A stretch of DNA of 64,000 bases, from the NCBI RefSeq assembly GCF_022810405.1, contig NZ_JALGQE010000001.1:186001-250000 (forward strand), read 5' to 3'. Positions 1 to 64,000 of the stretch are shown one piece after another. A program made the position numbers and the translations under genes. The first letter of the stretch is position 1; each line of letters opens with the position of its first letter. The stretch comes from Rhodococcus sp. ARC_M5. Lineage in GTDB: Bacteria > Actinomycetota > Actinomycetes > Mycobacteriales > Mycobacteriaceae. Below the pieces are notes generated by a model. It worked only from the letters and a program-made list of their open reading frames with translations. It was not told the DNA's origin and searched no databases.

Positions 1-99
1 CACGAAGGTGATCGACGGCAGGATCAGCATCTTCCAGTGCGGGTGATGATGAAGCAGGAGCTCTTCCTCATCGGCCAACGCATCTTGGGGATAGCCCAC
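1..99 (-). CDS. PH-domain membrane protein, N-terminal part (Rv3278c-like)
   Basis: Only the first 33 codons are inside the window; the gene runs off the left edge. The visible protein starts at a GTG (97-99) with AGGAG about 7 bases upstream, and reads VGYPQDALADEEELLLHHHP, then HWKMLILPS, where a membrane segment begins. This matches the start of the bacterial PH-domain (bPH2/YdbS-like) membrane protein that follows birA in mycobacteria (Rv3278c in M. tuberculosis). It lies 48 bases downstream of birA on the same strand, so the two are probably cotranscribed. Function in the family is not established. The call rests on a short segment plus synteny. Confidence 0.7.
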   Translation of the reverse strand, partial: MGYPQDALADEEELLLHHHPHWKMLILPSITFV

Positions 100-147
100 C
101 GTGCACTCCTGACTATTTGCTATAGCTTCCGTCGAGCTGAGATGGTC

Positions 148-984
148 TCACGTGAGAGGTCGTAGATGGGTGACGTCGCCGGCGGCAACGGCCAACACCG
201 ACGGGTTCTCGGTCCCGGTGTGCTCCACCTCGATCACGATGCGCCCGTGCTCGTCGACATCGACCGCCGTTCCGACCTTTTCGTCGCCGCCGGGCAGGTC
301 CACCCGCACGCGCTGCCCGATGGTGCCGCACCTCTCCCGGTACCGGTGAGCGAGCGCATCGGTGTTCCAGTTCGAGTCCCGCCACGAATCCACCTCGGCG
401 GCCATCGCACGCAGAATTGCCCGGACCAACGTGTCGCGGTCGAGAACTGCAGCCCCTTCCAGCGCCAGTGACGTCGCCGTCGGCACAGGCAACTCATCGG
501 CCGTCATCGACACGTTCACCCCGAGCCCGATGACGACAGTGGGCGACGGCCCGTGCGCGGCGACCTCGGCCAGGATGCCCGAGACCTTCTTGCCATCGAT
601 CAGTACGTCGTTGGGCCATTTCAGTCGAGCATCGACTTCACCGACGGTGCGCAACGCGTCGACCAGTGCGATTCCGGTCATGAGCGACACCCACCCGAGG
701 ACCGCGGGATCGATTCCGGGAAACTTCAACAGCATCGAGACCAGGATCTGCGACCGGGGCGCACCGGAAAACGGTCGCGCATGCCTGCCGCGTCCGCTGC
801 CCTGATGCTCGGCGAGCAGGGCTGTTCGGTCTGCGTAGTTCGCAGCCCCCGCAATCAGGTCGGCATTGGTCGAACCGGTTTCGGCCACCACGTCCAACCG
901 AGACCAGGATGCCTGCGGTCCATCCACCAGCGCCCGGCGAAGCGCGCGAACGTCCAGTGGTGGGCGATCGAGGTTTGTCCACAT
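148..984 (-). CDS. birA: Biotin--[acetyl-CoA-carboxylase] ligase
   Basis: A 278-residue cytosolic ligase that makes biotinyl-5'-AMP and transfers biotin to the carrier-domain lysine, here presumably that of AccA3 (18188 end). Visible signatures are GSTN (37-40), the biotinyl-AMP loop GRGRH (64-68) and KWPND (122-126), followed by a small C-terminal domain. There is no N-terminal helix-turn-helix, so it is a monofunctional type like the mycobacterial enzyme, not an E. coli-type repressor. The open frame extends upstream to 1107, but a TATGCT hexamer sits exactly 7 bases before the ATG at 984, which favours this start. It is divergent from accD5, the carboxylase subunit it serves indirectly. 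Confidence 0.93.
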
Positions 985-991
985 ACCGACC

Positions 992-997
992 AGCATA
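992..997 (-). promoter_or_regulatory. -10 element for leaderless birA
   Basis: TATGCT on the minus strand ends 7 bases before the birA ATG. There is no Shine-Dalgarno sequence between them, so transcription probably starts at or next to the start codon. Confidence 0.5.
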
Positions 998-1065
998 TGG
1001 GCTCGGCGAGGCACGATCGGCTTCGGCGAACCACCCTCGGTCGGGGCCCAGATCACACTCGCCGT

Positions 1066-1071
1066 TAAAGT
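1066..1071 (+). promoter_or_regulatory. -10 element for leaderless accD5
   Basis: TAAAGT ends 8 bases before the accD5 ATG at 1080. The intervening bases GGTGCCCC carry no ribosome-binding site. It faces the birA promoter across a short divergent region. Confidence 0.48.
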
Positions 1072-1079
1072 GGTGCCCC

Positions 1080-2720
1080 ATGACCAGCGTCCAGGATTCC
1101 ACTGCACACGGGTCGGCCGAAACCCCCGATATCCATACCACTGCGGGTAAGTTGGCCGATCTTCGTAAACGTCTCGCGGTTGCGGAGATTCCGTCGGGTG
1201 AGGCGGCGGTGGAGCGGGTCCATGCCAAGGGCAAGCTGACCGCGCGGGAGCGGATCACCGCCCTGCTGGACGAGGGCTCGTTCGTCGAACTCGACGCGTT
1301 GGCGCGGCACCGCTCACAAAATTTCGGGTTGGCCGACAACCGGCCGTTCGGTGACGGTGTCGTCACCGGCTACGGCACGGTCGATGGCCGCGATGTGTGC
1401 GTGTTCTCCCAGGACGCGACCGTCTTCGGTGGCAGCTTGGGGGAGATCTACGGCGAGAAGATCGTCAAGGTGATGGACCTGGCGATCAAGACCGGCCGGC
1501 CCCTGGTCGGGATCAACGAAGGTGCCGGAGCCCGCATCCAGGAAGGGGTGGTCTCCCTCGGGTTGTACGGGGAGATCTTCCACCGCAACGTCCGCGCGTC
1601 CGGGGTGATCCCGCAGATCTCGGTGATCATGGGACCCGCCGCAGGCGGACACGTCTACTCCCCGGCCCTGACCGACTTCGTGGTCATGGTCGACGGCACG
1701 AGCCAGATGTTCGTCACCGGCCCCGACGTCATCAAAACCGTCACCGGCGAGAACGTCACCATGGAAGAACTCGGTGGCGCACACACCCACATGGAGAAAT
1801 CCGGGGTCGCGCACTACGTCGCCTCCGGCGAACAGGACGCCCTCGACTACGTCCGGGACCTGCTGTCCTACCTACCCTCGAACAATCGCGCCGACGCCCC
1901 CCGCACCGTGGCGTCGGACCCTGTTGTCGGGGCGATCGAGGACTCGCTGACCGCCGAGGACCTCGAACTCGACACCCTGATCCCCGATTCACCGAACACC
2001 CCGTACGACATGCACGAGGTGATCACCCGGATCCTCGACGACGACGAATTCCTCGAAGTCCAGGAAGGTCGAGCCCGCAACATCATCGTCGGGTTCGGGC
2101 GGATCGACGGCCGGTCGGTGGGGATCGTGGCCAATCAACCCACCCAGTTCGCAGGCACCCTCGATATCGATGCATCCGAGAAAGCAGCCCGCTTCGTCCG
2201 CACGTGCGACTGCTTCAACGTCCCGATCATCACCCTGGTCGACGTACCGGGCTTTCTGCCCGGCACGGGGCAGGAATTCAACGGCATCATCCGGCGTGGG
2301 GCGAAACTGTTGTACGCCTACGGGGAAGCGACCGTCGGGAAGATCACCGTCATCACCCGCAAAGCGTACGGCGGGGCATACGACGTGATGGGGTCCAAGC
2401 ACATGGGAGCCGACGTGAATTTGGCGTGGCCGACCGCGCAGATCGCCGTCATGGGAGCCTCCGGTGCTGTCGGGTTCGTCTACCGCAAGAAACTGTTGGA
2501 GGCCGCGAAGAACGGTGAGGACGTCGACGCCCTCCGGTTGACACTGCAGCAGGAATACGAGGACACCCTCGTCAACCCCTACATCGCTGCCGAACGCGGC
2601 TACCTCGATGCCGTCATCCCGCCCAGTCACACCCGCGGCCAGATCGTCACCGCGCTACGACTGCTCGAACGCAAACAAGTCACCCTCCCACCCAAGAAAC
2701 ACGGAAACATCCCACTATGA
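1080..2720 (+). CDS. accD5: Acyl-CoA (propionyl-CoA) carboxylase beta subunit
   Basis: A 546-residue carboxyltransferase subunit, close to the usual ~548 of AccD5. It transfers the carboxyl group from biotin on AccA3 to propionyl-CoA or acetyl-CoA, giving methylmalonyl- or malonyl-CoA for lipid synthesis. Two crotonase-like halves are visible. The N half has the oxyanion-loop motif [14 protein letters not shown] and [16 protein letters not shown]. The C half has [20 protein letters not shown] and the second loop [16 protein letters not shown]. The frame is open further upstream (to 909), but the sequence there antisenses birA; the ATG at 1080 has a leaderless-type promoter. accE overlaps its stop by four bases. 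The order birA-accD5-accE-maf is the mycobacterial one. Confidence 0.93.
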
Positions 2721-3001
2721 GCGAAGCGAATCACGACGCAGTGAGCGCACAAGCGAATCATGACGCCGCGAGCGCCGACGCAGCGTCCGGAACACCCGTT
2801 GCCGTCAGCGTGGTGAAGGGCAATCCGAGTGACGAGGAACTTGCCGCTCTGGTGGCGGTTCTGACGGCGGCCCAGAACGGGTCGCAATCGACGGTCGATT
2901 CTCGTCCCCGCGAGCTGTGGGGTTCGCCGGAATCGTTGCATCGTGGCTTCGTGGCTCGATCGGCGTATTCGTATGCCGCGTCGGGTCGCCACCCACGGTG
3001 A
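2717..3001 (+). CDS. accE: Acyl-CoA carboxylase epsilon subunit
   Basis: A 94-residue small subunit that stabilises the AccA3-AccD5 holoenzyme in actinobacteria. Its start ATG overlaps the accD5 stop (ATGA), so translation is coupled. The conserved C-terminal part ([20 protein letters not shown], then a Trp-containing tail) is the family signature. The N-terminal ~25 residues are an Ala/Asp/His-rich extension built from a nine-residue repeat (EANHDAVSA then QANHDAASA). The stop codon overlaps the maf GTG start. Confidence 0.85.
2724..2777 (+). repeat. Two 27-bp tandem units inside accE
   Basis: Units 2724-2750 and 2751-2777 both begin AAGCGAATCA and differ at a handful of positions. They encode EANHDAVSA and QANHDAASA in the disordered N-terminus of the epsilon subunit. 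Confidence 0.75.
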
Positions 3002-3666
3002 CGGTGGCACCCTCCGACGCTGCGCCGGGCCCCGTTCGTCTGGTCCTGGCGTCGGCGTCGCCGGCCCGCCTGTCGGTGCTCCGCGGTGCCGGTGTGGAGC
3101 CGATCGTCCGAGTGTCGGGTGTCGACGAGGATGCACTGAGCGCAGCGCTCGGTCCGTCTGCGTCTCCGGAAACGGTGGTCACCGAGCTGGCCCGAGCCAA
3201 GGCAGCGGCAGTGGCCGAGACGTTTTCGGATTCGGCCGACGATCTGGTGATAGTCGGCTGCGACTCGATGCTGTCCATCGGCGGCGAATTACACGGCAAG
3301 CCGCATTCGGTCGAGGTGGCGCGCGAAAGATGGCAGTCGATGGCGGGCAACAGTGGCGAATTGTTGACGGGCCACGCGGTGCTCCGAGTGACCGACGGTG
3401 TGGTCGTGGCGCAGGCTGCAGCGCACAGTTCGACCATCGTGCATTTCGCGACGCCGTCCTCGGTGGATCTCGAGGCCTACCTCACCTCCGGCGAGCCGCT
3501 GCTGGTGGCAGGTGCGTTCACGCTGGACGGCCTCGGCGGCTGGTTCGTCGACCGCATCGAGGGCGATCCGTCGTCGGTGATCGGAATAGGTCTGCCGCTG
3601 GTGCGGACGCTGCTCACCCGTGTCGGTACGTCCTTGGCTGCCCTCTGGGACCGAACACCGTCGTAA
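2998..3666 (+). CDS. maf: Maf-type nucleoside triphosphate pyrophosphatase
   Basis: A 222-residue Maf/HAM1-fold house-cleaning enzyme that hydrolyses non-canonical or surplus nucleotides to monophosphates. Visible motifs are the phosphate-binding SASPAR near the N-terminus, VGCDSM in the middle (catalytic Asp), HGKP, and [13 protein letters not shown] near the C-terminus. The GTG at 2998 overlaps the accE stop (GTGA); the frame is open further upstream but runs inside accE. It is the last gene of the accD5 operon and faces the flavodoxin gene tail to tail. Confidence 0.9.
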
Positions 3667-3713
3667 TCGCCCCGGCTCCGCCGGAAGGTACCCGTCGCAG
3701 TCGGTCGTTACCG

Positions 3714-4157
3714 TCAGGGCAGTAGGTCGATCAACTCCCGAGCCCATTCCTCGGCCATGGACTTCGGCTTGACGTTCGACGAGCTGTCGTGCCGAGCGTG
3801 GGTACCGATCTGCTTGCCGCCGAGTTCGGTGAGCTTCTCCGCGAGGATCTCGCCGCCACGATTGAAGGTGTCCTCGTAGACCCGGTCCCCCAGACCGAAC
3901 ACCGCGAACTGCAGTCCGGCGAGATCCGGAGCGTCCTCGACGAGTGCATCGAAGAACGGCTCTGCACCGGTGGGGAGTTCGCCGTCTCCGTAGGTGGAGC
4001 AGACGACGACGTGGAAGTCGTCGGTGTCGATGTCGGACACCTCGTACTCGAGCATGTCGCGTACCTCGGCGTCATGATCGCTCAGCACGTCCGCAATCTT
4101 GTCGGCGACCTCCTCGGCCGTACCGGTCTCGGACCCGAACAACACGACCACTGCCAT
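3714..4157 (-). CDS. Flavodoxin domain protein (MioC-like)
   Basis: A 147-residue single-domain flavodoxin, an FMN electron carrier in the cytosol. The FMN phosphate loop is SETGTAEEVA (residues 9-18). The isoalloxazine-flanking loops are STYGDGELPTG and FGLGDRVYEDTFNRGG. The length fits a short-chain flavodoxin such as MioC. AAGGGGAG lies a few bases upstream of the ATG. It follows the acyltransferase gene 4272-5657 on the same strand with a 114-base gap. Its redox partner is not evident in the window. Confidence 0.85.
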   Translation of the reverse strand: MAVVVLFGSETGTAEEVADKIADVLSDHDAEVRDMLEYEVSDIDTDDFHVVVCSTYGDGELPTGAEPFFDALVEDAPDLAGLQFAVFGLGDRVYEDTFNRGGEILAEKLTELGGKQIGTHARHDSSSNVKPKSMAEEWARELIDLLP

Positions 4158-4271
4158 GGATCGCTCCCCTTTCTCACACCTGCTCGAACACTCGAACAGT
4201 CGGAAAGCATAGCCGCACCGGCGATCCGGTCGAAAATCCGTCCTCGCCTGCAGTTGTGACTTGTCTCGAGG

Positions 4272-5657
4272 TCACCAGAATTCGGGCGTCAGGCCCCAGC
4301 GTTCGAACTCCGCCTCGACGAGCCCACGCAGGTGCTCCTTGCTGGGAAACCTGTCCGGATCGAGCCCGGTGACGCAGAGTGTCGCGCGCTCCCCCGATTC
4401 GTTCCACCAGGCGCTGACGCCGCCGCCGGTGCGGCGCAGCAGGTCGACATCGGTGTTCTGCGTGATCGACCTCATCGCCACCGCGGTGGCGTCGACACCG
4501 CCGATGGTGCGCAGCGCGACGCCTCGTGCACCGAGATTCGAACACAGGCACAGCGGTGCCGATCCCGACGCGGCGAGCTTGGCGACGATCGCGTCCGGCA
4601 GCAACTGCATCAACGGTTTGAGAAGCTCGAACGTCGTCGTGACGGTGCGATCGGCCTGGGTTCTGAAGGCCTGCTTGCTCGATGCGCGGATAGCTCCGAG
4701 ATCGTCGAGGTACGCCCCTCCGGCGTCGACGTGAATCGAGACACCGGAGGTCGCGTTGGCGCGCCGATCTCCCGTGGTCCTGGTACTGACCGGAAGGGCG
4801 ACGCGAACCCTGTCCTCCGTTGTGATCCTGCCGCTTCCGGTCAGGATTCCGAGCACCACCGCGACCAGCAGACTGTTGGAGCTGCCGCCCTTGCTCGCTG
4901 CAGCGGCGGACCACTGCGAGGAAAGACAGTCGACAACGACGGTGCTCGGAACCCACGCCCCGTTCTCGGGTGCGACCAACACGCGCGGACGGTCCGGATC
5001 GGCGCTCGTGGAGTCCGGCGCGGCGTTGCTCCGGCCGGCCGACGCCGTGAACCGTGCCCTCGCCGTCTCCACCGCGGTGCGGCCGATCGCTCGTGCCGCA
5101 CCCGAGAGCGACGCACCGATCCGGCCGAGACCATCGGACACATCGGCTCCCGTGAGCGTCATCGAGGACGCGGAGCTGTCATCGAGTCCGACGCGTACGA
5201 AGTCGTCGGGTACAGCGCGTCCGGCGAGCGCAGCCGCGGCGGCAGAGGTCAGTGCCCCACCGTCGCCGACCACGTGCGAGCCGACCAGCGACACGATCGT
5301 GCCGCCTCCGTCGACCGAGGTGGCCGACAAGCGCCACGCCGGTCCCCCGATCGGGTCCAACGTCACTGCGGCTTCGTCCTCGATCCACCTGTCGACCGCC
5401 GTGCGGTCGATCGACGATCCGATCGCCACGGGATCGGCCGATCGGCGCGCCGCCGTCCAACTGTCACGGGCTCCGGGCATCCGCGTCCGCCGAACGGATC
5501 GATCGATGGGACCTGCGGCGAGCATTCGCCACATCGATTCGAGTGCGTCGAGTGCGACGGCACCGTCGAACTTCCAGACGATCTGGTTCACCACCGGTAC
5601 CCCGAGTACGCATTCCATGCGGAGGAACAGGTCGTCGTCGTACGTCAGTCTTTCCAC
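4272..5657 (-). CDS. Condensation-domain/WS-DGAT-like acyltransferase
   Basis: A 461-residue protein with the acyltransferase catalytic pattern HxxxDGG: H128-V-V-G-D132-G-G. It is clearly related to the product of 7085-8428. The two share the opening DxLFLRM (residues 8-14), the motif His/Asp at identical positions, LPDA near residue 350, and a closing W-x-L-x-x-x-FW. The family transfers acyl groups from CoA or carrier proteins to hydroxyl acceptors; the substrate here is unknown. The start is GTG, with TAGTCT 6 bases upstream. It is divergent from the glycosyltransferase gene, so a joint role in a glycolipid is plausible but inferred. Confidence 0.65.
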   Translation of the reverse strand: MERLTYDDDLFLRMECVLGVPVVNQIVWKFDGAVALDALESMWRMLAAGPIDRSVRRTRMPGARDSWTAARRSADPVAIGSSIDRTAVDRWIEDEAAVTLDPIGGPAWRLSATSVDGGGTIVSLVGSHVVGDGGALTSAAAAALAGRAVPDDFVRVGLDDSSASSMTLTGADVSDGLGRIGASLSGAARAIGRTAVETARARFTASAGRSNAAPDSTSADPDRPRVLVAPENGAWVPSTVVVDCLSSQWSAAAASKGGSSNSLLVAVVLGILTGSGRITTEDRVRVALPVSTRTTGDRRANATSGVSIHVDAGGAYLDDLGAIRASSKQAFRTQADRTVTTTFELLKPLMQLLPDAIVAKLAASGSAPLCLCSNLGARGVALRTIGGVDATAVAMRSITQNTDVDLLRRTGGGVSAWWNESGERATLCVTGLDPDRFPSKEHLRGLVEAEFERWGLTPEFW

Positions 5658-5663
5658 CTCGAG

Positions 5664-5669
5664 AGACTA
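5664..5669 (-). promoter_or_regulatory. -10 element for leaderless acyltransferase gene
   Basis: TAGTCT on the minus strand ends 6 bases before the GTG at 5657, with no Shine-Dalgarno sequence in between. Confidence 0.48.
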
Positions 5670-5801
5670 TCGCTGCGCGAGTGCAGACGCAGGTGGGCCG
5701 CAAATGTGTTTCGCACCATATGTTTTCCGCACCGGGCTACTGCGAGCGAAGCTGATAGGTTGTGATCGCTCTCCGAAACCGACGCGACTGCGAGTGCCCG
5801 T

Positions 5802-7079
5802 ATGAAGTTCGTGATGCCCTTCAACGGGAGCCGCGGTGATGTGACGCCCGGTCTGGCGCTGGGCGTCGAACTCTCAGATCGCGGGCACGAGGTGGTATTC
5901 GGCGCACCGCCGAATCTGCTGGACTTCGCGCGCACGACAACGGCCGAGTGCGACCCGATACGTGTGGTGTCGTTCGGCCCGGACACCCAGCGCCTCTTGG
6001 AGTCCGAGCTGATCAGGGTGCGTATCAAATCACGCAATCCGCGGACCAGGTTGGCAGCGCTGGCCGAGCTTGCCAACTACGGCTGGGACCGAATGACAGC
6101 CGAACTCGAGCAGATGGCCGAAGGTTGCGATGCGGTCGTCACCGGTTCGCTGGGGCAGGAAATGGCCTTCAACATGGCCGAGTCTGCGGGCAGTGCTTTT
6201 GTGGCACTGCACTATTGCCCACTCCGGCGCAACGACGTCGTGCCCGTGGTTCCGGGAATCACCCTGCCGGGCCGGCTCAATCGATCGATGTGGGCATTGG
6301 CAGAGTCGATGCGCTGGAAGTCGATGAAGACCCGAGAGAACGCGCAGAGAGTGTCCCTCGGAATGGCACCGACCGGCGATTCGTTGCCCGTTCGCTCCGA
6401 ACGCTACGGCGGGGTCGAGATTCAGGCCTACGAGTCGGCGCTGTTCCCAGGGCTCGCCGAGCAATGGGGACCGCTTCGTCCGTTCGTCGGATTCCTCGGC
6501 CTGAGCAGTGGACGCTTCGAGGCCGATCCCACGCTGGAGGAATGGCTGCAGGCCGGCTCGGCACCGGTGTATTTCGGATTCGGCAGCATGCCTGTTCCCG
6601 ACCCGGCCGCCCTCCTGCGCATGATCGAGAACGTCGTGGAAAGACTCGGTGTTCGTGCTCTCGTCTGTGCCGGCTGGAGCAACCTCGTCGGTGCCGATTC
6701 TGTTGCGACTCGGACGAACTCCAGCATCAAGATCGTGGATTCGGTCGATCATGGGACTGTTTTTCCGCAGTGCCTCGCCGCGGTGCACCACGGCGGCGCG
6801 GGTACGACGGCGGCCACTGCGCGGGCGGGTCTACCGACGCTCGTGTGTTGGTTCAGCGCCGATCAGCCGTACTGGGGAACCGCTCTACGACGGATCGGAG
6901 CCGGAGCCAGCACGAAGTTCTCGACACTGACCGAATCCGTGTTGCAGCAGGCCATTACCGATATCACTACCGACCGCGCCAGGCAGGCGGCGCGTCGACT
7001 CGCCGACGTCGTTGCCCCGACCACAACGGCGGTGGCTGCAGCTGCCGACATCGCCGAAGCCGCCGCGCGCGACCGCTGA
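5802..7079 (+). CDS. GT1-family glycosyltransferase
   Basis: A 425-residue GT-B fold glycosyltransferase of the sterol/flavonoid glucosyltransferase and mycobacterial glycolipid Gtf type. The N-terminal nucleotide-sugar fold opens MKFVMPFNGSRGDVTPGLAL. The linker is followed by FGFGSMP (258-264). The C-terminal donor-binding signature is HHGGAGTTAA (329-338) with DQPYWG (354-359). No signal peptide or membrane segment is seen. It sits between two divergent/convergent acyltransferase genes and ends 5 bases from the stop of the second. A likely role is adding a sugar to a lipid or polyketide that the neighbours acylate. Acceptor and donor cannot be read from the sequence. Confidence 0.82.
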   Translation: MKFVMPFNGSRGDVTPGLALGVELSDRGHEVVFGAPPNLLDFARTTTAECDPIRVVSFGPDTQRLLESELIRVRIKSRNPRTRLAALAELANYGWDRMTAELEQMAEGCDAVVTGSLGQEMAFNMAESAGSAFVALHYCPLRRNDVVPVVPGITLPGRLNRSMWALAESMRWKSMKTRENAQRVSLGMAPTGDSLPVRSERYGGVEIQAYESALFPGLAEQWGPLRPFVGFLGLSSGRFEADPTLEEWLQAGSAPVYFGFGSMPVPDPAALLRMIENVVERLGVRALVCAGWSNLVGADSVATRTNSSIKIVDSVDHGTVFPQCLAAVHHGGAGTTAATARAGLPTLVCWFSADQPYWGTALRRIGAGASTKFSTLTESVLQQAITDITTDRARQAARRLADVVAPTTTAVAAAADIAEAAARDR

Positions 7080-7084
7080 CGCAG

Positions 7085-8428
7085 TCACCAGAAACGCGCG
7101 GACAGCTCCCATCGAGCGAACGCCTCGGTCAGGTGTTCACGCAGGACGTCCTCGTCGGCAAAGCGATCGGGATCCATGGCGTGCACGGTCACGGTCACGC
7201 TCGATCCCGTCTCGCACACCCAGGCCGTGAGACCACCGTCGAGCGACCGGGCGAATGCGGCATCGGCTCCCGCGAACGTCGCCCTGCCCGAGACTGCACG
7301 AGCCCGAACGCCGGCCACCGTGGTGAAGTCCTCGGGGAGGACACCGAGGTTGGACGCGAGCCCTTCGGCACCGTCTCGCGGCTGCGGAACACGCGCAACC
7401 ACGGCGTCGGGCAGCATTTGGACAAGGGCCTGCGAGATGCCTGTGGGTGCCTGCCCTTCGGCCTGCCTCACGGCGAAAGCGGTGAACGCCGCCTTGCTGA
7501 TCGACCGAATCGTCGTCAGGTCGCGGTCCGAGGCGTCGGTGACGGGGACGTCGATCTTGACGATCTTGGTGGCGTTGGAACGGGTGTCGGCCGGGGTGCG
7601 GTCACTGACCGGCAGAGACCACTGCACCGAGTCGCCGATCGAGGCACGTCCGGCGTTCCCGGACGCTGCCGTCAGGACGGCGATGAACAGCGAATTGGAC
7701 GTACCACCCCATCGCTCGGCGGCTGCGGTCCAGGCACCCGCGTTCACCTCTGCCACGGCGTGAGGTGATACCCAGTCGGAGTCCATCGCGTCGGCGGGCA
7801 CCTGTGACCGGGTCGGGCGGGATCGTGGGACGACCGCGTCGGGTTCGGTTCGGGTCGGGATCGGCAGTGCGTCGGCGGCGGCGTTCACCAGCCACCCAGC
7901 GACGGACCACGCTTGCTCTGCGGCGTCTCTGAGGTCCGAGCCGATGGCTGCGATGCCGTCGGCGTCAGGAGCCAACCGGCCTTGTTTCGACCGGTTGTTC
8001 GCAGCACGGACTGCTTCGATCAGCGCACCGCCGTCGGCGACCATGTGCGACGCGACCAAGGACACGACCGTCCCGCCGTTCGACACCGGTGCCGCCGCCA
8101 GACGCCATCCGAGACCGGTTTCGGGGTCGATGTCGGGATCGAGACGGCCGTCGGCCCACGCCGGTATGTCGGCCTCGTCGATGAACTGCGAGTGAAAGTC
8201 CAGTGAATGGGAGACGGGTGATCGCACCCATCGAGCACGAGCAGTCGGCACTCTCGAGGAGACCACTCGGCGCGCAAGCAAACCGTCGGACAGGTTGTTG
8301 CGTAGATTTTCCAGGTCGTCGCGCCGGACGGTTTCGTCGAACCACCACAAAAACTGGTTATAGACGGGATATCCGATGCCGTGGTGCATTCTCAAGAATA
8401 GGTGATCGGCAAATCCAATTCGAGTCAC
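7085..8428 (-). CDS. Condensation-domain/WS-DGAT-like acyltransferase
   Basis: A 447-residue paralogue of the protein at 4272-5657. The catalytic motif is H128-M-V-A-D132-G-G, at exactly the same residue numbers. It opens DHLFLRMHHG and closes W-E-L-S-A-R-FW. The flanking S-L-V-A-S-H and D-G-G-A-L segments also match. It is tail to tail with the glycosyltransferase gene (5-base gap). The GTG start has TACGTT 6 bases upstream. It faces the 8429-8981 control region, so it and the papA-like operon starting at 8982 may respond to the same signals. Acyl donor and acceptor are unknown. Confidence 0.65.
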   Translation of the reverse strand: MTRIGFADHLFLRMHHGIGYPVYNQFLWWFDETVRRDDLENLRNNLSDGLLARRVVSSRVPTARARWVRSPVSHSLDFHSQFIDEADIPAWADGRLDPDIDPETGLGWRLAAAPVSNGGTVVSLVASHMVADGGALIEAVRAANNRSKQGRLAPDADGIAAIGSDLRDAAEQAWSVAGWLVNAAADALPIPTRTEPDAVVPRSRPTRSQVPADAMDSDWVSPHAVAEVNAGAWTAAAERWGGTSNSLFIAVLTAASGNAGRASIGDSVQWSLPVSDRTPADTRSNATKIVKIDVPVTDASDRDLTTIRSISKAAFTAFAVRQAEGQAPTGISQALVQMLPDAVVARVPQPRDGAEGLASNLGVLPEDFTTVAGVRARAVSGRATFAGADAAFARSLDGGLTAWVCETGSSVTVTVHAMDPDRFADEDVLREHLTEAFARWELSARFW

Positions 8429-8434
8429 GCGCCG

Positions 8435-8440
8435 AACGTA
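8435..8440 (-). promoter_or_regulatory. -10 element for leaderless acyltransferase gene
   Basis: TACGTT on the minus strand ends 6 bases before the GTG at 8428; no ribosome-binding site is present. Confidence 0.45.
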
Positions 8441-8745
8441 CTACATCTCCGACACCGAGGCAGCGGTGAGAATTCGCCACTTACCACGTATTAGCAATCG
8501 ACAATAGGTGCAGTGATATGCACGCCGAATTGTGCCCCGCATCATGTTCGGCCCATCCAGTGATGTGGCTCGTAGTCCGTCGTCCGAGCCGTGCCGCACC
8601 ACACTCTCCCTGTGAACATTCATGAAGAAGACCAGCAGAAACAGTGATGCAGTCGTACGATAGGACAGTCGGGGCGTCTTCGGCAGGAGATCCGGGATCG
8701 ACAGGTCAAGACGCTCGACAGTGAGAAGTATTACTTTTACGCGTA

Positions 8746-8766
8746 GCGAAATAATTTTGGTTTCGC
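8746..8766. repeat. Palindrome GCGAAA-N9-TTTCGC
   Basis: Perfect 6-bp arms separated by nine AT-rich bases, in the divergent control region. The size and symmetry fit a dimeric repressor site better than a terminator. Confidence 0.4.
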
Positions 8767-8815
8767 CCTATCGTGTGTTCTGGACTCACTTCGGGTCGAC
8801 GGCAATGACGTTGTT

Positions 8816-8831
8816 CTTTCAATGATGAAAG
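8816..8831. repeat. Hairpin CTTTCA-ATGA-TGAAAG
   Basis: A perfect 6-bp stem with a 4-base loop, 50 bases downstream of the GCGAAA palindrome and about 150 bases before the 8982 start. It could be an operator or a leader hairpin. Confidence 0.35.
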
Positions 8832-8981
8832 CAGCAATCCAACAGCAAACACATAAACGACGAGTCGACGCGACGGGCACCGCTCCGCTGCTTTACACGC
8901 GCGGCTCAACCGTAATCGGACACTCAATACCGAACGAACGCCGAACATCGCTGACCGAGCCCGGAACGGAAGAGGACTCCC

Positions 8982-10430
8982 ATGGAATACACCGAACTCG
9001 CCGACTACCCCCTCCCCGCCGGTCGCCTGACCGAGTGGGTCCCCCGCGTCGACGACGACCGCTGGGCGCCGGACCCCCGCGGCCTGTCCTTCACGCACCA
9101 GGACCATTGCGAGCGCAGCGCACCGGGCTCGTGGATCGGCACGGTGTTCGAGATTCATCGCCGCTACGACGTCGAGGCAGTGCGCGCAACGATCGCCGCA
9201 TACATGGCTCGCCACGAGGCGTTTCGCACCAAGGTTCGGCGCGACGAGGAATCCGGTTCGTGGCTGCGCCACACCGCTCCGGCAGATGCGGTGCAGGTGA
9301 CCGATCGGGCACACACCGAACCCCGGACCGAGACTCAGGTCTTCAGCCACCTGCACTCCTGGTTCGGCGAAACCGTGTCTCCGACGGCGTGGCCGCACTT
9401 CGTCCTCGCCACCATCGAACCGGACGACGCATCCCGCGCTCTGGCGAACGGGCCGGGAGAGTCGTTCCTGCTCGCGTTCGCCGCCGACCACTCGGTGATG
9501 GACGCCTACAGCCAGATCTATGCCATCAACGAGATCGACCGCCTGTACGCACACGCCCTCGACGGCATCGACCCGGAGTTACCCGAAGTAGGTAGCTATG
9601 TCGACTTCAGCCAGTCCGAGAGGACTCTCGGCGAGACGCTGACCAGCGACCACAGTGCAGTGCGCACCTGGCAGGAATTTCTGTCGGTGGAGGACGGACG
9701 CTTCCCCGCCTTCCCACTGCCGGTGACGGTCGACGGGGCACCCGCTGCCGCCGATCCAGCTGCTCAGAGCAGCATCTCGTCGTGGTTGCTGACGTCCGAC
9801 CAGTCGGATGCCTTCAACTCTGCGTGCCGTACCGCCGGGTACAACATGCAAGCCGGAATACTCGCGGCTCTCGCCTTGACGAACTCGCGCCTGTCCGGCC
9901 GCTCGTCGTTGCGCACCGTGATGCCGATGCACACCAGAGACGAGCAGAAGTGGGCTGCGTCGGTCGGGTGGTACGTCGGCATCCTGCCCATGGAGATCGA
10001 GCTCGACAACGCTCACACCTTCGGGGAGGCACTCGAAGCCGCGGCAACTGCGGGCGCGGCCAACAAGGGTCTGGCACGTATGCCGTACTCGAAGATCGCC
10101 CAGATCCTCGAGTCGACGGAGATTCCCCGATTCGTGGTCTCGTACATCGACCTTCGGTTCCTTCCGGACGCCGCGCAGTGGCAGGGCCGCAAGGGCCGGG
10201 CTCTGCGAAGCAACTGCCACGCCGACGACGAGGTGTACTTCTGGGTCAACAGGACGCTCGAAGGCCTCAACATCTCCGCGCGCTTCCCCAGTTCGGATGT
10301 TGCATCCACCAACGTCCACCGTTTCATCACCGAGTTCGTCGCAGTGTTGACGGCGGTGATCGACTCCGACTGCGGTGCCGATACGGTGCTCACGTCGGCC
10401 TCGCAGTCGGTGGTCGTCGCCGCAGAGTGA
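8982..10430 (+). CDS. PapA-type acyltransferase (condensation domain) A
   Basis: A 482-residue protein with the layout of mycobacterial PapA1/PapA2/PapA3, which acylate trehalose glycolipids. The N-terminal signature is PAGRLTEWVP (12-21). The catalytic motif is DH170-S-V-M-D174 (HxxxD; the usual following Gly is Ala). GSYVDFS follows at 204-210, then FPAFPLP, which PapA1 also has (as FPEFPLP). No signal peptide is seen. It is the first gene of a run of three papA-like genes read in the same direction, and is most similar by eye to the paralogue at 14797, with the shared opening ME[YF]TELADY. The acyl donor and acceptor are unknown. Confidence 0.75.
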   Translation: MEYTELADYPLPAGRLTEWVPRVDDDRWAPDPRGLSFTHQDHCERSAPGSWIGTVFEIHRRYDVEAVRATIAAYMARHEAFRTKVRRDEESGSWLRHTAPADAVQVTDRAHTEPRTETQVFSHLHSWFGETVSPTAWPHFVLATIEPDDASRALANGPGESFLLAFAADHSVMDAYSQIYAINEIDRLYAHALDGIDPELPEVGSYVDFSQSERTLGETLTSDHSAVRTWQEFLSVEDGRFPAFPLPVTVDGAPAAADPAAQSSISSWLLTSDQSDAFNSACRTAGYNMQAGILAALALTNSRLSGRSSLRTVMPMHTRDEQKWAASVGWYVGILPMEIELDNAHTFGEALEAAATAGAANKGLARMPYSKIAQILESTEIPRFVVSYIDLRFLPDAAQWQGRKGRALRSNCHADDEVYFWVNRTLEGLNISARFPSSDVASTNVHRFITEFVAVLTAVIDSDCGADTVLTSASQSVVVAAE

Positions 10431-10476
10431 GCCATCGAATCGGGCCGCGGCCCCAACCGAAAAGGATGAAGCGACG

Positions 10477-11934
10477 ATGATCATCACCGCAATGGGCAGG
10501 TGGAATCCCGCTCCCGGCCGTCTGCTCGAGTGGCATCCGACGGCGGCGGCCGAAGCGATCGCCGCTGCGGCACCGGCCGATTCGACTCCGCCGTCGTTTC
10601 TCCAGGAGGACCATCTGAAGGCGGCCTGGGCGGCACGCGAACGCGGCGATGTTCACACCGCCTACACCGGGGTCGCAACCGAGATCGACGGTGACGTGGA
10701 CACGGACGCGATGAGCCGCGCGCTGGCCGCCTACGTAGTGCGTCACGAGGGCCTGCGTTGCTGGTTCGAGATCGAGAACAACACCGTCGTTCGACATCTC
10801 GCCACCCCCGAGGTAGCCGCGTTCGAGGTGTCGGACGCCGGTCATGCGACTGACGACGAGCAGTTCCAACGCTATGTGCGCCAACGGTTCTCGTCCGAGG
10901 CAACCGCGGACGTCTGGCCCGGGTTCGTCGTCGGTGTCGTCGCCAGGCCCGGTAGCTTCACCCTGCACTACGGTGCCGACCATGCGTTCACCGACGGCGG
11001 TTCGCAGGCATTGGTCATCAGCGAATTGGCCGATCTGTACGCCCTCGAGACCGGAGCACAGGTACCCGAACCTGCAGAAGCAGGTAGCCATCTGACCTAC
11101 GCCGCCGACGAACGGGCACGAGCGGCAACATTCGGGTCCGATGCTCCCGAAATCGCCGCCTGGCGAGACATCTTCACCCGGCACGACGGCCGGATGCCCC
11201 GATTCCCACTCGACCTCGGGCTCGCACCCGGTGAGAAAGCCCCGGTTCGCATCGTCGAACGTCACTTGCTGGACAAGGACCTGACTGCCGCATTCGACGC
11301 CGCATGCAAGGCCGCCGGGGCCCGGATGAGCAGCGGCATCTTCGCCGCCGTCGGGATCACCGACTTCGAATTGGCCGGTGCCACCGACTACTTCGGGATC
11401 ACCGTACTGAGTACCCGGCACCACGGTGACTACGGACAGTCTCAGGGGTGGTTCGTCAATTTCGCTCCGGTCGCGTTCGAGGTGGCAGGACACGACACGT
11501 TCTCCGACGTCGCGGCCCTGGCGCACCGAGGCTTCGAGGAGGCCAAACAGATCGCCGAGGCCCCGGTGCACGCCGTACTCGGCGCTCTGGCTGCCGACGG
11601 CACTCTGGGTAGCGAGCTGGCGGTCAGCCCGAACATGCTCTCGTACATCGACTTTCGCTGGTTCCCCGGCGTCGGGCGAGACGCCGACACACGCGCGAAG
11701 CACTTCACCGGAGAAGGTTCGACGTCCAACGCATCGATGTGGATCAACCGAGACGGTGAGCACCTGTATCTGGTGGCACAAACCCCCGATACCGAGGTCG
11801 CCGCCGCTGCGGTGCAGCGATACCACGACCACCTCGCGCACGTGCTGAACACCATTGCCCGCGAGGGTGATTACGACATCACGCTCGACCATCTCGTTCA
11901 GGAGCCGGCCGGTGCGGGTCACCTCGATCACTGA
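10477..11934 (+). CDS. PapA-type acyltransferase (condensation domain) B
   Basis: A 485-residue PapA1-like protein. Its opening, W-N-P-A-P-G-R-L-L-E-W-H-P-T (9-22), is strikingly like the W-D-P-A-P-G start of M. tuberculosis PapA1 as I recall it. The catalytic motif is DH169-A-F-T-D173-GG. AEAGSHL and MPRFPLDLG follow in the middle. The ATG at 10477 is preceded by AAAGGA at 10461-10466; the frame is open upstream but that part overlaps the previous gene. It is probably cotranscribed with the gene ending at 10430. Acylation of a sugar lipid is inferred from the family. Confidence 0.75.
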   Translation: MIITAMGRWNPAPGRLLEWHPTAAAEAIAAAAPADSTPPSFLQEDHLKAAWAARERGDVHTAYTGVATEIDGDVDTDAMSRALAAYVVRHEGLRCWFEIENNTVVRHLATPEVAAFEVSDAGHATDDEQFQRYVRQRFSSEATADVWPGFVVGVVARPGSFTLHYGADHAFTDGGSQALVISELADLYALETGAQVPEPAEAGSHLTYAADERARAATFGSDAPEIAAWRDIFTRHDGRMPRFPLDLGLAPGEKAPVRIVERHLLDKDLTAAFDAACKAAGARMSSGIFAAVGITDFELAGATDYFGITVLSTRHHGDYGQSQGWFVNFAPVAFEVAGHDTFSDVAALAHRGFEEAKQIAEAPVHAVLGALAADGTLGSELAVSPNMLSYIDFRWFPGVGRDADTRAKHFTGEGSTSNASMWINRDGEHLYLVAQTPDTEVAAAAVQRYHDHLAHVLNTIAREGDYDITLDHLVQEPAGAGHLDH

Positions 11935-13285
11935 GTTCACCCCGCGTGCGGGTGCGCTGATCGAGTTCACCGCCGTCGTCACCGGCGATCCGCGACCCTC
12001 GCCCATTCCACCGTCGTTCAACCAGCTGTTTCACCTGGGCGATCTGGAGAAGGCCGAGCGCGTCTGGATCGCCGGGTCCTTCGATGTCCAGGGCAGCATC
12101 GATATCGAAGCACTCGGGTGGTCATTCGAGCGTTTGATCGACCGCCACGACACCCTGCGCAGTGCGTTCGTCCGCAGAACGGCAGGGGTCGAACGGACGC
12201 TCTACGAGCCGGGTGCCGTCGAGATGCGGCAGTCCACTCGATCCGCTGTCGCGTCGGCGTCCACGCTTCGGGATCAGCTCCGAAGCGCACTCCAACTACA
12301 CTGTGATGCACGGCAATTCCCGTCGTACACCTGTTTCGGCATCGACCGGCCGGACACCTCGACCGTGCTGTGCGCATTCGACCACGCCAACGTCGACGCC
12401 ATGTCCATCGCCGTGGTCGTCGACGAGATACACACCCTGTACGACGCCCACCGTCGCTGCCCGTCGAGACCGGACGTGGACCTGCCTCCGGTAGGTGGGT
12501 TCGTCGAGTACTGCCGCATCGAGGCAACCGAGCCGCGCGTCGATCCCGCGGACGAGCGCATGGTGCGGTGGGCGAACTTTCTCACCGAGTGCGGGGGCAC
12601 CACGCCGCGTTTCCCCTTCGACCTCGGCCTCGCCGACGGTGACGCCGCGCCACAGGCAACGGCGCTCACCCCCGTGCTCGATGCGCGGCACACCCTCGAA
12701 TTCGAGCAGCTCTGCGCCGGATCGGGAGCCGGCATGTTCGCAGGCGTCGTCGCTGCCATCGCGCAGGCCGGTGCCGCCATCGGCGGACCGAGCCGCATGC
12801 CGTTTCTGTTCCCGCTGCACACCCGCCATCAGCAGAAGTGGTCGCGAGCCCTGGGCTGGTTCACCACCAATGCCCCCATGACCGTCGAGGTCGGAACCCA
12901 CCTCTCCGACACGATCACCGCCGCCCACAGCGCGTTTCGGGCAGCACTGCCGTTGAGCACCGTCCCGATCCCCCAGGTGTTGGCCAATCTCGGCGATGCG
13001 TTCACGCTGTCGCGTCGAGACGTGTTCATGGTGTCCTACATCGACTACACGAGAATCGACGGACACGAACTCTTCGAGGACTCGAACGCACACCACATCA
13101 GCAATGCCACGGTGTCCGACGACGCCCAGTTCTGGGTCTCCCGCACCCCCTCGGGACTGGCCCTGCGAGCACGCTTCCCCGACACACCCACGGCACGCGC
13201 GGTGATGGCCGCGTTCACCGCCGAACTCGTCGCCCTCATGCGGGCCTGCACAACGAAGCCCGACATCGCTGCCCTGACGCCCTGA
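11912..13285 (+). CDS. PapA-type acyltransferase (condensation domain) C
   Basis: A 457-residue relative of the two preceding proteins, with the N-terminal signature PRAGALIEF (11-19). The motif is FDH158-A-N-V-D162-A, so the Gly after the catalytic Asp is replaced by Ala, as in paralogue [13 protein letters not shown] follows. The chosen start is GTG 11912, with AGGAG at 11900-11904, overlapping the end of the previous gene by 23 bases, so translation is probably coupled. It ends the three-gene run; a new promoter (TAGGAT, 13301-13306) precedes sseA. It is shorter and more divergent than A, B and D and may have a different substrate. Confidence 0.7.
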
Positions 13286-13300
13286 CGAACCGATTCCGCA

Positions 13301-13306
13301 TAGGAT
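13301..13306 (+). promoter_or_regulatory. Probable -10 element of sseA-sufE operon
   Basis: TAGGAT, 65 bases before the sseA GTG, in the short gap after the papA-like operon. Confidence 0.35.
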
Positions 13307-13371
13307 CGACAGTGCAGTCCGTTCACCCCCGGGCGGGCCGCGAGCCGAATATCTTCCGTAGGAGCCGATAC

Positions 13372-14268
13372 GTGCCTGTACCAACCGATTCCAACGCAAC
13401 GTTCGCCGACTATGCGCATCCGGATCGTCTCGTATCGACCGAATGGCTGTCCGCTCATCTCGGCACCCCCGGCCTTCGCGTCGTCGAATCCGACGAGGAC
13501 GTGTTGCTCTACGACGTCGGCCACATCCCCGGTGCCGTCAAGATCGACTGGCATCTCGACCTCAACGATCCGGTCACCCGCGACTACATCGACGGCGAGC
13601 AGTTCTCGACACTGATGAGCCGCAAGGGTATTTCGCGAGAAGACACCATCGTCGTGTACGGCGACAAGAGCAACTGGTGGGCCGCGTACGCACTGTGGGT
13701 GTTCACCCTCTTCGGCCATCAGGACGTCCGTCTGCTCGACGGAGGTCGTGACGCCTGGCTGTCGGAGAACCGTGACACCACGCTCGATGTCCCCGAGTTC
13801 CCCGCAACCGACTACCCGGTAGTCGAGCGTGACGACGCACCCATCCGTGCGTTCGCCTCCGACGTGCTCGGCTCGCTCGGCACCGTGCCACTGATCGACG
13901 TTCGCTCCCCCGCCGAGTACACCGGCGAGCGCACCCACATGCCCGACTACCCGGAAGAAGGCGCGCTGCGAGGAGGCCACATCCCCACCGCCGTGAGCAT
14001 CCCGTGGGCCAAGGCGGCTGCACCGGACGGACGCTTCCGTTCCCGCAAGGAACTCGACGAGATCTACTCCGACACCTCCTCGACCGACGAGGTGATCGCC
14101 TACTGCCGCATCGGTGAGCGGTCGAGTCACACCTGGTTCGTGTTGACCCACCTCCTCGGATACGACTCGGTTCGCAATTACGACGGCTCGTGGACCGAAT
14201 GGGGCAACGCCGTTCGCGTCCCGATCGCCAAGGGCGAGGAGCCCGGATCGGCTCCGGCGGCTCGATGA
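13372..14268 (+). CDS. sseA: Thiosulfate/3-mercaptopyruvate sulfurtransferase
   Basis: A 298-residue tandem-rhodanese protein, the usual size for SseA/CysA2. It moves sulfane sulfur from thiosulfate or mercaptopyruvate to a thiophilic acceptor through a persulfide on the active-site Cys. The C-terminal domain holds the active loop C245-R-I-G-E-R-S. The N-terminal domain has VVYGDKSN at the equivalent place and no Cys, so it is structural. The start GTG 13372 has AGGAG at 13360-13364. The sufE-like gene overlaps the stop (ATGA). In mycobacteria the same pair lies directly between maf and accA3; here acyltransferase genes flank it on both sides. Confidence 0.9.
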
Positions 14269-14678
14269 GTTCCCTTCCGGAATCGCTGGCCGAGATCGTC
14301 GAGGACTTCGCCGCAGTGGAGGGCCAGGACAAACTGCAGCTGCTGCTGGAGTTCAGTCGCGAACTGCCTCCGCTGCCCGAGCACCTGGCCCAGGATGCGA
14401 TGGAACCGGTGCCGGAGTGCCAGTCTCCGCTGTTCCTGTCGGTCGACGCGGGAGATCCGGCGCGGATCCAGTTGTACTTCAGCGCCCCGCCGGAAGCGCC
14501 GACCACGCGGGGGTTCGCCTCGATCCTCGCGCAGGGACTCGACGGTCTCAGCGCACAGGAGATCCTCGACGTGCCGGACGACTTCTACTCGGCGCTGGGG
14601 CTGAGCGACGCGGTCAGCCCGCTACGACTGCGCGGAATGTCGGCGATGCTGGCGCGGATCAAGCGTCACCTGCGTTGA
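14265..14678 (+). CDS. SufE-like sulfur acceptor protein
   Basis: A 137-residue SufE-family protein. SufE takes sulfur from a cysteine desulfurase (or here perhaps from SseA) on a conserved Cys and passes it to Fe-S assembly. The acceptor Cys is C52 in [12 protein letters not shown], matching the family CQS motif. The ATG overlaps the sseA stop, so the two are coupled, as in the M. tuberculosis pair Rv3283-Rv3284. It is followed by a terminator-like hairpin. Confidence 0.85.
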
Positions 14679-14681
14679 CGG

Positions 14682-14704
14682 GCGACGGTAGCGCGCCGTC
14701 GTCT
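14682..14704 (+). terminator. Hairpin terminator after sufE-like gene
   Basis: Stem GGCGACGG / CCGTCGTC (one G-T pair) with loop TAGCGCG, starting 3 bases after the stop. It is followed by TTGATC rather than a long T-run, as is common in actinobacteria. Confidence 0.5.
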
Positions 14705-14734
14705 TGATCGATACAACGGGTCGTCGTTAGACTC
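14705..14734 (+). promoter_or_regulatory. Promoter of papA-like gene D
   Basis: TTGATC (14705-14710), 18 bases, then TAGACT (14729-14734), which fits a housekeeping promoter. The block TTAGACTCCG (14728-14737) recurs upstream of accA3 at 16335-16344. Confidence 0.5.
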
Positions 14735-14740
14735 CGCGGC

Positions 14741-14759
14741 AGGGCTGCAAGGGCCCTGT
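14741..14759 (+). repeat. Hairpin CAGGGC-N7-GCCCTG in leader
   Basis: A perfect 6-bp stem just downstream of the likely transcription start of the papA-like gene D and about 40 bases before its ATG. It could affect leader folding or bind a regulator. Confidence 0.35.
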
Positions 14760-14796
14760 CCCCCGATGCGTACGACGAAGGTTGGTTGCTGCCGAT

Positions 14797-16266
14797 ATGG
14801 AGTTCACGGAGTTGGCGGACTACGCGGTTCCCGCGGGCACGCTCACCGAGTGGATACCCAGCGTCGGCCCGCAGGCCCGCACGCCGGAAGCGGCAGGGTG
14901 GCGGCCCGACGCCAGGCCGACGTCCTACGTCCACGAGGCACACCTGCGGACGAGCCTGAGCAGTCCTCGTCGCGGTCGTGAGTCATGGCTCGGCGCGGCC
15001 TTCGAGATCGCGGGCCCCTTGGACAAGCCTGCGTTTCGCCGGGCAGTTCTGAACTGGATAGACCGGCACGAGGCGATGCGTTCGAGCGCGTCGATCGACG
15101 AGGTGACGGGCGAGATGACGCGGGTGACCGCCGCACAGGGAGCTATCGACATCTGGCAGGTCGAGCAGGAGCGGTGCGCGCAATCGAGCGAGGTCTTCGA
15201 GCACCTGCAGTATCTCTTCGACGAGTTCACCTCGCCGTTGATCTGGCCGGCCTATGCCTTCGTGACGCTCGAACCGGTGGACGAGACGCGTCCGATCACC
15301 GTGTTCTTCGCAGCGGATCACTCGATCATCGACGGGCTGTCCACGGTGCTGGTGGCCCACGAGATCGCTGCTCTGTACGGAGAAGAACTCGGCGGTGCGC
15401 CTGCCGCCCTCTTCGAGGCCGGCAGCTACCTCGACTTCGGTTCCTCCGAACGCGAGAGGAATGCGGAACTGGAGCATTCGCACGACGCTGTGCGGATCTG
15501 GCGGGACTTTCTCGTCGACGGCGACGGCGAGCTACCTGCCTTTCCCCTCGACATCGGTGATCCGAGCCCGGACGATCTGCCCCAGGGCGGTTTGTCCGCG
15601 TGGGTGCTCGACCCCGATCAGGCCGACGCGTTCTCGGTCGCGTGCCGCAAGACCGGGCACAGCCTGTTCGCCGGTTTGCTCGCAGTGCTGGCCATCACCG
15701 GTTCCGAACTGGGCGGCGGCACTCGCTTTCGCACGGTGACTCCGGTCCACACCCGGGACGAGCCCCAATGGGCATCCGCGCTGGGTTGGTTCGTCGGACT
15801 GTGCCCCATATCGTTCGACATCGCCGGCACGGACTCGTTCGGCTCGGTGGTGGCAGCGGCCTCGGCCGAGGTGAAGAAAACCAAACCGATCGCCCGCGTT
15901 CCTCTGGATCGCGTGTTCACCACTCTCGGCTACTCCGCCCGCCCGCGTTTCGTCGTGTCGTTCATGGATGTCCGGTTCGCACCGGCCGCCGAGCACTGGC
16001 CGGACTGGAACGCCCGAGCCCTGCGTAGTAAGCAGTATCAGCACGACGTCTACATCTGGATCAATCGCACACCGCAGGGAATGAACATCGCGGCGCGCTA
16101 CCCCAACACCGAGCAGGCAACCGCGCGGGTCCACGAGTACGTCGGTGCCTTCCGCGCACTGTTGACCGATGTCGCGGACACCGGGACGGCCCGGTTCCCT
16201 GTCGCGAGCGACGAGCGCTCCGATATCGGGCATCTCGACTCCGGTCAGATCGCTACCAATCAGTAG
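14797..16266 (+). CDS. PapA-type acyltransferase (condensation domain) D
   Basis: A 489-residue close paralogue of the protein at 8982. Both open ME[YF]TELADY followed by PAG-x-LTEW, and share GSY[VL]DF and [FL]PAFPL. The catalytic motif is AADH175-S-I-I-D179-G. It retains the canonical Gly after the Asp that paralogue A has lost. It lies alone between the sseA-sufE pair and accA3, whereas A-C lie before sseA. Its own promoter precedes it, and the ribosome-binding site is weak (AAGG, about 15 bases upstream). Its placement next to accA3 and a shared promoter block suggest coordinated expression with acyl-CoA carboxylation. The product is unknown. Confidence 0.75.
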   Translation: MEFTELADYAVPAGTLTEWIPSVGPQARTPEAAGWRPDARPTSYVHEAHLRTSLSSPRRGRESWLGAAFEIAGPLDKPAFRRAVLNWIDRHEAMRSSASIDEVTGEMTRVTAAQGAIDIWQVEQERCAQSSEVFEHLQYLFDEFTSPLIWPAYAFVTLEPVDETRPITVFFAADHSIIDGLSTVLVAHEIAALYGEELGGAPAALFEAGSYLDFGSSERERNAELEHSHDAVRIWRDFLVDGDGELPAFPLDIGDPSPDDLPQGGLSAWVLDPDQADAFSVACRKTGHSLFAGLLAVLAITGSELGGGTRFRTVTPVHTRDEPQWASALGWFVGLCPISFDIAGTDSFGSVVAAASAEVKKTKPIARVPLDRVFTTLGYSARPRFVVSFMDVRFAPAAEHWPDWNARALRSKQYQHDVYIWINRTPQGMNIAARYPNTEQATARVHEYVGAFRALLTDVADTGTARFPVASDERSDIGHLDSGQIATNQ

Positions 16267-16310
16267 CCCCCGGCGGCTCGCCACCGATGCACTGCAGCTG
16301 TGTGGACCGA

Positions 16311-16341
16311 TTGCAGCGATGACAGTGCCGGTGCTTAGACT
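16311..16341 (+). promoter_or_regulatory. Promoter of accA3
   Basis: TTGCAG (16311-16316), 19 bases, then TAGACT (16336-16341), giving a leader of about 45 bases. It shares TTAGACTCCG with the promoter of the adjacent papA-like gene. Confidence 0.45.
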
Positions 16342-16394
16342 CCGACGTGACGTTCGCAACGATGCACGCGAGAAATACATCCGTAGGAGGCTCA

Positions 16395-18188
16395 GTGCCC
16401 AGCCATGCCAGTGCTCAGATCACCAAGGTTCTTGTCGCCAATCGTGGTGAGATCGCGGTGCGGGTGATCCGGGCGGCCGCCGATGCCGGGTTGGCCAGTG
16501 TCGCTGTGTATGCCGAGCCCGATGCCGATGCCCCGTTCGTACGCCTGGCCGACGAAGCCTTCGCCCTCGGTGGGCAGACATCGGCGGAGTCGTATCTGGT
16601 GATCGACAAGATCCTCGACGCCGCCGCCAAGTCCGGTGCCGACGCCATCCACCCCGGCTACGGATTCCTCTCCGAGAACGCCGACTTCGCCCAGGCCGTG
16701 ATCGACGCCGGACTGATCTGGATCGGACCGTCCCCCCAGTCCATCCGCGACCTCGGCGACAAGGTCACCGCCCGCCACATCGCCGCCCGCGCGAAGGCAC
16801 CGTCGGTCCCCGGCACCTCCGAACCGGTCAAGGACGCCGACGAAATCCTCGCGTTCGTCGACGAACACGGCCTCCCCATCGCCATCAAAGCCGCATTCGG
16901 TGGCGGCGGGCGCGGCATGAAAGTGGCCCGCACCCGCGAAGAAATCCCCGAACTGTTCGACTCGGCCACCCGCGAAGCCGTCGCCGCATTCGGGCGTGGG
17001 GAATGCTTCGTCGAACGCTACCTCGACAAGCCACGCCACGTCGAAGCCCAGGTCATCGCCGACCAACACGGCAACGTCATCGTCGCCGGTACCCGCGACT
17101 GCTCCCTGCAACGCCGCTTCCAGAAACTCGTCGAAGAAGCCCCCGCCCCGTTCCTCACCGACGCCCAACGCAAAGAAATCCACTCCAGCGCCAAAGCCAT
17201 CTGCCTCGAAGCCGGCTACTACGGAGCCGGGACGGTCGAATACCTCGTCGGCCAAGACGGCCTCGTGTCGTTCCTGGAGGTCAACACCCGACTGCAGGTC
17301 GAGCATCCCGTCACCGAAGAAACCTCCGGCATCGACCTCGTGCTGCAGCAGTTCAAGATCGCCAACGGCGAAGAACTGTCCATCACCGAGGACCCGGAAC
17401 CACGCGGGCATTCGTTCGAGTTCCGGATCAACGGCGAAGACGCCGGCCGCGGGTTCCTGCCCGCCCCCGGACCGGTCACCACCTTCACCGCCCCCTCCGG
17501 CCCCGGAGTGCGTGTCGATTCCGGTGTCGAATCCGGCAGTGTGATCGGTGGCCAGTTCGATTCGATGCTCGCCAAACTCATCGTCACCGGAGCCACCCGC
17601 AACGAAGCCCTCGCACGCTCGCGCCGCGCGCTCGCGGAGTTCACCGTCGACGGGTTGGCGACGGTCATCCCGTTCCACGCTGCGGTGGTCTCCGATCCCG
17701 CGTTCATCGGCGACGGCGAGTCGTTCGCGGTGCACACCCGCTGGATCGAAACCGAATGGGACAACCAGGTACCCCCGTTCACCGCCGGCCAGCCGATCGA
17801 CGACGACGACGCACTACCCCGCCAGTCCGTCGTCGTCGAGGTCGGGGGCCGACGTGTCGAGGTCTCCCTGCCCGGGGAACTGTCCCTCGGCGGCAACAAC
17901 GGCGGGAATGCCGGTGCGGTGCGGCGTAAACCCAAAGCCCGTACCCGCGGCGGTGCCGGAGCAGGAGCCGCCTCCGGAGACTCGGTCACCGCACCGATGC
18001 AGGGCACCGTGGTCAAAGTCGCCGTCGAAGAAGGCCAGGAAGTCGCCGCCGGTGACCTCGTCGCCGTCCTCGAAGCGATGAAAATGGAAAACCCCGTCAA
18101 CGCCCACAAAGCAGGCACCATCACCGGCCTGACCGTCACCGCAGGCGACGCCATCACCCAAGGCACCGTCCTCGCAGAGATCAAATGA
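16395..18188 (+). CDS. accA3: Acyl-CoA carboxylase alpha subunit (biotin carboxylase + carrier)
   Basis: A 597-residue fusion of biotin carboxylase and biotin carboxyl carrier, close to the 600 of mycobacterial AccA3. It carboxylates its own biotin with ATP and bicarbonate and feeds AccD partners. It opens with [13 protein letters not shown]. The ATP-grasp glycine loop is GGGGRGMK near residue 170, and the catalytic region holds [14 protein letters not shown]. An Ala/Gly linker precedes the carrier domain with EAMKM, where K563 is the biotinylated lysine. The start GTG 16395 has TAGGAGG at 16384-16390. Together with accD5/accE (1080-3001) it completes the carboxylase; birA would biotinylate it. 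Confidence 0.94.
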
Positions 18189-18195
18189 CGTAGCG

Positions 18196-18615
18196 ATGTC
18201 CGAGCTTCCGGAAATTCGGATCGGTACGGCCGATCGGGAGAAGGCCCTCGAGGCACTGAGCCTGCACTTCAGTGAGGGGCGGCTGACTGTGCCCGAATTC
18301 GACGAGCGCAGCGCCGTCGTTGCTTCGGCGACGACGCGTGGGGAGATCGACAAGGTATTCGTCGATCTCCCCGCTACTTCGACGTCGCACACACCCGCCC
18401 AGCTCGGGAAGTCTCCGGCACCGGCCGAGGGCGGTGCCGGAATCGATTGGCGCGCAGTGGTGATGCCCCTGGTCATCTTCGGTTCACTGGCATTGTTCTT
18501 CCTCACCGACTTCGATCAGAATTGGCTCTTCTTCCTTCTCATTCCCCTCGCCGGTGCCTTGCTGTCCGCAGGCGGTCACTCGAAGAATTCGAAGAAAAAG
18601 AAGAAGGATCGTTGA
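18196..18615 (+). CDS. DUF1707 membrane-anchored protein
   Basis: A 139-residue protein with an N-terminal DUF1707 domain: IRIGTADREKALEALSLHFS, then GRLTVPEFDER. This short helical module is typical of actinobacterial membrane proteins. After a linker come two closely spaced hydrophobic segments (about 88-105 and 109-125), and a Lys-rich tail SKKKKKD that would stay in the cytosol. The family is thought to act in envelope-linked regulation, but no function is proven. It follows accA3 by 7 bases and overlaps the next gene, so it may be read from the accA3 promoter. Confidence 0.75.
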   Translation: MSELPEIRIGTADREKALEALSLHFSEGRLTVPEFDERSAVVASATTRGEIDKVFVDLPATSTSHTPAQLGKSPAPAEGGAGIDWRAVVMPLVIFGSLALFFLTDFDQNWLFFLLIPLAGALLSAGGHSKNSKKKKKDR

Positions 18616-19298
18616 AGGCGCTTCTGTTCGATGTGTTCGGCACGGTGGTCGATTGGCGCACCAGCGTGGCCCGCGAGGTCGAATCGGTGTGTGGTTCCGA
18701 CGTCGACAGCCATGCATTTGCCGACCGCTGGCGCAGCCTGTATCAACCGGCGATGGAACAGGTTCGATCGGGCAGTCGACCGTTCACCCGACTCGATGTA
18801 CTGCATCTCGAGTCTCTTCGAGTCGTACTGTCGGAGTTCGATGTTCGGCTCGACGACAGTGATGTCGCATCCTTGAATCACGCCTGGCATCGGTTGGATC
18901 CATGGCCGGACTCGGTGCCTGGGCTCACCCGGCTCCGCACCGAATTCATCGTCGCTCCGCTCTCCAACGGAAACATCTCGCTGCTGCTGGACATGGCCAA
19001 GAATGCCGGACTGCCCTGGGATGCGATCCTCGGCGCGGAACCGGTACAGGCGTACAAGCCCATGCCCGACGCGTATCTCCGCACCGCGGACATTCTGGGT
19101 GTCGAGCCGAGCGAGTGCATGATGGTGGCCGCACACAACAGCGATCTCGCTGCGGCCGCGGACTGTGGCTTCGCAACTGCATTCGTCGCCCGTCCACTCG
19201 AACACGGGCCGAGTCAGACTGCCGACCTCGTTGCGGAGTCGGACTGGACCTACAGCGTCGACTCGATCGAGTCTCTCGCAACGCAATTGGGCTGCTGA
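18612..19298 (+). CDS. Haloacid dehalogenase type II (HAD hydrolase)
   Basis: A 228-residue HAD-superfamily enzyme of the L-2-haloacid dehalogenase type. Motifs are the nucleophile D7 in DVFGT, SNGN (118-121), K149 in AYKPMPDAY, and HNSD (175-178). The family removes halide from 2-haloalkanoic acids, but many members are phosphatases of unknown substrate. The start is TTG 18612, with AAGGA upstream, overlapping the previous stop (TTGA). A perfect short hairpin lies across its 3' end. Confidence 0.8.
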   Translation: MKALLFDVFGTVVDWRTSVAREVESVCGSDVDSHAFADRWRSLYQPAMEQVRSGSRPFTRLDVLHLESLRVVLSEFDVRLDDSDVASLNHAWHRLDPWPDSVPGLTRLRTEFIVAPLSNGNISLLLDMAKNAGLPWDAILGAEPVQAYKPMPDAYLRTADILGVEPSECMMVAAHNSDLAAAADCGFATAFVARPLEHGPSQTADLVAESDWTYSVDSIESLATQLGC

Positions 19299-19310
19299 CA
19301 GCACCTGTCA
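19296..19310. terminator. Short hairpin between convergent genes
   Basis: TGACAG-CAC-CTGTCA, a perfect 6-bp stem spanning the stop codons of the HAD gene and the convergent kinase-like gene. It could serve both directions. Confidence 0.35.
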
Positions 19311-19871
19311 CGTCAGCGGAATCAGCTGGTGCGCGATCCACGCGTCCACATCCCGGTGCGAACGGAAGCGAACAATCGTCAGCTCTGGGCAGCGCACACT
19401 CAGTCGCTGCACCCGCTCGGTCGTCAACCGGTAGGTGCTCCAGGCCCACCGGACGATGTACTCGCGATCGAAGAAGATTCGGTGCAACGGCGGTTCGATG
19501 TTCCCGTTCCACAGCTCCTGCCTACCGAACCTACGACGGAGTGTGCGAACGATGACCTGCCGGATGATTGTTCGACGCGGTAGGTCGAGCCACAGGAACA
19601 GCTCGGCTCGATCGGCGAGACGGTCACGGACGATGTTGTACTGCCACTCGGTGACCCACGACGGGCGTGCAAGAAACTCGTCGACATCGCGCTCGAACGT
19701 CGGACGCGGCGTCCAGTTCGGGCCGTGGAACAAGCTGTCGATCTCGACGTGTTCGATGTCGAGCAAGGACCCGATGCGAGCGGCCAGCGTGGTCTTTCCG
19801 GAACCGGATGTCCCCGCGACGACGATCCTCGCGGGGCGACGGGACACTGCATCGTGCGGTCCGAGAATCAC
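19308..19871 (-). CDS. P-loop kinase-like ATPase (FlaR/adenylate-kinase-like)
   Basis: A 187-residue P-loop protein with Walker A GTSGSGKTT (20-28) close to the N-terminus. It then has the short-kinase features HVEIDSLFHGPNW and WLDLPRR, and Arg-rich lid-like helices (RTLRRRFGRQELWNG). This matches proteins annotated as topology modulation protein FlaR or adenylate kinase-like; the substrate is not known. The GTG start overlaps the end of the upstream gene by four bases, but a TACCGT hexamer also lies 7 bases upstream, so it could have its own start site. Confidence 0.75.
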   Translation of the reverse strand: MILGPHDAVSRRPARIVVAGTSGSGKTTLAARIGSLLDIEHVEIDSLFHGPNWTPRPTFERDVDEFLARPSWVTEWQYNIVRDRLADRAELFLWLDLPRRTIIRQVIVRTLRRRFGRQELWNGNIEPPLHRIFFDREYIVRWAWSTYRLTTERVQRLSVRCPELTIVRFRSHRDVDAWIAHQLIPLT

Positions 19872-20344
19872 GGAGAAGACGGTAGCGAATCGTGGGAACC
19901 GATAGGTCGTCGACTACGTCGAATGATTGCCACGATCCCGACCATCAGGGGCAACTGCAGAAAAACGATGGCGTTGAGAGCGTCGTTCGGAAGAGGCAGG
20001 TAATCGAAGAACTGGGCCGTTCCGGTCACGATGAGCACCAGGTAGGACAGTTGCATCGACAGCATGTGCCGTCGCACCCAACCCGCTCGAGAGCGCCCGA
20101 ACACGGGCTGCCACCACCCGAACAGCACCAGCGCGGCCGTCAGGATCGACACTGCATGAAACACGCTCCAGCCGCCCCGCAGGTCGGTGATGAAGAACGA
20201 CGACGCGACCATCACCAGCAGGGCGACGCCGTACACACGCCCCCAGCGCCGGTGACGCGGCGTCCCTTTGCGCGCGAGCAGAATCACGGCCCCGAGCAGA
20301 ACCGACAGCAGCGCGGCCGAGATGTGCAGCACCGTGATCGGCAT
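19868..20344 (-). CDS. DUF2306-like four-helix membrane protein
   Basis: A 158-residue integral membrane protein with four to five hydrophobic helices: residues 5-24, 38-54, 62-80, 95-112 and 122-140. A conserved-looking His near the start (LHISAA) and HRRWGR and RRHMLSM between helices resemble DUF2306/YozB-type proteins, some of which are proposed heme or quinone binders. AAAGGTGG precedes the ATG. Function is unknown. Confidence 0.65.
   Translation of the reverse strand: MPITVLHISAALLSVLLGAVILLARKGTPRHRRWGRVYGVALLVMVASSFFITDLRGGWSVFHAVSILTAALVLFGWWQPVFGRSRAGWVRRHMLSMQLSYLVLIVTGTAQFFDYLPLPNDALNAIVFLQLPLMVGIVAIIRRSRRPIGSHDSLPSSP
19879..19884 (-). promoter_or_regulatory. Possible -10 element for leaderless P-loop gene
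   Basis: TACCGT on the minus strand ends 7 bases before the GTG at 19871. It lies inside the 3' end of the preceding gene, so chance cannot be excluded. Confidence 0.3.
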
Positions 20345-20420
20345 CGGCCACCACCTTTCGCGGCCTCGACGCTACCGAATCGAGAGCGACGAGCGTGCTG
20401 TACCCGACTGGTTGCGCCCG

Positions 20421-21248
20421 CTACGGTTGGGCGTTCAGTGCCAGGATTGCCTGCGCCATGTTGTTCACGAACTCTCGACGTGGCATCTCGGGCAGCCGGT
20501 CGAGTGAAAGGTACGGGTTCAGGTCTTCGAGCTCGACCAACAGCAGCGCTCCGTCGGCGGTGCGGCATGCGTCGACCCGGGTGATTCCGTGGTCGATGTC
20601 GTTCCAGTCGACGAATCGTTGCGCGAACTCTTCGTCCTGAGCAGTAGTCGAGTACGGCTCCAAGTCCCAGCGTCGGCCGGGGTCCGGAGCGTACAAGGAG
20701 TATTGCAACGTGCGGTCGATGAAGTAGAACGACACTTCGTACACGAAATCGATTCGCGGCTGAATCAGGCTGCCCGGCTCTGCTTCCGATAATTCGGCGC
20801 GCTCGACATGACGCATGCCGATCGAGTCGGCACCCCATTTCGGTTTCACCACATAGGTATTCACCTCGGGTAAACGCGAGACGTCCTGCGGGTCGTCGAC
20901 GGTAGGGATGACCGGAAAACCATCTGCGAAAAGATCGACCAGGTACTGCTTCCCTCGCTGGTCGCCTTTCCCGGTGAGCTGGGTGAAGACCCTCGTTCCG
21001 TTCTCGCGCGTACGACGAGCAAACGCGTCGAAAGCATCCTGGTAACCCAGCACGGGCCCGGAGTTCCGGACCACGACAACATCGAAGGCGTCCATCAGCG
21101 CACGCGCTTCGAGTGGATGACACAGCGCAATGTCGACCCACTCGCGGAGCTGTGACGACAGAAAAATATCTTTGTCGCAATAGCGTCGGCCCTTCGACAG
21201 ATACGCCAGGTCGGTGACGAAGAGAACGCGTGGGCGGGGTGCATGCAT
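20421..21248 (-). CDS. ATP-grasp-like protein, unknown ligase
   Basis: A 275-residue protein that I read as a compact ATP-grasp enzyme of the kind that joins a carboxylate to an amine. Supporting features are a pre-ATP-grasp-like fold at the start (VLFVTDLAYLSKGRRYCDKD), VVKPKWGADSIG (nucleotide-binding strand with Lys), a middle QPRIDFVYEVSFYFID, and the metal-binding ALLLVELEDLNPYLSL near the C-terminus (Glu and Asn spacing). DcsG/RimK-like proteins have this arrangement. It is not next to an obvious peptide or biosynthetic partner. TAGGAT lies 7 bases before the ATG. Confidence 0.6.
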   Translation of the reverse strand: MHAPRPRVLFVTDLAYLSKGRRYCDKDIFLSSQLREWVDIALCHPLEARALMDAFDVVVVRNSGPVLGYQDAFDAFARRTRENGTRVFTQLTGKGDQRGKQYLVDLFADGFPVIPTVDDPQDVSRLPEVNTYVVKPKWGADSIGMRHVERAELSEAEPGSLIQPRIDFVYEVSFYFIDRTLQYSLYAPDPGRRWDLEPYSTTAQDEEFAQRFVDWNDIDHGITRVDACRTADGALLLVELEDLNPYLSLDRLPEMPRREFVNNMAQAILALNAQP

Positions 21249-21255
21249 CGGGCAA

Positions 21256-21261
21256 ATCCTA
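21256..21261 (-). promoter_or_regulatory. -10 element for leaderless ATP-grasp gene
   Basis: TAGGAT on the minus strand ends 7 bases before the ATG at 21248; no ribosome-binding site is seen. Confidence 0.5.
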
Positions 21262-21275
21262 CCGGTCTCGAGACG

Positions 21276-21917
21276 TCACGATGTTCGCTTGCGGGCCAAC
21301 AGAAATGCCTGCGATGTCGACTCGTATCCCATCGGAGCTCGATGCACGCGCACGTCCACCTCGAAGTCTGCGTCGACGAGCATGCTCACGACCGCGTCGG
21401 GGTCGAGTCGGTATGCGTCGTACGAGACCGAATGTCCGTAGACATGTTCGAGCCGCACTCGCTCGTCGCCGGACTGAAATGCCAGTAGCAGTGGACCGTT
21501 CGGCCTCAGCACTCGATGCAGTTCGGCGAACACGGCAGGCAGGTGCGATGGTGGAGTGTGGATGATCGAGTACCAGGCGACGATCCCCGCCAGGGTGCTG
21601 TCCCCCGCGTCCATTACCTCCATCGATCCGACCTCGAATCGCAGGTATGGGTGTTCGCGCCGCGCGACCTCGATCATGTTGGGCGACAAATCCATTCCTG
21701 CTACGTCGACGCCGAGACGGTGCAAATGTTCGGTGATGCGGCCGGTTCCGCATCCCACTTCGAGAACGCCGCCGCTCGACACTCGGTCCGCGAATGTCGC
21801 CAACAGTCCGTGCTCGAGATGTCGCCCGTCGAGTTCGTCACGAACGAGGTCGGCGTAGCTCTCGGCGACGGTGTCGTAGGCGGCCCTCGTCATCGAAACA
21901 TGCTGCTGCTCGGTCAC
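21276..21917 (-). CDS. Class I SAM-dependent methyltransferase
   Basis: A 213-residue methyltransferase with motif I EVGCGTGR (53-60), the acidic end of strand 2 in GMDLSPNMIEVARR, and the later YSIIHTPPSHLPAVFAELHR segment typical of UbiE/Coq5-like small-molecule methyltransferases. The acceptor is unknown. The GTG start at 21917 has TACCGT 7 bases upstream on the minus strand. The upstream VOC gene ends only 5 bases before it, so this promoter overlaps coding sequence and cotranscription is also possible. Confidence 0.8.
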   Translation of the reverse strand: MTEQQHVSMTRAAYDTVAESYADLVRDELDGRHLEHGLLATFADRVSSGGVLEVGCGTGRITEHLHRLGVDVAGMDLSPNMIEVARREHPYLRFEVGSMEVMDAGDSTLAGIVAWYSIIHTPPSHLPAVFAELHRVLRPNGPLLLAFQSGDERVRLEHVYGHSVSYDAYRLDPDAVVSMLVDADFEVDVRVHRAPMGYESTSQAFLLARKRTS

Positions 21918-21922
21918 AATGG

Positions 21923-22324
21923 CTACGGTACCGGCTCACCCGGCGTCGGCAGGTACGAGTGCGTCAGCATCTCGAAGAAGTGCCCGGTCGGGTCGCGGAA
22001 GTACACTCCGCGGCCACCGTGGTCGGTGTTGACAGTGCCGGGTTCGGTCATCCGAGGATCGGCCCAGTGCTCGACGCCCCGGTCGACCAGCCTGGTGTAG
22101 GCCGCGTCGAACAGATCGTCGCTGACCCGAAACGCATAGTGCTGAAACTGAATATCATCGAAAGGGGGCTCGGCGAATTGAACGAGCGTGCCGTCGGTGA
22201 GTTGGACGTTGACGAACGGCCCCCATGACGGCGCCTCTGGCAGTGCGAACACGTCGCGAAAGAATGCCGCAGAATCGGAACTGTTCTTCGCAACGATGAT
22301 GGTGTGATCGAACGAAATGGACAT
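21923..22324 (-). CDS. VOC-family (glyoxalase-like) protein
   Basis: A 133-residue vicinal-oxygen-chelate protein with two beta-alpha-beta-beta-beta repeats. Likely metal ligands are the early His in FDHTIIV, the mid-protein His in FQHYAFRV, and the late Glu in HFFEMLTHSY. Family members include glyoxalase I, fosfomycin-resistance enzymes and dioxygenases; the substrate here cannot be assigned. AGGAGG lies upstream of the ATG. The open frame continues far upstream, but that part runs against the hydrolase gene at 22493. Confidence 0.78.
   Translation of the reverse strand: MSISFDHTIIVAKNSSDSAAFFRDVFALPEAPSWGPFVNVQLTDGTLVQFAEPPFDDIQFQHYAFRVSDDLFDAAYTRLVDRGVEHWADPRMTEPGTVNTDHGGRGVYFRDPTGHFFEMLTHSYLPTPGEPVP
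21925..21930 (-). promoter_or_regulatory. -10 element for methyltransferase gene
   Basis: TACCGT on the minus strand ends 7 bases before the GTG at 21917. It overlaps the last codons of the VOC-family gene. Confidence 0.35.
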
Positions 22325-22492
22325 GCGCTGCCTCCTGGGCAGTACGACGCCTCCATGCCTGACGCAGTCCGTCATCGGCACGCGACGCTGCCGACGATGC
22401 TCGCACGGACCCCGAAACGGAGTCAACCGGTGACTTCGCGGCCCCGATTCGGTCTTCTTCGATGACAGCATTGCCGAGGAGAGGAACCCAGC

Positions 22493-23053
22493 ATGGTCGG
22501 TCGACTTCTGTTCGTTCACGGTGCCGGCGGATTTCTCGACGACGCGGAGCTGGCGCACGGGTTGGCTCGAGCTCTGCGCCTCGACCTTCGGATGCCGGAG
22601 CTGTCCGACACCGCCATGGGTTTCGAAGACTGGGCCGCGCCGGTTCGGCAGCAACTGGACCAGCTTGGACCCGACGATGCGGTGATTGCGCATTCCTTCG
22701 GCGCTTCGGTCCTCGTCGGGGTCTTGGCAGAACATCGCCGGGAACGGCCCACACGGGCCACCCTGTTGGCGATGCCGGACTGGACTCCGTGTGGGTGGGA
22801 CGTGGCCGACTACGCGTTCACCGACCCGGAGCCCGAGACCGACCTGACGCTGGTCCACTGCCAGGACGACGACGTGGTTCCCGTTTCTCATCTGGCGCTG
22901 AACTCGAAGGCTCTCCCGTCGGCGACAGTGGTCGAGTTCCCGACCGGTGGTCATCAGTTCGACGGCATGATCGACGCCGTTGCCGCCGAGATCCGCGGAA
23001 TCGGGCGTCCCCGCGGGGACGCTTTTACTGGTCCCGATCCTCGTAGTCGATGA
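22493..23053 (+). CDS. Alpha/beta hydrolase (RBBP9/YdeN-like)
   Basis: A 186-residue small serine hydrolase. It opens with LLFVHGAGG (oxyanion region). The nucleophile elbow is HSFGAS (S68). The acid is among D125-D127 in QDDDVVP, and the base is H154 in TGGHQF. This matches the compact RBBP9/YdeN family (serine hydrolases with poorly known substrates). GGAGAGGA lies about 8 bases upstream of the ATG. It stands alone between divergent and convergent neighbours. Confidence 0.8.
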   Translation: MVGRLLFVHGAGGFLDDAELAHGLARALRLDLRMPELSDTAMGFEDWAAPVRQQLDQLGPDDAVIAHSFGASVLVGVLAEHRRERPTRATLLAMPDWTPCGWDVADYAFTDPEPETDLTLVHCQDDDVVPVSHLALNSKALPSATVVEFPTGGHQFDGMIDAVAAEIRGIGRPRGDAFTGPDPRSR

Positions 23054-23092
23054 CGAGACCGACTCGGTCGAGCATGCAGGCTGGGTGTCCGC

Positions 23093-23626
23093 TCACCGAT
23101 AGTCGTGATCGATTCCCGTTGCCCAGTGCGAACATTCGACGGCAATCACGTCGTCTCTTCCCCGCAGGAAATCCCGGGCACCGGAGTCTCCCGACGCCGA
23201 TGCCACGGCTGCCTCGACATGTCGACGCGCCAGCACGACCGGATGGCCGGGGCGGCCGTCGAACACTGCCCTGGCGAGGCCGGTTTTCTGCGCTGCGGCG
23301 AGTACTGCCTGCACCACCTCGGGTCCGACGTCCGGGGTATCGACCACGTGCACCACCGCGTACTCCGCGTCCGACACCGCCGACAGCCCGGCGGTGAAGG
23401 AGGCACTCATACCCTGGTGCCAGTCGGGTGTGTCTACCGCGATCACGCCGTCGGGCATGGGGGCATCCGCCGCGCCCAGCACCACGACCACACGATCGCA
23501 GCCGCCGTCGCGCAGTGCCTGCACCGCTGTCCTCAGCCACAGCCCGTCGTGGGCGAGAACTTTGGGCGATCCGTATCGCGTTCCGGCGCCGGCGGCCAGT
23601 AGCACTCCGACGGCAACGTCCGACAC
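23093..23626 (-). CDS. MocA-like nucleotidyltransferase (Moco cytidylyltransferase)
   Basis: A 177-residue GT-A-fold nucleotidyltransferase with the signature LLAAGAGTRYGSPKVL (9-24), where the Gly-rich loop and Lys bind the nucleotide. It then has VVVLGAAD, VVHVVDTPDVGPEVV (metal-binding Asp) and GRPGHPVVLARRH, which together are MobA/MocA family features. MocA turns molybdopterin into its cytosine dinucleotide form for xanthine-dehydrogenase-type enzymes. Its closeness to the purine genes and the xanthine dehydrogenase at 29904-33427 supports that role. I chose GTG 23626, preceded by AAAGGAA; the frame could start at 23695. Confidence 0.75.
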   Translation of the reverse strand: MSDVAVGVLLAAGAGTRYGSPKVLAHDGLWLRTAVQALRDGGCDRVVVVLGAADAPMPDGVIAVDTPDWHQGMSASFTAGLSAVSDAEYAVVHVVDTPDVGPEVVQAVLAAAQKTGLARAVFDGRPGHPVVLARRHVEAAVASASGDSGARDFLRGRDDVIAVECSHWATGIDHDYR

Positions 23627-23804
23627 GATCGTTCCTTTCGCTCTCGATTGGAGTCTTGGATGTTCGCACAACATCCGACTCGAGTACGTCGACAAGTTTG
23701 TGCGCGCTCGACTAGCGAGGATAGGCGCGATGACTGATTCTTAGTGCACTTCTCCTGCAGCGTCGCAGGAATCCTGCCCTGTTGCTTCCGCGAGGTGCCC
23801 ACCC

Positions 23805-25709
23805 ATGTCCGTCAAGCCCACCACACGCAGACGTGTCCATCCTGTCGACGAAGTTCTCCCGGTTCCGAAGCTTGCCGCCTACGGGTTCCAACATGTCGTC
23901 GCGTTCTACGCAGGCGCTGTCTTGGTACCGATCATCATCGGCAGCGCGATCGGACTGACCAACGAACAACTGATTCACCTGATCAATGCGGATCTGTTCA
24001 CCTGCGGCATCGCATCGATCATTCAATCGGTCGGATTCTGGAAGGTCGGCGTCCGCCTGCCGCTCCTACAGGGTGTGACGTTCGCCGGTGTCTCTCCGGT
24101 GATCGCGATCGCGATGGCGAACGGCGGCGGCACCGAGGGGTTGCTGTACGTCTACGGTGCCGTCATCGTCGCCGGTCTCGTCACGTTCTTCATGGCTCCG
24201 TATTTCAGCAAGCTGCTGCGCTTCTTCCCGCCCGTGGTGACCGGTACCGTCATCACGATCATCGGAGTGGCGCTGCTCCCCGTCGCAGTCAACGATGCAG
24301 TGACCAATCCTGCTACTCACGAACAGGATCCGTCCAACGGGCGGTGGATGGCCTACGCGATCGGCACGCTGCTGATCATCGTGCTGATCCAACGGTTCTT
24401 CAAGGGCTTCATGGCCACCATCGCGGTGCTGCTGGGCCTGGTGATCGGCAGTGCCGTCGCATTCGTCCTGGGAGACATGAATTTCGACGGCACCTCCGAG
24501 GCGTCCTGGATCGGCTTCACGCAGCCCTTCCTGTTCGGTGTGCCCAAATTCAGTGTCGTCGCGATCATTTCGATGATCGTCGTCATGCTCATCATCGCCG
24601 TCGAAACCACCGGCAGTGTGTATGCGACGGGTGAGATCGTCGGCAAGCGCATCAAGAAGGACGACATCGCAGCGACTCTGCGCGCGGACGGAGTAGCCAC
24701 CGTCATCGGCGGTACGTTCAACTCGTTCCCGTACACGGCCTTCTCGGAGAACGTCGGCCTGGTCCGCCTGACCGGTGTGCGCAGCCGGTGGGTGGTGGCC
24801 ACGGCCGGCGGCATCATGATTCTGCTCGGCCTGCTACCCAAGACGGCAGCCGTCGTCGCATCGATCCCACCCCCGGTGCTGGGCGGAGCCGCGCTCGCCC
24901 TCTTCGCGACCGTCGCCGTGGTCGGAATCCAGACACTGTCGAAGGTGGATTTCACCGATCACCGCAACCTGATCATCGTCGCCACAAGCCTCGGGCTCGC
25001 GATGCTCGTGACCATTCAACCGACGGTTTCCGAGGGTGTGCCCGATTGGCTGGAAATGTTGTTCGGCAGTGGCATCGTTCTCGGCGCGGTCTCCGCGATC
25101 GTGCTCAACGTGCTGTTCTTCCACATCGGCAACCGAGGTCAGGCCGTCGCTGGCGGTCCGGGGAAGGGCATCACCCTCGACACGGTCAACGAGATGTCCG
25201 CCGAGGACTTCGCTGCCACGTTCGGCGGCTTGGTGCAGGGCACCCCGTGGGTTGTCGAACGCGCCTACCAGCAGCGGCCTTTCGCCGATGCGCACGGTCT
25301 GCGCGAGGCCTTCCAGGAGGCACTGTTGGCCGGCACCACCGAGGAACAGATCGAGCTGATCAACAGCTACCCCGATCTCGGCAGCGAGGACGCCACCGGC
25401 ACCCTCAACGCGGCGGACCACGTCGGCTTGTCCAACCTGGAGGAGGACGAGCACGACAACATCGTCCAACTCGCCGCCGAATACCGCGAACACTTCGGCT
25501 TCCCGCTGGTGATCTGTGCACGGGAGACCGAACGTTACGATCGAGTCCTGGCCAACGGGTGGTCGCGCGTCGAGAACGCACCGTCGGCGGAGCGGTCGTT
25601 CGCGATGATCGAGATCGCCAAGATCGCGAACTACCGGTTCGACGATCTCGTGGCCGACGCCAACCCGATCGCGGCCGCGCGGTTCGGGCGCATCAACGAC
25701 TTCAGATAG
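23805..25709 (+). CDS. Xanthine/urate permease fused to OHCU-decarboxylase-like domain
   Basis: A 634-residue two-domain protein. Residues about 15-450 form a nucleobase:cation symporter-2 transporter with many hydrophobic helices; the opening YGFQHVVAFYAGAVLVPIII and the mid-protein ETTGSVYATGEIVG fit the xanthine/uric-acid group. Residues about 455-630 resemble 2-oxo-4-hydroxy-4-carboxy-5-ureidoimidazoline (OHCU) decarboxylase: GTPWVVERAY, HFGFPLVICARE, MIEIAKIANYRF. In that domain the family's HPDL/HPRIG catalytic His is Tyr (Y522 in NSYPDLG), and the downstream Glu-Gln of the SxxEQ motif reads Ala-Ala, so catalysis is doubtful. A separate intact decarboxylase gene follows 10 bases later. 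Confidence 0.85.
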   Translation: MSVKPTTRRRVHPVDEVLPVPKLAAYGFQHVVAFYAGAVLVPIIIGSAIGLTNEQLIHLINADLFTCGIASIIQSVGFWKVGVRLPLLQGVTFAGVSPVIAIAMANGGGTEGLLYVYGAVIVAGLVTFFMAPYFSKLLRFFPPVVTGTVITIIGVALLPVAVNDAVTNPATHEQDPSNGRWMAYAIGTLLIIVLIQRFFKGFMATIAVLLGLVIGSAVAFVLGDMNFDGTSEASWIGFTQPFLFGVPKFSVVAIISMIVVMLIIAVETTGSVYATGEIVGKRIKKDDIAATLRADGVATVIGGTFNSFPYTAFSENVGLVRLTGVRSRWVVATAGGIMILLGLLPKTAAVVASIPPPVLGGAALALFATVAVVGIQTLSKVDFTDHRNLIIVATSLGLAMLVTIQPTVSEGVPDWLEMLFGSGIVLGAVSAIVLNVLFFHIGNRGQAVAGGPGKGITLDTVNEMSAEDFAATFGGLVQGTPWVVERAYQQRPFADAHGLREAFQEALLAGTTEEQIELINSYPDLGSEDATGTLNAADHVGLSNLEEDEHDNIVQLAAEYREHFGFPLVICARETERYDRVLANGWSRVENAPSAERSFAMIEIAKIANYRFDDLVADANPIAAARFGRINDFR

Positions 25710-25719
25710 CGAGCGAGAT

Positions 25720-26223
25720 GTGCTGCACGAATGGATAGGGCTCGACGGGTTCAATCGGCTCAGTGATCGGCAGGCGATGCATGCACTCTACGAGTGCTGC
25801 GCATCGTCGATCTGGGCCCGTCGAGTGGCCCAGGGTCGCCCCTTCGACAGTCGAGACCTGCTGTTGGACAGAGCAGATCGAGTGCTCGCCGAGCTACCCG
25901 AGGCGGAGATCGACCACGCGCTCGACGGCCATCCCCGGATCGGCGGTAAGGCCGACAACCCGTCGTCGAAACGTGAGCAGGCTGCGGTGACGACCGCAGG
26001 CACCGAGGTACGCGAAAAGTTGGCGGCGAGAAACCGCGCGTACGAGGACAAGTTCGGGCACGTCTACCTGGTGTGCGCCACCGGCAGATCCGCGGAGGAC
26101 CTGCTCGCTATCCTCGAGGAGAGGCTCGACAACGATGCCGAAACCGAAAGACGGGTGCTCCGCGTGGAACTGGCCAAAATCAACCGAATTCGCCTCGGCC
26201 GCATGCTGGGTCCGGAACAGTGA
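25720..26223 (+). CDS. uraD: OHCU decarboxylase
   Basis: A 167-residue stand-alone OHCU decarboxylase, catalysing the last step from urate to S-allantoin. The catalytic motif GHPRIGG (H71) and the following KREQAAV (E86, Q87) are intact, and LVCATGRSAEDLLAILEERL plus the ELAKINRIRL tail complete the family pattern. The start is GTG 25720. It follows the permease-fusion gene by 10 bases and overlaps the next gene by four (GTGA), so permease, uraD, uraH and uricase form one operon. Confidence 0.88.
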   Translation: MLHEWIGLDGFNRLSDRQAMHALYECCASSIWARRVAQGRPFDSRDLLLDRADRVLAELPEAEIDHALDGHPRIGGKADNPSSKREQAAVTTAGTEVREKLAARNRAYEDKFGHVYLVCATGRSAEDLLAILEERLDNDAETERRVLRVELAKINRIRLGRMLGPEQ

Positions 26224-26546
26224 CCGGGCTGTCGACGCACGTACTCGACGCCACCTCGGGAACACCCGCGGTGGGAATGCGGGTGCGGCTGTTCCACCCC
26301 GAGAAGGGCGAGATCTCCACCGCCACCACCGACGGGGACGGCCGCATCGGGGAAGTCGTACCGGGGCCGATCGATCCGGGCATCTACCGACTCTCGTTCG
26401 ACACCGGCGACTATTTCGAGGCGACGAAGACACCGAGCTTCTACCCCGAGGTGTCGATCTCGTTCACCGTGACCGATCCCGATGCCCAGTATCACGTCCC
26501 ATTGCTGCTGTCCCCCTTTGCTTATTCGACCTATCGCGGGAGCTGA
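26220..26546 (+). CDS. uraH: 5-hydroxyisourate hydrolase (transthyretin-like)
   Basis: A 108-residue transthyretin-related protein that hydrolyses 5-hydroxyisourate, the product of urate oxidase, to OHCU. It has both family signatures: LSTHVLDATSGTPA at the N-terminus (with catalytic His7) and the C-terminal tetrapeptide YRGS (105-108). Its GTG start overlaps the uraD stop, and urate oxidase starts 1 base after its stop. No periplasmic signal is present, so it works in the cytosol. Confidence 0.92.
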   Translation: MTGLSTHVLDATSGTPAVGMRVRLFHPEKGEISTATTDGDGRIGEVVPGPIDPGIYRLSFDTGDYFEATKTPSFYPEVSISFTVTDPDAQYHVPLLLSPFAYSTYRGS

Positions 26547-26547
26547 C

Positions 26548-27468
26548 ATGACCGACCTGACCGGAAAGATCGTCCTCGGATCCAATCAGTACGGCAAGGC
26601 GGAGAACCGTGTGGTGCGGATCTATCGGGACTCGCCTCGGCACGAGATCCACGACATCAACGTCTCGAGTGCTCTGCGTGGGGACTTCTCCCCCGCTCAC
26701 CTGGTGGGCGATCAGTCCAATGTGCTTCCCACCGATACTCAGAAGCAGACCGCATACGCATACGCGAAGACCAAGGGATTACTGCACCTGGAGAGCTACG
26801 GCCTCGATCTGGCTCGCCACTACGTCGACGATGTGGAGCCCGTGGACGGTGCCCGCATCGAACTGGAGGAATACGCCTGGGCTCGCGCGGTGATCGACGG
26901 CGTCGAGCACGATCACACGTGGACACGCAAGGGTGAGGAGATCCGTACGTCGGCGGTGACCGTCGAGGGCAAGGGCGATGCACAGCGGACGTGGGTGATC
27001 AGCGGTTTCAAGGAGATGGTGATTCTCAAGTCCACGGGCTCCGAGTTCCACGGATTCCTCGAGGACGACCTGACAATTCTCGAGCCTACGACCGACCGGG
27101 TGATGGCGACATCGCTGACAGCCCAGTGGCGATACACCACCACCGACGTCGAGTGGGACACCGTCTACGCGGGCGTGAAGGCGGCCATGATCGAGCGGTT
27201 CGCCAATCTGCAGTCGCTGGCTCTGCAGCAGACCCTGTACGCCATGGGCGAGGCGGTGCTGGAGAAGTATCCGTTCATCGCCGAGATCACCATGTCCGCA
27301 CCGAACAAGCATCACTTCGTCTACGACCTGGGCAAGTTCGGCATCGAGAACAATCTCGAGGTGTTCAATGCGGACGATCGGCCGTACGGTCTGATTCAGG
27401 CAACCGTCGAGCGCGAGGATGCCCCGGATGCCGGAAGTGCCTGGCGGACATACTCTGTCGTCGGATAG
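26548..27468 (+). CDS. Urate oxidase (uricase)
   Basis: A 306-residue cofactor-free uricase that oxidises urate to 5-hydroxyisourate and H2O2. The catalytic triad expected for the family can be placed: K17 in NQYGKAENR, T62 in VLPTDTQKQ, and H255 in PNKHHFVYDL. The second T-fold repeat holds SGFKEMVILKSTGSEFHGF. GGGAG is about 7 bases before the ATG. It is the last gene of the permease-uraD-uraH operon, tail to tail with the DUF2461 gene (10-base gap). It may be called uox or pucL in relatives. Confidence 0.93.
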   Translation: MTDLTGKIVLGSNQYGKAENRVVRIYRDSPRHEIHDINVSSALRGDFSPAHLVGDQSNVLPTDTQKQTAYAYAKTKGLLHLESYGLDLARHYVDDVEPVDGARIELEEYAWARAVIDGVEHDHTWTRKGEEIRTSAVTVEGKGDAQRTWVISGFKEMVILKSTGSEFHGFLEDDLTILEPTTDRVMATSLTAQWRYTTTDVEWDTVYAGVKAAMIERFANLQSLALQQTLYAMGEAVLEKYPFIAEITMSAPNKHHFVYDLGKFGIENNLEVFNADDRPYGLIQATVEREDAPDAGSAWRTYSVVG

Positions 27469-27478
27469 AGCGCTGCGC

Positions 27479-28111
27479 TCACGTATGCAGCGCCGCAGTC
27501 CATTCCACCAACGGGGTGAGAGCTCGCCAGGCATCGCGCACCTTCGTCGCGGCCTTGGGTGTCTCCAGCCAGGCCGGCGAGCCGAAATGCTTGCCCGCCG
27601 TGAGTGACTTGTGGCGCAGAAGGTCGATGCGCGGGTGGTCGAGCTCGTATCCCCGCGGCTTGGTCTTGAGCTTGTCGCCGCCGATCTCGTATCCGGCCTT
27701 GGTCAGCGCCGCCAGTATCCGCTCGAGCTCGGCTCCGCGGACGTCGTCGTCGACGGTGCGGCGGTAGCGGGCAACGCCGTCGGTCGAGGAGTTGTAGAAG
27801 CCGCCTGCAACGAACAAGCCGGCAGGGTCGATCTGGACGTAGTAGCCCAGACTGTCGCCGCGAGCGACGAATCCACCCTGATGGGTTTTGTACGGGGTCT
27901 TGTCCTTGGAGAAACGGACATCACGGTAGGGGCGGAAGATCTTGGCAGCACCGAACTCGGGTTCGAGTGTCGCGAGCAACGCCGTCATCGGCCCCTTGAC
28001 CGCAGTGTCGTAGACATCCTTGTGCTCGTTCCACCAGAGCTTGCTGTTGTCGGCTTCGAGGTCCTCGTAGAAGTCGAGTGCCGCGAAGGGTATTCCGGTG
28101 AAGCCAGTCAT
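27479..28111 (-). CDS. DUF2461 (TIGR02453) family protein
   Basis: A 210-residue soluble protein of the DUF2461 family. Characteristic segments are LDFYEDLEADNSKLWWNEHK near the N-terminus, FRPYRDVRFSKDKTPYKTHQ in the middle, and YYVQIDPAGLFVAGG. The biochemical role is unknown. TAGGAT lies 6 bases before the ATG. Its 3' end faces the uricase gene, and its position between uricase and the PucR-type regulator is probably incidental. Confidence 0.8.
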   Translation of the reverse strand: MTGFTGIPFAALDFYEDLEADNSKLWWNEHKDVYDTAVKGPMTALLATLEPEFGAAKIFRPYRDVRFSKDKTPYKTHQGGFVARGDSLGYYVQIDPAGLFVAGGFYNSSTDGVARYRRTVDDDVRGAELERILAALTKAGYEIGGDKLKTKPRGYELDHPRIDLLRHKSLTAGKHFGSPAWLETPKAATKVRDAWRALTPLVEWTAALHT

Positions 28112-28117
28112 TACTCG

Positions 28118-28123
28118 ATCCTA
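28118..28123 (-). promoter_or_regulatory. -10 element for leaderless DUF2461 gene
   Basis: TAGGAT on the minus strand ends 6 bases before the ATG at 28111. It lies just past the stop of the PucR-type regulator gene. Confidence 0.48.
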
Positions 28124-29689
28124 TGCGGCCCCGGTGGCCGACGAACGAGGGATGGATTGAAGCGCGAGATAGACGTCGAGTCGGTCCGAGGTGGAATTGA
28201 GGTCGCGACCCAGCAACTCCTCGACTCGCTTGATTCGGTAGCGCACGGTGTTGAGATGGACGTGCAACGACTCGGCTGTTCTGTTCCACGATCCACCGGT
28301 GGCCAGAAACTCACGGAGGGTATCGGTCAGACCGGCATCGGTCCGCCGGTCGTAGTCGAGCAACGGAGCGAGAACGTGCTCGACGAACGACCGACGCACG
28401 TCGTCGGGCAGAGCCGAGAGCATCGAGACCGCCGACGTCAGTTGCGCACCCGCGGTGACGGTCACCGGGCTCGACCCTTGCCTGCTGACTTCGAGTGCGT
28501 GACGCGCCGATCGCAGCGCGCCGTCGATGGTGATTCCGGTCGCTTCGGAACTGACGCCCACGAGCAGACGGCTGTGTCCGATGCCGGAACCCAAGCGGCT
28601 CAATCGGGTTCGCAAAGTGTGCGTGAAGTTCGGGTCATCGGTGTTGACGACCGCGACGATGTCGCCGTGCGTGCTGCATCCGACGCATCCGCCACCGAAA
28701 GAGGTCAGCGTGTCGCTCAGCACGGTACGCAGCATCTCGCGCAGGTCGATCCGTCCGCTGTGGGCGACCCTGACGACGATCAGAGAACGATCCGGGTCGA
28801 CTCCTGCCTGACGCAGCCTCGTCAGGGCTTCGGGTCCGGTGCTGTCGGCTTCGATCAACGCCACTGCTTGGTCGGCGATTTCGCGTCGGACCAGCCGTCC
28901 CTCCTCGCGTCGAGCACGATCGAGCGCGGCGATGGCCGCGAGTTGGCCGAACGCATCGGAGATGGCGGGTGGGAACGCCGTCATGTCTCCCGCCACCGCG
29001 AGGAACCATCGCGTGGTCCGTTGCACGAGCGACGGCCCGATGCCGAAGATACTGTACACACCGCCGTCACTGAGAGTTGTTGTCGTGGGCAGCCTTTCGG
29101 AGGAGAGCGCAGCGTCCGTCAGCATGTCCACGTCGGCATCGGAGAACGCCGAGACCTCGGCCACCAGCCGACGTCCGGTCGCCGTGAAGATCAGACACGC
29201 CATCCCGGTTTCCCTGGAGGTGTGCAGCGCCAACTCGTCGAGGGCTCTGCCGTCCGCGATCGCGGTGAGCAGCTGCCGTTGCCGGACGAGCGAGGTGTTC
29301 AGCGAGGCGATGCGGTCTCCGGTGACACGGCCGACGAGAAACTCGGTCACCTCACCGAACGAGACGGTCTCTGGCACCGCGAGCAGCGGCAATCCGTGTC
29401 GCTCGCAGGCGTCGATCAGGTCGGGTGGAATGTGGCCGAGGAGCCCTTCACCGGCGGCCAGTGCCGAAGCCCCCGATTCGGCGACAGCCTGGACGAACAT
29501 CTCACTGTCAGCAGGCGTTCGATGCCACACGAGACCGGTGATGACCAGCTCGCCGCCGGCGATGTAGCGCGACGGATCGGGCAGATCGGTCGTGTACGTC
29601 CATCGGAGCGTGCGGCCAAGGGCGTCGGTATCGGAGGTGAGCAATCGAATGCCGAGCTGCGTGGCGTCGAGCAAGTCCTTGACCTGCAC
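28121..29689 (-). CDS. PucR-family transcriptional regulator
   Basis: A 522-residue regulator with the PucR layout. The N-terminal PucR (purine-catabolism) sensor domain opens VKDLLDATQLGIRLLTSDTD. A GGDEF-like middle follows, then a C-terminal HTH_30 domain, with GSWNRTAESLHVHLNTVRYR and IKRVEELLG. Such proteins switch on urate and xanthine degradation. Its position, divergent from the xanthine dehydrogenase genes and next to the uricase operon, fits that job. I chose GTG 29689 because GGGAGGAA lies 6 bases upstream; the frame extends to 29842 without such a site. Confidence 0.88.
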   Translation of the reverse strand: MQVKDLLDATQLGIRLLTSDTDALGRTLRWTYTTDLPDPSRYIAGGELVITGLVWHRTPADSEMFVQAVAESGASALAAGEGLLGHIPPDLIDACERHGLPLLAVPETVSFGEVTEFLVGRVTGDRIASLNTSLVRQRQLLTAIADGRALDELALHTSRETGMACLIFTATGRRLVAEVSAFSDADVDMLTDAALSSERLPTTTTLSDGGVYSIFGIGPSLVQRTTRWFLAVAGDMTAFPPAISDAFGQLAAIAALDRARREEGRLVRREIADQAVALIEADSTGPEALTRLRQAGVDPDRSLIVVRVAHSGRIDLREMLRTVLSDTLTSFGGGCVGCSTHGDIVAVVNTDDPNFTHTLRTRLSRLGSGIGHSRLLVGVSSEATGITIDGALRSARHALEVSRQGSSPVTVTAGAQLTSAVSMLSALPDDVRRSFVEHVLAPLLDYDRRTDAGLTDTLREFLATGGSWNRTAESLHVHLNTVRYRIKRVEELLGRDLNSTSDRLDVYLALQSIPRSSATGAA

Positions 29690-29903
29690 TGCTGTTCCTC
29701 CCCCGGCCTTCGCTGAACGCGCTCGAAACAGCTGAGCTCGTAGGTAGAAACAGTATGTGTGTGTTGTTTCCTCCGAGTTTCGGGCGTATCGCCGAACGAC
29801 CGAAGATCGGTAACAGATACTCACTACAGTTCGAGATGACACATCGGGTGGTGGATCTGCCGGCGTGGTGGATCATCCGGCGAGGACGAGGTGAACGAGG
29901 GCC
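29690..29903. promoter_or_regulatory. Divergent pucR-type/xdh control region
   Basis: This region separates the PucR-type gene from the xanthine dehydrogenase genes. It holds a small palindrome ACCGA-AGA-TCGGT (29799-29811) and a 10-base direct repeat GTGGTGGATC (29848-29857 and 29865-29874, 17-base period). These are candidate binding sites for the regulator. The xdh start at 29904 is preceded by GAGGTGAACGAGGGCC. Confidence 0.45.
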
Positions 29904-30716
29904 ATGGATCTCGGTACTGTCGACGACATTCTCGTTCCCGGCTCCCGCGCGGACCTTCCGCCCGGACGCCCGGACACCGCTGTGCTCGCGGGAGGTACCT
30001 GGCTGTTCTCGGAGAAACAGGACCACCTGGCAACTCTCGTCGATGTCACCGCCTTGGGCTGGGAGCCGTTGACCGTCACCGAGACCGGACTCGAGATCGC
30101 CGCGACGTGCACCATCGAAACTTTGGCGCGCTACACCTCACCGTGGCCGGCCACCGCATTGTTTCCCCGCTGCGCAGCAGCGTTGTTGGCCTCGTTCAAG
30201 ATCTGGAAGACCGCCACGGTCGGCGGCAACATCGCGCTGGCCCTGCCTGCCGGTGCGATGATCTCGCTGACTGCAGCTCTCGACGGGGTCGGGCAAGTGT
30301 GGTCGGGTGATGGGCCCGATCACGACTACCGCATCGCGATCGCAGACCTGGTCACGGGCCCGCACACCAACGCCCTTCGACCGGGAGACGTGCTGCGCAG
30401 CATCGAGATTCCGCTGCACGCACTCCAGTCGAGAACGGCGATGCGCAAGCTCGCACTGTCGCCGCTGGGCCGATCGGCCGCCGTGGTGATCGGGCGGGTC
30501 GACGAGGGCGGCGAATTCGTTCTCACCGTCAGCGCGTCGACCGTCCGTCCGTTCGTTCTGCGCTTTCCGAGCCTGCCGACGGCGGGCGAACTCGACGACG
30601 CGCTCGCCGCCACCATCGGTCCCCAGCACTGGTACGACGACCCCCACGGGGCTCCGGACTGGCGCCGTCACATCAGTTGCACTGCAGCGCAGCAGATTCG
30701 CGAGGAGTTGTCATGA
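29904..30716 (+). CDS. Xanthine dehydrogenase FAD-binding subunit
   Basis: A 270-residue FAD-binding subunit of a molybdenum hydroxylase. FAD-contact motifs are LAGGTW (28-33) and TATVGGNIALALPAGAM (103-119), followed by the CO-dehydrogenase-flavoprotein-like C-terminal part. It would take electrons from the Fe-S clusters of the next gene product and pass them to NAD+ or oxygen. Its stop overlaps the start of the large-subunit gene (ATGA), so the two are coupled. Related genes are named xdhB in some systems, but naming is inconsistent. Confidence 0.85.
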   Translation: MDLGTVDDILVPGSRADLPPGRPDTAVLAGGTWLFSEKQDHLATLVDVTALGWEPLTVTETGLEIAATCTIETLARYTSPWPATALFPRCAAALLASFKIWKTATVGGNIALALPAGAMISLTAALDGVGQVWSGDGPDHDYRIAIADLVTGPHTNALRPGDVLRSIEIPLHALQSRTAMRKLALSPLGRSAAVVIGRVDEGGEFVLTVSASTVRPFVLRFPSLPTAGELDDALAATIGPQHWYDDPHGAPDWRRHISCTAAQQIREELS

Positions 30717-33427
30717 TCGTGGACATCAACGGTGTACCGACCGATGTCACTCCGCGGCCCGGTCAGTGCCTGCGCACCATGCTCCGTGAACACGACCACT
30801 TCGAGGTGAAGAAAGGATGCGACGCGGGCGACTGCGGCGCATGCTCGGTGCTCGTCGACGGCGAACCGGTGCACTCGTGCATCTTTCCCGCGTTCCGTGC
30901 CGCCAACCGGTCCGTCACCACCGTCGCGGGGCTCGGCACACCGGACGACCTCCATCCGATGCAGAGGCGATTCGTCGACGCCGCCGGGTTCCAGTGCGGA
31001 TTCTGCACTGCGGGAATGGTCGTCACCGCCTCGACACTGACCGAGGACGATCTGGACGAGCTTCCCGAACGGCTGAAGGGAAACCTGTGTCGCTGCACCG
31101 GGTATCGCGCCGTGTCCGACGCCGTCTGCGGGGTGGTCAACACCGAGAAGTCCGTCGACGGTCCGGCGTGTGGACGATCCGTCGCGGCACCCGCCAGCAC
31201 CCGCATCGTCACCGGAACCGAGCCCTACACACTCGACCACACCCCTCCCGGGTTGCTGCACGCCAGTGTTCTTGGAAGTCCACACGCGCATGCCCGGATA
31301 GTCTCCATCGATACCACCGCGGCGGAGCAGGTACCGGGGGTGCACCTGATCCTGACTGCGAAAGACAGCCCGGCGACGGCCTTCTCGACGGCCCGCCACG
31401 ACCGCCGCGTCGACGATCCGGACGACACCCATGTTCTCGATACCGTCGTGCGCTTCATCGGCCAGCGGGTGGCCATCGTGGTCGCAGAATCGGTCGCAGC
31501 AGCCGAGGAGGGATGCCGCGCTCTTGTCGTCGAGTACGACGTGCTGCCCGCAGTGTTCGATCCGGAGTCCTCGCTCGCACCCGATGCGCCGAGGATCCAC
31601 GGGGACAAGGACGCGTCGGCTCGCATCGCGGATCCGTCTCGCAATCTGGTGGCCGAACTGCACGGCAGTACCGGAGACGTCGAGGCTGCAGTTCGCGACG
31701 CGGCGGCGGTCGTCACCGGCCGCTGGACCACTCAGCGGATACAGCACGTACACCTGGAAACCCACGGCACCATCGGCTGGTTGGACGAGACCGGAAAGTT
31801 GAATCTGCGCACCAGCACTCAGGTTCCGTTTCTGGTGCGCGACGAGATCTGCGAGATCTTCGGTTTGGCACGCGATCGCGTCCGCGTGTTCACCGCGCGC
31901 GTCGGCGGCGGGTTCGGCGGCAAGCAGGAGTTGCTCACCGAAGATGTCGTGACGCTGGCAGTACTACGCACCGGTCGACCGATTCAGTTCGAGTTCACCC
32001 GCACGGACGAGTTCACCGTCGCACCGTGTCGTCATCCGTTCCGGGTCGACGTCACGGCAGCCGCGAGCGCCGACGGCACGTTGACCGCCCTGTCGATCGA
32101 CGTTCTCACCGACGCCGGTGCCTACGGCAACCACAGTGCAGGCGTGATGTTCCACGGCTGCGGCGAGTCGGTGGCGATCTACCGGTGTGCCAACAAGCGG
32201 GTCGACGCGAAAACCGTGTACACCAACAACATTCCGTCCGGAGCTTTCCGCGGCTACGGGCTGGGACAGGTGATGTTCGCGATCGAATCGGCGATGGACG
32301 ATCTGGCGCGGGAGATCGACGTCGACCCGTTCGAGTTCCGCAGACGCAACGTCATCGTCCCCGGCGACGACATCGTCGCCGCCCATCACGAAGAAGACGA
32401 CCTGCAGTTCGGCAGCTACGGCCTCGATCAGTGCATCGACCTCGCCGAAGCCGCTCTGCGACGGGGCAACGGCGAGCACGCCCCGGCGGGCTGGAAGGTC
32501 GGCGAAGGAATGGCGGTGGCCATGATCGCGACCATTCCGCCGCGTGGTCACCGGGCCGAGACCTCGGTGGCACTGCTGTCCGAGGGTCGGTACGAGATAC
32601 GCGTCGGGACTGCGGAATTCGGCAACGGAACCACCACCGTCCACACTCAGATCGCGGCCAGCGAACTGGGCACGTCCGTCGACCGCATCGGAGTCGATCA
32701 ATCCGACACGGACTCGGTCACGTACGACACGGGCGCTTTCGGTTCGGCGGGCACCGTGGTGGCAGGCAAGGCCCTGTATGCGGCGGTTCGCGCGATGTCG
32801 GCTCGGATCCTGGATCTGGCCGCCACCGCGACCGGACACCGGAATTCGGACTGCACCCTCGGACCGGAGGGAGTCCGCTGCGGAGATCGCTTCGTCACCC
32901 TCGACGACGTTCTGGCGATGGCGGGAGGCACCCTCGTCACCGCGGGCAACAGCGGCGGACTGCCGCGTTCGCTGGCGTTCAACGTGCACGCGTTCCGGGT
33001 AGCGGTGCACGAGGAGACCGGCACCGTGAAAATACTGCAGTCGGTGCAGAGCGCCGACGCCGGAACCGTGATGAATCCACAGCAGTGCCGTGGGCAGGTC
33101 GAGGGCGGCGTCGCACAGGCGATCGGTAGCGCACTGTACGAGGAGATCCGCACCGACGGTGCGGGTCTGGTCACCACGGACTCGATTCGCAGCTACCACG
33201 TTCCGCAGTTCGCGGACATTCCTCCCACGGAAGTTCTGTTCGCCGACACCTACGACCGTCTCGGCCCGTTCGGCGCGAAATCGATGAGCGAGTCTCCGTA
33301 CAATCCCGTGGCACCGGCCTTGGCCAACGCGATCCGTGACGCTGTCGGTACCCGACTGTACGACCTACCGATGTCCTCGGACCGCGTGTGGCGGGCGGTC
33401 AGCGGTCGTAGAACGTCTGCAGAATGA
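30713..33427 (+). CDS. Xanthine dehydrogenase, fused Fe-S + molybdenum subunit
   Basis: A 904-residue protein joining the small [2Fe-2S] subunit to the molybdopterin subunit, which are usually separate in three-gene bacterial enzymes. Cluster I ligands are C36, C41, C44 and C56; cluster II ligands are C95, C98, C126 and C128 (GFQCGFCTAGM ... LCRCTGYRAV). The molybdenum part begins near residue 175 and carries RVGGGFGGKQE, FRGYGLGQ and FGAKSMSES, with E860 at the place of the catalytic Glu. It oxidises hypoxanthine/xanthine to urate, feeding the uricase operon; other azaheterocycle substrates are possible. The 3' end overlaps the convergent Lrp gene by 29 bases. Confidence 0.87.
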   Translation: MIVDINGVPTDVTPRPGQCLRTMLREHDHFEVKKGCDAGDCGACSVLVDGEPVHSCIFPAFRAANRSVTTVAGLGTPDDLHPMQRRFVDAAGFQCGFCTAGMVVTASTLTEDDLDELPERLKGNLCRCTGYRAVSDAVCGVVNTEKSVDGPACGRSVAAPASTRIVTGTEPYTLDHTPPGLLHASVLGSPHAHARIVSIDTTAAEQVPGVHLILTAKDSPATAFSTARHDRRVDDPDDTHVLDTVVRFIGQRVAIVVAESVAAAEEGCRALVVEYDVLPAVFDPESSLAPDAPRIHGDKDASARIADPSRNLVAELHGSTGDVEAAVRDAAAVVTGRWTTQRIQHVHLETHGTIGWLDETGKLNLRTSTQVPFLVRDEICEIFGLARDRVRVFTARVGGGFGGKQELLTEDVVTLAVLRTGRPIQFEFTRTDEFTVAPCRHPFRVDVTAAASADGTLTALSIDVLTDAGAYGNHSAGVMFHGCGESVAIYRCANKRVDAKTVYTNNIPSGAFRGYGLGQVMFAIESAMDDLAREIDVDPFEFRRRNVIVPGDDIVAAHHEEDDLQFGSYGLDQCIDLAEAALRRGNGEHAPAGWKVGEGMAVAMIATIPPRGHRAETSVALLSEGRYEIRVGTAEFGNGTTTVHTQIAASELGTSVDRIGVDQSDTDSVTYDTGAFGSAGTVVAGKALYAAVRAMSARILDLAATATGHRNSDCTLGPEGVRCGDRFVTLDDVLAMAGGTLVTAGNSGGLPRSLAFNVHAFRVAVHEETGTVKILQSVQSADAGTVMNPQQCRGQVEGGVAQAIGSALYEEIRTDGAGLVTTDSIRSYHVPQFADIPPTEVLFADTYDRLGPFGAKSMSESPYNPVAPALANAIRDAVGTRLYDLPMSSDRVWRAVSGRRTSAE

Positions 33428-33836
33428 TCGTGCTGCGCGTCTGCACATTGGCGGTGGCCCGGATCTCCTGCAGCAAACGTTCCAGCGCGCGCGGGGACTC
33501 GACTCGGACCAACAGGACGTAGCTTTCCTCACCGGCAACCGAGTGGCACGACTCGATGGCCGACAGATGCTTCAACCTGGCGGGGGCATCGTCCGGTTGG
33601 GCCGGATCGATCGGAGTGATGGCCACGAACGCCGACAGCGGACGACCGAGGGCTTCCGGATCGACCTGCGCCGTGTACCCACGAATGACGCGTCGGGATT
33701 CCAGCCGTCGAACTCTGGATTGAACGGCCGAGACGGACAGGGAAGCCTTCTCCGCCAACGTCGCCAAAGTAGCGCGGCCGTCGGAGACAAGCTCGTCGAT
33801 GATCAAGCGATCGACGCGATCGAGATTTTCACTCAC
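33399..33836 (-). CDS. Lrp/AsnC-family transcriptional regulator
   Basis: A 145-residue regulator. The N-terminal winged helix-turn-helix starts LDRVDRLIIDELVSDGRA and contains LAEKASLSVSAVQSRVRRLE. The C-terminal RAM domain (about 65-140) binds an amino acid or similar effector and forms the dimer/octamer. The GTG start has TACATT 6 bases upstream. Its coding sequence runs 29 bases into the 3' end of the convergent xanthine dehydrogenase gene. No lysine aminotransferase or exporter gene lies beside it, so its target is not evident. Confidence 0.87.
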   Translation of the reverse strand: MSENLDRVDRLIIDELVSDGRATLATLAEKASLSVSAVQSRVRRLESRRVIRGYTAQVDPEALGRPLSAFVAITPIDPAQPDDAPARLKHLSAIESCHSVAGEESYVLLVRVESPRALERLLQEIRATANVQTRSTIILQTFYDR

Positions 33837-33842
33837 CTGCGC

Positions 33843-33848
33843 AATGTA
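33843..33848 (-). promoter_or_regulatory. -10 element for leaderless lrp-like gene
   Basis: TACATT on the minus strand ends 6 bases before the GTG at 33836, with no ribosome-binding site. Confidence 0.48.
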
Positions 33849-33934
33849 GCCCAGATCGGCGACGAATCAGCGCAGGCGTCCGTTTCTGCTGGTCGAATCG
33901 GTGCTTGCGCCTCTTTCTGCTCGAACACCGGAGG

Positions 33935-34645
33935 TCACACGAAAAGCGGCGGTAGGGCGAGGACCATGACCGCCGACCAACTGACGTGCGTGAGGATCGG
34001 TGCCAGAATTCCACCGGACGCGCGCCGCTGCAGGCCCATCACGTAGCCGAGAAGTACCGCGGCGAAGCCGAGCATCGGGTTGCCCGACGCGAGGGTGGCG
34101 ATGGCGTAGACGACCGTCGAGATGATCACCGGATGCTTGACGCCGATGGCCGAGTACAGCGCTCCGCGGAAGAAGATCTCCTCGGCCACGCCGTTGAGCA
34201 GGGCGATGAACACGATGAGCACCAACGAACCCACCCGGGCGTGCGCGAGCACGTTCTCGGTGAAATCGGCGAGCGGCGGAATCTGCCGCACCACGAGACC
34301 GCCGAGCATGAACACCCCGCCGACGGCGAGACCGATCAGGATGGGCGTGACGATCGGCCGCCTGATCGATCCCCCGACCTGGATGCGTCCGAGATGCAGC
34401 GGACCGGAGAGAAACCCGCCCACCGTCCACACCCCGGCCAACAGCAGAGTCAGTGCGTAGAACACCGGGTCGCCCGGCTCGACCTTGAGCGAGAAGTAGA
34501 GCACCGTGGCACCGATCACCAGGGTGATCAGCACGACGATTCGGCGCTTACGAAACGCTGCGTCGGACTGTCGGTGATCGCGCTCGACCGGATCGACCAG
34601 AGCGGACTTCATCACGTTGAGTGCGGTCGTGGACCACGTTCCCAT
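33935..34645 (-). CDS. CPBP-family intramembrane metalloprotease
   Basis: A 236-residue membrane protein of the CAAX-protease/Abi (CPBP) family with about six to seven hydrophobic helices. The family motif EEIFFRG (155-161) carries the two catalytic glutamates, and a later H in ILTHVSW would complete the metal site. Substrates of bacterial CPBP proteins are mostly unknown. The ATG at 34645 overlaps the stop of the upstream SDR gene (TGATG) and is preceded by GAGGAGG, so the two are cotranslated. A GTG one codon earlier is also possible. Confidence 0.82.
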   Translation of the reverse strand: MGTWSTTALNVMKSALVDPVERDHRQSDAAFRKRRIVVLITLVIGATVLYFSLKVEPGDPVFYALTLLLAGVWTVGGFLSGPLHLGRIQVGGSIRRPIVTPILIGLAVGGVFMLGGLVVRQIPPLADFTENVLAHARVGSLVLIVFIALLNGVAEEIFFRGALYSAIGVKHPVIISTVVYAIATLASGNPMLGFAAVLLGYVMGLQRRASGGILAPILTHVSWSAVMVLALPPLFV

Positions 34646-35829
34646 CACGCCTCCTCGGTATCGGTCAGTCGGCGCACGACCGACCTCGCACGTCGATTCA
34701 CGTCGGCCACCACGTCGAGATTGGTACGCACCGCTGCCGCAACGGGCTTCGAGTACAGCAGTCGACGCCCACCGAGTGCTTCGATCAACCCCCAGGTGCG
34801 GTCGGAGGACGCCGCGACGCCGCGACGTCTGATCCCCAGAGCGTCACCGCCGCTCCACGCTGCGTCGGTGCTCGCGAGCCGGAGTGGATCCTTCAGCGCA
34901 CACACACCGGGAGGGTCACCGACCGTTCCCAGCACACTACGGGCCATGGCGTCGGCAATCGTGGTGAGACCTCGGCGGGGGTCGGGTACGAGCTCACGAA
35001 TCCGACTTTCCGACGTCGTCATCGTGTTGTGCAGCGAACCGACGAGATCCTCGGCGAGTCCGGCGGGAACCGGAATGATCTTTCCGATGACCTTGCCTGC
35101 GAGCGAGGTCGGCACCAGCGGCACCGGAACACCGATGCGCTGGAGACCGGCAGCTTCGACGTACGCGAACACCAGATCTCGATACGGCACCACATCCGGC
35201 CCACCGATGTCGTAGGAACCCGCGGGAACCGAGTCGGCGTCGGCGGACGCGAGCAGGTAGTGCAGCACGTCGTCGACGGCGATGGGCTGCACGGGCTCGG
35301 CGAGCCAGCTCGGCAGAGGCAGCACCGGCAGGCGGTCCGCCAGGTAGCGCAACATCTCGTACGACGTCGAACCTGCACCCAGGACGATGGCCGCTCTGAG
35401 CCAGACCAGCTCGACGCCGTCCACCGTCAGAGCCTCGCCGACGTCTGCCCGGCTCGCGAGATGCTCCGACAGGTGGTCGTCGTCGGGTACGAAACCGCCG
35501 AGGTACACGATTCGGCGTACTCCCGCCCGTGCGGCAGCCGCCGCGAACTGCTCGGCGGATCGCCGATCCTGCGCGCGATAATCGGACTCGCCGATGGCGT
35601 GCACGAGGTAATAGGCCACATCGATGTCACCGGATTCAGCCAACGCGGTAGCGCAGGACTGCTCGTCGGTGACGTCGAGCGATACTGCGGTGACGGAGTC
35701 GAAGAAGTCGAAGGTCCGCAGGTTGTCCGGTGTCCGGGAGCCGACCACGACCTCGGCCTCGTCGGCCAACAGAGCTGCCACCAACCGCGACCCGATGTAC
35801 CCGCTGGCACCGGTGACGAGAGCTCTCAT
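34645..35829 (-). CDS. NAD(P)-binding SDR/NmrA-like epimerase-type protein
   Basis: A 394-residue atypical or extended short-chain-dehydrogenase-like protein. The nucleotide-binding motif GASGYIGS (7-14) is at the N-terminus. YYLVHAIGES and RRIVYLGGFVPDD resemble the NmrA/complex-I-assembly subgroup, which often lacks catalytic residues. The C-terminal third (about 290-394) is an extra region of unknown role, with RRGVAASSDRTWGLIEALGG. The start at 35829 has TAGCCT 6 bases upstream. It is coupled to the membrane protease gene downstream. Confidence 0.78.
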   Translation of the reverse strand: MRALVTGASGYIGSRLVAALLADEAEVVVGSRTPDNLRTFDFFDSVTAVSLDVTDEQSCATALAESGDIDVAYYLVHAIGESDYRAQDRRSAEQFAAAAARAGVRRIVYLGGFVPDDDHLSEHLASRADVGEALTVDGVELVWLRAAIVLGAGSTSYEMLRYLADRLPVLPLPSWLAEPVQPIAVDDVLHYLLASADADSVPAGSYDIGGPDVVPYRDLVFAYVEAAGLQRIGVPVPLVPTSLAGKVIGKIIPVPAGLAEDLVGSLHNTMTTSESRIRELVPDPRRGLTTIADAMARSVLGTVGDPPGVCALKDPLRLASTDAAWSGGDALGIRRRGVAASSDRTWGLIEALGGRRLLYSKPVAAAVRTNLDVVADVNRRARSVVRRLTDTEEA

Positions 35830-35835
35830 GCTTCG

Positions 35836-35841
35836 AGGCTA
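35836..35841 (-). promoter_or_regulatory. -10 element for leaderless SDR-CPBP operon
   Basis: TAGCCT on the minus strand ends 6 bases before the ATG at 35829. Confidence 0.5.
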
Positions 35842-35883
35842 ACGGCACTCGAGGCGTTGTGTCGGTGTGGCATTGTCGCTCCT

Positions 35884-36489
35884 ATGGCTCTGGTCTTGGC
35901 AGGTGTGGTTCTCCCCGATCCCCTCGGTACCGAAACGGTGCTCCGACGAGGAGTCGCGGTCGCTCGGGCCGGTGCGGGCTGGATGCTCACCACGACCGCT
36001 TTCGCGCTTACCCTGCCCGGCCGAATCGAAGCACTGTTGACGCGTATTGAGATGTTGATGACACGCATCGATCACGTGATCGACTCCGCCGACGCCGTGG
36101 TCGCCCGCGTGCAGCGGACAACCGGGGCCGCGGACGAGGTGGTCGCGTCGGCGTCGGTCGCCTCGCACACCGCGCTGGAGCTGATCGAGTTGTTCGATCC
36201 CATCGCCAAGAAATCCGAACCCATGGCACGAAAGTTCGTCGACAACCTCTCCGAAGAGGAAGTCGACGCCGCGATCGCCATGGTCGATCAACTGCCCGGG
36301 CTCCTCGATCACATGGAAGCGCTGCTTCCCATTCTCGCCACGCTCGACACGGTGTCCCCCGAGATTCACGAGCTCCTCGGAGTCACCAAGGACGTTCGAC
36401 GCGCGGTCATCGGCATTCCAGGGTTCAAGTTCTTCCGCAATCGCGGCGAGGACAAGCTCGCCGACGAAGAACGCGACTCGGAGAACTAA
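35884..36489 (+). CDS. Conserved helical protein of unknown function
   Basis: A 201-residue protein I do not recognise by function. After a short N-terminal segment with a weak hydrophobic stretch (WMLTTTAFALTLPG, about 33-46), it has long heptad-like helices: IEALLTRIEMLMTRIDHVID, then further amphipathic segments around LIELFDPIAKKSEPMARKF. The C-terminal part has LLGVTKDVRRAVIGIPGFKF, then a charged tail. The layout suggests a coiled-coil protein that may touch the membrane. Similar actinobacterial proteins exist, some with misleading RuBisCO-type names. Its stop overlaps the stop of the convergent DUF1992 gene. Confidence 0.7.
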   Translation: MALVLAGVVLPDPLGTETVLRRGVAVARAGAGWMLTTTAFALTLPGRIEALLTRIEMLMTRIDHVIDSADAVVARVQRTTGAADEVVASASVASHTALELIELFDPIAKKSEPMARKFVDNLSEEEVDAAIAMVDQLPGLLDHMEALLPILATLDTVSPEIHELLGVTKDVRRAVIGIPGFKFFRNRGEDKLADEERDSEN

Positions 36490-37022
36490 CGCACTCGACC
36501 TCGGCGCTTCCGGACGATCTTCGCGCGCAGTCGTGTCCACCAGGACGGCGCATCCGAACCCGTCGCAGTCGTGGGTGTCGCGGCCGACTGCGAGCGATGC
36601 TCACGCTCCAGTCGGTCGACATCGGCGCGGTTGATCCGCCAGCTCTCCATCCACGTCTCGACATCGACCGGGCCCAGCGGCACGATCGGCGGCGTCGGGA
36701 ACCGGATCCAGTCGACGATGCGAGCGTTCAACTCGTCCAACACCTCTCGCGCCGAATCCTCGCGCCTGATACCGATCAGTGTCGACGGCAGCCGCTCGAT
36801 CTCCTTGCGTAGCTGCAGTGCGGTGGGCAGCAACGCATCGGCAGGCAGGTTCTCACGTTTCAAGTAACCGCGGACCCACCACAGCTCGTCTCCGGGATCG
36901 CCGACCGGGATCGGCTTGCCGGTGCCCTCGAGGCCCTCGAACGCACCGTTGTCCTGCGCCTCACGAATCTGCTTGTCCACCCAGGACTCGAACGTGACTC
37001 CTGGCTTCTTGCGTTCGGTCAC
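36486..37022 (-). CDS. DUF1992 (DnaJC28-like) protein
   Basis: A 178-residue protein with the DUF1992 domain in its first ~90 residues: WVDKQIREAQDNGAFEGLEG, then GKPIPVGDP. The same domain is found in the DnaJ homologue subfamily C member 28, but there is no J domain here. The C-terminal third is basic and Thr/Ser-rich, ending RKRRGRVR. Function is unknown. The GTG start at 37022 has TACAGT 7 bases upstream. Confidence 0.8.
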   Translation of the reverse strand: MTERKKPGVTFESWVDKQIREAQDNGAFEGLEGTGKPIPVGDPGDELWWVRGYLKRENLPADALLPTALQLRKEIERLPSTLIGIRREDSAREVLDELNARIVDWIRFPTPPIVPLGPVDVETWMESWRINRADVDRLEREHRSQSAATPTTATGSDAPSWWTRLRAKIVRKRRGRVR

Positions 37023-37029
37023 CCCATCG

Positions 37030-37035
37030 ACTGTA
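37030..37035 (-). promoter_or_regulatory. -10 element for leaderless DUF1992 gene
   Basis: TACAGT on the minus strand ends 7 bases before the GTG at 37022, downstream of a terminator hairpin of the preceding gene. Confidence 0.5.
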
Positions 37036-37080
37036 GATCCGGTGCCAGGCTCTGCGCCACGTCTGCCGCAAACACGACGA

Positions 37081-37109
37081 AGCCCCGACCCAGTGCGCGG
37101 GCCGGGGCT
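37081..37109 (-). terminator. Strong hairpin terminator
   Basis: AGCCCCGACCC / GGGCCGGGGCT, an 11-bp stem with one mismatch and a 7-base loop, 22 bases past the stop of the 83-residue gene and before the DUF1992 promoter. Confidence 0.65.
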
Positions 37110-37130
37110 GTCGTCGTACAGCGGTGCTGG

Positions 37131-37382
37131 TCAGCCGTACTCGGCGACCAATCGATCGAATTCTTCACGGTCGATGACCTGTGGCTCGTTGATGGCGAGC
37201 GCCTGCGCGTACTTGCTCGCCAGGTGGTAGTCGCGACCGAGTGGCCCATGCTCGGCATCGTCCTCGTCGGATTGGATGCTCGCGCCCGGAGGCACCTCGT
37301 TCTGCAGGCCATTGGTCTTGCTGCCGAGCAGAGCGTCGAGCTTCGCGGAAATCTTCTGCATGGTCTCTTGGTCGTCGGTCAT
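37131..37382 (-). CDS. Small acidic hypothetical protein
   Basis: An 83-residue acidic protein (TDDQETMQKISAKLDALLGS ... YHLASKYAQALAINEPQVID) with no membrane segment. I do not recognise a family. It is probably real: the codon pattern is consistent, a clear terminator follows it, and it is divergent from lhr with a 96-base gap. The upstream TACACC lies 7 bases before the ATG, near but not matching the leaderless pattern seen elsewhere. Confidence 0.6.
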   Translation of the reverse strand: MTDDQETMQKISAKLDALLGSKTNGLQNEVPPGASIQSDEDDAEHGPLGRDYHLASKYAQALAINEPQVIDREEFDRLVAEYG

Positions 37383-37478
37383 GGAATCGGTGTACCCGAA
37401 TCGCTCGAATCGACACCGTTCCGCGGCCGGGGAACTGCGTGAGGATTATCTGTCGGTGCCCGGGGGCATGATGATGGG

Positions 37479-40400
37479 ATGGCCAGGCACAGTACGGGCA
37501 CCGACGCCGCGAACGAGCTGTCGGTGATGAAGAAGCTGTCGCGGCCCACCCGTGAGTGGTTCACCGGAGCCTTTCCAGCTCCTACGTCCGCGCAATTGGG
37601 CGCGTGGTCGTCGATCTCGAGCGGTTCACATACCCTCGTGGTCGCTCCGACGGGTTCGGGTAAGACGCTCTCGGCCTTCCTGTGGGCCTTGGACGAGCTG
37701 GCGCAACTGGGCGCGGACAGCACCCGCAAGACCAAGGTCCTCTACATCTCGCCGCTCAAGGCTCTGGCAGTGGACGTCGAGCGCAACCTGCGAGCTCCTC
37801 TCGTCGGCATCACCCAGACCGCCAAGCGCCTCGGGCTGAACCCACCCGAGATCTCGGTCGGAGTGCGATCCGGCGACACCAGCGCTGCCGACCGCCGGAA
37901 CATGATCAAGACTCCCCCGGACATCCTGATCACCACTCCGGAATCACTGTTCCTCATGCTCACCTCGGCTGCCCGCGACATCCTCGCCGAGGTCGACACC
38001 GTGATCGTCGACGAGGTACACGCCGTTGCAGGCACCAAACGTGGCGCGCACCTCGCGGTGTCCCTCGAGCGGCTCGACGCGATGCTGGACAAGCCTGCCC
38101 AGCGCATCGGCTTGTCGGCGACGGTGCGCCCCCACGAAGAAGTGGGCCGCTTCCTGGCCGGCGCAGCCCCCATCGAGATCGTCGCCCCGCCCGCTCCGAA
38201 GACCTTCGACCTGACGGTTCAGGTGCCCGTGGAGGACATGACCGAACTGGGCGTGAGCGACCCGAATGCCGACACCTCCGCCGCTCCCCCGGCTCAGGGA
38301 TCGATCTGGCCGCACGTCGAGGAGAAGATGGTCGATCTCATCCTCGAGCACAAGTCGTGCATCGTGTTCGCCAATTCTCGTCGTCTTGCCGAACGACTGA
38401 CCGCGCGGCTCAACGAGGTCTACGCCGAGCGGATCGGCGGCGAGGTGGCGACCGAACACAAGCCGCCGTCCCAGGTCGGTACCGCATCCGACGTCAACCA
38501 CGGTGCCGATCCCCTGCTGGCCCGAGCCCATCACGGCAGTGTCAGCAAGGATCAGCGTGCGCTGATCGAAGACGATCTCAAGACCGGCAGGCTGCGCTGC
38601 GTCGTCGCCACCAGCAGCCTCGAACTCGGAATCGACATGGGCGCAGTCGATCTGGTCGTCCAGGTCGAAGCACCACCATCGGTGGCGAGTGGGTTGCAAC
38701 GCGTCGGACGCGCGGGCCATCAGGTCGGCGAGATTTCCAAGGGCGTGCTGTTCCCCAAGCACCGCACCGACCTGATCCACTGCGCCGTGACCGTCGAACG
38801 CATGACGTCGGGCAAGATCGAGGCCCTCTTCGTCCCGGCCAATCCCCTCGACGTCCTCGCCCAGCAGACCGTCGCGGCGTGCGCACTCGAACCCATCGAC
38901 GCCGAGGACTGGTTCGAATCAGTTCGTCGCACCGGCAGTTTCGCCACTCTGCCTCGTTCGGCGTACGAGTCGACCCTCGACCTGCTCTCGGGTCGCTACC
39001 CCTCGGACGAGTTCGCGGAACTGCGGCCGCGGCTGGTGTGGGATCGCGACGCGAACACTCTCACCGGCCGTCCCGGCTCGCAACGGCTGGCCGTCACCTC
39101 CGGTGGCACCATCCCCGACCGCGGCCTGTTCACCGTGTACATGGTGGGCGAAAAGCAGTCCAGGGTGGGCGAACTCGACGAGGAGATGGTCTACGAATCG
39201 CGAGTGGGCGACGTGTTCGCTCTCGGTGCCACCAGTTGGCGAATCGAGGAGATCACCCACGATCGGGTGCTCGTCAGCCCGGCGTACGGCCAACCCGGAC
39301 GGCTCCCCTTCTGGCACGGCGACGGACTGGGCCGGCCGGCCGAACTGGGTCAAGCTCTGGGCGAGTTCCTGCGAAGCACCACCGATCGCAGCAACTTGGC
39401 CGAGCGGCTGAGCTCCGACGGTCTCGACGCCAACGCCGTGAACAACCTCATCGCCCTGCTCGACGAGCAACTTGAGGCCACCGGCCAGCTCCCCACCGAC
39501 AAGACGATGATCGTCGAGCGGTTCCGCGACGAACTGGGCGACTGGCGGCTCGTGCTGCATTCCACCTACGGCCAGCAGGTGCATGCGCCGTGGGCGCTAG
39601 CGGTCGGCGCGAGGCTGATCGAGAGATACGGCATCGACGCCGCCCCCACCGCATCCGACGACGGCATCATCGTCCGGCTCCCCGATACCGACGATCAGCC
39701 GCCCGGCGCGGAACTGTTCGTGTTCGAGCGCGACGAGATCGCAGACATCGTCACCGAGCAGGTCGGCGGGTCGGCCTTGTTCGCATCGCGATTCCGCGAA
39801 TGTGCCGCGCGGGCACTGCTACTCCCCCGCCGCAACCCGGGTAAACGAGCGCCGCTGTGGCAGCAGCGCCAGCGTTCGGCTCAGCTGCTCGACGTGGCAC
39901 GCAAGTACCCGACGTTCCCGATCCTGCTCGAGACCGTCCGCGAATGCCTCCAGGACGTCTACGACCTCCCCGCCCTCGAAGACATCCTGGCCAGAATCGG
40001 TCGGCGCCAAATCAGGATCGTCGACGTCGAGACACCATCGCCGTCACCGTTCGCCAATTCGCTGCTGTTCAACTACGTCGGCGCATTCATGTACGAGGGC
40101 GACAGCCCCCTGGCCGAACGCCGGGCCGCCGCACTGTCGCTCGACTCCGCGCTTCTCGCCGAGCTACTCGGACGCGTCGAACTGCGAGAACTGCTCGACG
40201 ACAGTGTCATCACCACCACCGAACTCGAACTACAGCGCCTCCCCGAGGACCGCCACGCCAAGGACATCGAAGGTGTCGCAGACCTCCTGCGACTGCTCGG
40301 TCCGCTGACCGTCGACGAAGTCGGCCTCCGAACCGACGGCGACGAATACCCGCAGTGGCTCACCGAACTCGCCGATGCCAAAAGGGCAATGGAGGTCTCG

Positions 40401-42056
40401 TTCGCCGGCCAGAACTGGTGGACGGCGATCGAGGACGCCGCTCGGCTACGCGACGCGTTGGGCGTCCCGCTCCCGATCGGCACCCCGGCCGCCTTCATCG
40501 AACCCGTCGACGACCCGCTGGTCGACCTGATCAGCCGGTACGCCCGAACGCACGGGCCGTTCACCCTCGACGACGCCGCGGCGCGATTCGGCGTCGGTAC
40601 CGCCGTGGTACGGGACGTCCTGCGCAGACTGGCCGTCGACAAACGAGTCGTCGAAGGCGAATTCCGTCCCGGCGCAACGGGTAGCGAATGGTGCGACGCC
40701 GAGGTCCTCCGGCGTCTACGCCGTCGCTCACTCGCTGCTGCTCGGCAGGAAGTCGAACCCGTCTCCACCGCCACCCTCGGCCGCTTCCTGCCGGCGTGGC
40801 AGCACGTGGACAGCCGACGCCTCAGCGGAATCGACGGCGTCGCGACCGTGATCGAACAGCTTGCGGGCGTGCCTGTTCCGGCGTCGGCCTGGGAATCTCT
40901 CGTCCTCTCCTCGCGGGTGACCGACTACAGCCCGGCGATGCTCGACGAACTCACCTCCACCGGTGAGGTGTTGTGGTCGGGACACGGCGCGATCTCGTCC
41001 AAGGACGGCTGGGTGAGCCTGCACATGGCCGACACCGCCCCGCTCACCCTCGTGCCTGCAGCCGAATCCGACCTGTCGGAGTTGCAGATTCGCATACAGG
41101 ACGCCGTCGCGGGCGGCGGCGCGTACTTCTTCCGGCAGCTCTCCGACACCGTCGGCAGTACCGACGACACCGCCCTGCAGGCTGCACTGTGGGAGTTGGT
41201 GTGGGCGGGCCGTCTGAGCAACGACACGTTCGCTCCGCTGCGCGCCCTGTTGAACTCCACGACCACCCGCTCGGCCCCGAGTCATAGAGCACCTCGTCGT
41301 ACGCCGCGGTTGCGCTCGTACCGGCAGTTCGAGCGCCCTGCTCTTCCGACCCGCACCGGTCCGCCGACTGCGGGTGGACGATGGTCACGATTACCCGAAC
41401 TCGAACCCGACCTCACCGTCCGCGCCCATGCGACCGCCGACGTACTGCTCGAACGCTACGGCGTGGTGACCCGCGGTTCGGTGATGAACGAGGGTGTGCC
41501 GGGCGGGTTCGCCACGATGTACAAGGTGCTCACCGGATTCGAGGATTCCGGCCGCTGCCGTCGCGGCTATTTCGTCGATTCACTCGGCGGTGCGCAGTTC
41601 TCCACGTCCGACGTGGTCGACCGGCTACGCAGCTACGACGAACCGAAGAAGAATTCCAGCGCTGTGGTGCTCGCGTCGTGCGATCCGGCCAACCCCTACG
41701 GCGGAGCACTGCCCTGGCCGAAGGCCGGCAGCGGCGAGGTCGGTGTCGGAGAGAAGCCGGACGAGACGACGAAGCATCGCCCGGGTCGCAAAGCCGGCGC
41801 ACTGGTCGTACTCGTCCGAGGCGAATTGACGATGTTCGTCGAACGCGGCGGAAAGTCGGTGCTGACGTTCGGTGAAAATGCCGAGGACGTCGGCGCTGCG
41901 GCAACCGCATTGGCGGCCACCGTTCGACGCGGCGGTGTCGACAAGTTGCTCGTCGAGCGGATAAACGGTCACGACATCCACGGCACGGATTTCTCCAGGA
42001 CCCTGACCGAAGCAGGTTTCTCGGCAACACCACGAGGGCTTCGCTTACGCCGCTGA
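37479..42056 (+). CDS. lhr: Lhr-type DEAH-like ATP-dependent helicase
   Basis: A 1525-residue superfamily 2 helicase, the long Lhr of actinobacteria (M. tuberculosis Lhr is about 1513 residues). It translocates 3' to 5' on single-stranded DNA and is linked to DNA repair. The N-terminal helicase core has Walker A APTGSGKT (56-63), Walker B DEVH (178-181), SAT in LSATVRPHEE, and motif VI QRVGRAGHQ. A winged-helix domain and the large Lhr C-terminal domain (from about residue 850) follow. The nei2 gene follows 45 bases later, as in mycobacteria (Rv3296-Rv3297), which supports a shared repair role. Confidence 0.93.
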   Translation: MARHSTGTDAANELSVMKKLSRPTREWFTGAFPAPTSAQLGAWSSISSGSHTLVVAPTGSGKTLSAFLWALDELAQLGADSTRKTKVLYISPLKALAVDVERNLRAPLVGITQTAKRLGLNPPEISVGVRSGDTSAADRRNMIKTPPDILITTPESLFLMLTSAARDILAEVDTVIVDEVHAVAGTKRGAHLAVSLERLDAMLDKPAQRIGLSATVRPHEEVGRFLAGAAPIEIVAPPAPKTFDLTVQVPVEDMTELGVSDPNADTSAAPPAQGSIWPHVEEKMVDLILEHKSCIVFANSRRLAERLTARLNEVYAERIGGEVATEHKPPSQVGTASDVNHGADPLLARAHHGSVSKDQRALIEDDLKTGRLRCVVATSSLELGIDMGAVDLVVQVEAPPSVASGLQRVGRAGHQVGEISKGVLFPKHRTDLIHCAVTVERMTSGKIEALFVPANPLDVLAQQTVAACALEPIDAEDWFESVRRTGSFATLPRSAYESTLDLLSGRYPSDEFAELRPRLVWDRDANTLTGRPGSQRLAVTSGGTIPDRGLFTVYMVGEKQSRVGELDEEMVYESRVGDVFALGATSWRIEEITHDRVLVSPAYGQPGRLPFWHGDGLGRPAELGQALGEFLRSTTDRSNLAERLSSDGLDANAVNNLIALLDEQLEATGQLPTDKTMIVERFRDELGDWRLVLHSTYGQQVHAPWALAVGARLIERYGIDAAPTASDDGIIVRLPDTDDQPPGAELFVFERDEIADIVTEQVGGSALFASRFRECAARALLLPRRNPGKRAPLWQQRQRSAQLLDVARKYPTFPILLETVRECLQDVYDLPALEDILARIGRRQIRIVDVETPSPSPFANSLLFNYVGAFMYEGDSPLAERRAAALSLDSALLAELLGRVELRELLDDSVITTTELELQRLPEDRHAKDIEGVADLLRLLGPLTVDEVGLRTDGDEYPQWLTELADAKRAMEVSFAGQNWWTAIEDAARLRDALGVPLPIGTPAAFIEPVDDPLVDLISRYARTHGPFTLDDAAARFGVGTAVVRDVLRRLAVDKRVVEGEFRPGATGSEWCDAEVLRRLRRRSLAAARQEVEPVSTATLGRFLPAWQHVDSRRLSGIDGVATVIEQLAGVPVPASAWESLVLSSRVTDYSPAMLDELTSTGEVLWSGHGAISSKDGWVSLHMADTAPLTLVPAAESDLSELQIRIQDAVAGGGAYFFRQLSDTVGSTDDTALQAALWELVWAGRLSNDTFAPLRALLNSTTTRSAPSHRAPRRTPRLRSYRQFERPALPTRTGPPTAGGRWSRLPELEPDLTVRAHATADVLLERYGVVTRGSVMNEGVPGGFATMYKVLTGFEDSGRCRRGYFVDSLGGAQFSTSDVVDRLRSYDEPKKNSSAVVLASCDPANPYGGALPWPKAGSGEVGVGEKPDETTKHRPGRKAGALVVLVRGELTMFVERGGKSVLTFGENAEDVGAAATALAATVRRGGVDKLLVERINGHDIHGTDFSRTLTEAGFSATPRGLRLRR

Positions 42057-42101
42057 ATCATCCGTGACCGACGAAGAACAGCAGAGAGGACACCAACTCC
42101 G

Positions 42102-42875
42102 ATGCCCGAGGGCGATACCGTCTGGCGCGCAGCCAACACCCTGCGCGCCGCGCTGGAGGGCCAGCAGCTCACCACCTGCGACATTCGCGTACCCCGTTAC
42201 GCCACAGTCGACTTCACCGGCGAGACCGTCGACTCCGTTGCCTCACGCGGGAAGCATCTGCTGATTCGAGTGGGCGGCTACTCCATCCATTCGCATCTGA
42301 AGATGGAGGGCACCTGGCACGTCTACGCACCCGGCGCTCGGTGGCGTCGCCCGGCATTCCAGGCGCGCATCATCTTGAACACCGCGAACGCGCAGGCCAT
42401 CGGGTTCGAGCTCGGAGTGCTCGACATCATCGAGGACGAGGAGGAGGCCGTCGGATACCTCGGACCGGACCTGCTCGGTACGGACTGGGACCCCGACGTC
42501 GCTCTGTCCAGGCTGGCATCGGATCCGGCCCGGCCGATAGGGCTCGCACTGCTCGATCAACGCAACATCGCCGGGCTCGGCAATGTCTATCGCAACGAGA
42601 TCTGTTTTCTGCGCGGAATCGACCCTCGCACACCGGTCGGCGACGCCGGCGACCTGAAGAAGACGATCGACCTGTCCTATCGATTGATCATGGCCAACAA
42701 GGATCGAAACCAGCGCGTCACTACCGGGGATCGGCGCCCGGGCCGACACTTCTGGGTGTACGGGCGCGAGAACAAGCCGTGTCGACGCTGTGGAAACACC
42801 ATCGAATTCGGTCTGATCGGTGACAACCCGCTCGAGGAACGGCAGATCTATCACTGCCCGCACTGTCAGAACTGA
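42102..42875 (+). CDS. nei2: Fpg/Nei-family DNA glycosylase (Nei2)
   Basis: A 257-residue base-excision repair glycosylase/AP lyase. The mature N-terminus Pro2 (Schiff-base nucleophile) and Glu3 are present in MPEGDTVWRAA. The helix-two-turn-helix region holds LLDQRNIAGLGNVYRNEICF. The zinc finger uses C227, C230, C252 and C255 (CRRCGN ... CPHCQN). It is the endonuclease VIII type, excising oxidised pyrimidines. It is located directly after lhr, probably in one operon. Confidence 0.92.
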   Translation: MPEGDTVWRAANTLRAALEGQQLTTCDIRVPRYATVDFTGETVDSVASRGKHLLIRVGGYSIHSHLKMEGTWHVYAPGARWRRPAFQARIILNTANAQAIGFELGVLDIIEDEEEAVGYLGPDLLGTDWDPDVALSRLASDPARPIGLALLDQRNIAGLGNVYRNEICFLRGIDPRTPVGDAGDLKKTIDLSYRLIMANKDRNQRVTTGDRRPGRHFWVYGRENKPCRRCGNTIEFGLIGDNPLEERQIYHCPHCQN

Positions 42876-42984
42876 GGTGTGGCGAGAACGTCCGGTCCAT
42901 GGTGTCCTTTTCGACGAACCCCGTTCGTCCTTCGTGTGTAGGTCGGCGAACGGCGCCGACCACGACGATTCTCAGGAGCTCACC

Positions 42985-43335
42985 ATGACCGCATACGCAG
43001 CCATCGTCTACACCCATGATGCCGACTGGACCTCACCCGACGTGGCGGAAGAGATGGCCGAATACGGTGCATTCAGTGCCGCGGCCGGACCCGCGATCAT
43101 CGGCGGCGCGGTACTTCACCCCACGTCGACCGCCACCACGGTGCGTGTGTCGGGTGGGAAGGGCGGCGACGTCCTGACGACGGACGGTCCGTTCGCCGAA
43201 GCAAAAGAGGTACTCGCGGGGTTCTTCCTTCTCGAGGCACAGAACCTTGACGCGGCAATTGCATTGGCAGCACAGATCCCCGCGGCGTGGAACGGAGCAA
43301 TCGAAGTGCGGCCGATCATCCCGATGGCTCGGTGA
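42985..43335 (+). CDS. YCII/DGPF-family protein
   Basis: A 116-residue YCII-related protein with the DGPF signature (TTDGPFAEAKE, DGPF 67-70). Proteins of this family are nearly always encoded beside ECF42-group sigma factors, as here, where the sigma gene starts on its stop codon (GTGA). CAGGAG precedes the ATG. The family is a ferredoxin-like fold of unproven activity, probably controlled by or working with the sigma factor. Confidence 0.85.
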   Translation: MTAYAAIVYTHDADWTSPDVAEEMAEYGAFSAAAGPAIIGGAVLHPTSTATTVRVSGGKGGDVLTTDGPFAEAKEVLAGFFLLEAQNLDAAIALAAQIPAAWNGAIEVRPIIPMAR

Positions 43336-44588
43336 GCACACCGGCCGAGCACCTGGCGGCCGTGGTCCGTGACGAGGGTCGCCGAGTTCTGGCGACCCTC
43401 GTGCGGATCACCGGCAGCCTTTCCGTCGCCGAAGACGCAGTCTCCGAAGCCGTGGTGGCAGCACTCGCCCACTGGCCTCGGTCGGGTGTCCCCGACAACC
43501 CACGCGCCTGGCTCACGACCGTGGCTCGCAACAAGGCGCTCGACATCGTCAGACGAGAGGCCGGGCGCAGCGCCAAGGAACGGGAGGCAGCGAATCTAGC
43601 GCTGCTGAAACAGGATTGGAGTGAGAGCGATCAGAACTCGGTCGGCGACGACCTGCTGCGGTTGGTCTTCACCTGCTGCCACCCGACGCTCTCCGTCGAG
43701 GCGCAGGTGGCGCTGACCCTGCGCACCCTCTGTGGGCTCGCCACTGCCGACATCGCCCGCCTGATGCTCGTGCCGGAGGCCACCATGGCCAAACGGCTCA
43801 CGCGCGCGAAGAAGAAGATCGCCACCGCCAACATTCCGTACCGAGTACCGGATTCGGCGGAGTTGCCGCAACGACTCGAGGCGGTGGCCACCACGGTGTA
43901 TCTGCTCTTCACCGCCGGGCATCTCGGCGGCGAGACTCTGGTGCGACCTCAGCTGTGCGACGAAGCAATTCGGCTGGCCCGCCTGATGATCGACCTCATG
44001 CCGGACGAGCCGTCACTTCAGGGGCTGTTGGCGCTGATGTTGTTCACGGACTCGCGCCGAGCCACGAGGACCGACGGGGAGGGTGGCCTGGTCAGGCTCG
44101 AAGATCAGGACCGCTCTCGCTGGAACAGGGAGGCGATCGAGGAGGGCATGCAGTGGATGGACAGTGCGCTGCGGCGCAACGACACCCAACCCAGCCGGTA
44201 CACCATCCAGGCAGCCATCGCAGCATGTCACTCCGGCGCAGCGACGTACGCCGACACCGATTGGCCTCGGATAGTCGTGCTGTACGACGCGCTTGCGGTT
44301 GTGGAGAACACACCGATCGTGGCACTCAACCGAGGTGTTGCCATCGGTGAAAGCCAGGGTCCTGCCGCCGGGCTCGATGCACTCGACGCCATCGAGTCTC
44401 TGACCGGGCTTCATCTCTGGCATGCCTGTCGAGCTGTGATGCTCGATCGACTCGGCCGGGCGGAGGAGGCCAGAGCTGCGCGAAGAACCGCTCTGACTCT
44501 CGACCCATCGCCGGCAGAAAGGGCGTTCCTTCGAGCGCAACTCGACTCGCCTTCGCGCCCTGATCAGCACCGCGGCGAACAAATCTGA
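43332..44588 (+). CDS. ECF42-group RNA polymerase sigma factor with C-terminal extension
   Basis: A 418-residue sigma factor, far longer than a minimal ECF (~190). Region 2 (RITGSLSVAEDAVSEAVVAA and the DNA-melting area WLTTVARNKALDIVR) and region 4 (LRTLCGLATADIARLMLVPE, then MAKRLTRAKKKI) occupy the first ~180 residues. The remaining ~230 residues are a helical TPR-like/SnoaL-free extension: ALNRGVAIGESQGPAAGLDA, then HACRAVMLDRLGRAEEARAA. There is no anti-sigma gene; ECF42 members are thought to be controlled through this extension. Coupled to the DGPF gene upstream. Confidence 0.88.
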   Translation: MSTPAEHLAAVVRDEGRRVLATLVRITGSLSVAEDAVSEAVVAALAHWPRSGVPDNPRAWLTTVARNKALDIVRREAGRSAKEREAANLALLKQDWSESDQNSVGDDLLRLVFTCCHPTLSVEAQVALTLRTLCGLATADIARLMLVPEATMAKRLTRAKKKIATANIPYRVPDSAELPQRLEAVATTVYLLFTAGHLGGETLVRPQLCDEAIRLARLMIDLMPDEPSLQGLLALMLFTDSRRATRTDGEGGLVRLEDQDRSRWNREAIEEGMQWMDSALRRNDTQPSRYTIQAAIAACHSGAATYADTDWPRIVVLYDALAVVENTPIVALNRGVAIGESQGPAAGLDALDAIESLTGLHLWHACRAVMLDRLGRAEEARAARRTALTLDPSPAERAFLRAQLDSPSRPDQHRGEQI

Positions 44589-44638
44589 CGGCTCGTTGTC
44601 AGCGAAGACCAAGCCTGCTCACAGCTTCGCCGATCACC

Positions 44639-44740
44639 ATGGACCGCATGTTGACATTGGCGATACTCACCCTGCTGGTCATGGCCGTCTCCGGCGCAAC
44701 GGCGGCTCGCGCACCCCGGACGCTGGTCAGACTGCGTTAG
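44639..44740 (+). CDS. Possible 33-residue membrane/secreted peptide
   Basis: A short open frame, MDRMLTLAILTLLVMAVSGA followed by TAARAPRTLVRLR, that looks like one transmembrane helix or a signal peptide with a basic tail. It ends 4 bases into the convergent glpD stop region. No clear ribosome-binding site is visible, so it may be chance. It is the only plausible coding content of the 148-base gap. Confidence 0.25.
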   Translation: MDRMLTLAILTLLVMAVSGATAARAPRTLVRLR

Positions 44741-46467
44741 ATCGTTCGAACCGGCTCGAGGATTTCCTGTCGGGCCTCCGGCGCGACGACACGCAGGGCG
44801 TCCGCCGATGCGTCGTCGGGCTGACGCTGCGATTCGATTTCGGCCTCCACCCGGGCTCGGTAGGTCTCGACTTCGCGATCGACCATGGCCTCGTCCCACC
44901 CCAGGACCGGCGCGATCAACGCCGCCACCTGACCCGCGCAGTTCATCCCGCGATGCGAGTACTCGATGGAGATCCGGGTACGACGCGACAGCACGTCCTC
45001 GAGATGCAGCGCGCCCTCCGCCGCTGCGGCGTACACCACCTCCACCTGGAGGTATGCCGGCGCGTCGGTGAGTGGTTGCAGCAGTTCGGGTTTACCGTCG
45101 GCCATGGCCAGCACCTCGTCGATCAACGAACCGTATCGATCGAGCAGATGCGTTACCCGATGCGGATGCAGGTTGTACATCTCACCCAGGTGCGGTGCCT
45201 GATTGACCAGCGCGAAGTAGCCGTCGGCACCGACGAGGGGCACCTTCTCGGTGATCGAGGACGCCACCCGCACCGGGATGTCCTCCGCCGCCAGATCGAC
45301 GGCATCCTCGGCCATCACCCGATAGGTCGTGTACTTGCCGCCGGCGATGGCGATGAGTCCCGGCGCAACACGAGCGACCGCGTGCTCGCGCGAGAGCTTC
45401 GAGGTCTCGTCGCTCTCGCCGGCCAGCAGCGGGCGCAGACCCGCGTAGACACCGTCGATGTCCTCGTGGGTGAGCGGCGTGACGAGGACGCCGTTGACCT
45501 CGCCCAGGATGTAGTCGATGTCGGCCTTGGTCGCGGCCGGATGCGCGAGATCGAGATTCCAGTCGGTGTCGGTGGTGCCGATGATCCAGTGCGCACCCCA
45601 CGGGATGATGAAGAGTACGGATTTCTCGGTGCGCAGAATGATCGCGGCTTCGCTGACGATCCGATCCCGCGGCACCACGATGTGCACGCCCTTCGAGGCA
45701 CGTACCCGAAACCGTCCGCGCATGTTCGACAGCGACTGGATCTCGTCGGTCCAGACCCCGGTGGCGTTGATCACCACGTGTGCGCGCACGTCGGTCGTGG
45801 CACCGGTCTCCGAATCACGTACTCGCACACCCGATACCCGATCGGCCTCCCGCAGGAAACCGACCACCTGTGTCGACGTACGCACCACAGCGCCGTAGTG
45901 GGCGGCCGTTCTGGCAACGGTCATGGTGTGCCGGGCGTCGTCGACGACGGTGTCGTAGTACCGAATTCCGCCGATCAACGACTTACGCTTGATTCCGGGC
46001 GACATGCGCAGCGCGCCGGATCGCGTCAGGTGCTTCTGTTGCGGCACCGATTTGGCCCCGCCCATGCGGTCGTACAGGAAGATGCCCGCGGCGATGTAGG
46101 GCCGCTCCCACAACCGATGCGTCAACGGGAAGAGGAATTTCAGCGGCTTGACCAAGTGCGGCGCGAGCGTGGACAGGGAGAGTTCGCGTTCGTGCAGCGC
46201 CTCGCGCACGAGCCCGAACTCGAGCTGCTCGAGGTAGCGAAGCCCGCCGTGGAACATCTTGGACGAGCGAGACGACGTTCCCGACGCGTAGTCGCGGGCC
46301 TCGACCAGCGCCACCTTGAGTCCGCGCGTCGCCGCGTCGAGAGCCGCACCGGAGCCGACGACGCCACCGCCGATCACCACCACGTCGAACTGCTCGGTTC
46401 CGAGCTGGCCCCACGCCTCCACCCGCTGCTCGGGTCCGAGGAACTTCGTATTCGATCGGTTGCTCAT
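44737..46467 (-). CDS. glpD: Aerobic glycerol-3-phosphate dehydrogenase
   Basis: A 576-residue FAD enzyme at the inner face of the membrane that oxidises sn-glycerol-3-phosphate to dihydroxyacetone phosphate, feeding the quinone pool. The dinucleotide fold motif is VIGGGVVGSGAALDAATRG (31-49). The FAD/substrate loop is GTSSRSSKMFHGGLRYLEQ, and the C-terminal helical DAO_C domain covers about 440-560. GGGAG lies upstream of the ATG. It is the GlpD2 type by neighbourhood (Rv3302c near lpdA), but here an aminotransferase gene separates it from lpdA. Confidence 0.92.
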   Translation of the reverse strand: MSNRSNTKFLGPEQRVEAWGQLGTEQFDVVVIGGGVVGSGAALDAATRGLKVALVEARDYASGTSSRSSKMFHGGLRYLEQLEFGLVREALHERELSLSTLAPHLVKPLKFLFPLTHRLWERPYIAAGIFLYDRMGGAKSVPQQKHLTRSGALRMSPGIKRKSLIGGIRYYDTVVDDARHTMTVARTAAHYGAVVRTSTQVVGFLREADRVSGVRVRDSETGATTDVRAHVVINATGVWTDEIQSLSNMRGRFRVRASKGVHIVVPRDRIVSEAAIILRTEKSVLFIIPWGAHWIIGTTDTDWNLDLAHPAATKADIDYILGEVNGVLVTPLTHEDIDGVYAGLRPLLAGESDETSKLSREHAVARVAPGLIAIAGGKYTTYRVMAEDAVDLAAEDIPVRVASSITEKVPLVGADGYFALVNQAPHLGEMYNLHPHRVTHLLDRYGSLIDEVLAMADGKPELLQPLTDAPAYLQVEVVYAAAAEGALHLEDVLSRRTRISIEYSHRGMNCAGQVAALIAPVLGWDEAMVDREVETYRARVEAEIESQRQPDDASADALRVVAPEARQEILEPVRTI

Positions 46468-46586
46468 CTCGAACGCTCCCTCTCCTTCGAAAATCCTCGC
46501 GCAATGCGTGCATGTCAGGCTACCGCCCCAGGTCCTTCGGGCGCAGAACCTGCCGGGCCCGGATCGCGCGGGTCAGAGCATCCCGG

Positions 46587-47807
46587 TCAGAGCACTCGGG
46601 CCGAGGCCGAGTGCGCGGTGCCCAGTCGACGCACTGCTTCCTCCAGCACGGACGGTGTCGATCCGGCGAAGCTCAGCCGGAGCGAGTGACGGTACCGCGC
46701 GGCCGAAGCGAACGCACTGCCGGGCACGAAGGCCACTCCGTGGTCGAGCGCCGAATCGAGCAACTCGCTGCTGTCCGTCCCGTCCCGAAAGGAGGCCCAC
46801 GCGAACATCCCGCCTTCGGGGCGAGAGACGGTGAGCCGAGATCCGAACTCGGCGGCCAGAGCGGACGTCAATGCCGTTGCGCGACTGCCGTACTCACGCC
46901 GCAGAACGGTCAGGTGCGCATCGAGCCAGGTGGTGTCGGCGAGCATCTCCGCTGCCATCAACTGTGTCATCGAGGATCCACACAGATCCGCGCCTTGCTT
47001 GAGCAGTTCCACTGCCGCACAGACGCCGGGCGGGGCGACGAACCAGCCGACCCGGAGCGTCGGTGCCAGGATCTTCGACGCACTCGACAGTCGGATGACG
47101 CGGTCGCTGTGACACGCGATCGGCAGCGGTGGGGCCTCGATACCGGATTCAGTTGTGTCGAAACAGATCTCACCGTAGGGGTCGTCCTCGATCACCCAGA
47201 ATCCGTAGCGATCCGCCAGCGCCGCGAGGTGGCGTCGACGCTGCTCGCTCATCGTGACTCCGCGCGGATTGTGGAAGTTCGCGACGGTGTGCACCAGCGC
47301 GGGCCGCAGCCCCGCCGCCAGCCTGCGTTCGAGTTCCTCGGTGTCCATTCCGGTATCGGTGATGGGAATGGACTCGATGCGCGCTTCGGCGATCGAGAAG
47401 ACCTGCAGCGCACCGGTGTACGCGGGCTCGTCGACCACGACGGGAGCGCCCGGGTCGATCAGGGCCTGCGCGAGCAACGTCAGCGCCTGTTGCGAACCGT
47501 GCGTCACGATGACGGACTCGACCGGAACGGGGACTCCCCCGCGAGCGTGCGCTTCCCTGGCCGCAATGACGCTCCGCAGCGTGCGATGGCCGGATGTCTC
47601 GCAGTACTGCACCGCGTCGGGGCGGCGAACCACGGCCTCAGCGGCTGCGGCGATGCGGTCGATCGGTATCAGGTCGGTGGCCGGTAGACCTCCGGCCAGG
47701 CTGATGACATCGTCGCGTGCGGTGAGAGCGAGGAGGTCACGAATGGCCGAGCTGGTGAGCGATGCGGTGCGTCCGGCCAAGCCGGCGGGAAGATACGTGG
47801 AGGACAT
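46587..47807 (-). CDS. PLP-dependent aminotransferase (class I/II)
   Basis: A 406-residue fold-type-I aminotransferase of the 2-aminoadipate/MocR-like catalytic group, without a DNA-binding domain. It opens with a domain-swap segment and DVISLAGGLPATDLIP. Further motifs are the cofactor-binding VTHGSQQALTLLAQAL, FHNPRGVTMSEQRRR, the Asp in VIEDDPYGEICFD, and the Schiff-base lysine in SSASKILAPTLRVGW. The amino acid substrate is unknown. I chose ATG 47807 (CCGGAG upstream); the frame is open to 47906 across the hairpin that terminates lpdA. It is inserted between lpdA and glpD compared with M. tuberculosis. Confidence 0.85.
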   Translation of the reverse strand: MSSTYLPAGLAGRTASLTSSAIRDLLALTARDDVISLAGGLPATDLIPIDRIAAAAEAVVRRPDAVQYCETSGHRTLRSVIAAREAHARGGVPVPVESVIVTHGSQQALTLLAQALIDPGAPVVVDEPAYTGALQVFSIAEARIESIPITDTGMDTEELERRLAAGLRPALVHTVANFHNPRGVTMSEQRRRHLAALADRYGFWVIEDDPYGEICFDTTESGIEAPPLPIACHSDRVIRLSSASKILAPTLRVGWFVAPPGVCAAVELLKQGADLCGSSMTQLMAAEMLADTTWLDAHLTVLRREYGSRATALTSALAAEFGSRLTVSRPEGGMFAWASFRDGTDSSELLDSALDHGVAFVPGSAFASAARYRHSLRLSFAGSTPSVLEEAVRRLGTAHSASARVL

Positions 47808-47865
47808 GAGAGAGACTCCGGGGCAGCAGGAATGGGAGTACGGCCCGCGGATCCGCTGAGTCGAA

Positions 47866-47895
47866 GAAGGAGCGGACGGGTGTGTCCGCTCCTTC
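47866..47895 (-). terminator. Hairpin terminator after lpdA
   Basis: A 12-bp perfect stem GAAGGAGCGGAC / GTCCGCTCCTTC with a 6-base loop (47878-47883), 52 bases beyond the lpdA stop and upstream of the aminotransferase start. Confidence 0.65.
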
Positions 47896-47946
47896 GACTG
47901 TCTCACGTGCTACCGAAATATGAAACGCAGTTCTCGCATTGTGAGA

Positions 47947-49350
47947 TCAGTCCAGATCGTCGTGCGCCATCAGCTGACGCGCGGCCTCGATGACCGAACC
48001 GGACAGCGACGGGTACACCGAGAACGTGTTCGCCAGGTCGTTCACCGAGAGGTTGTTCTGCACGGCCATCGCGATGGGCAGGATCAGCTCCGACGCACTC
48101 GGGGCGACCACAACGCCACCGATGACGACGCCGGTGGCCGGGCGGCAGAAGATCTTCACGAAACCACGCTTGAGTCCACTCATCTTCGCTCGCGGATTTG
48201 TGGTCAGTGGCAGCATCACCACGCGCGCGGGTACATCACCGGCGTCGATCTTGGACTGCGCGACGCCGACCGACGCGATCTCGGGCCGAGTGAACACCGC
48301 CGAGGCCACGGTCTTGAGCTTGATCGGGCTGACGGCCTGGCCCAGTGCGTGATACATCGCAATACGTCCCTGCATCGCCGCGACCGAGGCCAGCGGCAGC
48401 AGACCGGTGCAGTCACCGGCTGCATAGATGCCCGCGACGGCAGTACGCGAGACGCGATCCACCCGCAGGTATCCGCCCTTGTCGAGTTCGATGCCGACGT
48501 TCTCGAGTCCCAGACCGGAGGTGTTGGGCACCGACCCGACGGTCATCAGCGCGTGACTGCCCTCGACGGTGCGGCCGTCCGAGAGCGTGACGAGAACACC
48601 GTTTTCGGTGCGGACCACGGAGTCGGCGCGGGCATGCTTGACGAGGGTGACGCCACGTTCGTTGAACGCGTCCTCGAGCACCAGCGCGGCATCCTCGTCC
48701 TCGTGCGGAAGGACGCGGTCGCGGCTCGAGACCGCGGTGACCTTGACGCCCATCTCGGTGTAGGCGGAGACGAACTCGGCACCGGTCACACCGGATCCGA
48801 CGACAACCAGGTGCTCGGGGAGGGCCTCGAGGTCGTAGAGCTGACGCCAGTTGAGGATGCGCTCGCCGTCGGGCTCGGCTCCCTTGACCACGCGGGGCCG
48901 GGCCCCGGTCGCGATGAGGACGACATCGGCGTCGAGGATGCGCTCTTCACCATCGGCGAGCACCGCCTTGATCTGGTGCGAGGCCATCCCCACGTGGGAG
49001 TCGATCATCTCGGCGCGCCCGGCCAGCAGCTGCACGCCGACGGACCTGACGCGCTGGGCGATGTCGGAGGACTGCGCCTGCGCGAGGCTCTTCACTCGGT
49101 CGTGAATCTTCGGCAGCGCCACGGCGGCCTGCGACGGATCGAGGGAGATGCCGAGGTCACTGGCTCGACGCATCTCGGTGCGAATGCCGGTCGACGCGAT
49201 GAACGTCTTCGACGGCACGCAGTCCCAGAGAACGCAGGCACCGCCGATACCGTCGGAATCGACGAGCGTCACCTCTCCGCCGTGCTGTGCGGCAACCAAC
49301 GCTGCTTCGTACCCTGCCGGACCACCACCGATGATCACAATCCGGGTCAT
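47947..49350 (-). CDS. lpdA: Flavoprotein disulfide reductase / NAD(P)H quinone reductase LpdA
   Basis: A 467-residue flavoprotein of the pyridine nucleotide-disulfide reductase family, very close in sequence to M. tuberculosis LpdA (Rv3303c). That enzyme is not a lipoamide dehydrogenase but a quinone reductase that helps against oxidative stress. FAD fold: VIIGGGPAGYEAALVA (5-20). Redox cysteines C39 and C44 lie in GACVLWDCVPSKTF. The NAD(P)H fold is VVVGSGVTGAEFVSAY, and the C-terminal interface domain is present. The ATG is preceded by GAGGATCA. A strong hairpin follows the gene. Confidence 0.9.
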   Translation of the reverse strand: MTRIVIIGGGPAGYEAALVAAQHGGEVTLVDSDGIGGACVLWDCVPSKTFIASTGIRTEMRRASDLGISLDPSQAAVALPKIHDRVKSLAQAQSSDIAQRVRSVGVQLLAGRAEMIDSHVGMASHQIKAVLADGEERILDADVVLIATGARPRVVKGAEPDGERILNWRQLYDLEALPEHLVVVGSGVTGAEFVSAYTEMGVKVTAVSSRDRVLPHEDEDAALVLEDAFNERGVTLVKHARADSVVRTENGVLVTLSDGRTVEGSHALMTVGSVPNTSGLGLENVGIELDKGGYLRVDRVSRTAVAGIYAAGDCTGLLPLASVAAMQGRIAMYHALGQAVSPIKLKTVASAVFTRPEIASVGVAQSKIDAGDVPARVVMLPLTTNPRAKMSGLKRGFVKIFCRPATGVVIGGVVVAPSASELILPIAMAVQNNLSVNDLANTFSVYPSLSGSVIEAARQLMAHDDLD

Positions 49351-49518
49351 TGATCCTCTTCTCGCATGCTCGAAATCTCTCGCTGTGTCGCGTCAACGGT
49401 ATTCCAGAGGCTGCCCCCGCGCGTCGGTAGGGCTGGCTTCGTTCGCCCGACAGGAGGTCGGACCTGGGGCGACGCACCGAAACACGACCACGAGGCGTCA
49501 GTGGGCACCGATACGGTT

Positions 49519-49524
49519 TAGGCT
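49519..49524 (+). promoter_or_regulatory. -10 element for leaderless cyclotransferase gene
   Basis: TAGGCT ends 7 bases before the GTG at 49532 with no ribosome-binding site in between. Confidence 0.5.
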
Positions 49525-49531
49525 GGCCGAC

Positions 49532-49996
49532 GTGCCAATTTATGCCGCCTACGGATCGAACATGCATCCGGAGCAGATGTTGCAGCGATGCCCACACTCG
49601 CCCCTGTCGGGAACCGGGTGGCTGCACGGATGGCGGTTGACCTTCGGCGGCGGCGACATCGGCTGGGAAGGCGCGCTGGCCACGGTCGTGGAGGATCCCG
49701 ACTCACAGGTCTTCGTCGTGCTCTACGACGTATCCGAGGAGGACGAGGAGAGCCTGGATCGCTGGGAGGGCTCCGAACTCGGCATTCATCGCAAGATCCG
49801 GCTGCGCATCGAGACCGGCCGGGAGCCGGTGCTCGCGTGGATGTACGTGCTCGACGCCTACGAGGGTGGCCTGCCGTCCGCGCGTTACCTCGGCGTCATG
49901 GCAGAGGCAGCCGAAATCGCCGGTGCCCCAGCCGAATACGTGCGAGACCTACGAACCCGCAACAGCCGCAACGTCGGTCCCGGTACCGCCTCGTAG
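49532..49996 (+). CDS. Gamma-glutamylcyclotransferase-fold protein (Rv3304-like)
   Basis: A 154-residue BtrG/GGCT-like protein. The substrate loop YAAYGSNM (3-10) is at the N-terminus, and the candidate catalytic Glu lies in DRWEGSELG. The family releases 5-oxoproline from gamma-glutamyl amines or peptides; the substrate here is unknown. Its position after lpdA matches Rv3304 in M. tuberculosis. The start GTG 49532 is fixed by a TAGGCT promoter hexamer 7 bases upstream; the longer frame runs back through lpdA antisense. A hairpin overlaps its stop codon. Confidence 0.82.
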   Translation: MPIYAAYGSNMHPEQMLQRCPHSPLSGTGWLHGWRLTFGGGDIGWEGALATVVEDPDSQVFVVLYDVSEEDEESLDRWEGSELGIHRKIRLRIETGREPVLAWMYVLDAYEGGLPSARYLGVMAEAAEIAGAPAEYVRDLRTRNSRNVGPGTAS

Positions 49997-50008
49997 CCGG
50001 CGGTACCG
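49981..50008. terminator. Bidirectional hairpin terminator over a stop codon
   Basis: A perfect 10-bp stem CGGTACCGCC / GGCGGTACCG with an 8-base loop TCGTAGCC that contains the TAG stop of the cyclotransferase gene. It sits between convergent genes and can serve both. Confidence 0.65.
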
Positions 50009-50009
50009 C

Positions 50010-50474
50010 TCAGAAGTAGTTCTTCATGACCGACGCCACCCACGTCGGCTCGGCCACGTCCTCACGCGCCGGGACCATGGACTGCAGGAACGGCTTGACG
50101 TCGAACACCGGTGAGCCGTCGATCGCGTCGAGACCTCGGACTCGGATGCGCAATCCGTCCACGTCGACGATCTGGCACCGCGACACCCCGAGATGATTGG
50201 GCCGGTCCTTGACCCGTTGAGCGAGGACGCCCACCCGAGGAAGCGTCGTGTCGCCACGAGGGTGGCGCGAGCCGGTGGTCGTCGCGGCCGGATCACACAG
50301 GTGGAAGCCGTAGACCACCTCGAGGTGGGAGAACTCGGCGAGACCGAGGGTCGCGTCGACGTCGAGCACACTCTCGTCGAGGTCGATGACGGACTCGACC
50401 GCTCCCCAGTTGTCGTCCACCACCTCGTCCCGATCGGATCGAACCATCCCGATCGGCGACACGTCGAAGGCCAT
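50010..50474 (-). CDS. TrmO-family tRNA N6-methyladenosine methyltransferase-like protein
   Basis: A 154-residue TsaA/TrmO-like beta-barrel protein. TrmO uses SAM to methylate t6A37 of tRNA-Thr. Signatures are an N-terminal SPIGMVRSDRDE, EFSHLEVVYGFH, and RVGVLAQRVKDRPNHLGVSR, then DGSPVFDVKPFL, the usual order in the family. The start ATG 50474 is preceded by GGGGACGAG; the open frame further upstream overlaps the amidohydrolase gene. It is 14 bases downstream of amiA on the same strand and probably cotranscribed. Confidence 0.78.
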   Translation of the reverse strand: MAFDVSPIGMVRSDRDEVVDDNWGAVESVIDLDESVLDVDATLGLAEFSHLEVVYGFHLCDPAATTTGSRHPRGDTTLPRVGVLAQRVKDRPNHLGVSRCQIVDVDGLRIRVRGLDAIDGSPVFDVKPFLQSMVPAREDVAEPTWVASVMKNYF

Positions 50475-50488
50475 CTCGTCCCCTGCCT

Positions 50489-51652
50489 CTAGTTCGGATC
50501 CAGCGCGATGCCGGTCATCACCTTCACGCCCACCGCCAGTGCTCGTTCGTCGAGATCGAAGGTGGGTTGGTGGATGTCGAGTTGCGGGCCGGTGCCCGGC
50601 CACACACCGAGTCGAGCCATCGCGCCCGGCACTCGTTCGAGGTACCACGAGAAATCCTCGCCGCCGCCGGACTGGGCGGTATCGGCCAGCGCGTCGGGTC
50701 CGACCCTGCCGATCGCCTTCTCGAACGTGTGCGTGGACGCCGGATCGTTGACCACCGGAGGCACGCCGCGACGGTAGTGCAGCTCGAAGCGGACACCTGT
50801 CGGTGCGAGCAATCCGGTGACGATCTCGCGGACCAGCGGTTCGAGCAATGCCCAGGTCTCGTGGTCGCCGGTGCGGACGGTGCCGGTCAGCATGCCGGTC
50901 TGCGGAATGGCGTTGGGGGCCTGGCCCGCGACCACCGCTCCCCACACCATGACCGTGCTGGTCCGCGGGTCGACACGCCTGCTCAACATTCCGGGTAGGC
51001 CGGTGATGACGGTGCCCAATGCATAGATGAGATCGGTGGTCAGGTGCGGCCGAGACGTGTGTCCGCCGGGTGAATCCAGGCGCAGCTCGACGGTGTCGGC
51101 AGCAGAGGTGATCGCGCCCAGGCGCACGCCGACCTGCCCCACTTCGAGCCGCGGATCACAGTGCAGCGCAAAGATCTTGGTGACGCCGTCGAGCGCTCCC
51201 GCGGCCACCGCGTCGAGGGCACCGCCCGGCATGACCTCCTCGGCGGGCTGAAAGATCAGGCGTACCCCGTGCTGCAGGTCCGGCAGCGACGCCAGCGCCA
51301 GCCCGGTCGCGAGCAGCACCGTGGTGTGTGCGTCGTGCCCACAGGCGTGCGACACCCCCGGCACGGTCGACGAGTACTCCGCGCCGGTGTTCTCCTGCAG
51401 CGGCAGGGCGTCCATGTCCGCCCGCAACGCCACCCGGGGACCGTCGGGTCCGATGTCGCAGATCAAGCCGGTTCCGCCGGGGAGCGGCTTGGGCGACAGA
51501 CCTGCTGCTTCGAGATGCTCCATCACGAACGCGGTGGTACCGAATTCGCGTCGAGCAAGTTCCGGATTGGCGTGAATGTGCCGACGCCACAGCGACAGAT
51601 CTGCCGTGTGCGCGTGAATCCACCGATCGATCGCGTCTTCGCGGATACTCAC
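50489..51652 (-). CDS. M20-family amidohydrolase (AmiA1-like)
   Basis: A 387-residue M20D peptidase/amidohydrolase. Metal-site motifs are ALRADMDALPLQE (Asp), VSHACGHDAHTTVLL (Cys, His, Asp), FQPAEEVMPGGA (Glu pair) and the late His in DIHQPTFDLD. Relatives hydrolyse N-acyl or N-carbamoyl amino acids. The GTG at 51652 overlaps the stop of the upstream paralogue (GTGA). This is the Rv3305c-Rv3306c tandem of M. tuberculosis (amiA1-amiB1), for which the physiological substrate is not settled. Confidence 0.87.
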   Translation of the reverse strand: MSIREDAIDRWIHAHTADLSLWRRHIHANPELARREFGTTAFVMEHLEAAGLSPKPLPGGTGLICDIGPDGPRVALRADMDALPLQENTGAEYSSTVPGVSHACGHDAHTTVLLATGLALASLPDLQHGVRLIFQPAEEVMPGGALDAVAAGALDGVTKIFALHCDPRLEVGQVGVRLGAITSAADTVELRLDSPGGHTSRPHLTTDLIYALGTVITGLPGMLSRRVDPRTSTVMVWGAVVAGQAPNAIPQTGMLTGTVRTGDHETWALLEPLVREIVTGLLAPTGVRFELHYRRGVPPVVNDPASTHTFEKAIGRVGPDALADTAQSGGGEDFSWYLERVPGAMARLGVWPGTGPQLDIHQPTFDLDERALAVGVKVMTGIALDPN

Positions 51653-52851
51653 GACTGCGCCGCCGAGCGGGCGATCACGCCGTCGAGCAGGCGGGCGCGA
51701 GTACCGGGGTCGGCTGCGGCACGCGCGGCGGTTCTGGCGAGACCGAGAGCGCCGTCGAGCAAGGCTCGATCGGCCGACTCGGTGACACACGCGGCGGCGA
51801 ACTCCGGCTGATGCGTCACCGCCCCTCCTGCATCGAGTCCGACGACGGGATGAATACCGGGTAGAACATTCGTCACGTTTCCCATGTCTGTGCTGCCCAA
51901 CGGGCGAAATCCTTCCAAATCCGGAGCCAGGGGCGATCGGCCCAACGCTTCGATCTCCTGCCGAAAAGCCGCGACCAGCCACGAATCCGGCGTCAACGCC
52001 GCATAGGTGGGCGACACCGTACGGATCTCGTGTGTGCACCCGGTGGCGATGGCTCCCGCCTCGAAACACGCGTACGTCTTGGCCGTCAGAGCGTGGAGCG
52101 ATTCGGTGGTGTTCGCGCGCAGGTAGTAGAGCAACTCGGCGTGGCCGGGCACGATGTTCGGTGCCACACCCCCGTCACTGACGATGCCGTGCAACTGCTG
52201 ACCCGGCGAGAGGTGCTGACGCAGCAGCCCGAGTGCCACCTGACTGATGGTCACCGCATCGCCTGCGTTGATTCCCCATTCGGGAGCTGCCGACGCGTGC
52301 GCGGCCCGGCCGGTGAACTTCACGGCGATGTCCGCCAGCGCCAGCGAGGTTGCGCCCACGATGTCGAAGGGGCCGGGATGGACCATCAACGCCGCGCCGA
52401 CACCGTCGAACACCCCACGCTCGAGCATCAACACCTTGCCGCCGCCGGTCTCCTCGGCCGGGGTACCGAGCACACGCACGGTGATGCCGAGAGCGTCGGC
52501 GACCGGAGCGAGCGCGAGCGCAGCACCCACGGCCGAGGCCGCGATGATGTTGTGCCCACACGCATGCCCGATCTCGGGCAGGGCGTCGTACTCCGCACAG
52601 ATCCCGATCACCAGATCGCCGCTGCCGACCGACGCGGTGAACGCGGTGTCCATACCTGCGACGGCCGTCTCGACCTCGAAATCGTGGGCTCGGAGCGTGT
52701 CGAGGATCTTGGCGACGCTGCGATGTTCGGCGAACGCGAGCTCCGGTTCCGCGTGAATCGAGTGCGAGAGCGCGACCACTTCGTCGGTCGCGGCGGCCAG
52801 GGCGCGGTCCATCACCTCGCCCACGTCGGCACTGTTCGATTCGTCGATCAC
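51649..52851 (-). CDS. M20-family amidohydrolase (AmiB1-like)
   Basis: A 400-residue M20 amidohydrolase, paralogous to the downstream gene product. It shows AEYDALPEIGHACGHNIIAA (metal ligands), LGTPAEETGGGK (Glu pair) and VHPGPFDIVG. GSTDMGNVTNVLPGIHP near the C-terminus is typical of the p-aminobenzoyl-glutamate hydrolase (AbgB) side of the family. The start is GTG 52851. The two genes are translationally coupled and may form one heteromeric enzyme, as in AbgA-AbgB; this is inference. Confidence 0.87.
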   Translation of the reverse strand: MIDESNSADVGEVMDRALAAATDEVVALSHSIHAEPELAFAEHRSVAKILDTLRAHDFEVETAVAGMDTAFTASVGSGDLVIGICAEYDALPEIGHACGHNIIAASAVGAALALAPVADALGITVRVLGTPAEETGGGKVLMLERGVFDGVGAALMVHPGPFDIVGATSLALADIAVKFTGRAAHASAAPEWGINAGDAVTISQVALGLLRQHLSPGQQLHGIVSDGGVAPNIVPGHAELLYYLRANTTESLHALTAKTYACFEAGAIATGCTHEIRTVSPTYAALTPDSWLVAAFRQEIEALGRSPLAPDLEGFRPLGSTDMGNVTNVLPGIHPVVGLDAGGAVTHQPEFAAACVTESADRALLDGALGLARTAARAAADPGTRARLLDGVIARSAAQS

Positions 52852-52924
52852 GAGAGACAGTGTGTCACTAGCGCGGCCGACTGTCGGAACAGCTGTGCTT
52901 CAGTCGCGGGCGAAGACGGTCCTG

Positions 52925-53629
52925 CTACTTCCCGAAGCTGAAGTTGCTGTCGTCGGTCGCGGTGTTCAGCGCGGCGAGCAGATCCACGTGGATACGACTC
53001 TTGATCCCGGCCAGGTTCGCACCTCGGGTGCTCGTCAACGCTGCCGCCTTCGCGACCGCGTCGGACACCAGCGACTCTTCCGATGCCGTCGCCTCCACGA
53101 TTCCGGCGGACACGGCGTCGGCACCGCCGTAGCGGCGACCGGTCGTCATCGCCTCCACGGCGGTCTGTTTGGGAAGCCGGGAGTTGATCAGTGCCGACAT
53201 TCCGACGGTGAACGGCATGTTCAGGTTCACCTCGGGCAAGCAGTAGAAACCGCGATCGACGCGTTGGATGCGGAAGTCGTGGGAGGTGGCGAACATCGCG
53301 CCCGCACCGAATGCGTGGCCCTGCACAGCGGCGACGGTGGCCATCGGGAAAGCAAGCAACCGGGTGTAGAGCGTGTGGACTCGGTCGAGGTACCAGGTGA
53401 TCTTGTCCAGGTTGGCGAACAGCCAATCGGTGTCGAGCCCGTTGCTGTAGAACTTGCCTGCCGACGTGGTGACCAGCGCCGCGGGGCCGGTCGAGGCCTC
53501 GACCTCGTCGAGCAACGCATGTACGGAGTCGATCCAGTCCGGGTGGAGTCGGTTCTCCGGATTGTCCGAGCCGTTCTCGGCACCGAGGAACAGGATGTGG
53601 ACGTCGCCGTCGCGTTCGAGATAAGGCAT
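52925..53629 (-). CDS. Enoyl-CoA hydratase/isomerase family protein
   Basis: A 234-residue crotonase-fold protein. The oxyanion hole is formed by [15 protein letters not shown] and [29 protein letters not shown] holds a Glu in the position used by delta3,delta2-enoyl-CoA isomerases of the plant peroxisomal type. An isomerase acting on unsaturated fatty acyl-CoA is therefore more likely than a hydratase. The ATG at 53629 has TAGTAT 7 bases upstream; the longer frame runs antisense to deoD. Divergent from deoD. Confidence 0.82.
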
Positions 53630-53636
53630 GCAGCGG

Positions 53637-53642
53637 ATACTA
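53637..53642 (-). promoter_or_regulatory. -10 element for leaderless enoyl-CoA isomerase gene
   Basis: TAGTAT on the minus strand ends 7 bases before the ATG at 53629. Confidence 0.52.
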
Positions 53643-53688
53643 CCCAACGGTAACTTCCGCCGGTCGCACATCCGCGGCGTCGATCTCC

Positions 53689-53694
53689 TACTGT
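53689..53694 (+). promoter_or_regulatory. -10 element for leaderless deoD
   Basis: TACTGT ends 8 bases before the GTG at 53703; no ribosome-binding site is present. Back to back with the isomerase promoter. Confidence 0.45.
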
Positions 53695-53702
53695 TGTTCA
53701 TC

Positions 53703-54530
53703 GTGGCAATCACCGACGCACATGCGACCGACCCCGTGACCGATCCCGAGGGTGCCGCGCGCACCGCCGCCGACGCACTCGCCGCAGCAACCGGGATCGA
53801 TACCCATACCGTGGCCATCGTCCTCGGCTCCGGCTGGCAGGCAGCAGCCGACGTGTTCGGCTCCCCCACCGCAACCGTGCGCATGGCCGACCTGCCCGGC
53901 TTCGCGCCACCGTCGGCGTCGGGTCACTCCGGCACCATCACCTCGGTGGACGTCGGCGGCACCCACACGCTCTTGTTACAGGGACGCACGCATGCCTACG
54001 AGGGCCACGACCTGCGACGCGTCGTGCATCCGGTGCGGACCGCTATCGCCGCAGGTGCCACGACCGTCGTGCTGACCAACGCTGCGGGCGGTATCCGAGA
54101 CGGCATGAGCGTCGGACAGCCCGTGCTCATCTCGGACCATCTCAACCTCACGGCTCGTTCACCCCTCGTCGGGGCCGAGTTCGTCGACCTGGTCGACGCG
54201 TACTCCCCGGAACTTCGCGCGCTCGCGGCCGAGATCGATTCGTCGCTCGAGGACGGCGTCTACGCCGGTCTGCCCGGCCCCCACTACGAAACTCCCGCCG
54301 AGATCAGAATGCTGCGCACGCTCGGTGCGGACCTCGTGGGCATGTCGACGGTGCACGAGACGATTGCCGCTCGGGCGAAGGGCGCTCGCGTTCTGGGCAT
54401 CTCACTGGTGACCAACCTCGCGGCCGGAATGACCGGTGAACATCTCGATCACACCGAAGTTCTCGCCGCCGGTAAGGAGTCCGCCGCCCGCATGGGAGCG
54501 TTGCTGCACGAGTTGGTCTCCCGCCTGTGA
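53703..54530 (+). CDS. deoD: Purine-nucleoside phosphorylase
   Basis: A 275-residue trimeric-type PNP that cleaves (deoxy)guanosine and inosine with phosphate to the base and ribose-1-phosphate. Visible sites are the phosphate-binding [16 protein letters not shown], the TNAAGGIR loop, [13 protein letters not shown] and [12 protein letters not shown], followed by the base-recognition SLVTNLAAG. Its stop overlaps the pmmB start (GTGA), so ribose-1-phosphate formed here can be handled by the mutase encoded next. Hypoxanthine and guanine released could feed the xanthine dehydrogenase pathway in this window. Confidence 0.93.
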
Positions 54531-56128
54531 CCGAGGAGCTCACCGAGCGGGTACGGGCTTGGATCGCAGGAGACCCCGACCCCGCTGCTCGCGAGGAACT
54601 CGACGGCCTGCCCGATGCCGAACTCGCCGACCGGTTCAGCGGTCCCCTGACATTCGGTACCGCAGGTCTACGTGGCCCGGTGCGCGCGGGACCGAACGGG
54701 ATGAACGTGGCGGTGGTGACGAAGACCTCGGCCGGCATCGCAGCGTGGTTGATCGAGAACGGTCTGGGTGGTTCCACGGTCGTGGTCGGTCGCGACGCCA
54801 GGAACGGCTCCGAACAGTTCGCATTCGCGGCCGCCGAAACCTTCTCCGCCCAGGGCTTTTCCGTGGTGATGCTGCCTCGGCCTCTCCCTACCCCCGTCGT
54901 CGCGTTCGCGGTGCGGGCACTCGATGCCGAGCTCGGCGTGCAGATCACCGCGTCGCACAATCCCGCCGCGGACAACGGGTACAAGGTGTATCTCCGCGGC
55001 GGCTCGCAATTGATCCCGCCGAGCGACGCCCAGATAGAAGCACTCATCGAGGCCACTCCCGACGCGATCGAGGTTCCGCGGGCGATCGTGCAGCCGGGCG
55101 GCTCCGACATCGCTGCGCGCTATCTCGATTCCGTTGTCGCACTACCACGTTCGACGGTTCGGGACATCCGCATCGCGCTGACTCCCCTGCACGGCGTCGG
55201 CGGTGAACTCGCGATGGCTGCGCTGCGTGGCGCGGGGTTCCGCGACATCCGGGTGGTCGAAGAACAGTTCGAGCCCGATCCCACATTCCCGACCGTGACG
55301 TTCCCCAACCCGGAAGAGCCGGGCGCTGCCGACGCGGTACTCGAACTGGCGGCCGAGATCGAGGCCGACATCGCGATTGCACTCGACCCCGACGCCGATC
55401 GTTGTGCCGTCGGCGTGCCGACGGACAGCGGCTGGCGCATGCTGACCGGCGACGAGACCGGGGCCCTGCTGGCGAATCATCTCCTCGTCGATGCTCCCGC
55501 CGGTTCACTGGTGGCCAACACCATCGTCTCGTCGCAACTGCTCTCCGCGCTCGCCCCGGCGCGCGGTGCCCGCTACGCCCGCACGCTGACCGGATTCAAG
55601 TGGCTCGTCCGTGCGGGCGAGGGCCTCGTCTACGCCTACGAGGAGGCCATCGGGCACTGCGTCGATCCGAATGTGGTGCGCGACAAGGACGGTATCTCGG
55701 CCGCGGTGGTGCTTGCGGATCTGGCTGCCGAATTGAAACAGGATCGTCGCACCCTGCTCGACGTGCTCGACGACCTCGCGGTCGAGTTCGGCGTACATCT
55801 CGGTGCGCAGGTGTCGCGGAGGGTGCAGGATCTCGCCGAGATCGGGACCATGATGCATCGGTTGCGCAACGCCCCGCCGTCGGAACTGGCCGGACGAGCT
55901 GTCACCGTGCTGGACTACGCCCAGCGCGACGACGAACTACGCACCGACGCAGTCGAGATCAGCGGATCGGGGCTGCGGATGATCGTGCGGCCGTCCGGCA
56001 CCGAACCCAAACTCAAGGCCTACCTCGAAGTGATCGAGCAGGTCGACGGCCCCGAGGACCTGCCGAGAGCGCGGACGGCAGCAGGCGAGATCCTCGCCGA
56101 ACTGACGGACTTCGCCCAGCACCTCTAG
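54527..56128 (+). CDS. pmmB: Phosphohexomutase/phosphopentomutase (PmmB-like)
   Basis: A 533-residue alpha-D-phosphohexomutase-family enzyme. The active-site serine S143 lies in [16 protein letters not shown]. The metal-binding loop is DPDADR (287-292), the sugar-binding loop is YEEAIGH, and the phosphate-binding loop is [12 protein letters not shown] near the C-terminus. An early GTAGLRGPV is also typical. Annotated as phosphomannomutase in mycobacteria (Rv3308), but coupling to deoD makes ribose-1-phosphate a likely substrate. The GTG start overlaps the deoD stop. Confidence 0.9.
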
Positions 56129-56142
56129 GCGTCGACGAGCCT

Positions 56143-57051
56143 TCAGAACAGCGCCGACTGCACCGCAGGCAAATCGGACGTGAAGGCCCCGAGTTCGATG
56201 CGTCGACCCTTGAGTGCCGCCAGATCGGCGACGTACGTGTCGTCGTCGACGGTCGCGATCACCGCCTGCCCGACGCACGTCCTGATCTCGAGTCCGTGGG
56301 AACCCGTTGCGACATCCGCGGGGTAGGCGACGCGACTGATGTTCTCGCTCAACGCTTCCCGGCCTGCGGGCGGGGCCCAGCGTTCGTCGATCGGGGTGCA
56401 GCCTGCAATCCCTGCCTCGGTCAGCATCTTGCGGACCTGCTCGGCCCGGGCAGCGGTGGCGGCCTCGAGCCTGCCCACGTCGATCGGCAGACACAGCGAG
56501 GCGGCTTTCGCCGTGGACCGCACCGCCTGCCGTAGCCCCATCGATTCGGTCACGAGATCCTCGGCCACCCGGACGGCTTTTCCGTCATCGGCGTGGGCGA
56601 CGTACCGCGCACAGATGGCACCCTGCTCGGCGAGCCGGCCCCATTTACGCGTGTCCGCTGCCGTCCCGATCTTGAAGGTGCCGTTGGCAAACGCCGCCAG
56701 ATACAGCCAATGTGGTTGCATGACATGCTTTTCGAGATCCCGCGAGACGAACCCGCTGCGATGCACGGTGTGCACGAACCGAAAGCTGTCCTTGTCGGCG
56801 CACGTCGCGCACTGCCCCGACACAACGGCTCGCTCCCGGCCTGGGCACGGTACGTAGCGCGGCGGGCCGTCGGCCCGAAAAGCCGTGCGCCCGGTGCAGT
56901 ACCGATCGGTCGCCGCACCCGGCGCATGGAAGCCGAGCCTGCGGCCGACCAGTTCGTGGAACTCGATCTGCTCGGTCTCGACGTCGAGCACCCGCAGTCT
57001 CGGGCGCGGTTCAGGCGACGCCTCCGAGGGCCAGGAGACTCCCAGGACCAA
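56143..57051 (-). CDS. DUF2797 family protein
   Basis: A 302-residue protein of the DUF2797 family. It has Cys-rich motifs, RYCTGR and CPGRERAVVSGQCATCADKD, that could bind zinc, then the conserved HTVHRSGF, HWLYLAAFANGTFKIGTAAD and RLAEQGAICARY segments. The GIY-YIG-like feel of LYLAAF...KIG is known for this family, but catalysis has not been shown. The start appears to be TTG at 57051, 20 bases after the upp stop, so it would be cotranscribed with upp. The exact start is uncertain. Confidence 0.75.
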   Translation of the reverse strand: MVLGVSWPSEASPEPRPRLRVLDVETEQIEFHELVGRRLGFHAPGAATDRYCTGRTAFRADGPPRYVPCPGRERAVVSGQCATCADKDSFRFVHTVHRSGFVSRDLEKHVMQPHWLYLAAFANGTFKIGTAADTRKWGRLAEQGAICARYVAHADDGKAVRVAEDLVTESMGLRQAVRSTAKAASLCLPIDVGRLEAATAARAEQVRKMLTEAGIAGCTPIDERWAPPAGREALSENISRVAYPADVATGSHGLEIRTCVGQAVIATVDDDTYVADLAALKGRRIELGAFTSDLPAVQSALF

Positions 57052-57071
57052 CCGGTCGGCGGTATCGGAGA

Positions 57072-57695
57072 TCAGCGCGGGCCGAACTGACGATCGCCGG
57101 CGTCACCGAGGCCGGGAACGATGAAGGCGTTGACGTTGAGGCCGTCGTCGATGCTCGCTGCCACCAGTCGCACCGGCAGACCCGAGGCTTCCAGCGCGGC
57201 AACACCTTCGGGAGCAGCAACGACACAGATGGCCGTGACGTCCGCCGCCCCGCGGCCGACGAGAAGCTCGATCGTATGAACCATCGATCCGCCGGTGGCC
57301 AGCATCGGGTCCAGGACGTAGACCGGTGTCTGCGACAGGTCGTCGGGTAGGGATTCCATGTACGGCACGGGCTGGTGGGTTTCCTCGTCGCGCGCCATCC
57401 CGACGAAACCGACGCGGGACTGCGGGATGAGACCACTGGCCTTCTCCACCATGCCGAGGCCTGCGCGCAGAACCGGGACCAGCAACGGCGGGCGGGCCAG
57501 CCGAGTGCCCTCGGTGACCGCGACGGGCGTACGCACCTCGAAGGTGTCGATCGCAGCATCGCGGGTGGCCTCGTAGACCAGCATGTGGGTGAGCTGCCGC
57601 AGAGCCGACCGGAACGTGGCATTGTCGCTGCGCTCGTCCCGCATCCTGGTGAGCAGGGCTGCGGCCAGTGGGTGATCGACCACGTGTGTTTCCAT
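57072..57695 (-). CDS. upp: Uracil phosphoribosyltransferase
   Basis: A 207-residue salvage enzyme converting uracil and PRPP to UMP. The PRPP-binding loop is [33 protein letters not shown]-type helix and the uracil-recognition C-terminus [13 protein letters not shown] are present. A TATCCT hexamer 7 bases before the ATG at 57695 marks a leaderless promoter and rules out the longer frame start. It lies next to purine-salvage genes deoD and add in the same order as M. tuberculosis. Confidence 0.94.
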
Positions 57696-57702
57696 GCCGA
57701 CA

Positions 57703-57708
57703 AGGATA
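57703..57708 (-). promoter_or_regulatory. -10 element for leaderless upp
   Basis: TATCCT on the minus strand ends 7 bases before the upp ATG. Confidence 0.55.
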
Positions 57709-57828
57709 GGACTTCGGGGGCAGGACGCGAACGGCAAGTCACGGGAACCGAATGGCGGGCACCCGCGTCGAACCAGTTGGGCGTCGCATTCGGCGGCCGT
57801 GAATCGATTGCATTCTCAGGGGGCACCG

Positions 57829-58161
57829 ATGGCCGAGCTCGTCGTGGAAACCGAGGGGGTCCTCGCATACGGTGCGGTGGCGTCGACCATGGCCGAGCAG
57901 ATCGCCGCGGCGGGTGCTGCCGCGGCTGCGTGCGGCCCCGCTGTGCTGGCTCCGGTCTTCGGTTTGATCGGACAGGAGTTTCTCGGCGCAGTCACCGGCA
58001 CCCATCTGGCGCACACCGATGCCGTGGTGCGCCTGGCCGGCGCTGTGGCGAGCATCGGTTCCGCGGCCACCGCCTCCGCGGTGTCGTATGCCCTCACCGA
58101 TGCCGGCACCGGCGCAACCGTTGCGGCTTCGGCCGCCGGTATCGCGCAGGACGCACGGTAA
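57829..58161 (+). CDS. EspC-like putative type VII secretion protein
   Basis: A 110-residue Ala/Gly-rich helical protein. The opening (LVVETEGVLAYGAVASTMAE) and the later LTDAGTGATVAASAAGI resemble the EspC/ESX secretion-associated family, small helical proteins exported with EspA-type partners. No classical signal peptide is present. AGGGGG lies about 6 bases upstream of the ATG. It is the first of four same-strand genes with short gaps or overlaps. Export is inferred from family resemblance; no ESX core genes are in the window. Confidence 0.55.
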   Translation: MAELVVETEGVLAYGAVASTMAEQIAAAGAAAAACGPAVLAPVFGLIGQEFLGAVTGTHLAHTDAVVRLAGAVASIGSAATASAVSYALTDAGTGATVAASAAGIAQDAR

Positions 58162-58167
58162 GCGCCG

Positions 58168-59292
58168 ATGATAGATCTTCTGGCCCGTCCCATCGTCGAT
58201 CTACTCGGAGCGTTCGGCAACGGCGCGCTCCCCACCGGCGGACCGGCCGACGTGCTGCGGGTGTCCTCGGCAGCGATCGAGGCGGCGCAGGGAATCGGCA
58301 GGGTCGCGGTCACGGAGCTCGCTGCCAACTGGAACGGTGAGGCCGCCGACGCGGCCATTCGCTACGCCGAGAACGCTCATACGAGCGCAATCGCCCTCGC
58401 CGACCACGCCGACGACATCGCTGCCGTCGTGGATCAGGCCTGCCGCGACACCAATAGAGGCTTCCTCGAACTGCAGGCGATCGTGCAGTCCTTCGTGGGA
58501 ATCGCACTGTCGGCCGGGCCGATCATCGCCACCCCGCCCGGACAGACGATGCTGATCACGGCAGCCATCGAGCACCTCGAACGAGCCCTCGTGGTGGTGG
58601 CCCGAGTTCGCGGCGAATTGGCCGTCCACACCGCGAAAGTCGGTGAACTGGCCGCTCCGCCGACCATTCCCGCCCCCGTGGTCGGCGGACCGACACCGTC
58701 CCCCGGCTCCCCCTCGAATCTCATGACCTCACCCGCGACATCACAGGTGATCGAAGCAGGCGAGAAGCTGGCGAAGACGTTCGCGCAGTCCGTCACGTCG
58801 CCTGCGGCCGGGGCCGAGCCAACGAGCACCGGCGGTGCACACAACTACCTGGGCAATCCGGGAGCCGACCCCGCCCGCTCCCGCGAGCACACCGGCCGGG
58901 GAGTCGACGTACGGCTACCCGACGGCAGTACCGTCACTGCGCCCAACGCCGAGGCCGCGGGTGCCGTCCGCAGCGCCTTGACTCAACAGGGTGTGCCGTA
59001 CGCGTGGGGCGGCACCACGCCGGGCAGCGGACTGGACTGCAGCGGATTGACCCAGTGGGCGTACGCCCAGCAGGGCGTCGAGATTCCGCGTCTGGCGCAG
59101 GAACAGGACATCGGCTCCGCCGTGGCACCGGGTGAGGTGATGCCCGGTGATCTCGCAGTCTGGGACGGACACGTGGCCATGGTGATCGGCAACGGTCAGC
59201 TCGTCGAGGCAGGCGATCCAGTACAGGTGGGACCGATCAGAACGACCAACAGCGGTATGGGCTTCAAAGGCTTCTACCGTCCGACCGAATGA
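58168..59292 (+). CDS. NlpC/P60 hydrolase with EspA/WXG-like N-terminal domain
   Basis: A 374-residue two-domain protein. The N-terminal ~170 residues are helical and contain LAANWNGEAADAAIRYAENA, a W-x-G helix-turn-helix like WXG100/EspA-type T7SS cargo. A Pro/Ser-rich linker (about 170-200) leads to a C-terminal NlpC/P60 peptidase. Its catalytic Cys is C291 in GLDCSGLTQWAY and the His is H335 in WDGHVAMVIGNG. Such peptidases cut the D-Glu/diaminopimelate bond of peptidoglycan stems. No Sec signal is seen, consistent with export through a type VII system, as inferred. It starts 6 bases after the EspC-like gene. Confidence 0.78.
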   Translation: MIDLLARPIVDLLGAFGNGALPTGGPADVLRVSSAAIEAAQGIGRVAVTELAANWNGEAADAAIRYAENAHTSAIALADHADDIAAVVDQACRDTNRGFLELQAIVQSFVGIALSAGPIIATPPGQTMLITAAIEHLERALVVVARVRGELAVHTAKVGELAAPPTIPAPVVGGPTPSPGSPSNLMTSPATSQVIEAGEKLAKTFAQSVTSPAAGAEPTSTGGAHNYLGNPGADPARSREHTGRGVDVRLPDGSTVTAPNAEAAGAVRSALTQQGVPYAWGGTTPGSGLDCSGLTQWAYAQQGVEIPRLAQEQDIGSAVAPGEVMPGDLAVWDGHVAMVIGNGQLVEAGDPVQVGPIRTTNSGMGFKGFYRPTE

Positions 59293-59642
59293 AGGGCCGG
59301 CCGATGACGGACTCGGACACCACCGTCGTCAGCGCGGTATCGGGAACTCGATCGGGATCGGTGACGGTGCGCGCCACCGAACACGGACTGCCGATCGGGA
59401 TCGCGATCGACGAGCGCGAACTGCGATACGGCGGAGGCGCATTGGCGTCGACGATTCTCCAGCAGTGCCTACGGGCGAGTGCGGCCGCACGAGCTCAGCG
59501 CCGCACGCTACTGGCCGAGGACGGTGTTCCCACCGAGGTTCTCGATCGCCTCGGTCTGCCCACCCGGGCCGGAGTCGCCGCCGAAGCGAACGAGAATCTC
59601 GCAGAGGACTCCGCACCCACGAGTTGGTTGAAGCAGGTATGA
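59289..59642 (+). CDS. Small YbaB/EspL-like conserved protein
   Basis: A 117-residue protein with SGSVTVRATEHGLPIGIAID, then LASTILQQCLRASAAARAQR, a strand-helix pattern like the dimerising part of YbaB/EbfC proteins that accompany mycobacterial ESX cargo (EspL type). The ATG at 59289 overlaps the upstream stop (ATGA); a second ATG at 59304 has AAGGG 7 bases before it and may be the true start. Its stop overlaps the next gene. A chaperone or accessory role is inference. Confidence 0.55.
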   Translation: MKGRPMTDSDTTVVSAVSGTRSGSVTVRATEHGLPIGIAIDERELRYGGGALASTILQQCLRASAAARAQRRTLLAEDGVPTEVLDRLGLPTRAGVAAEANENLAEDSAPTSWLKQV

Positions 59643-59953
59643 CCCACAACTACACCACCGAACTCGACACTCTGGTCGGCAGCGCTCAGTACCGACTGGA
59701 TGCGCTTCGCGAAACGCACGAGCGTCTGGACCGCATCAGAATTCGACGCACCTCGCCGGACAACCTGGTGACCGTCGTCGCCGATGGATCCGGTGCCATG
59801 GTCGAGCTCGAACTCGCCGAGAATCTCCGATCGGTTGCCGCCCACGCACTCGCTGCGACGATCACCGGAACGGCCGCGGAGGCCGCCGCCGCCGCACTCG
59901 ACCAGCGCGAGGCGATCCTGCAAAGTCTGCAGGGTTCCTTCACAGACTCCTGA
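59639..59953 (+). CDS. YbaB/EbfC-like small protein
   Basis: A 104-residue protein with an N-terminal helix (LDTLVGSAQYRLDALRETHE), a beta segment VTVVADGSGAMVELELAEN, and a C-terminal helix AEAAAAALDQREAILQSLQG. This is the YbaB-fold order. It overlaps the preceding gene by four bases and ends 15 bases before the Rv3311-like gene. Together with the preceding protein it may act as a heteromeric accessory or chaperone for the secreted proteins upstream; this is inferred. Confidence 0.6.
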   Translation: MTHNYTTELDTLVGSAQYRLDALRETHERLDRIRIRRTSPDNLVTVVADGSGAMVELELAENLRSVAAHALAATITGTAAEAAAAALDQREAILQSLQGSFTDS

Positions 59954-59955
59954 GA

Positions 59956-59961
59956 TAGGCT
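59956..59961 (+). promoter_or_regulatory. -10 element for leaderless Rv3311-like gene
   Basis: TAGGCT ends 7 bases before the ATG at 59969, just after the stop of the YbaB-like gene; gives the next gene its own transcript. Confidence 0.5.
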
Positions 59962-59968
59962 TCGCGCC

Positions 59969-61249
59969 ATGGCTGGAGACATCATCCCGATCGAACTCGG
60001 TCTCACCGCCGGTGACTTCTCCACATTGTGGGCACCGGAGTGGCGAGAAGGCGACGACGAGTGGGAGGCATTCCTCGGACACGAGGAAGACCTGTACGGA
60101 TTCTCGACCGTCGCCGAGCTTGCGGCGTTCGTCAGGTCCGACGACGACAACGACCTGGTCGACCATCCGTCGTGGAGGGTGGTCTCCGCACTGGCGGCAC
60201 ACGAACTCGAGCCCGACGATCTACACCGCTTCGATCTGGTGGCGGTACCGGAGCTGGTGGCTTCCGACCCGGAAGCGGACGTTCTCGCCGAACTGCAGGC
60301 CACCTTCGACATCGTCTCCTCGATCGGAGATGTCTGCGAACTACGGCCCATCACAAGCTTTTTCGGTTCCAACTCGTTCGTAGGCGCGGTCGGCGGAGGC
60401 GTCGAGAGCTTCCTCGGTCGCGAGGGCAGCGAGCTGTGGGACCGCATCGGAGCAGCGGTCGCCAAGCACTGGGACGACGTCCTCGACGCAGTCGATTCCA
60501 TCGTCACCTCGCCCGCTGTCGACTCCGCTGCCGTTGCCGTCGCCGAAGCCGAGATCACCGCCGCGGCAGAGAACGCCGTCGACGCCGACGATGTCACCGA
60601 CGACATCGACTCCGATTCCGACGACGACTCGGACGACGACGATTCGGACGAAGACACAGCCGAGGTGGACCGGGATCCGATCGCCGCGGCAGCTGCCGAG
60701 GAGACGTTCTGGACCACCGTCGGCATCGACCCGATTCGTATCATCACCTCGGACGACACGGTGTACACCCTGCGGTGCTACCTCGGTGACAAGCCGGTGT
60801 TCCTCGGCCGCGGTGGTGCCATCAGCGTGTTCGGTTCCGAGCGTTCGCTGGCCCGGTATCTGGCCGACGACCACGACCACGATCTGGCGCAGGTCAGCAC
60901 GTACTCGGACGTTCAGACCGCCGCTATCGACGGTTCACTCGACATTCAGATCACCGACGACAACGTGTACGTGCTGCCCGGTCTGGCCGACGATCTCGCC
61001 GAGGGCCCCACTGCAGTGGACGTCGACCAATTGGACCTGGCTGTCGAATTGTTTACCGATGCAGCCGATTTCGCCGGTGACGATTCCGTGGACGAGGCGC
61101 TCGCCACGTCCACGCCGTTGGGTTGGTACGTCTCCTACACTCTCGAACCCAGTCCCGATCGGCTGGCTCCGAGCGCACCGTTCGACGTCGAGGCCGAGGC
61201 GTGGCGCGCCCTCGAGCGTGAGTTCGAGAGCCGACTACGCAAGAAGTAG
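59969..61249 (+). CDS. Conserved hypothetical protein, Rv3311-like
   Basis: A 426-residue soluble protein. Its first ~90 residues (AGDIIPIELGLTAGDFSTLW, then DEWEAFLGHEEDLYGF) match M. tuberculosis Rv3311 closely as I recall it, and the position before add also agrees. Residues about 205-233 are a low-complexity Asp/Ser run separating the two halves. The C-terminal half has VYTLRCYLGDKPVFLGRGGA. No enzymatic motif is evident and the function is unknown. Start fixed by a leaderless-type promoter. Confidence 0.8.
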   Translation: MAGDIIPIELGLTAGDFSTLWAPEWREGDDEWEAFLGHEEDLYGFSTVAELAAFVRSDDDNDLVDHPSWRVVSALAAHELEPDDLHRFDLVAVPELVASDPEADVLAELQATFDIVSSIGDVCELRPITSFFGSNSFVGAVGGGVESFLGREGSELWDRIGAAVAKHWDDVLDAVDSIVTSPAVDSAAVAVAEAEITAAAENAVDADDVTDDIDSDSDDDSDDDDSDEDTAEVDRDPIAAAAAEETFWTTVGIDPIRIITSDDTVYTLRCYLGDKPVFLGRGGAISVFGSERSLARYLADDHDHDLAQVSTYSDVQTAAIDGSLDIQITDDNVYVLPGLADDLAEGPTAVDVDQLDLAVELFTDAADFAGDDSVDEALATSTPLGWYVSYTLEPSPDRLAPSAPFDVEAEAWRALEREFESRLRKK

Positions 61250-61269
61250 CCGCCGGTCGGGTCGGGCGG
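61250..61269. terminator. Weak hairpin between convergent genes
   Basis: CCGCC / GGCGG with a 10-base loop, directly after the stop of the Rv3311-like gene and before the stop of add. Possible bidirectional terminator. Confidence 0.3.
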
Positions 61270-62394
61270 TCAGCCGATCAATACTGCGTAACCCGGCTTG
61301 ATGACGTCGTCGATGAGCGCCAGTCGCTCGTCGAACGGCAGGAACGCCGACTTCATCGCATTGATGGTGAATCGCTCGAGATCGCTCCAGCCGTAGCCGA
61401 ACGTCTCGACGAGCTTGGCCATCTCGCGACTCATCGAGGTGTCGCTCATCAACCGGTTGTCGGTGTTGACGGTGACTCGGAATCGTAGTCGGGCAAGCAG
61501 ATCGAACGGGTGCGTGGCCAGCGATTCGGCGGCACCGGTCTGGACGTTGGAGCTCGGGCACAACTCCAGAGGCATCCTCGTGTCGCGGACGTAGGCGGCG
61601 AGCAGACCGAGTTCGTGTGTACCGGCGTCGTCGGTGGTGATGTCGTCGGTGATCCGAACCCCGTGACCGAGCCTGTCGGTGCCGCAGAACGCCACTGCTT
61701 CCTGGATCGACGGCAGACCGAACGCCTCTCCTGCGTGAATGGTGAAGTGTGCGTTGCTCGCTCGCATGTATTCGAAGGCGTCGAGGTGGCGGCTGGGAGG
61801 GAATCCCGCTTCGGCACCGGCAATGTCGAAGCCCACGACGCCGCGGCCACGGAATCGGACCGTCAGTTCGGCGATCTCCCGCGAACGCGCCGCGTGCCGC
61901 ATCGCGGTGAGCAGGGTGCCGATCGTGATGTTCTTGCCGCGAACCTTGGCCGCGGAGATCCCGGCCTCGAATCCGGCGAGCGTGTGGGTGACCACTTCGT
62001 CGAGGGTCAGGCCGCGTTCGAGATGCTGCTCCGGCGCGAAGCGCACCTCGGCGTACACGACGCCGTCGTCGGCCAGATCCTCGGCGCACTCACGTGCCAC
62101 TCGGAACAGTCCTTCGGGGGTCTGCATCACGGCGACGGTGTGCGCGAACGTCTCGAGGTACCGCACGAGCGAGCCACTGTCCGCGGACTCGCGGAACCAC
62201 TCACCCAGTGCCGCGCCGTCGGTGGCGGGAAGATCGCCGTAACCGCACTCGTCGGCCAGTTCCAGCACGGTCTGCGGGCGGAGCCCGCCGTCGAGATGAT
62301 CGTGCAGCAACGCCTTCGGAGCTGTCCTGATCGACGCGAGATCGAGTGGCGCACTGCCACCGATCGAGGACTGAGTGTTCTCCGCGGTGCTCAT
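61270..62394 (-). CDS. add: Adenosine deaminase
   Basis: A 374-residue metal-dependent deaminase converting (deoxy)adenosine to (deoxy)inosine, which deoD can then cleave to hypoxanthine. Zinc ligands are H31 and H33 in [12 protein letters not shown], the His in [10 protein letters not shown] (with the catalytic Glu), and the Asp in [22 protein letters not shown] is also diagnostic. The start ATG 62394 has TACCGT 6 bases upstream; the longer frame to 62577 has no such site. Orthologue of Rv3313c by order. Confidence 0.93.
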
Positions 62395-62400
62395 GTGACG

Positions 62401-62406
62401 ACGGTA
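62401..62406 (-). promoter_or_regulatory. -10 element for leaderless add
   Basis: TACCGT on the minus strand ends 6 bases before the add ATG. Confidence 0.48.
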
Positions 62407-62522
62407 GCGTGCGGCCCGCGCGCACGCGCGCCGGTCATTGCCACTCGGCGAGTCCGCGGATTCCCCCGATCCCTCCCGATTCTTCGAGGTATTTCGTTGC
62501 TTTGTTACTCCGATGAAAACAA

Positions 62523-62554
62523 TTCCGTCGATACACAGCGGATCGGCGACGGAA
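62523..62554. repeat. Inverted repeat TTCCGTCG-N16-CGACGGAA
   Basis: Perfect 8-bp arms (62523-62530 and 62547-62554) in the 245-base divergent region between add and the amino-acid permease gene, about 85 bases before the permease ATG. Likely an operator rather than a terminator, given the spacing and location. Confidence 0.4.
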
Positions 62555-62639
62555 ATCGTAGTGTTCATCGCACACACGCGGCCGATTCTTGTCGGGTCCC
62601 CTCCGACGTCCTCGGTCGACTCGAACCTCGGAGAGACAT

Positions 62640-64000
62640 ATGTCCACTGTGGAACCGCCGAACACCCTTCCAGGGAAGGGACTCAACACCGGCGCACTCG
62701 GGTTGGTCGGCAACATCGTCATCGGCCTGTCGGCGGTCGCGCCGGCCTACAGCCTCGCCGCGACCCTCGGCTACGTCGTTCTCGCCGTCGGCGACAAAGC
62801 ACCCTCGATGTTCCTCATCGCCTTCGTTCCGATGCTGCTCACCGCATTCGCATACCGCGAACTCGGCCGCGACACCCCGGACTGCGGAACGTCGTTCACC
62901 TGGGGCACCAAGGCATTCGGACCCTGGGTCGGCTGGATGGCGGGATGGGGACTCGCAGTCTCGGCGATCATCGTGCTGGCCAACGTCGCCGAGATCGCCG
63001 CCATCTACCTGTTCGAGTTCCTGGGGCTGTCGGGATTGGCGGAGTCCACCGCCGCAAAGGTCGCCCTCGGCTCGTTCTTCATCGCCTCGATGACCTATGT
63101 CAGTTTTCGCGGCATCCTCATCAGCGAACGTATGCAGAACGTGCTGCTGGTCGTGCAGTTCGGAGTGCTCATCGGAGTGTCGGTGACGGCACTGGTCAAG
63201 GTGGGGGCAGGGACCGCAGGGCCGCAGGCCATCACGCCCCAGTGGAGTTGGTTGGTGCCGACCGGAGTCACGATGTCCGACGCGGCGCAGGCCATCATCC
63301 TGTGCATCTTCATCTATTGGGGCTGGGATGCCTGCCTGGCCGTCGGCGAGGAAACGAAGGACTCGGAGAAGACGCCGGGACGCGCCGCGGTGATCACGAC
63401 GCTGATCCTCGTCGCGACCTACGTTCTCGTCGGATACGCGGTGCAGTCGTTCGCGGGGTTCGGCGATACCGGCATCGGCCTGAACAATCCGGACAATGTC
63501 GACGATGTGCTCACCATCCTCGGCGGCCCGGTCGCCGGCTCGATCGTGGCGTCGCTGCTGCTGTTGACGGTATCCATCTCGGCGCTGTCCTCGACCCAGA
63601 CGACCATCCTGCCGACCGCGCGCGGAACCCTGTCGATGGCCGACTACGAGGCCCTCCCCAAGCGGTTCGCCAGCGTGCACCCCAAGTACATGACGCCCGG
63701 TTTCGGCACACTCGTGATGGGTGCCGCAGCCCTGATGTTCTACCTGGTGCTCACCTTCGTCAGCGCCAACGCGCTGCAGGATTCGGTGGCGTCGCTCGGG
63801 CTCGCGGTGGCGTTCTACTACGGCATCACCGCATACGCGTGCACGTGGTACTTCCGCCGGACGCTGTTCTCATCCGTCCGAAACCTGTTCATGCGCGGCA
63901 TCTTTCCACTTCTCGGCGGGCTGTCCATGACATGGGCGTTCGTCCAGAGCGCCGTGGACATGATCAAGCCCGACTACGGTTTCACCGTCTACGGTCCCGT
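62640..64000 (+). CDS. APC-family amino-acid permease, N-terminal 453 residues
   Basis: A large membrane transporter cut by the right edge. At least ten hydrophobic segments are visible; the first is [20 protein letters not shown], the typical helix-1 break of APC transporters ([10 protein letters not shown]). Further segments include [20 protein letters not shown] and [20 protein letters not shown] (helix-6 region). It is likely an amino acid or polyamine importer; the specific substrate cannot be read. GGAGA lies about 6 bases before the ATG at 62640. Confidence 0.87.

Follow-up and report, generated by a model that had tools for sequence, protein, structure and literature searches.

Genes at the locus

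The window is a 64,000-nucleotide stretch of Rhodococcus sp. ARC_M5 (NZ_JALGQE010000001.1, positions 186,001 to 250,000). Between maf and accA3, and around an sseA-sufE pair, it holds four PapA-type acyltransferases (g, h, i, and j), two divergent HxxxDGG proteins (d and f), and one GT1 glycosyltransferase (e) (Table 1). A first-pass annotation had described a single island here; the gene set is in place, but because sseA and the SufE-domain gene sit between i and j it forms two blocks rather than one unbroken island, and the operon annotated at 8982-13285 covers only g-h-i of the seven genes. The GC content of the locus genes measured (0.648-0.681) brackets that of the remaining window (0.654) and therefore gives no sign of recent foreign insertion; a horizontally acquired island was rejected on this lack of contrast. 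No open reading frame of at least 120 amino acids lies mostly inside the f-g intergenic region.

Table 1. Features of the locus, in window coordinates
Feature	Position	Strand	Basis
d, divergent HxxxDGG acyltransferase (HVVGDGG, H128/D132)	4272..5657	-	motif; synteny in relatives
e, GT1 glycosyltransferase (motifs GSRGD, HHGGAGT); candidate beta-glucosyltransferase adding the third glucose	5802..7079	+	Pfam; solved-structure matches
f, second divergent HxxxDGG acyltransferase (HMVADGG, H128/D132)	7085..8428	-	37% identity to d
f-g divergent intergenic region, 553 bp	8429..8981		likely g-h-i promoter region
g, PapA-type acyltransferase	8982..10430	+	PF00668; PapA2 6aef 1.8e-27; ortholog group
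h, PapA-type acyltransferase, nearest of the four to PapA2	10477..11934	+	PF00668; PapA2 6aef 5.1e-44
i, PapA-type acyltransferase; start used here overlaps the end of h	11912..13285	+	PF00668; PapA2 6aef 5.8e-33
sseA-like rhodanese, conserved neighbour outside the module; start uncertain	13372..14268	+	Pfam
sufE-like gene, neighbour	14265..14678	+	PF02657 4.4e-31
j, PapA-type acyltransferase, stays by accA3 even without d-i	14797..16266	+	PF00668; PapA2 6aef 6.7e-37
accA3-like biotin carboxylase, flank; start uncertain	16347..18188	+	inspection by eye; anchor in locus comparisons

All four condensation-domain proteins exceed the Pfam cut-off of 30.6 bits for PF00668 (g 84.8, h 78.3, i 50.4, and j 83.3 bits). 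Their reading frames are as first annotated, and with starts at 10477, 11912, and 14797 for h, i, and j the HxxxD motifs fall exactly at H170/D174, H169/D173, H158/D162, and H175/D179. The motif was found in the expected range in all 134 g/h/i/j-type proteins that we extracted, with H169 and D173 invariant in an alignment of 26 sequences. The best solved match of each is the trehalose-2-sulfate acyltransferase PapA2, which covers most of each protein. They belong to the PapA-type acyltransferases, and acyl transfer from CoA to trehalose is their predicted activity.

The motifs of d and f and the Pfam matches of e likewise bear out the annotation of two HxxxDGG proteins of a second family and one GT1. 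Neither d nor f has a Pfam or NCBIfam match above cut-off; when Pfam matches with E as high as 10 are admitted, f gains a single stray (0.018) and d nothing, and a phage-family library gave no match to d/f. HxxxDG is nevertheless kept in 56 of 57 d/f-type proteins, the exception being a paralog outside the locus that still has the H and D. A d/f profile finds PapA5 (8s6l) at E 4.3e-4, comparison with PapA by hhalign gives E 0.0064 but a probability of 5.9% (glycosyltransferase control, E 0.3), and PF00668 is weakly matched by 3 of 47 members (best 0.0037). Membership of the WS/DGAT family was rejected at Pfam thresholds, as PF03007 is weakly matched by only two of the 47 (best 0.044) and by neither d nor f of the window; two WS/DGAT proteins are present in the source genome. 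The pair shares its HxxxDG motif with the PapA5 / WS-DGAT superfamily but differs in having no Pfam match over cut-off, forming a coherent unnamed subfamily. If the reading of the locus given below is true, this group of ~450-residue proteins, which matches nothing above cut-off in Pfam or NCBIfam, would gain its first candidate function.

The glycosyltransferase e scores above the Pfam cut-off for EryCIII-like_C and Glyco_transf_28. Its best solved matches, which span most of its length, are sterol 3-beta-glucosyltransferases followed by Gtf enzymes. In an alignment of ten GT1 sequences G9, R11, G12, D13, and H329-G334 are invariant, and the exact GSRGD and HHGGAGT pair occurs in 21 of the 39 GT1 proteins extracted, the remainder carrying variants of one or both.

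Conservation and co-inheritance

The order d-e-f-g-h-i-sseA-j-accA3 recurs in all 18 named related loci fetched, as far as their contigs extend (L013 and L017 lie on short contigs, and of accA3 in L012 the two ends alone were seen); the arrangement is therefore not due to chance. In the genus sample d-e-f-g-h-i stand or fall together at the locus: of 37 genomes, 36 have either the full set there or none of it, and the remaining one, a 690-contig assembly, yields only papA fragments. Five genus genomes have j without d-i. In the family sample all 33 genomes whose h match is strong carry a GT1 no further than 15 kb away; of the next 21, with weaker h, four have one that near and 17 do not. Relatives of h/i with no nearby GT1 also occur at L050, L051, L077, and L078, the first two from a genome (G115) that has no GT1 at accA3. 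These surveys show genes that are co-inherited, not scattered, in the genus and in the strong-h family sample, and lend good support to the earlier proposal that a multiply acylated glycolipid is made here. Eight genera of the family show the module by synteny. Other genera have it together with a two-part ABC transporter; the present locus contains no exporter, and for the transporter of these sister loci the source genome offers no more than a 49% homolog of the membrane component.

The mycobacterial PapA1/PapA2/PapA3 sulfolipid and acyltrehalose loci have HxxxD PapA enzymes in common with the window, with a structure match to PapA2 that is near full length, but the window locus differs from them in its glycosyltransferase and its additional family of acyltransferases. 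In mycobacteria a polyketide synthase and MmpL are linked to papA. Among the open reading frames scanned in 4272-16266 there is neither, in agreement with the first-pass annotation as regards the polyketide synthase, and a locus of the mycobacterial type was rejected on this ground. In R. oxybenzonivorans SK11 a papA3-like gene near a glycosyltransferase has been read as possibly specifying a trehalose-ester glycolipid; the available part of that report describes one papA3 within a 66.8 kb NRPS cluster and draws no link to accA3, d/f, or a known lipid (PMC13206832).

Known producers and glycosyltransferase number

R. fascians NBRC 12155 is a listed producer of a trisaccharide (trehalose plus glucose) succinic tetraester (PMC4365757 Table 3). 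Its genome carries the candidate locus (L020) in the order d-e-f-g-h-i-sseA-j-accA3, with d-j full length, without internal stops, and 75, 73, 73, 89, 86, 70, and 92% identical, respectively, to the window. The module order is also found in KRD197 (L027), of the same species (over 98% ANI) as Rhodococcus sp. I2R, the di- and trisaccharide succinic esters of which have been profiled by mass spectrometry (Palma Esposito 2021, PMC8396431). The I2R papA cluster has its four genes in the same order as the window, and on comparison with L027 the agreement is exact for g (1461 bp) and h (1431 bp, spacing +1478); j is equal in length (1488) with its spacing off by 19 bp, and i is unmatched. These four papA genes have already been proposed for the I2R lipids. 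In the portion of that paper available to us, they are listed with general trehalose genes and glycosyltransferases appear only as scattered over several contigs; that portion, unlike the present analysis, proposes no role for a GT1 or d/f and makes no synteny or sugar-count argument (PMC8396431).

The R. fascians lipid bears one succinate, two 3-hydroxyacyl groups, two secondary C6 groups, and one C6 on the third sugar (PMC4365757). For the clade as a whole, the review and the accessible text of the I2R report give succinate, 3-hydroxy-C8/C10, hexanoate, and phenylacetate, the 3-hydroxy acids being medium-chain, mostly straight, with few branched (PMC4365757, PMC8396431). The latter text describes the third sugar as beta-glucose (PMC8396431), in keeping with the beta-glucosyltransferases among the best solved matches of e; reports disagree on whether it is linked at C3 or C4 (PMC4365757).

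A single locus GT1 (at least 55% identity) is present in 24 of the 37 genus genomes, and in seven a locus GT2 (63-69%) accompanies two GT1; in the 24 one-GT1 genomes the best GT2 match is 42%, away from the locus. A combination of one GT1 with a GT2 is represented by L072 and L075. One of the seven (G001) matches exactly the gene-specific parts of both R. corynebacterioides porARc primers, and was therefore taken as that species. The lipid of N. corynebacteroides SM1 is listed as a pentasaccharide in a review table (PMC4365757). Thus in two lineages there are as many locus glycosyltransferases as sugars additional to trehalose (R. fascians 1/1, R. corynebacterioides 3/3). The sequenced genome is from another strain than SM1, the source of the pentasaccharide listing. 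Tsukamurella fits loosely: the count there is inexact, because the locus has one GT1 and one species is credited with both tri- and tetrasaccharide lipids.

Proposed product and alternatives

We consider it probable that the product of the locus is the 'glucotriose' lipid of the R. fascians clade, a trisaccharide bearing succinyl and other acyl groups. In such a pathway trehalose or acyl-trehalose would be supplied as the core by general metabolism, and e would add to it a single glucose, donated by UDP-glucose, yielding beta-glucosyl-trehalose. Succinyl, 3-hydroxy-octanoyl/decanoyl, and hexanoyl groups would be placed on the sugar hydroxyls and on the 3-hydroxyl of bound chains by d and f and by g, h, and i as CoA-dependent PapA-type enzymes, while j, an acyltransferase at this site that is older and can be separated from the rest, may place the first acyl group. 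None of the enzymes could be identified as specific for succinyl; a SucT homolog elsewhere has been suggested for succinylation in the available part of the I2R report (PMC8396431). The chemistry of the penta- and trisaccharide succinoyl lipids has been known since 1989 and 1999, respectively (dates of the cited papers), and in the open-licence literature we found no paper assigning their sugar-adding gene and no mutant of this locus. The lipid is a known soap-like secreted product of this group of bacteria, and most likely the locus would supply its missing genes; if this is right, biosurfactants with a chosen head-group size become designable, and this in harmless strains.

The genes might instead build another PapA-type trehalose polyester, resembling diacyl- or polyacyl-trehalose or the succinoyl trehalose lipid of Rhodococcus sp. 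SD-74, with the third glucose added by a glycosyltransferase elsewhere. The last of these lipids is reported to need TlsA, a PapA-type enzyme like g-j whose similarity to the I2R papA genes is about 30%, as far as the available text describes it (PMC8396431). The PapA2-like character of g, h, i, and j, the disaccharide lipids also made by I2R according to the same text, a further PapA-like gene elsewhere in the source genome (C47), and the h/i relatives of other genera that have no GT1 are all consistent with such a product. We regard it as unlikely, however, given the GT1 beside every strong h match in the family sample and a locus glycosyltransferase content that differs between tri- and pentasaccharide lineages as expected. 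It is very unlikely that e is an accidental neighbour acting on a sterol- or hopanoid-like lipid, a carotenoid, or a drug: although its nearest PDB entries are sterol glucosyltransferases and its top NCBIfam match is the rifamycin-inactivating Rgt (100.6 bits, where the cut-off is 800), it is closely linked to PapA genes in several genera, and a second GT1 and a GT2 occur at the same spot.

The first-pass annotation had also joined the locus physically to the carboxylase as a source of methylmalonyl/malonyl-CoA, and a lipid with methyl-branched or malonyl-derived chains fed in this way would couple position to function. While j does lie by accA3 in every genus locus read that holds both, also without d-i, six fetched modules (L067, L068, L069, L070, L073, and L074) have no accA3, sseA, or j within stretches that run 7-9 kb beyond i and for the most part break off within d on the other side, so that accA3 may lie further off. 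Succinate, 3-hydroxy-C8/C10, hexanoate, and phenylacetate groups need no methylmalonyl-CoA, the clade acyls so far as described are medium-chain 3-hydroxy acids, short acids, and succinate, and the locus has no polyketide synthase. On the stretches fetched, and given the five genomes that have j but no d-i, coupling as a functional need was rejected, and a carboxylase-fed lipid of this kind is highly improbable; the first-pass reading as a whole is partly supported.

Tentatively, and at somewhat less than even confidence, we suggest that this locus is one version of a portable module for making acylated oligosaccharide lipids. Head-group length may then be set by how many glycosyltransferases, and of which type, lie beside a g-h-i core (one GT1 giving trehalose plus one sugar, two GT1 and a GT2 giving trehalose plus three), and d/f would constitute a new subfamily of acyltransferases. 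Were this so, the sugar number of an uncharacterised strain could be read from its genome. A strict rule of one enzyme per ester was rejected, because j can occur by itself and because six acyltransferases of these families are found at the R. corynebacterioides locus, the reported lipid being an octaester. For the R. fascians lipid, a pairing of six enzymes with six ester bonds is appealing.

Gene content and conservation of the locus

The genome that carries the window comprises 5.40 Mb, and the window lies on its contig 12 (186001-250000). Between maf and accA3 the genes are ordered d, e, f, g, h, i, sseA, sufE, j, accA3. The first-pass annotation had described this gene set, and we confirm it (coordinates of d-j in the table). 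Gene order and strands are the same in all 18 named loci of a genome scan, as far as the contigs reach (the contigs of L013 and L017 are short, and in L012 only the two ends of accA3 are visible).

Acyltransferase and glycosyltransferase genes of the locus, in window coordinates
Gene	Coordinates	Strand	Family or position	Best solved structure (E-value)
d	4272-5657	minus	between maf and accA3	
e	5802-7079	plus	GT1	
f	7085-8428	minus	after e	
g	8982-10430		PF00668	PapA2, 6aef (1.8e-27)
h	10477-11934		PF00668	PapA2, 6aef (5.1e-44)
i	11912-13285		PF00668	PapA2, 6aef (5.8e-33)
j	14797-16266		PF00668	PapA2, 6aef (6.7e-37)

The PapA2 structure matched by g, h, i and j is mycobacterial. The closest matches of g are Rhodococcus records with 89-93% identity, among which the record named fascians is R. 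fascians NBRC 12155 (89%). Judged from its sequence, e is a GT1 enzyme: it matches EryCIII-like_C and Glyco_transf_28 in Pfam, its nearest solved structures are a sterol 3-beta-glucosyltransferase (2.5e-25) and Gtf enzymes, and its relatives carry GSRGD and HHGGAGT-type motifs. The proteins d and f are 37% identical to each other and match no Pfam family above cut-off. A d/f profile searched against the PDB recovered PapA5 (8s6l) at 4.3e-4, covering the HxxxD stretch, and the matches that followed were at chance level (0.15 and above). Against a PapA profile it aligned nearly end to end (E 0.0064, at a reported probability of just 5.9%); a glycosyltransferase control reached E 0.3 across 26 columns. 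There is therefore moderate evidence that d and f may represent a divergent subfamily of the PapA superfamily. A third d/f paralog of this genome (contig C58, L055 9339-10586) adjoins an ORF that by eye resembles enoyl-CoA hydratase; its motif keeps the H and D and loses the following glycine (HALADA).

When 37 genomes of the genus were surveyed with a GT1 threshold of 1e-40, 24 were found to contain one e ortholog (at least 55% identity; in G010 split over two contigs), seven contain two GT1 of 40-44%, and in six no GT1 was detected at that threshold. In five of these six (G019, G020, G028, G029 and G032), j is the sole g-type match at 1e-15 or better. It lies between sseA and accA3 in all five loci (L041-L045), d-i are absent there, and the single d/f-type match of each genome is located elsewhere. 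The sixth, G017, is assembled in 690 contigs and has papA fragments and no GT1. Because five GT1-less genomes keep j without d-i, d-e-f-g-h-i behaves as a block and j separately. In a tree of 79 PapA proteins, which drew several long-branch warnings, g, h and i form three groups that take in this genus and two more (g10, g18); j of the genus clusters with j of genera g9, g21 and g23, and j from g10 and g18 is set apart on a long branch. The tree holds two of the five j-only genomes, and since both nest inside module-bearing lineages (support 84-100%), it suggests that j-only genomes arose through loss of the d-i block.

Three further observations concern individual loci. L012 shows just the first 47 and last 42 residues of accA3, 100 bp apart (13835-14200), reflecting either a deletion or a scaffolding error. 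L018 is titled Rhodococcus ruber IEGM 1391; its locus and flanks are 74-99% identical to the window, and the species label is probably wrong. In L035-L037, from the two-GT1 lineage, a maf-like ORF (by eye) lies between i and sseA rather than upstream of the module, so the module is on the other side of maf.

The module across the family and the adjacent carboxylase

Among 201 sampled genomes of the family, h has a match at 1e-60 or better in 72 and GT1 a match in 70. The first-pass annotation had left co-inheritance to a genome survey, and it is borne out both by the block behavior in the genus and by a GT1 within 15 kb of h in 33 of 33 genomes whose h match reaches about 1e-102 or better. The figure for the next-ranked h genomes is 4 of 21; the cut was set after the list had been seen, and 18 weaker genomes were left out of typing. 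In the fetched loci of other genera the module is fuller: g-h-i and d/f are accompanied by one or two GT1 genes and, in most cases, by a GT2 and an ABC transporter in two parts (PF00005 with PF01061, the DrrA-type C-terminus being below cut-off).

This module adjoins sseA-j-accA3 in L046-L049, L071, L072, L075 and L076, and accA3, sseA and j were not seen in the fetched stretch of L067-L070, L073 and L074. The latter six modules, ordered d/f-GT1-GT2-ABC-g-h-i, belong to five other genera (g15, g22, g8, g16, g28). The functional tie to the adjacent carboxylase, as supplier of methylmalonyl/malonyl-CoA, that had been proposed for the window is thus not supported: the carboxylase is a frequent neighbor and is not shown to be a requirement. 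In G051 a second, divergent copy of the module adjoins accA3 (L071). L077 and L078 contain papA genes with no GT1 seen in the stretch fetched; L077 (G042) and L050 (a second place in G115) carry j-, h- and i-type papA triplets without GT1 in the stretch, which are possibly glucose-free acyltrehalose loci.

Lipid chemistry and glycosyltransferase number

The general reading of a locus for a multiply acylated glycolipid is supported. R. fascians NBRC 12155 is listed in PMC4365757 as a producer of a trisaccharide succinic tetraester, described there as containing trehalose, a C6-bearing third glucose and succinate, with a 3-hydroxy-C8/C10 chain, itself C6-acylated, on each trehalose ring. In the genome record of this strain (L020) the locus is complete and its reading frames are open. 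Rhodococcus sp. I2R is reported in PMC8396431 to make di- and trisaccharide succinic esters, with trehalose as the core inferred by that source, and to share >98% ANI with KRD197 (L027). In Table 5 of PMC8396431, the papA entries for g and h have the start spacing and length found in L027. The entry for j has the L027 length, with a spacing that is off by 19 bp, and the 1404 bp given for i could not be recovered in L027. As that source already proposed papA genes for acylation in I2R, this role is prior art, and PMC13206832 describes papA3 close to a glycosyltransferase gene in a different Rhodococcus. Within the literature searched, three points go beyond print: the link of GT1, d and f with the papA cluster, its recurrence across genera and, suggestively, a glycosyltransferase number that matches head-group size.

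Each of the seven genus genomes with two GT1 has, in addition, a GT2 at the locus that shares 63-69% identity with the L046 GT2. In the other 30, identity reaches at most 43%, over partial length (G020), and in the 24 one-GT genomes at most 42%. One two-GT1 genome, G001, contains the gene-specific parts of both R. corynebacterioides porARc primers printed in PMC9233653, with no mismatch and a 534 bp span. Of the remaining 36, a single genome matches the forward part, with 3 mismatches, and 35 show no match at up to 3 mismatches. For N. corynebacteroides SM1, an older name of this species, PMC4365757 gives a pentasaccharide succinic octaester. The number of locus glycosyltransferases thus equals that of the sugars beyond trehalose in the two lineages (1 and 1, 3 and 3). 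In Tsukamurella paurometabola DSM 20162 (G087, whose second contig is 100% identical to plasmid NC_014159.1 over its first 20 kb) j (37%) shares the accD5-accA3 interval with a d/f-type gene and a single GT1 (32%), and four other Tsukamurella loci have the same three genes; ORFs that by eye resemble maf, a membrane protein and additional HxxxDG acyltransferases are also present in G087. With tri- and tetrasaccharide lipids given for T. tyrosinosolvens in PMC4365757, the count here is one glycosyltransferase to one or two extra sugars. Two exact matches and a loose one are suggestive and do not amount to statistical proof.

In the mechanism we propose, the core would be trehalose, as in the cited chemistry, to which e would add glucose as a beta-glucoside from UDP-glucose, as its family, motifs, position and count indicate. 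Family membership suggests that g, h, i, d and f place acyl groups; j might, speculatively, perform a first or separate acylation, and the donors would probably be succinyl-CoA and medium-chain (3-hydroxy)acyl-CoA.

Other features of the genome

A lone PapA-like gene lies off-locus (contig C47, L054 9210-10658), 32% identical to h, with a gene that by eye looks GT2-type about 1.3 kb away. Contigs C12, C74, C73, C68 and C2 hold 54 condensation-domain matches, mostly in very long frames (the longest 10,061 codons) that resemble NRPS genes. Within the window, a 634-aa ORF (23805-25709, plus strand) combines a xanthine/uracil permease domain (PF00860, 23-406) with an OHCU decarboxylase domain (PF09349, 462-612), apparently a transporter fused to a urate-pathway enzyme.
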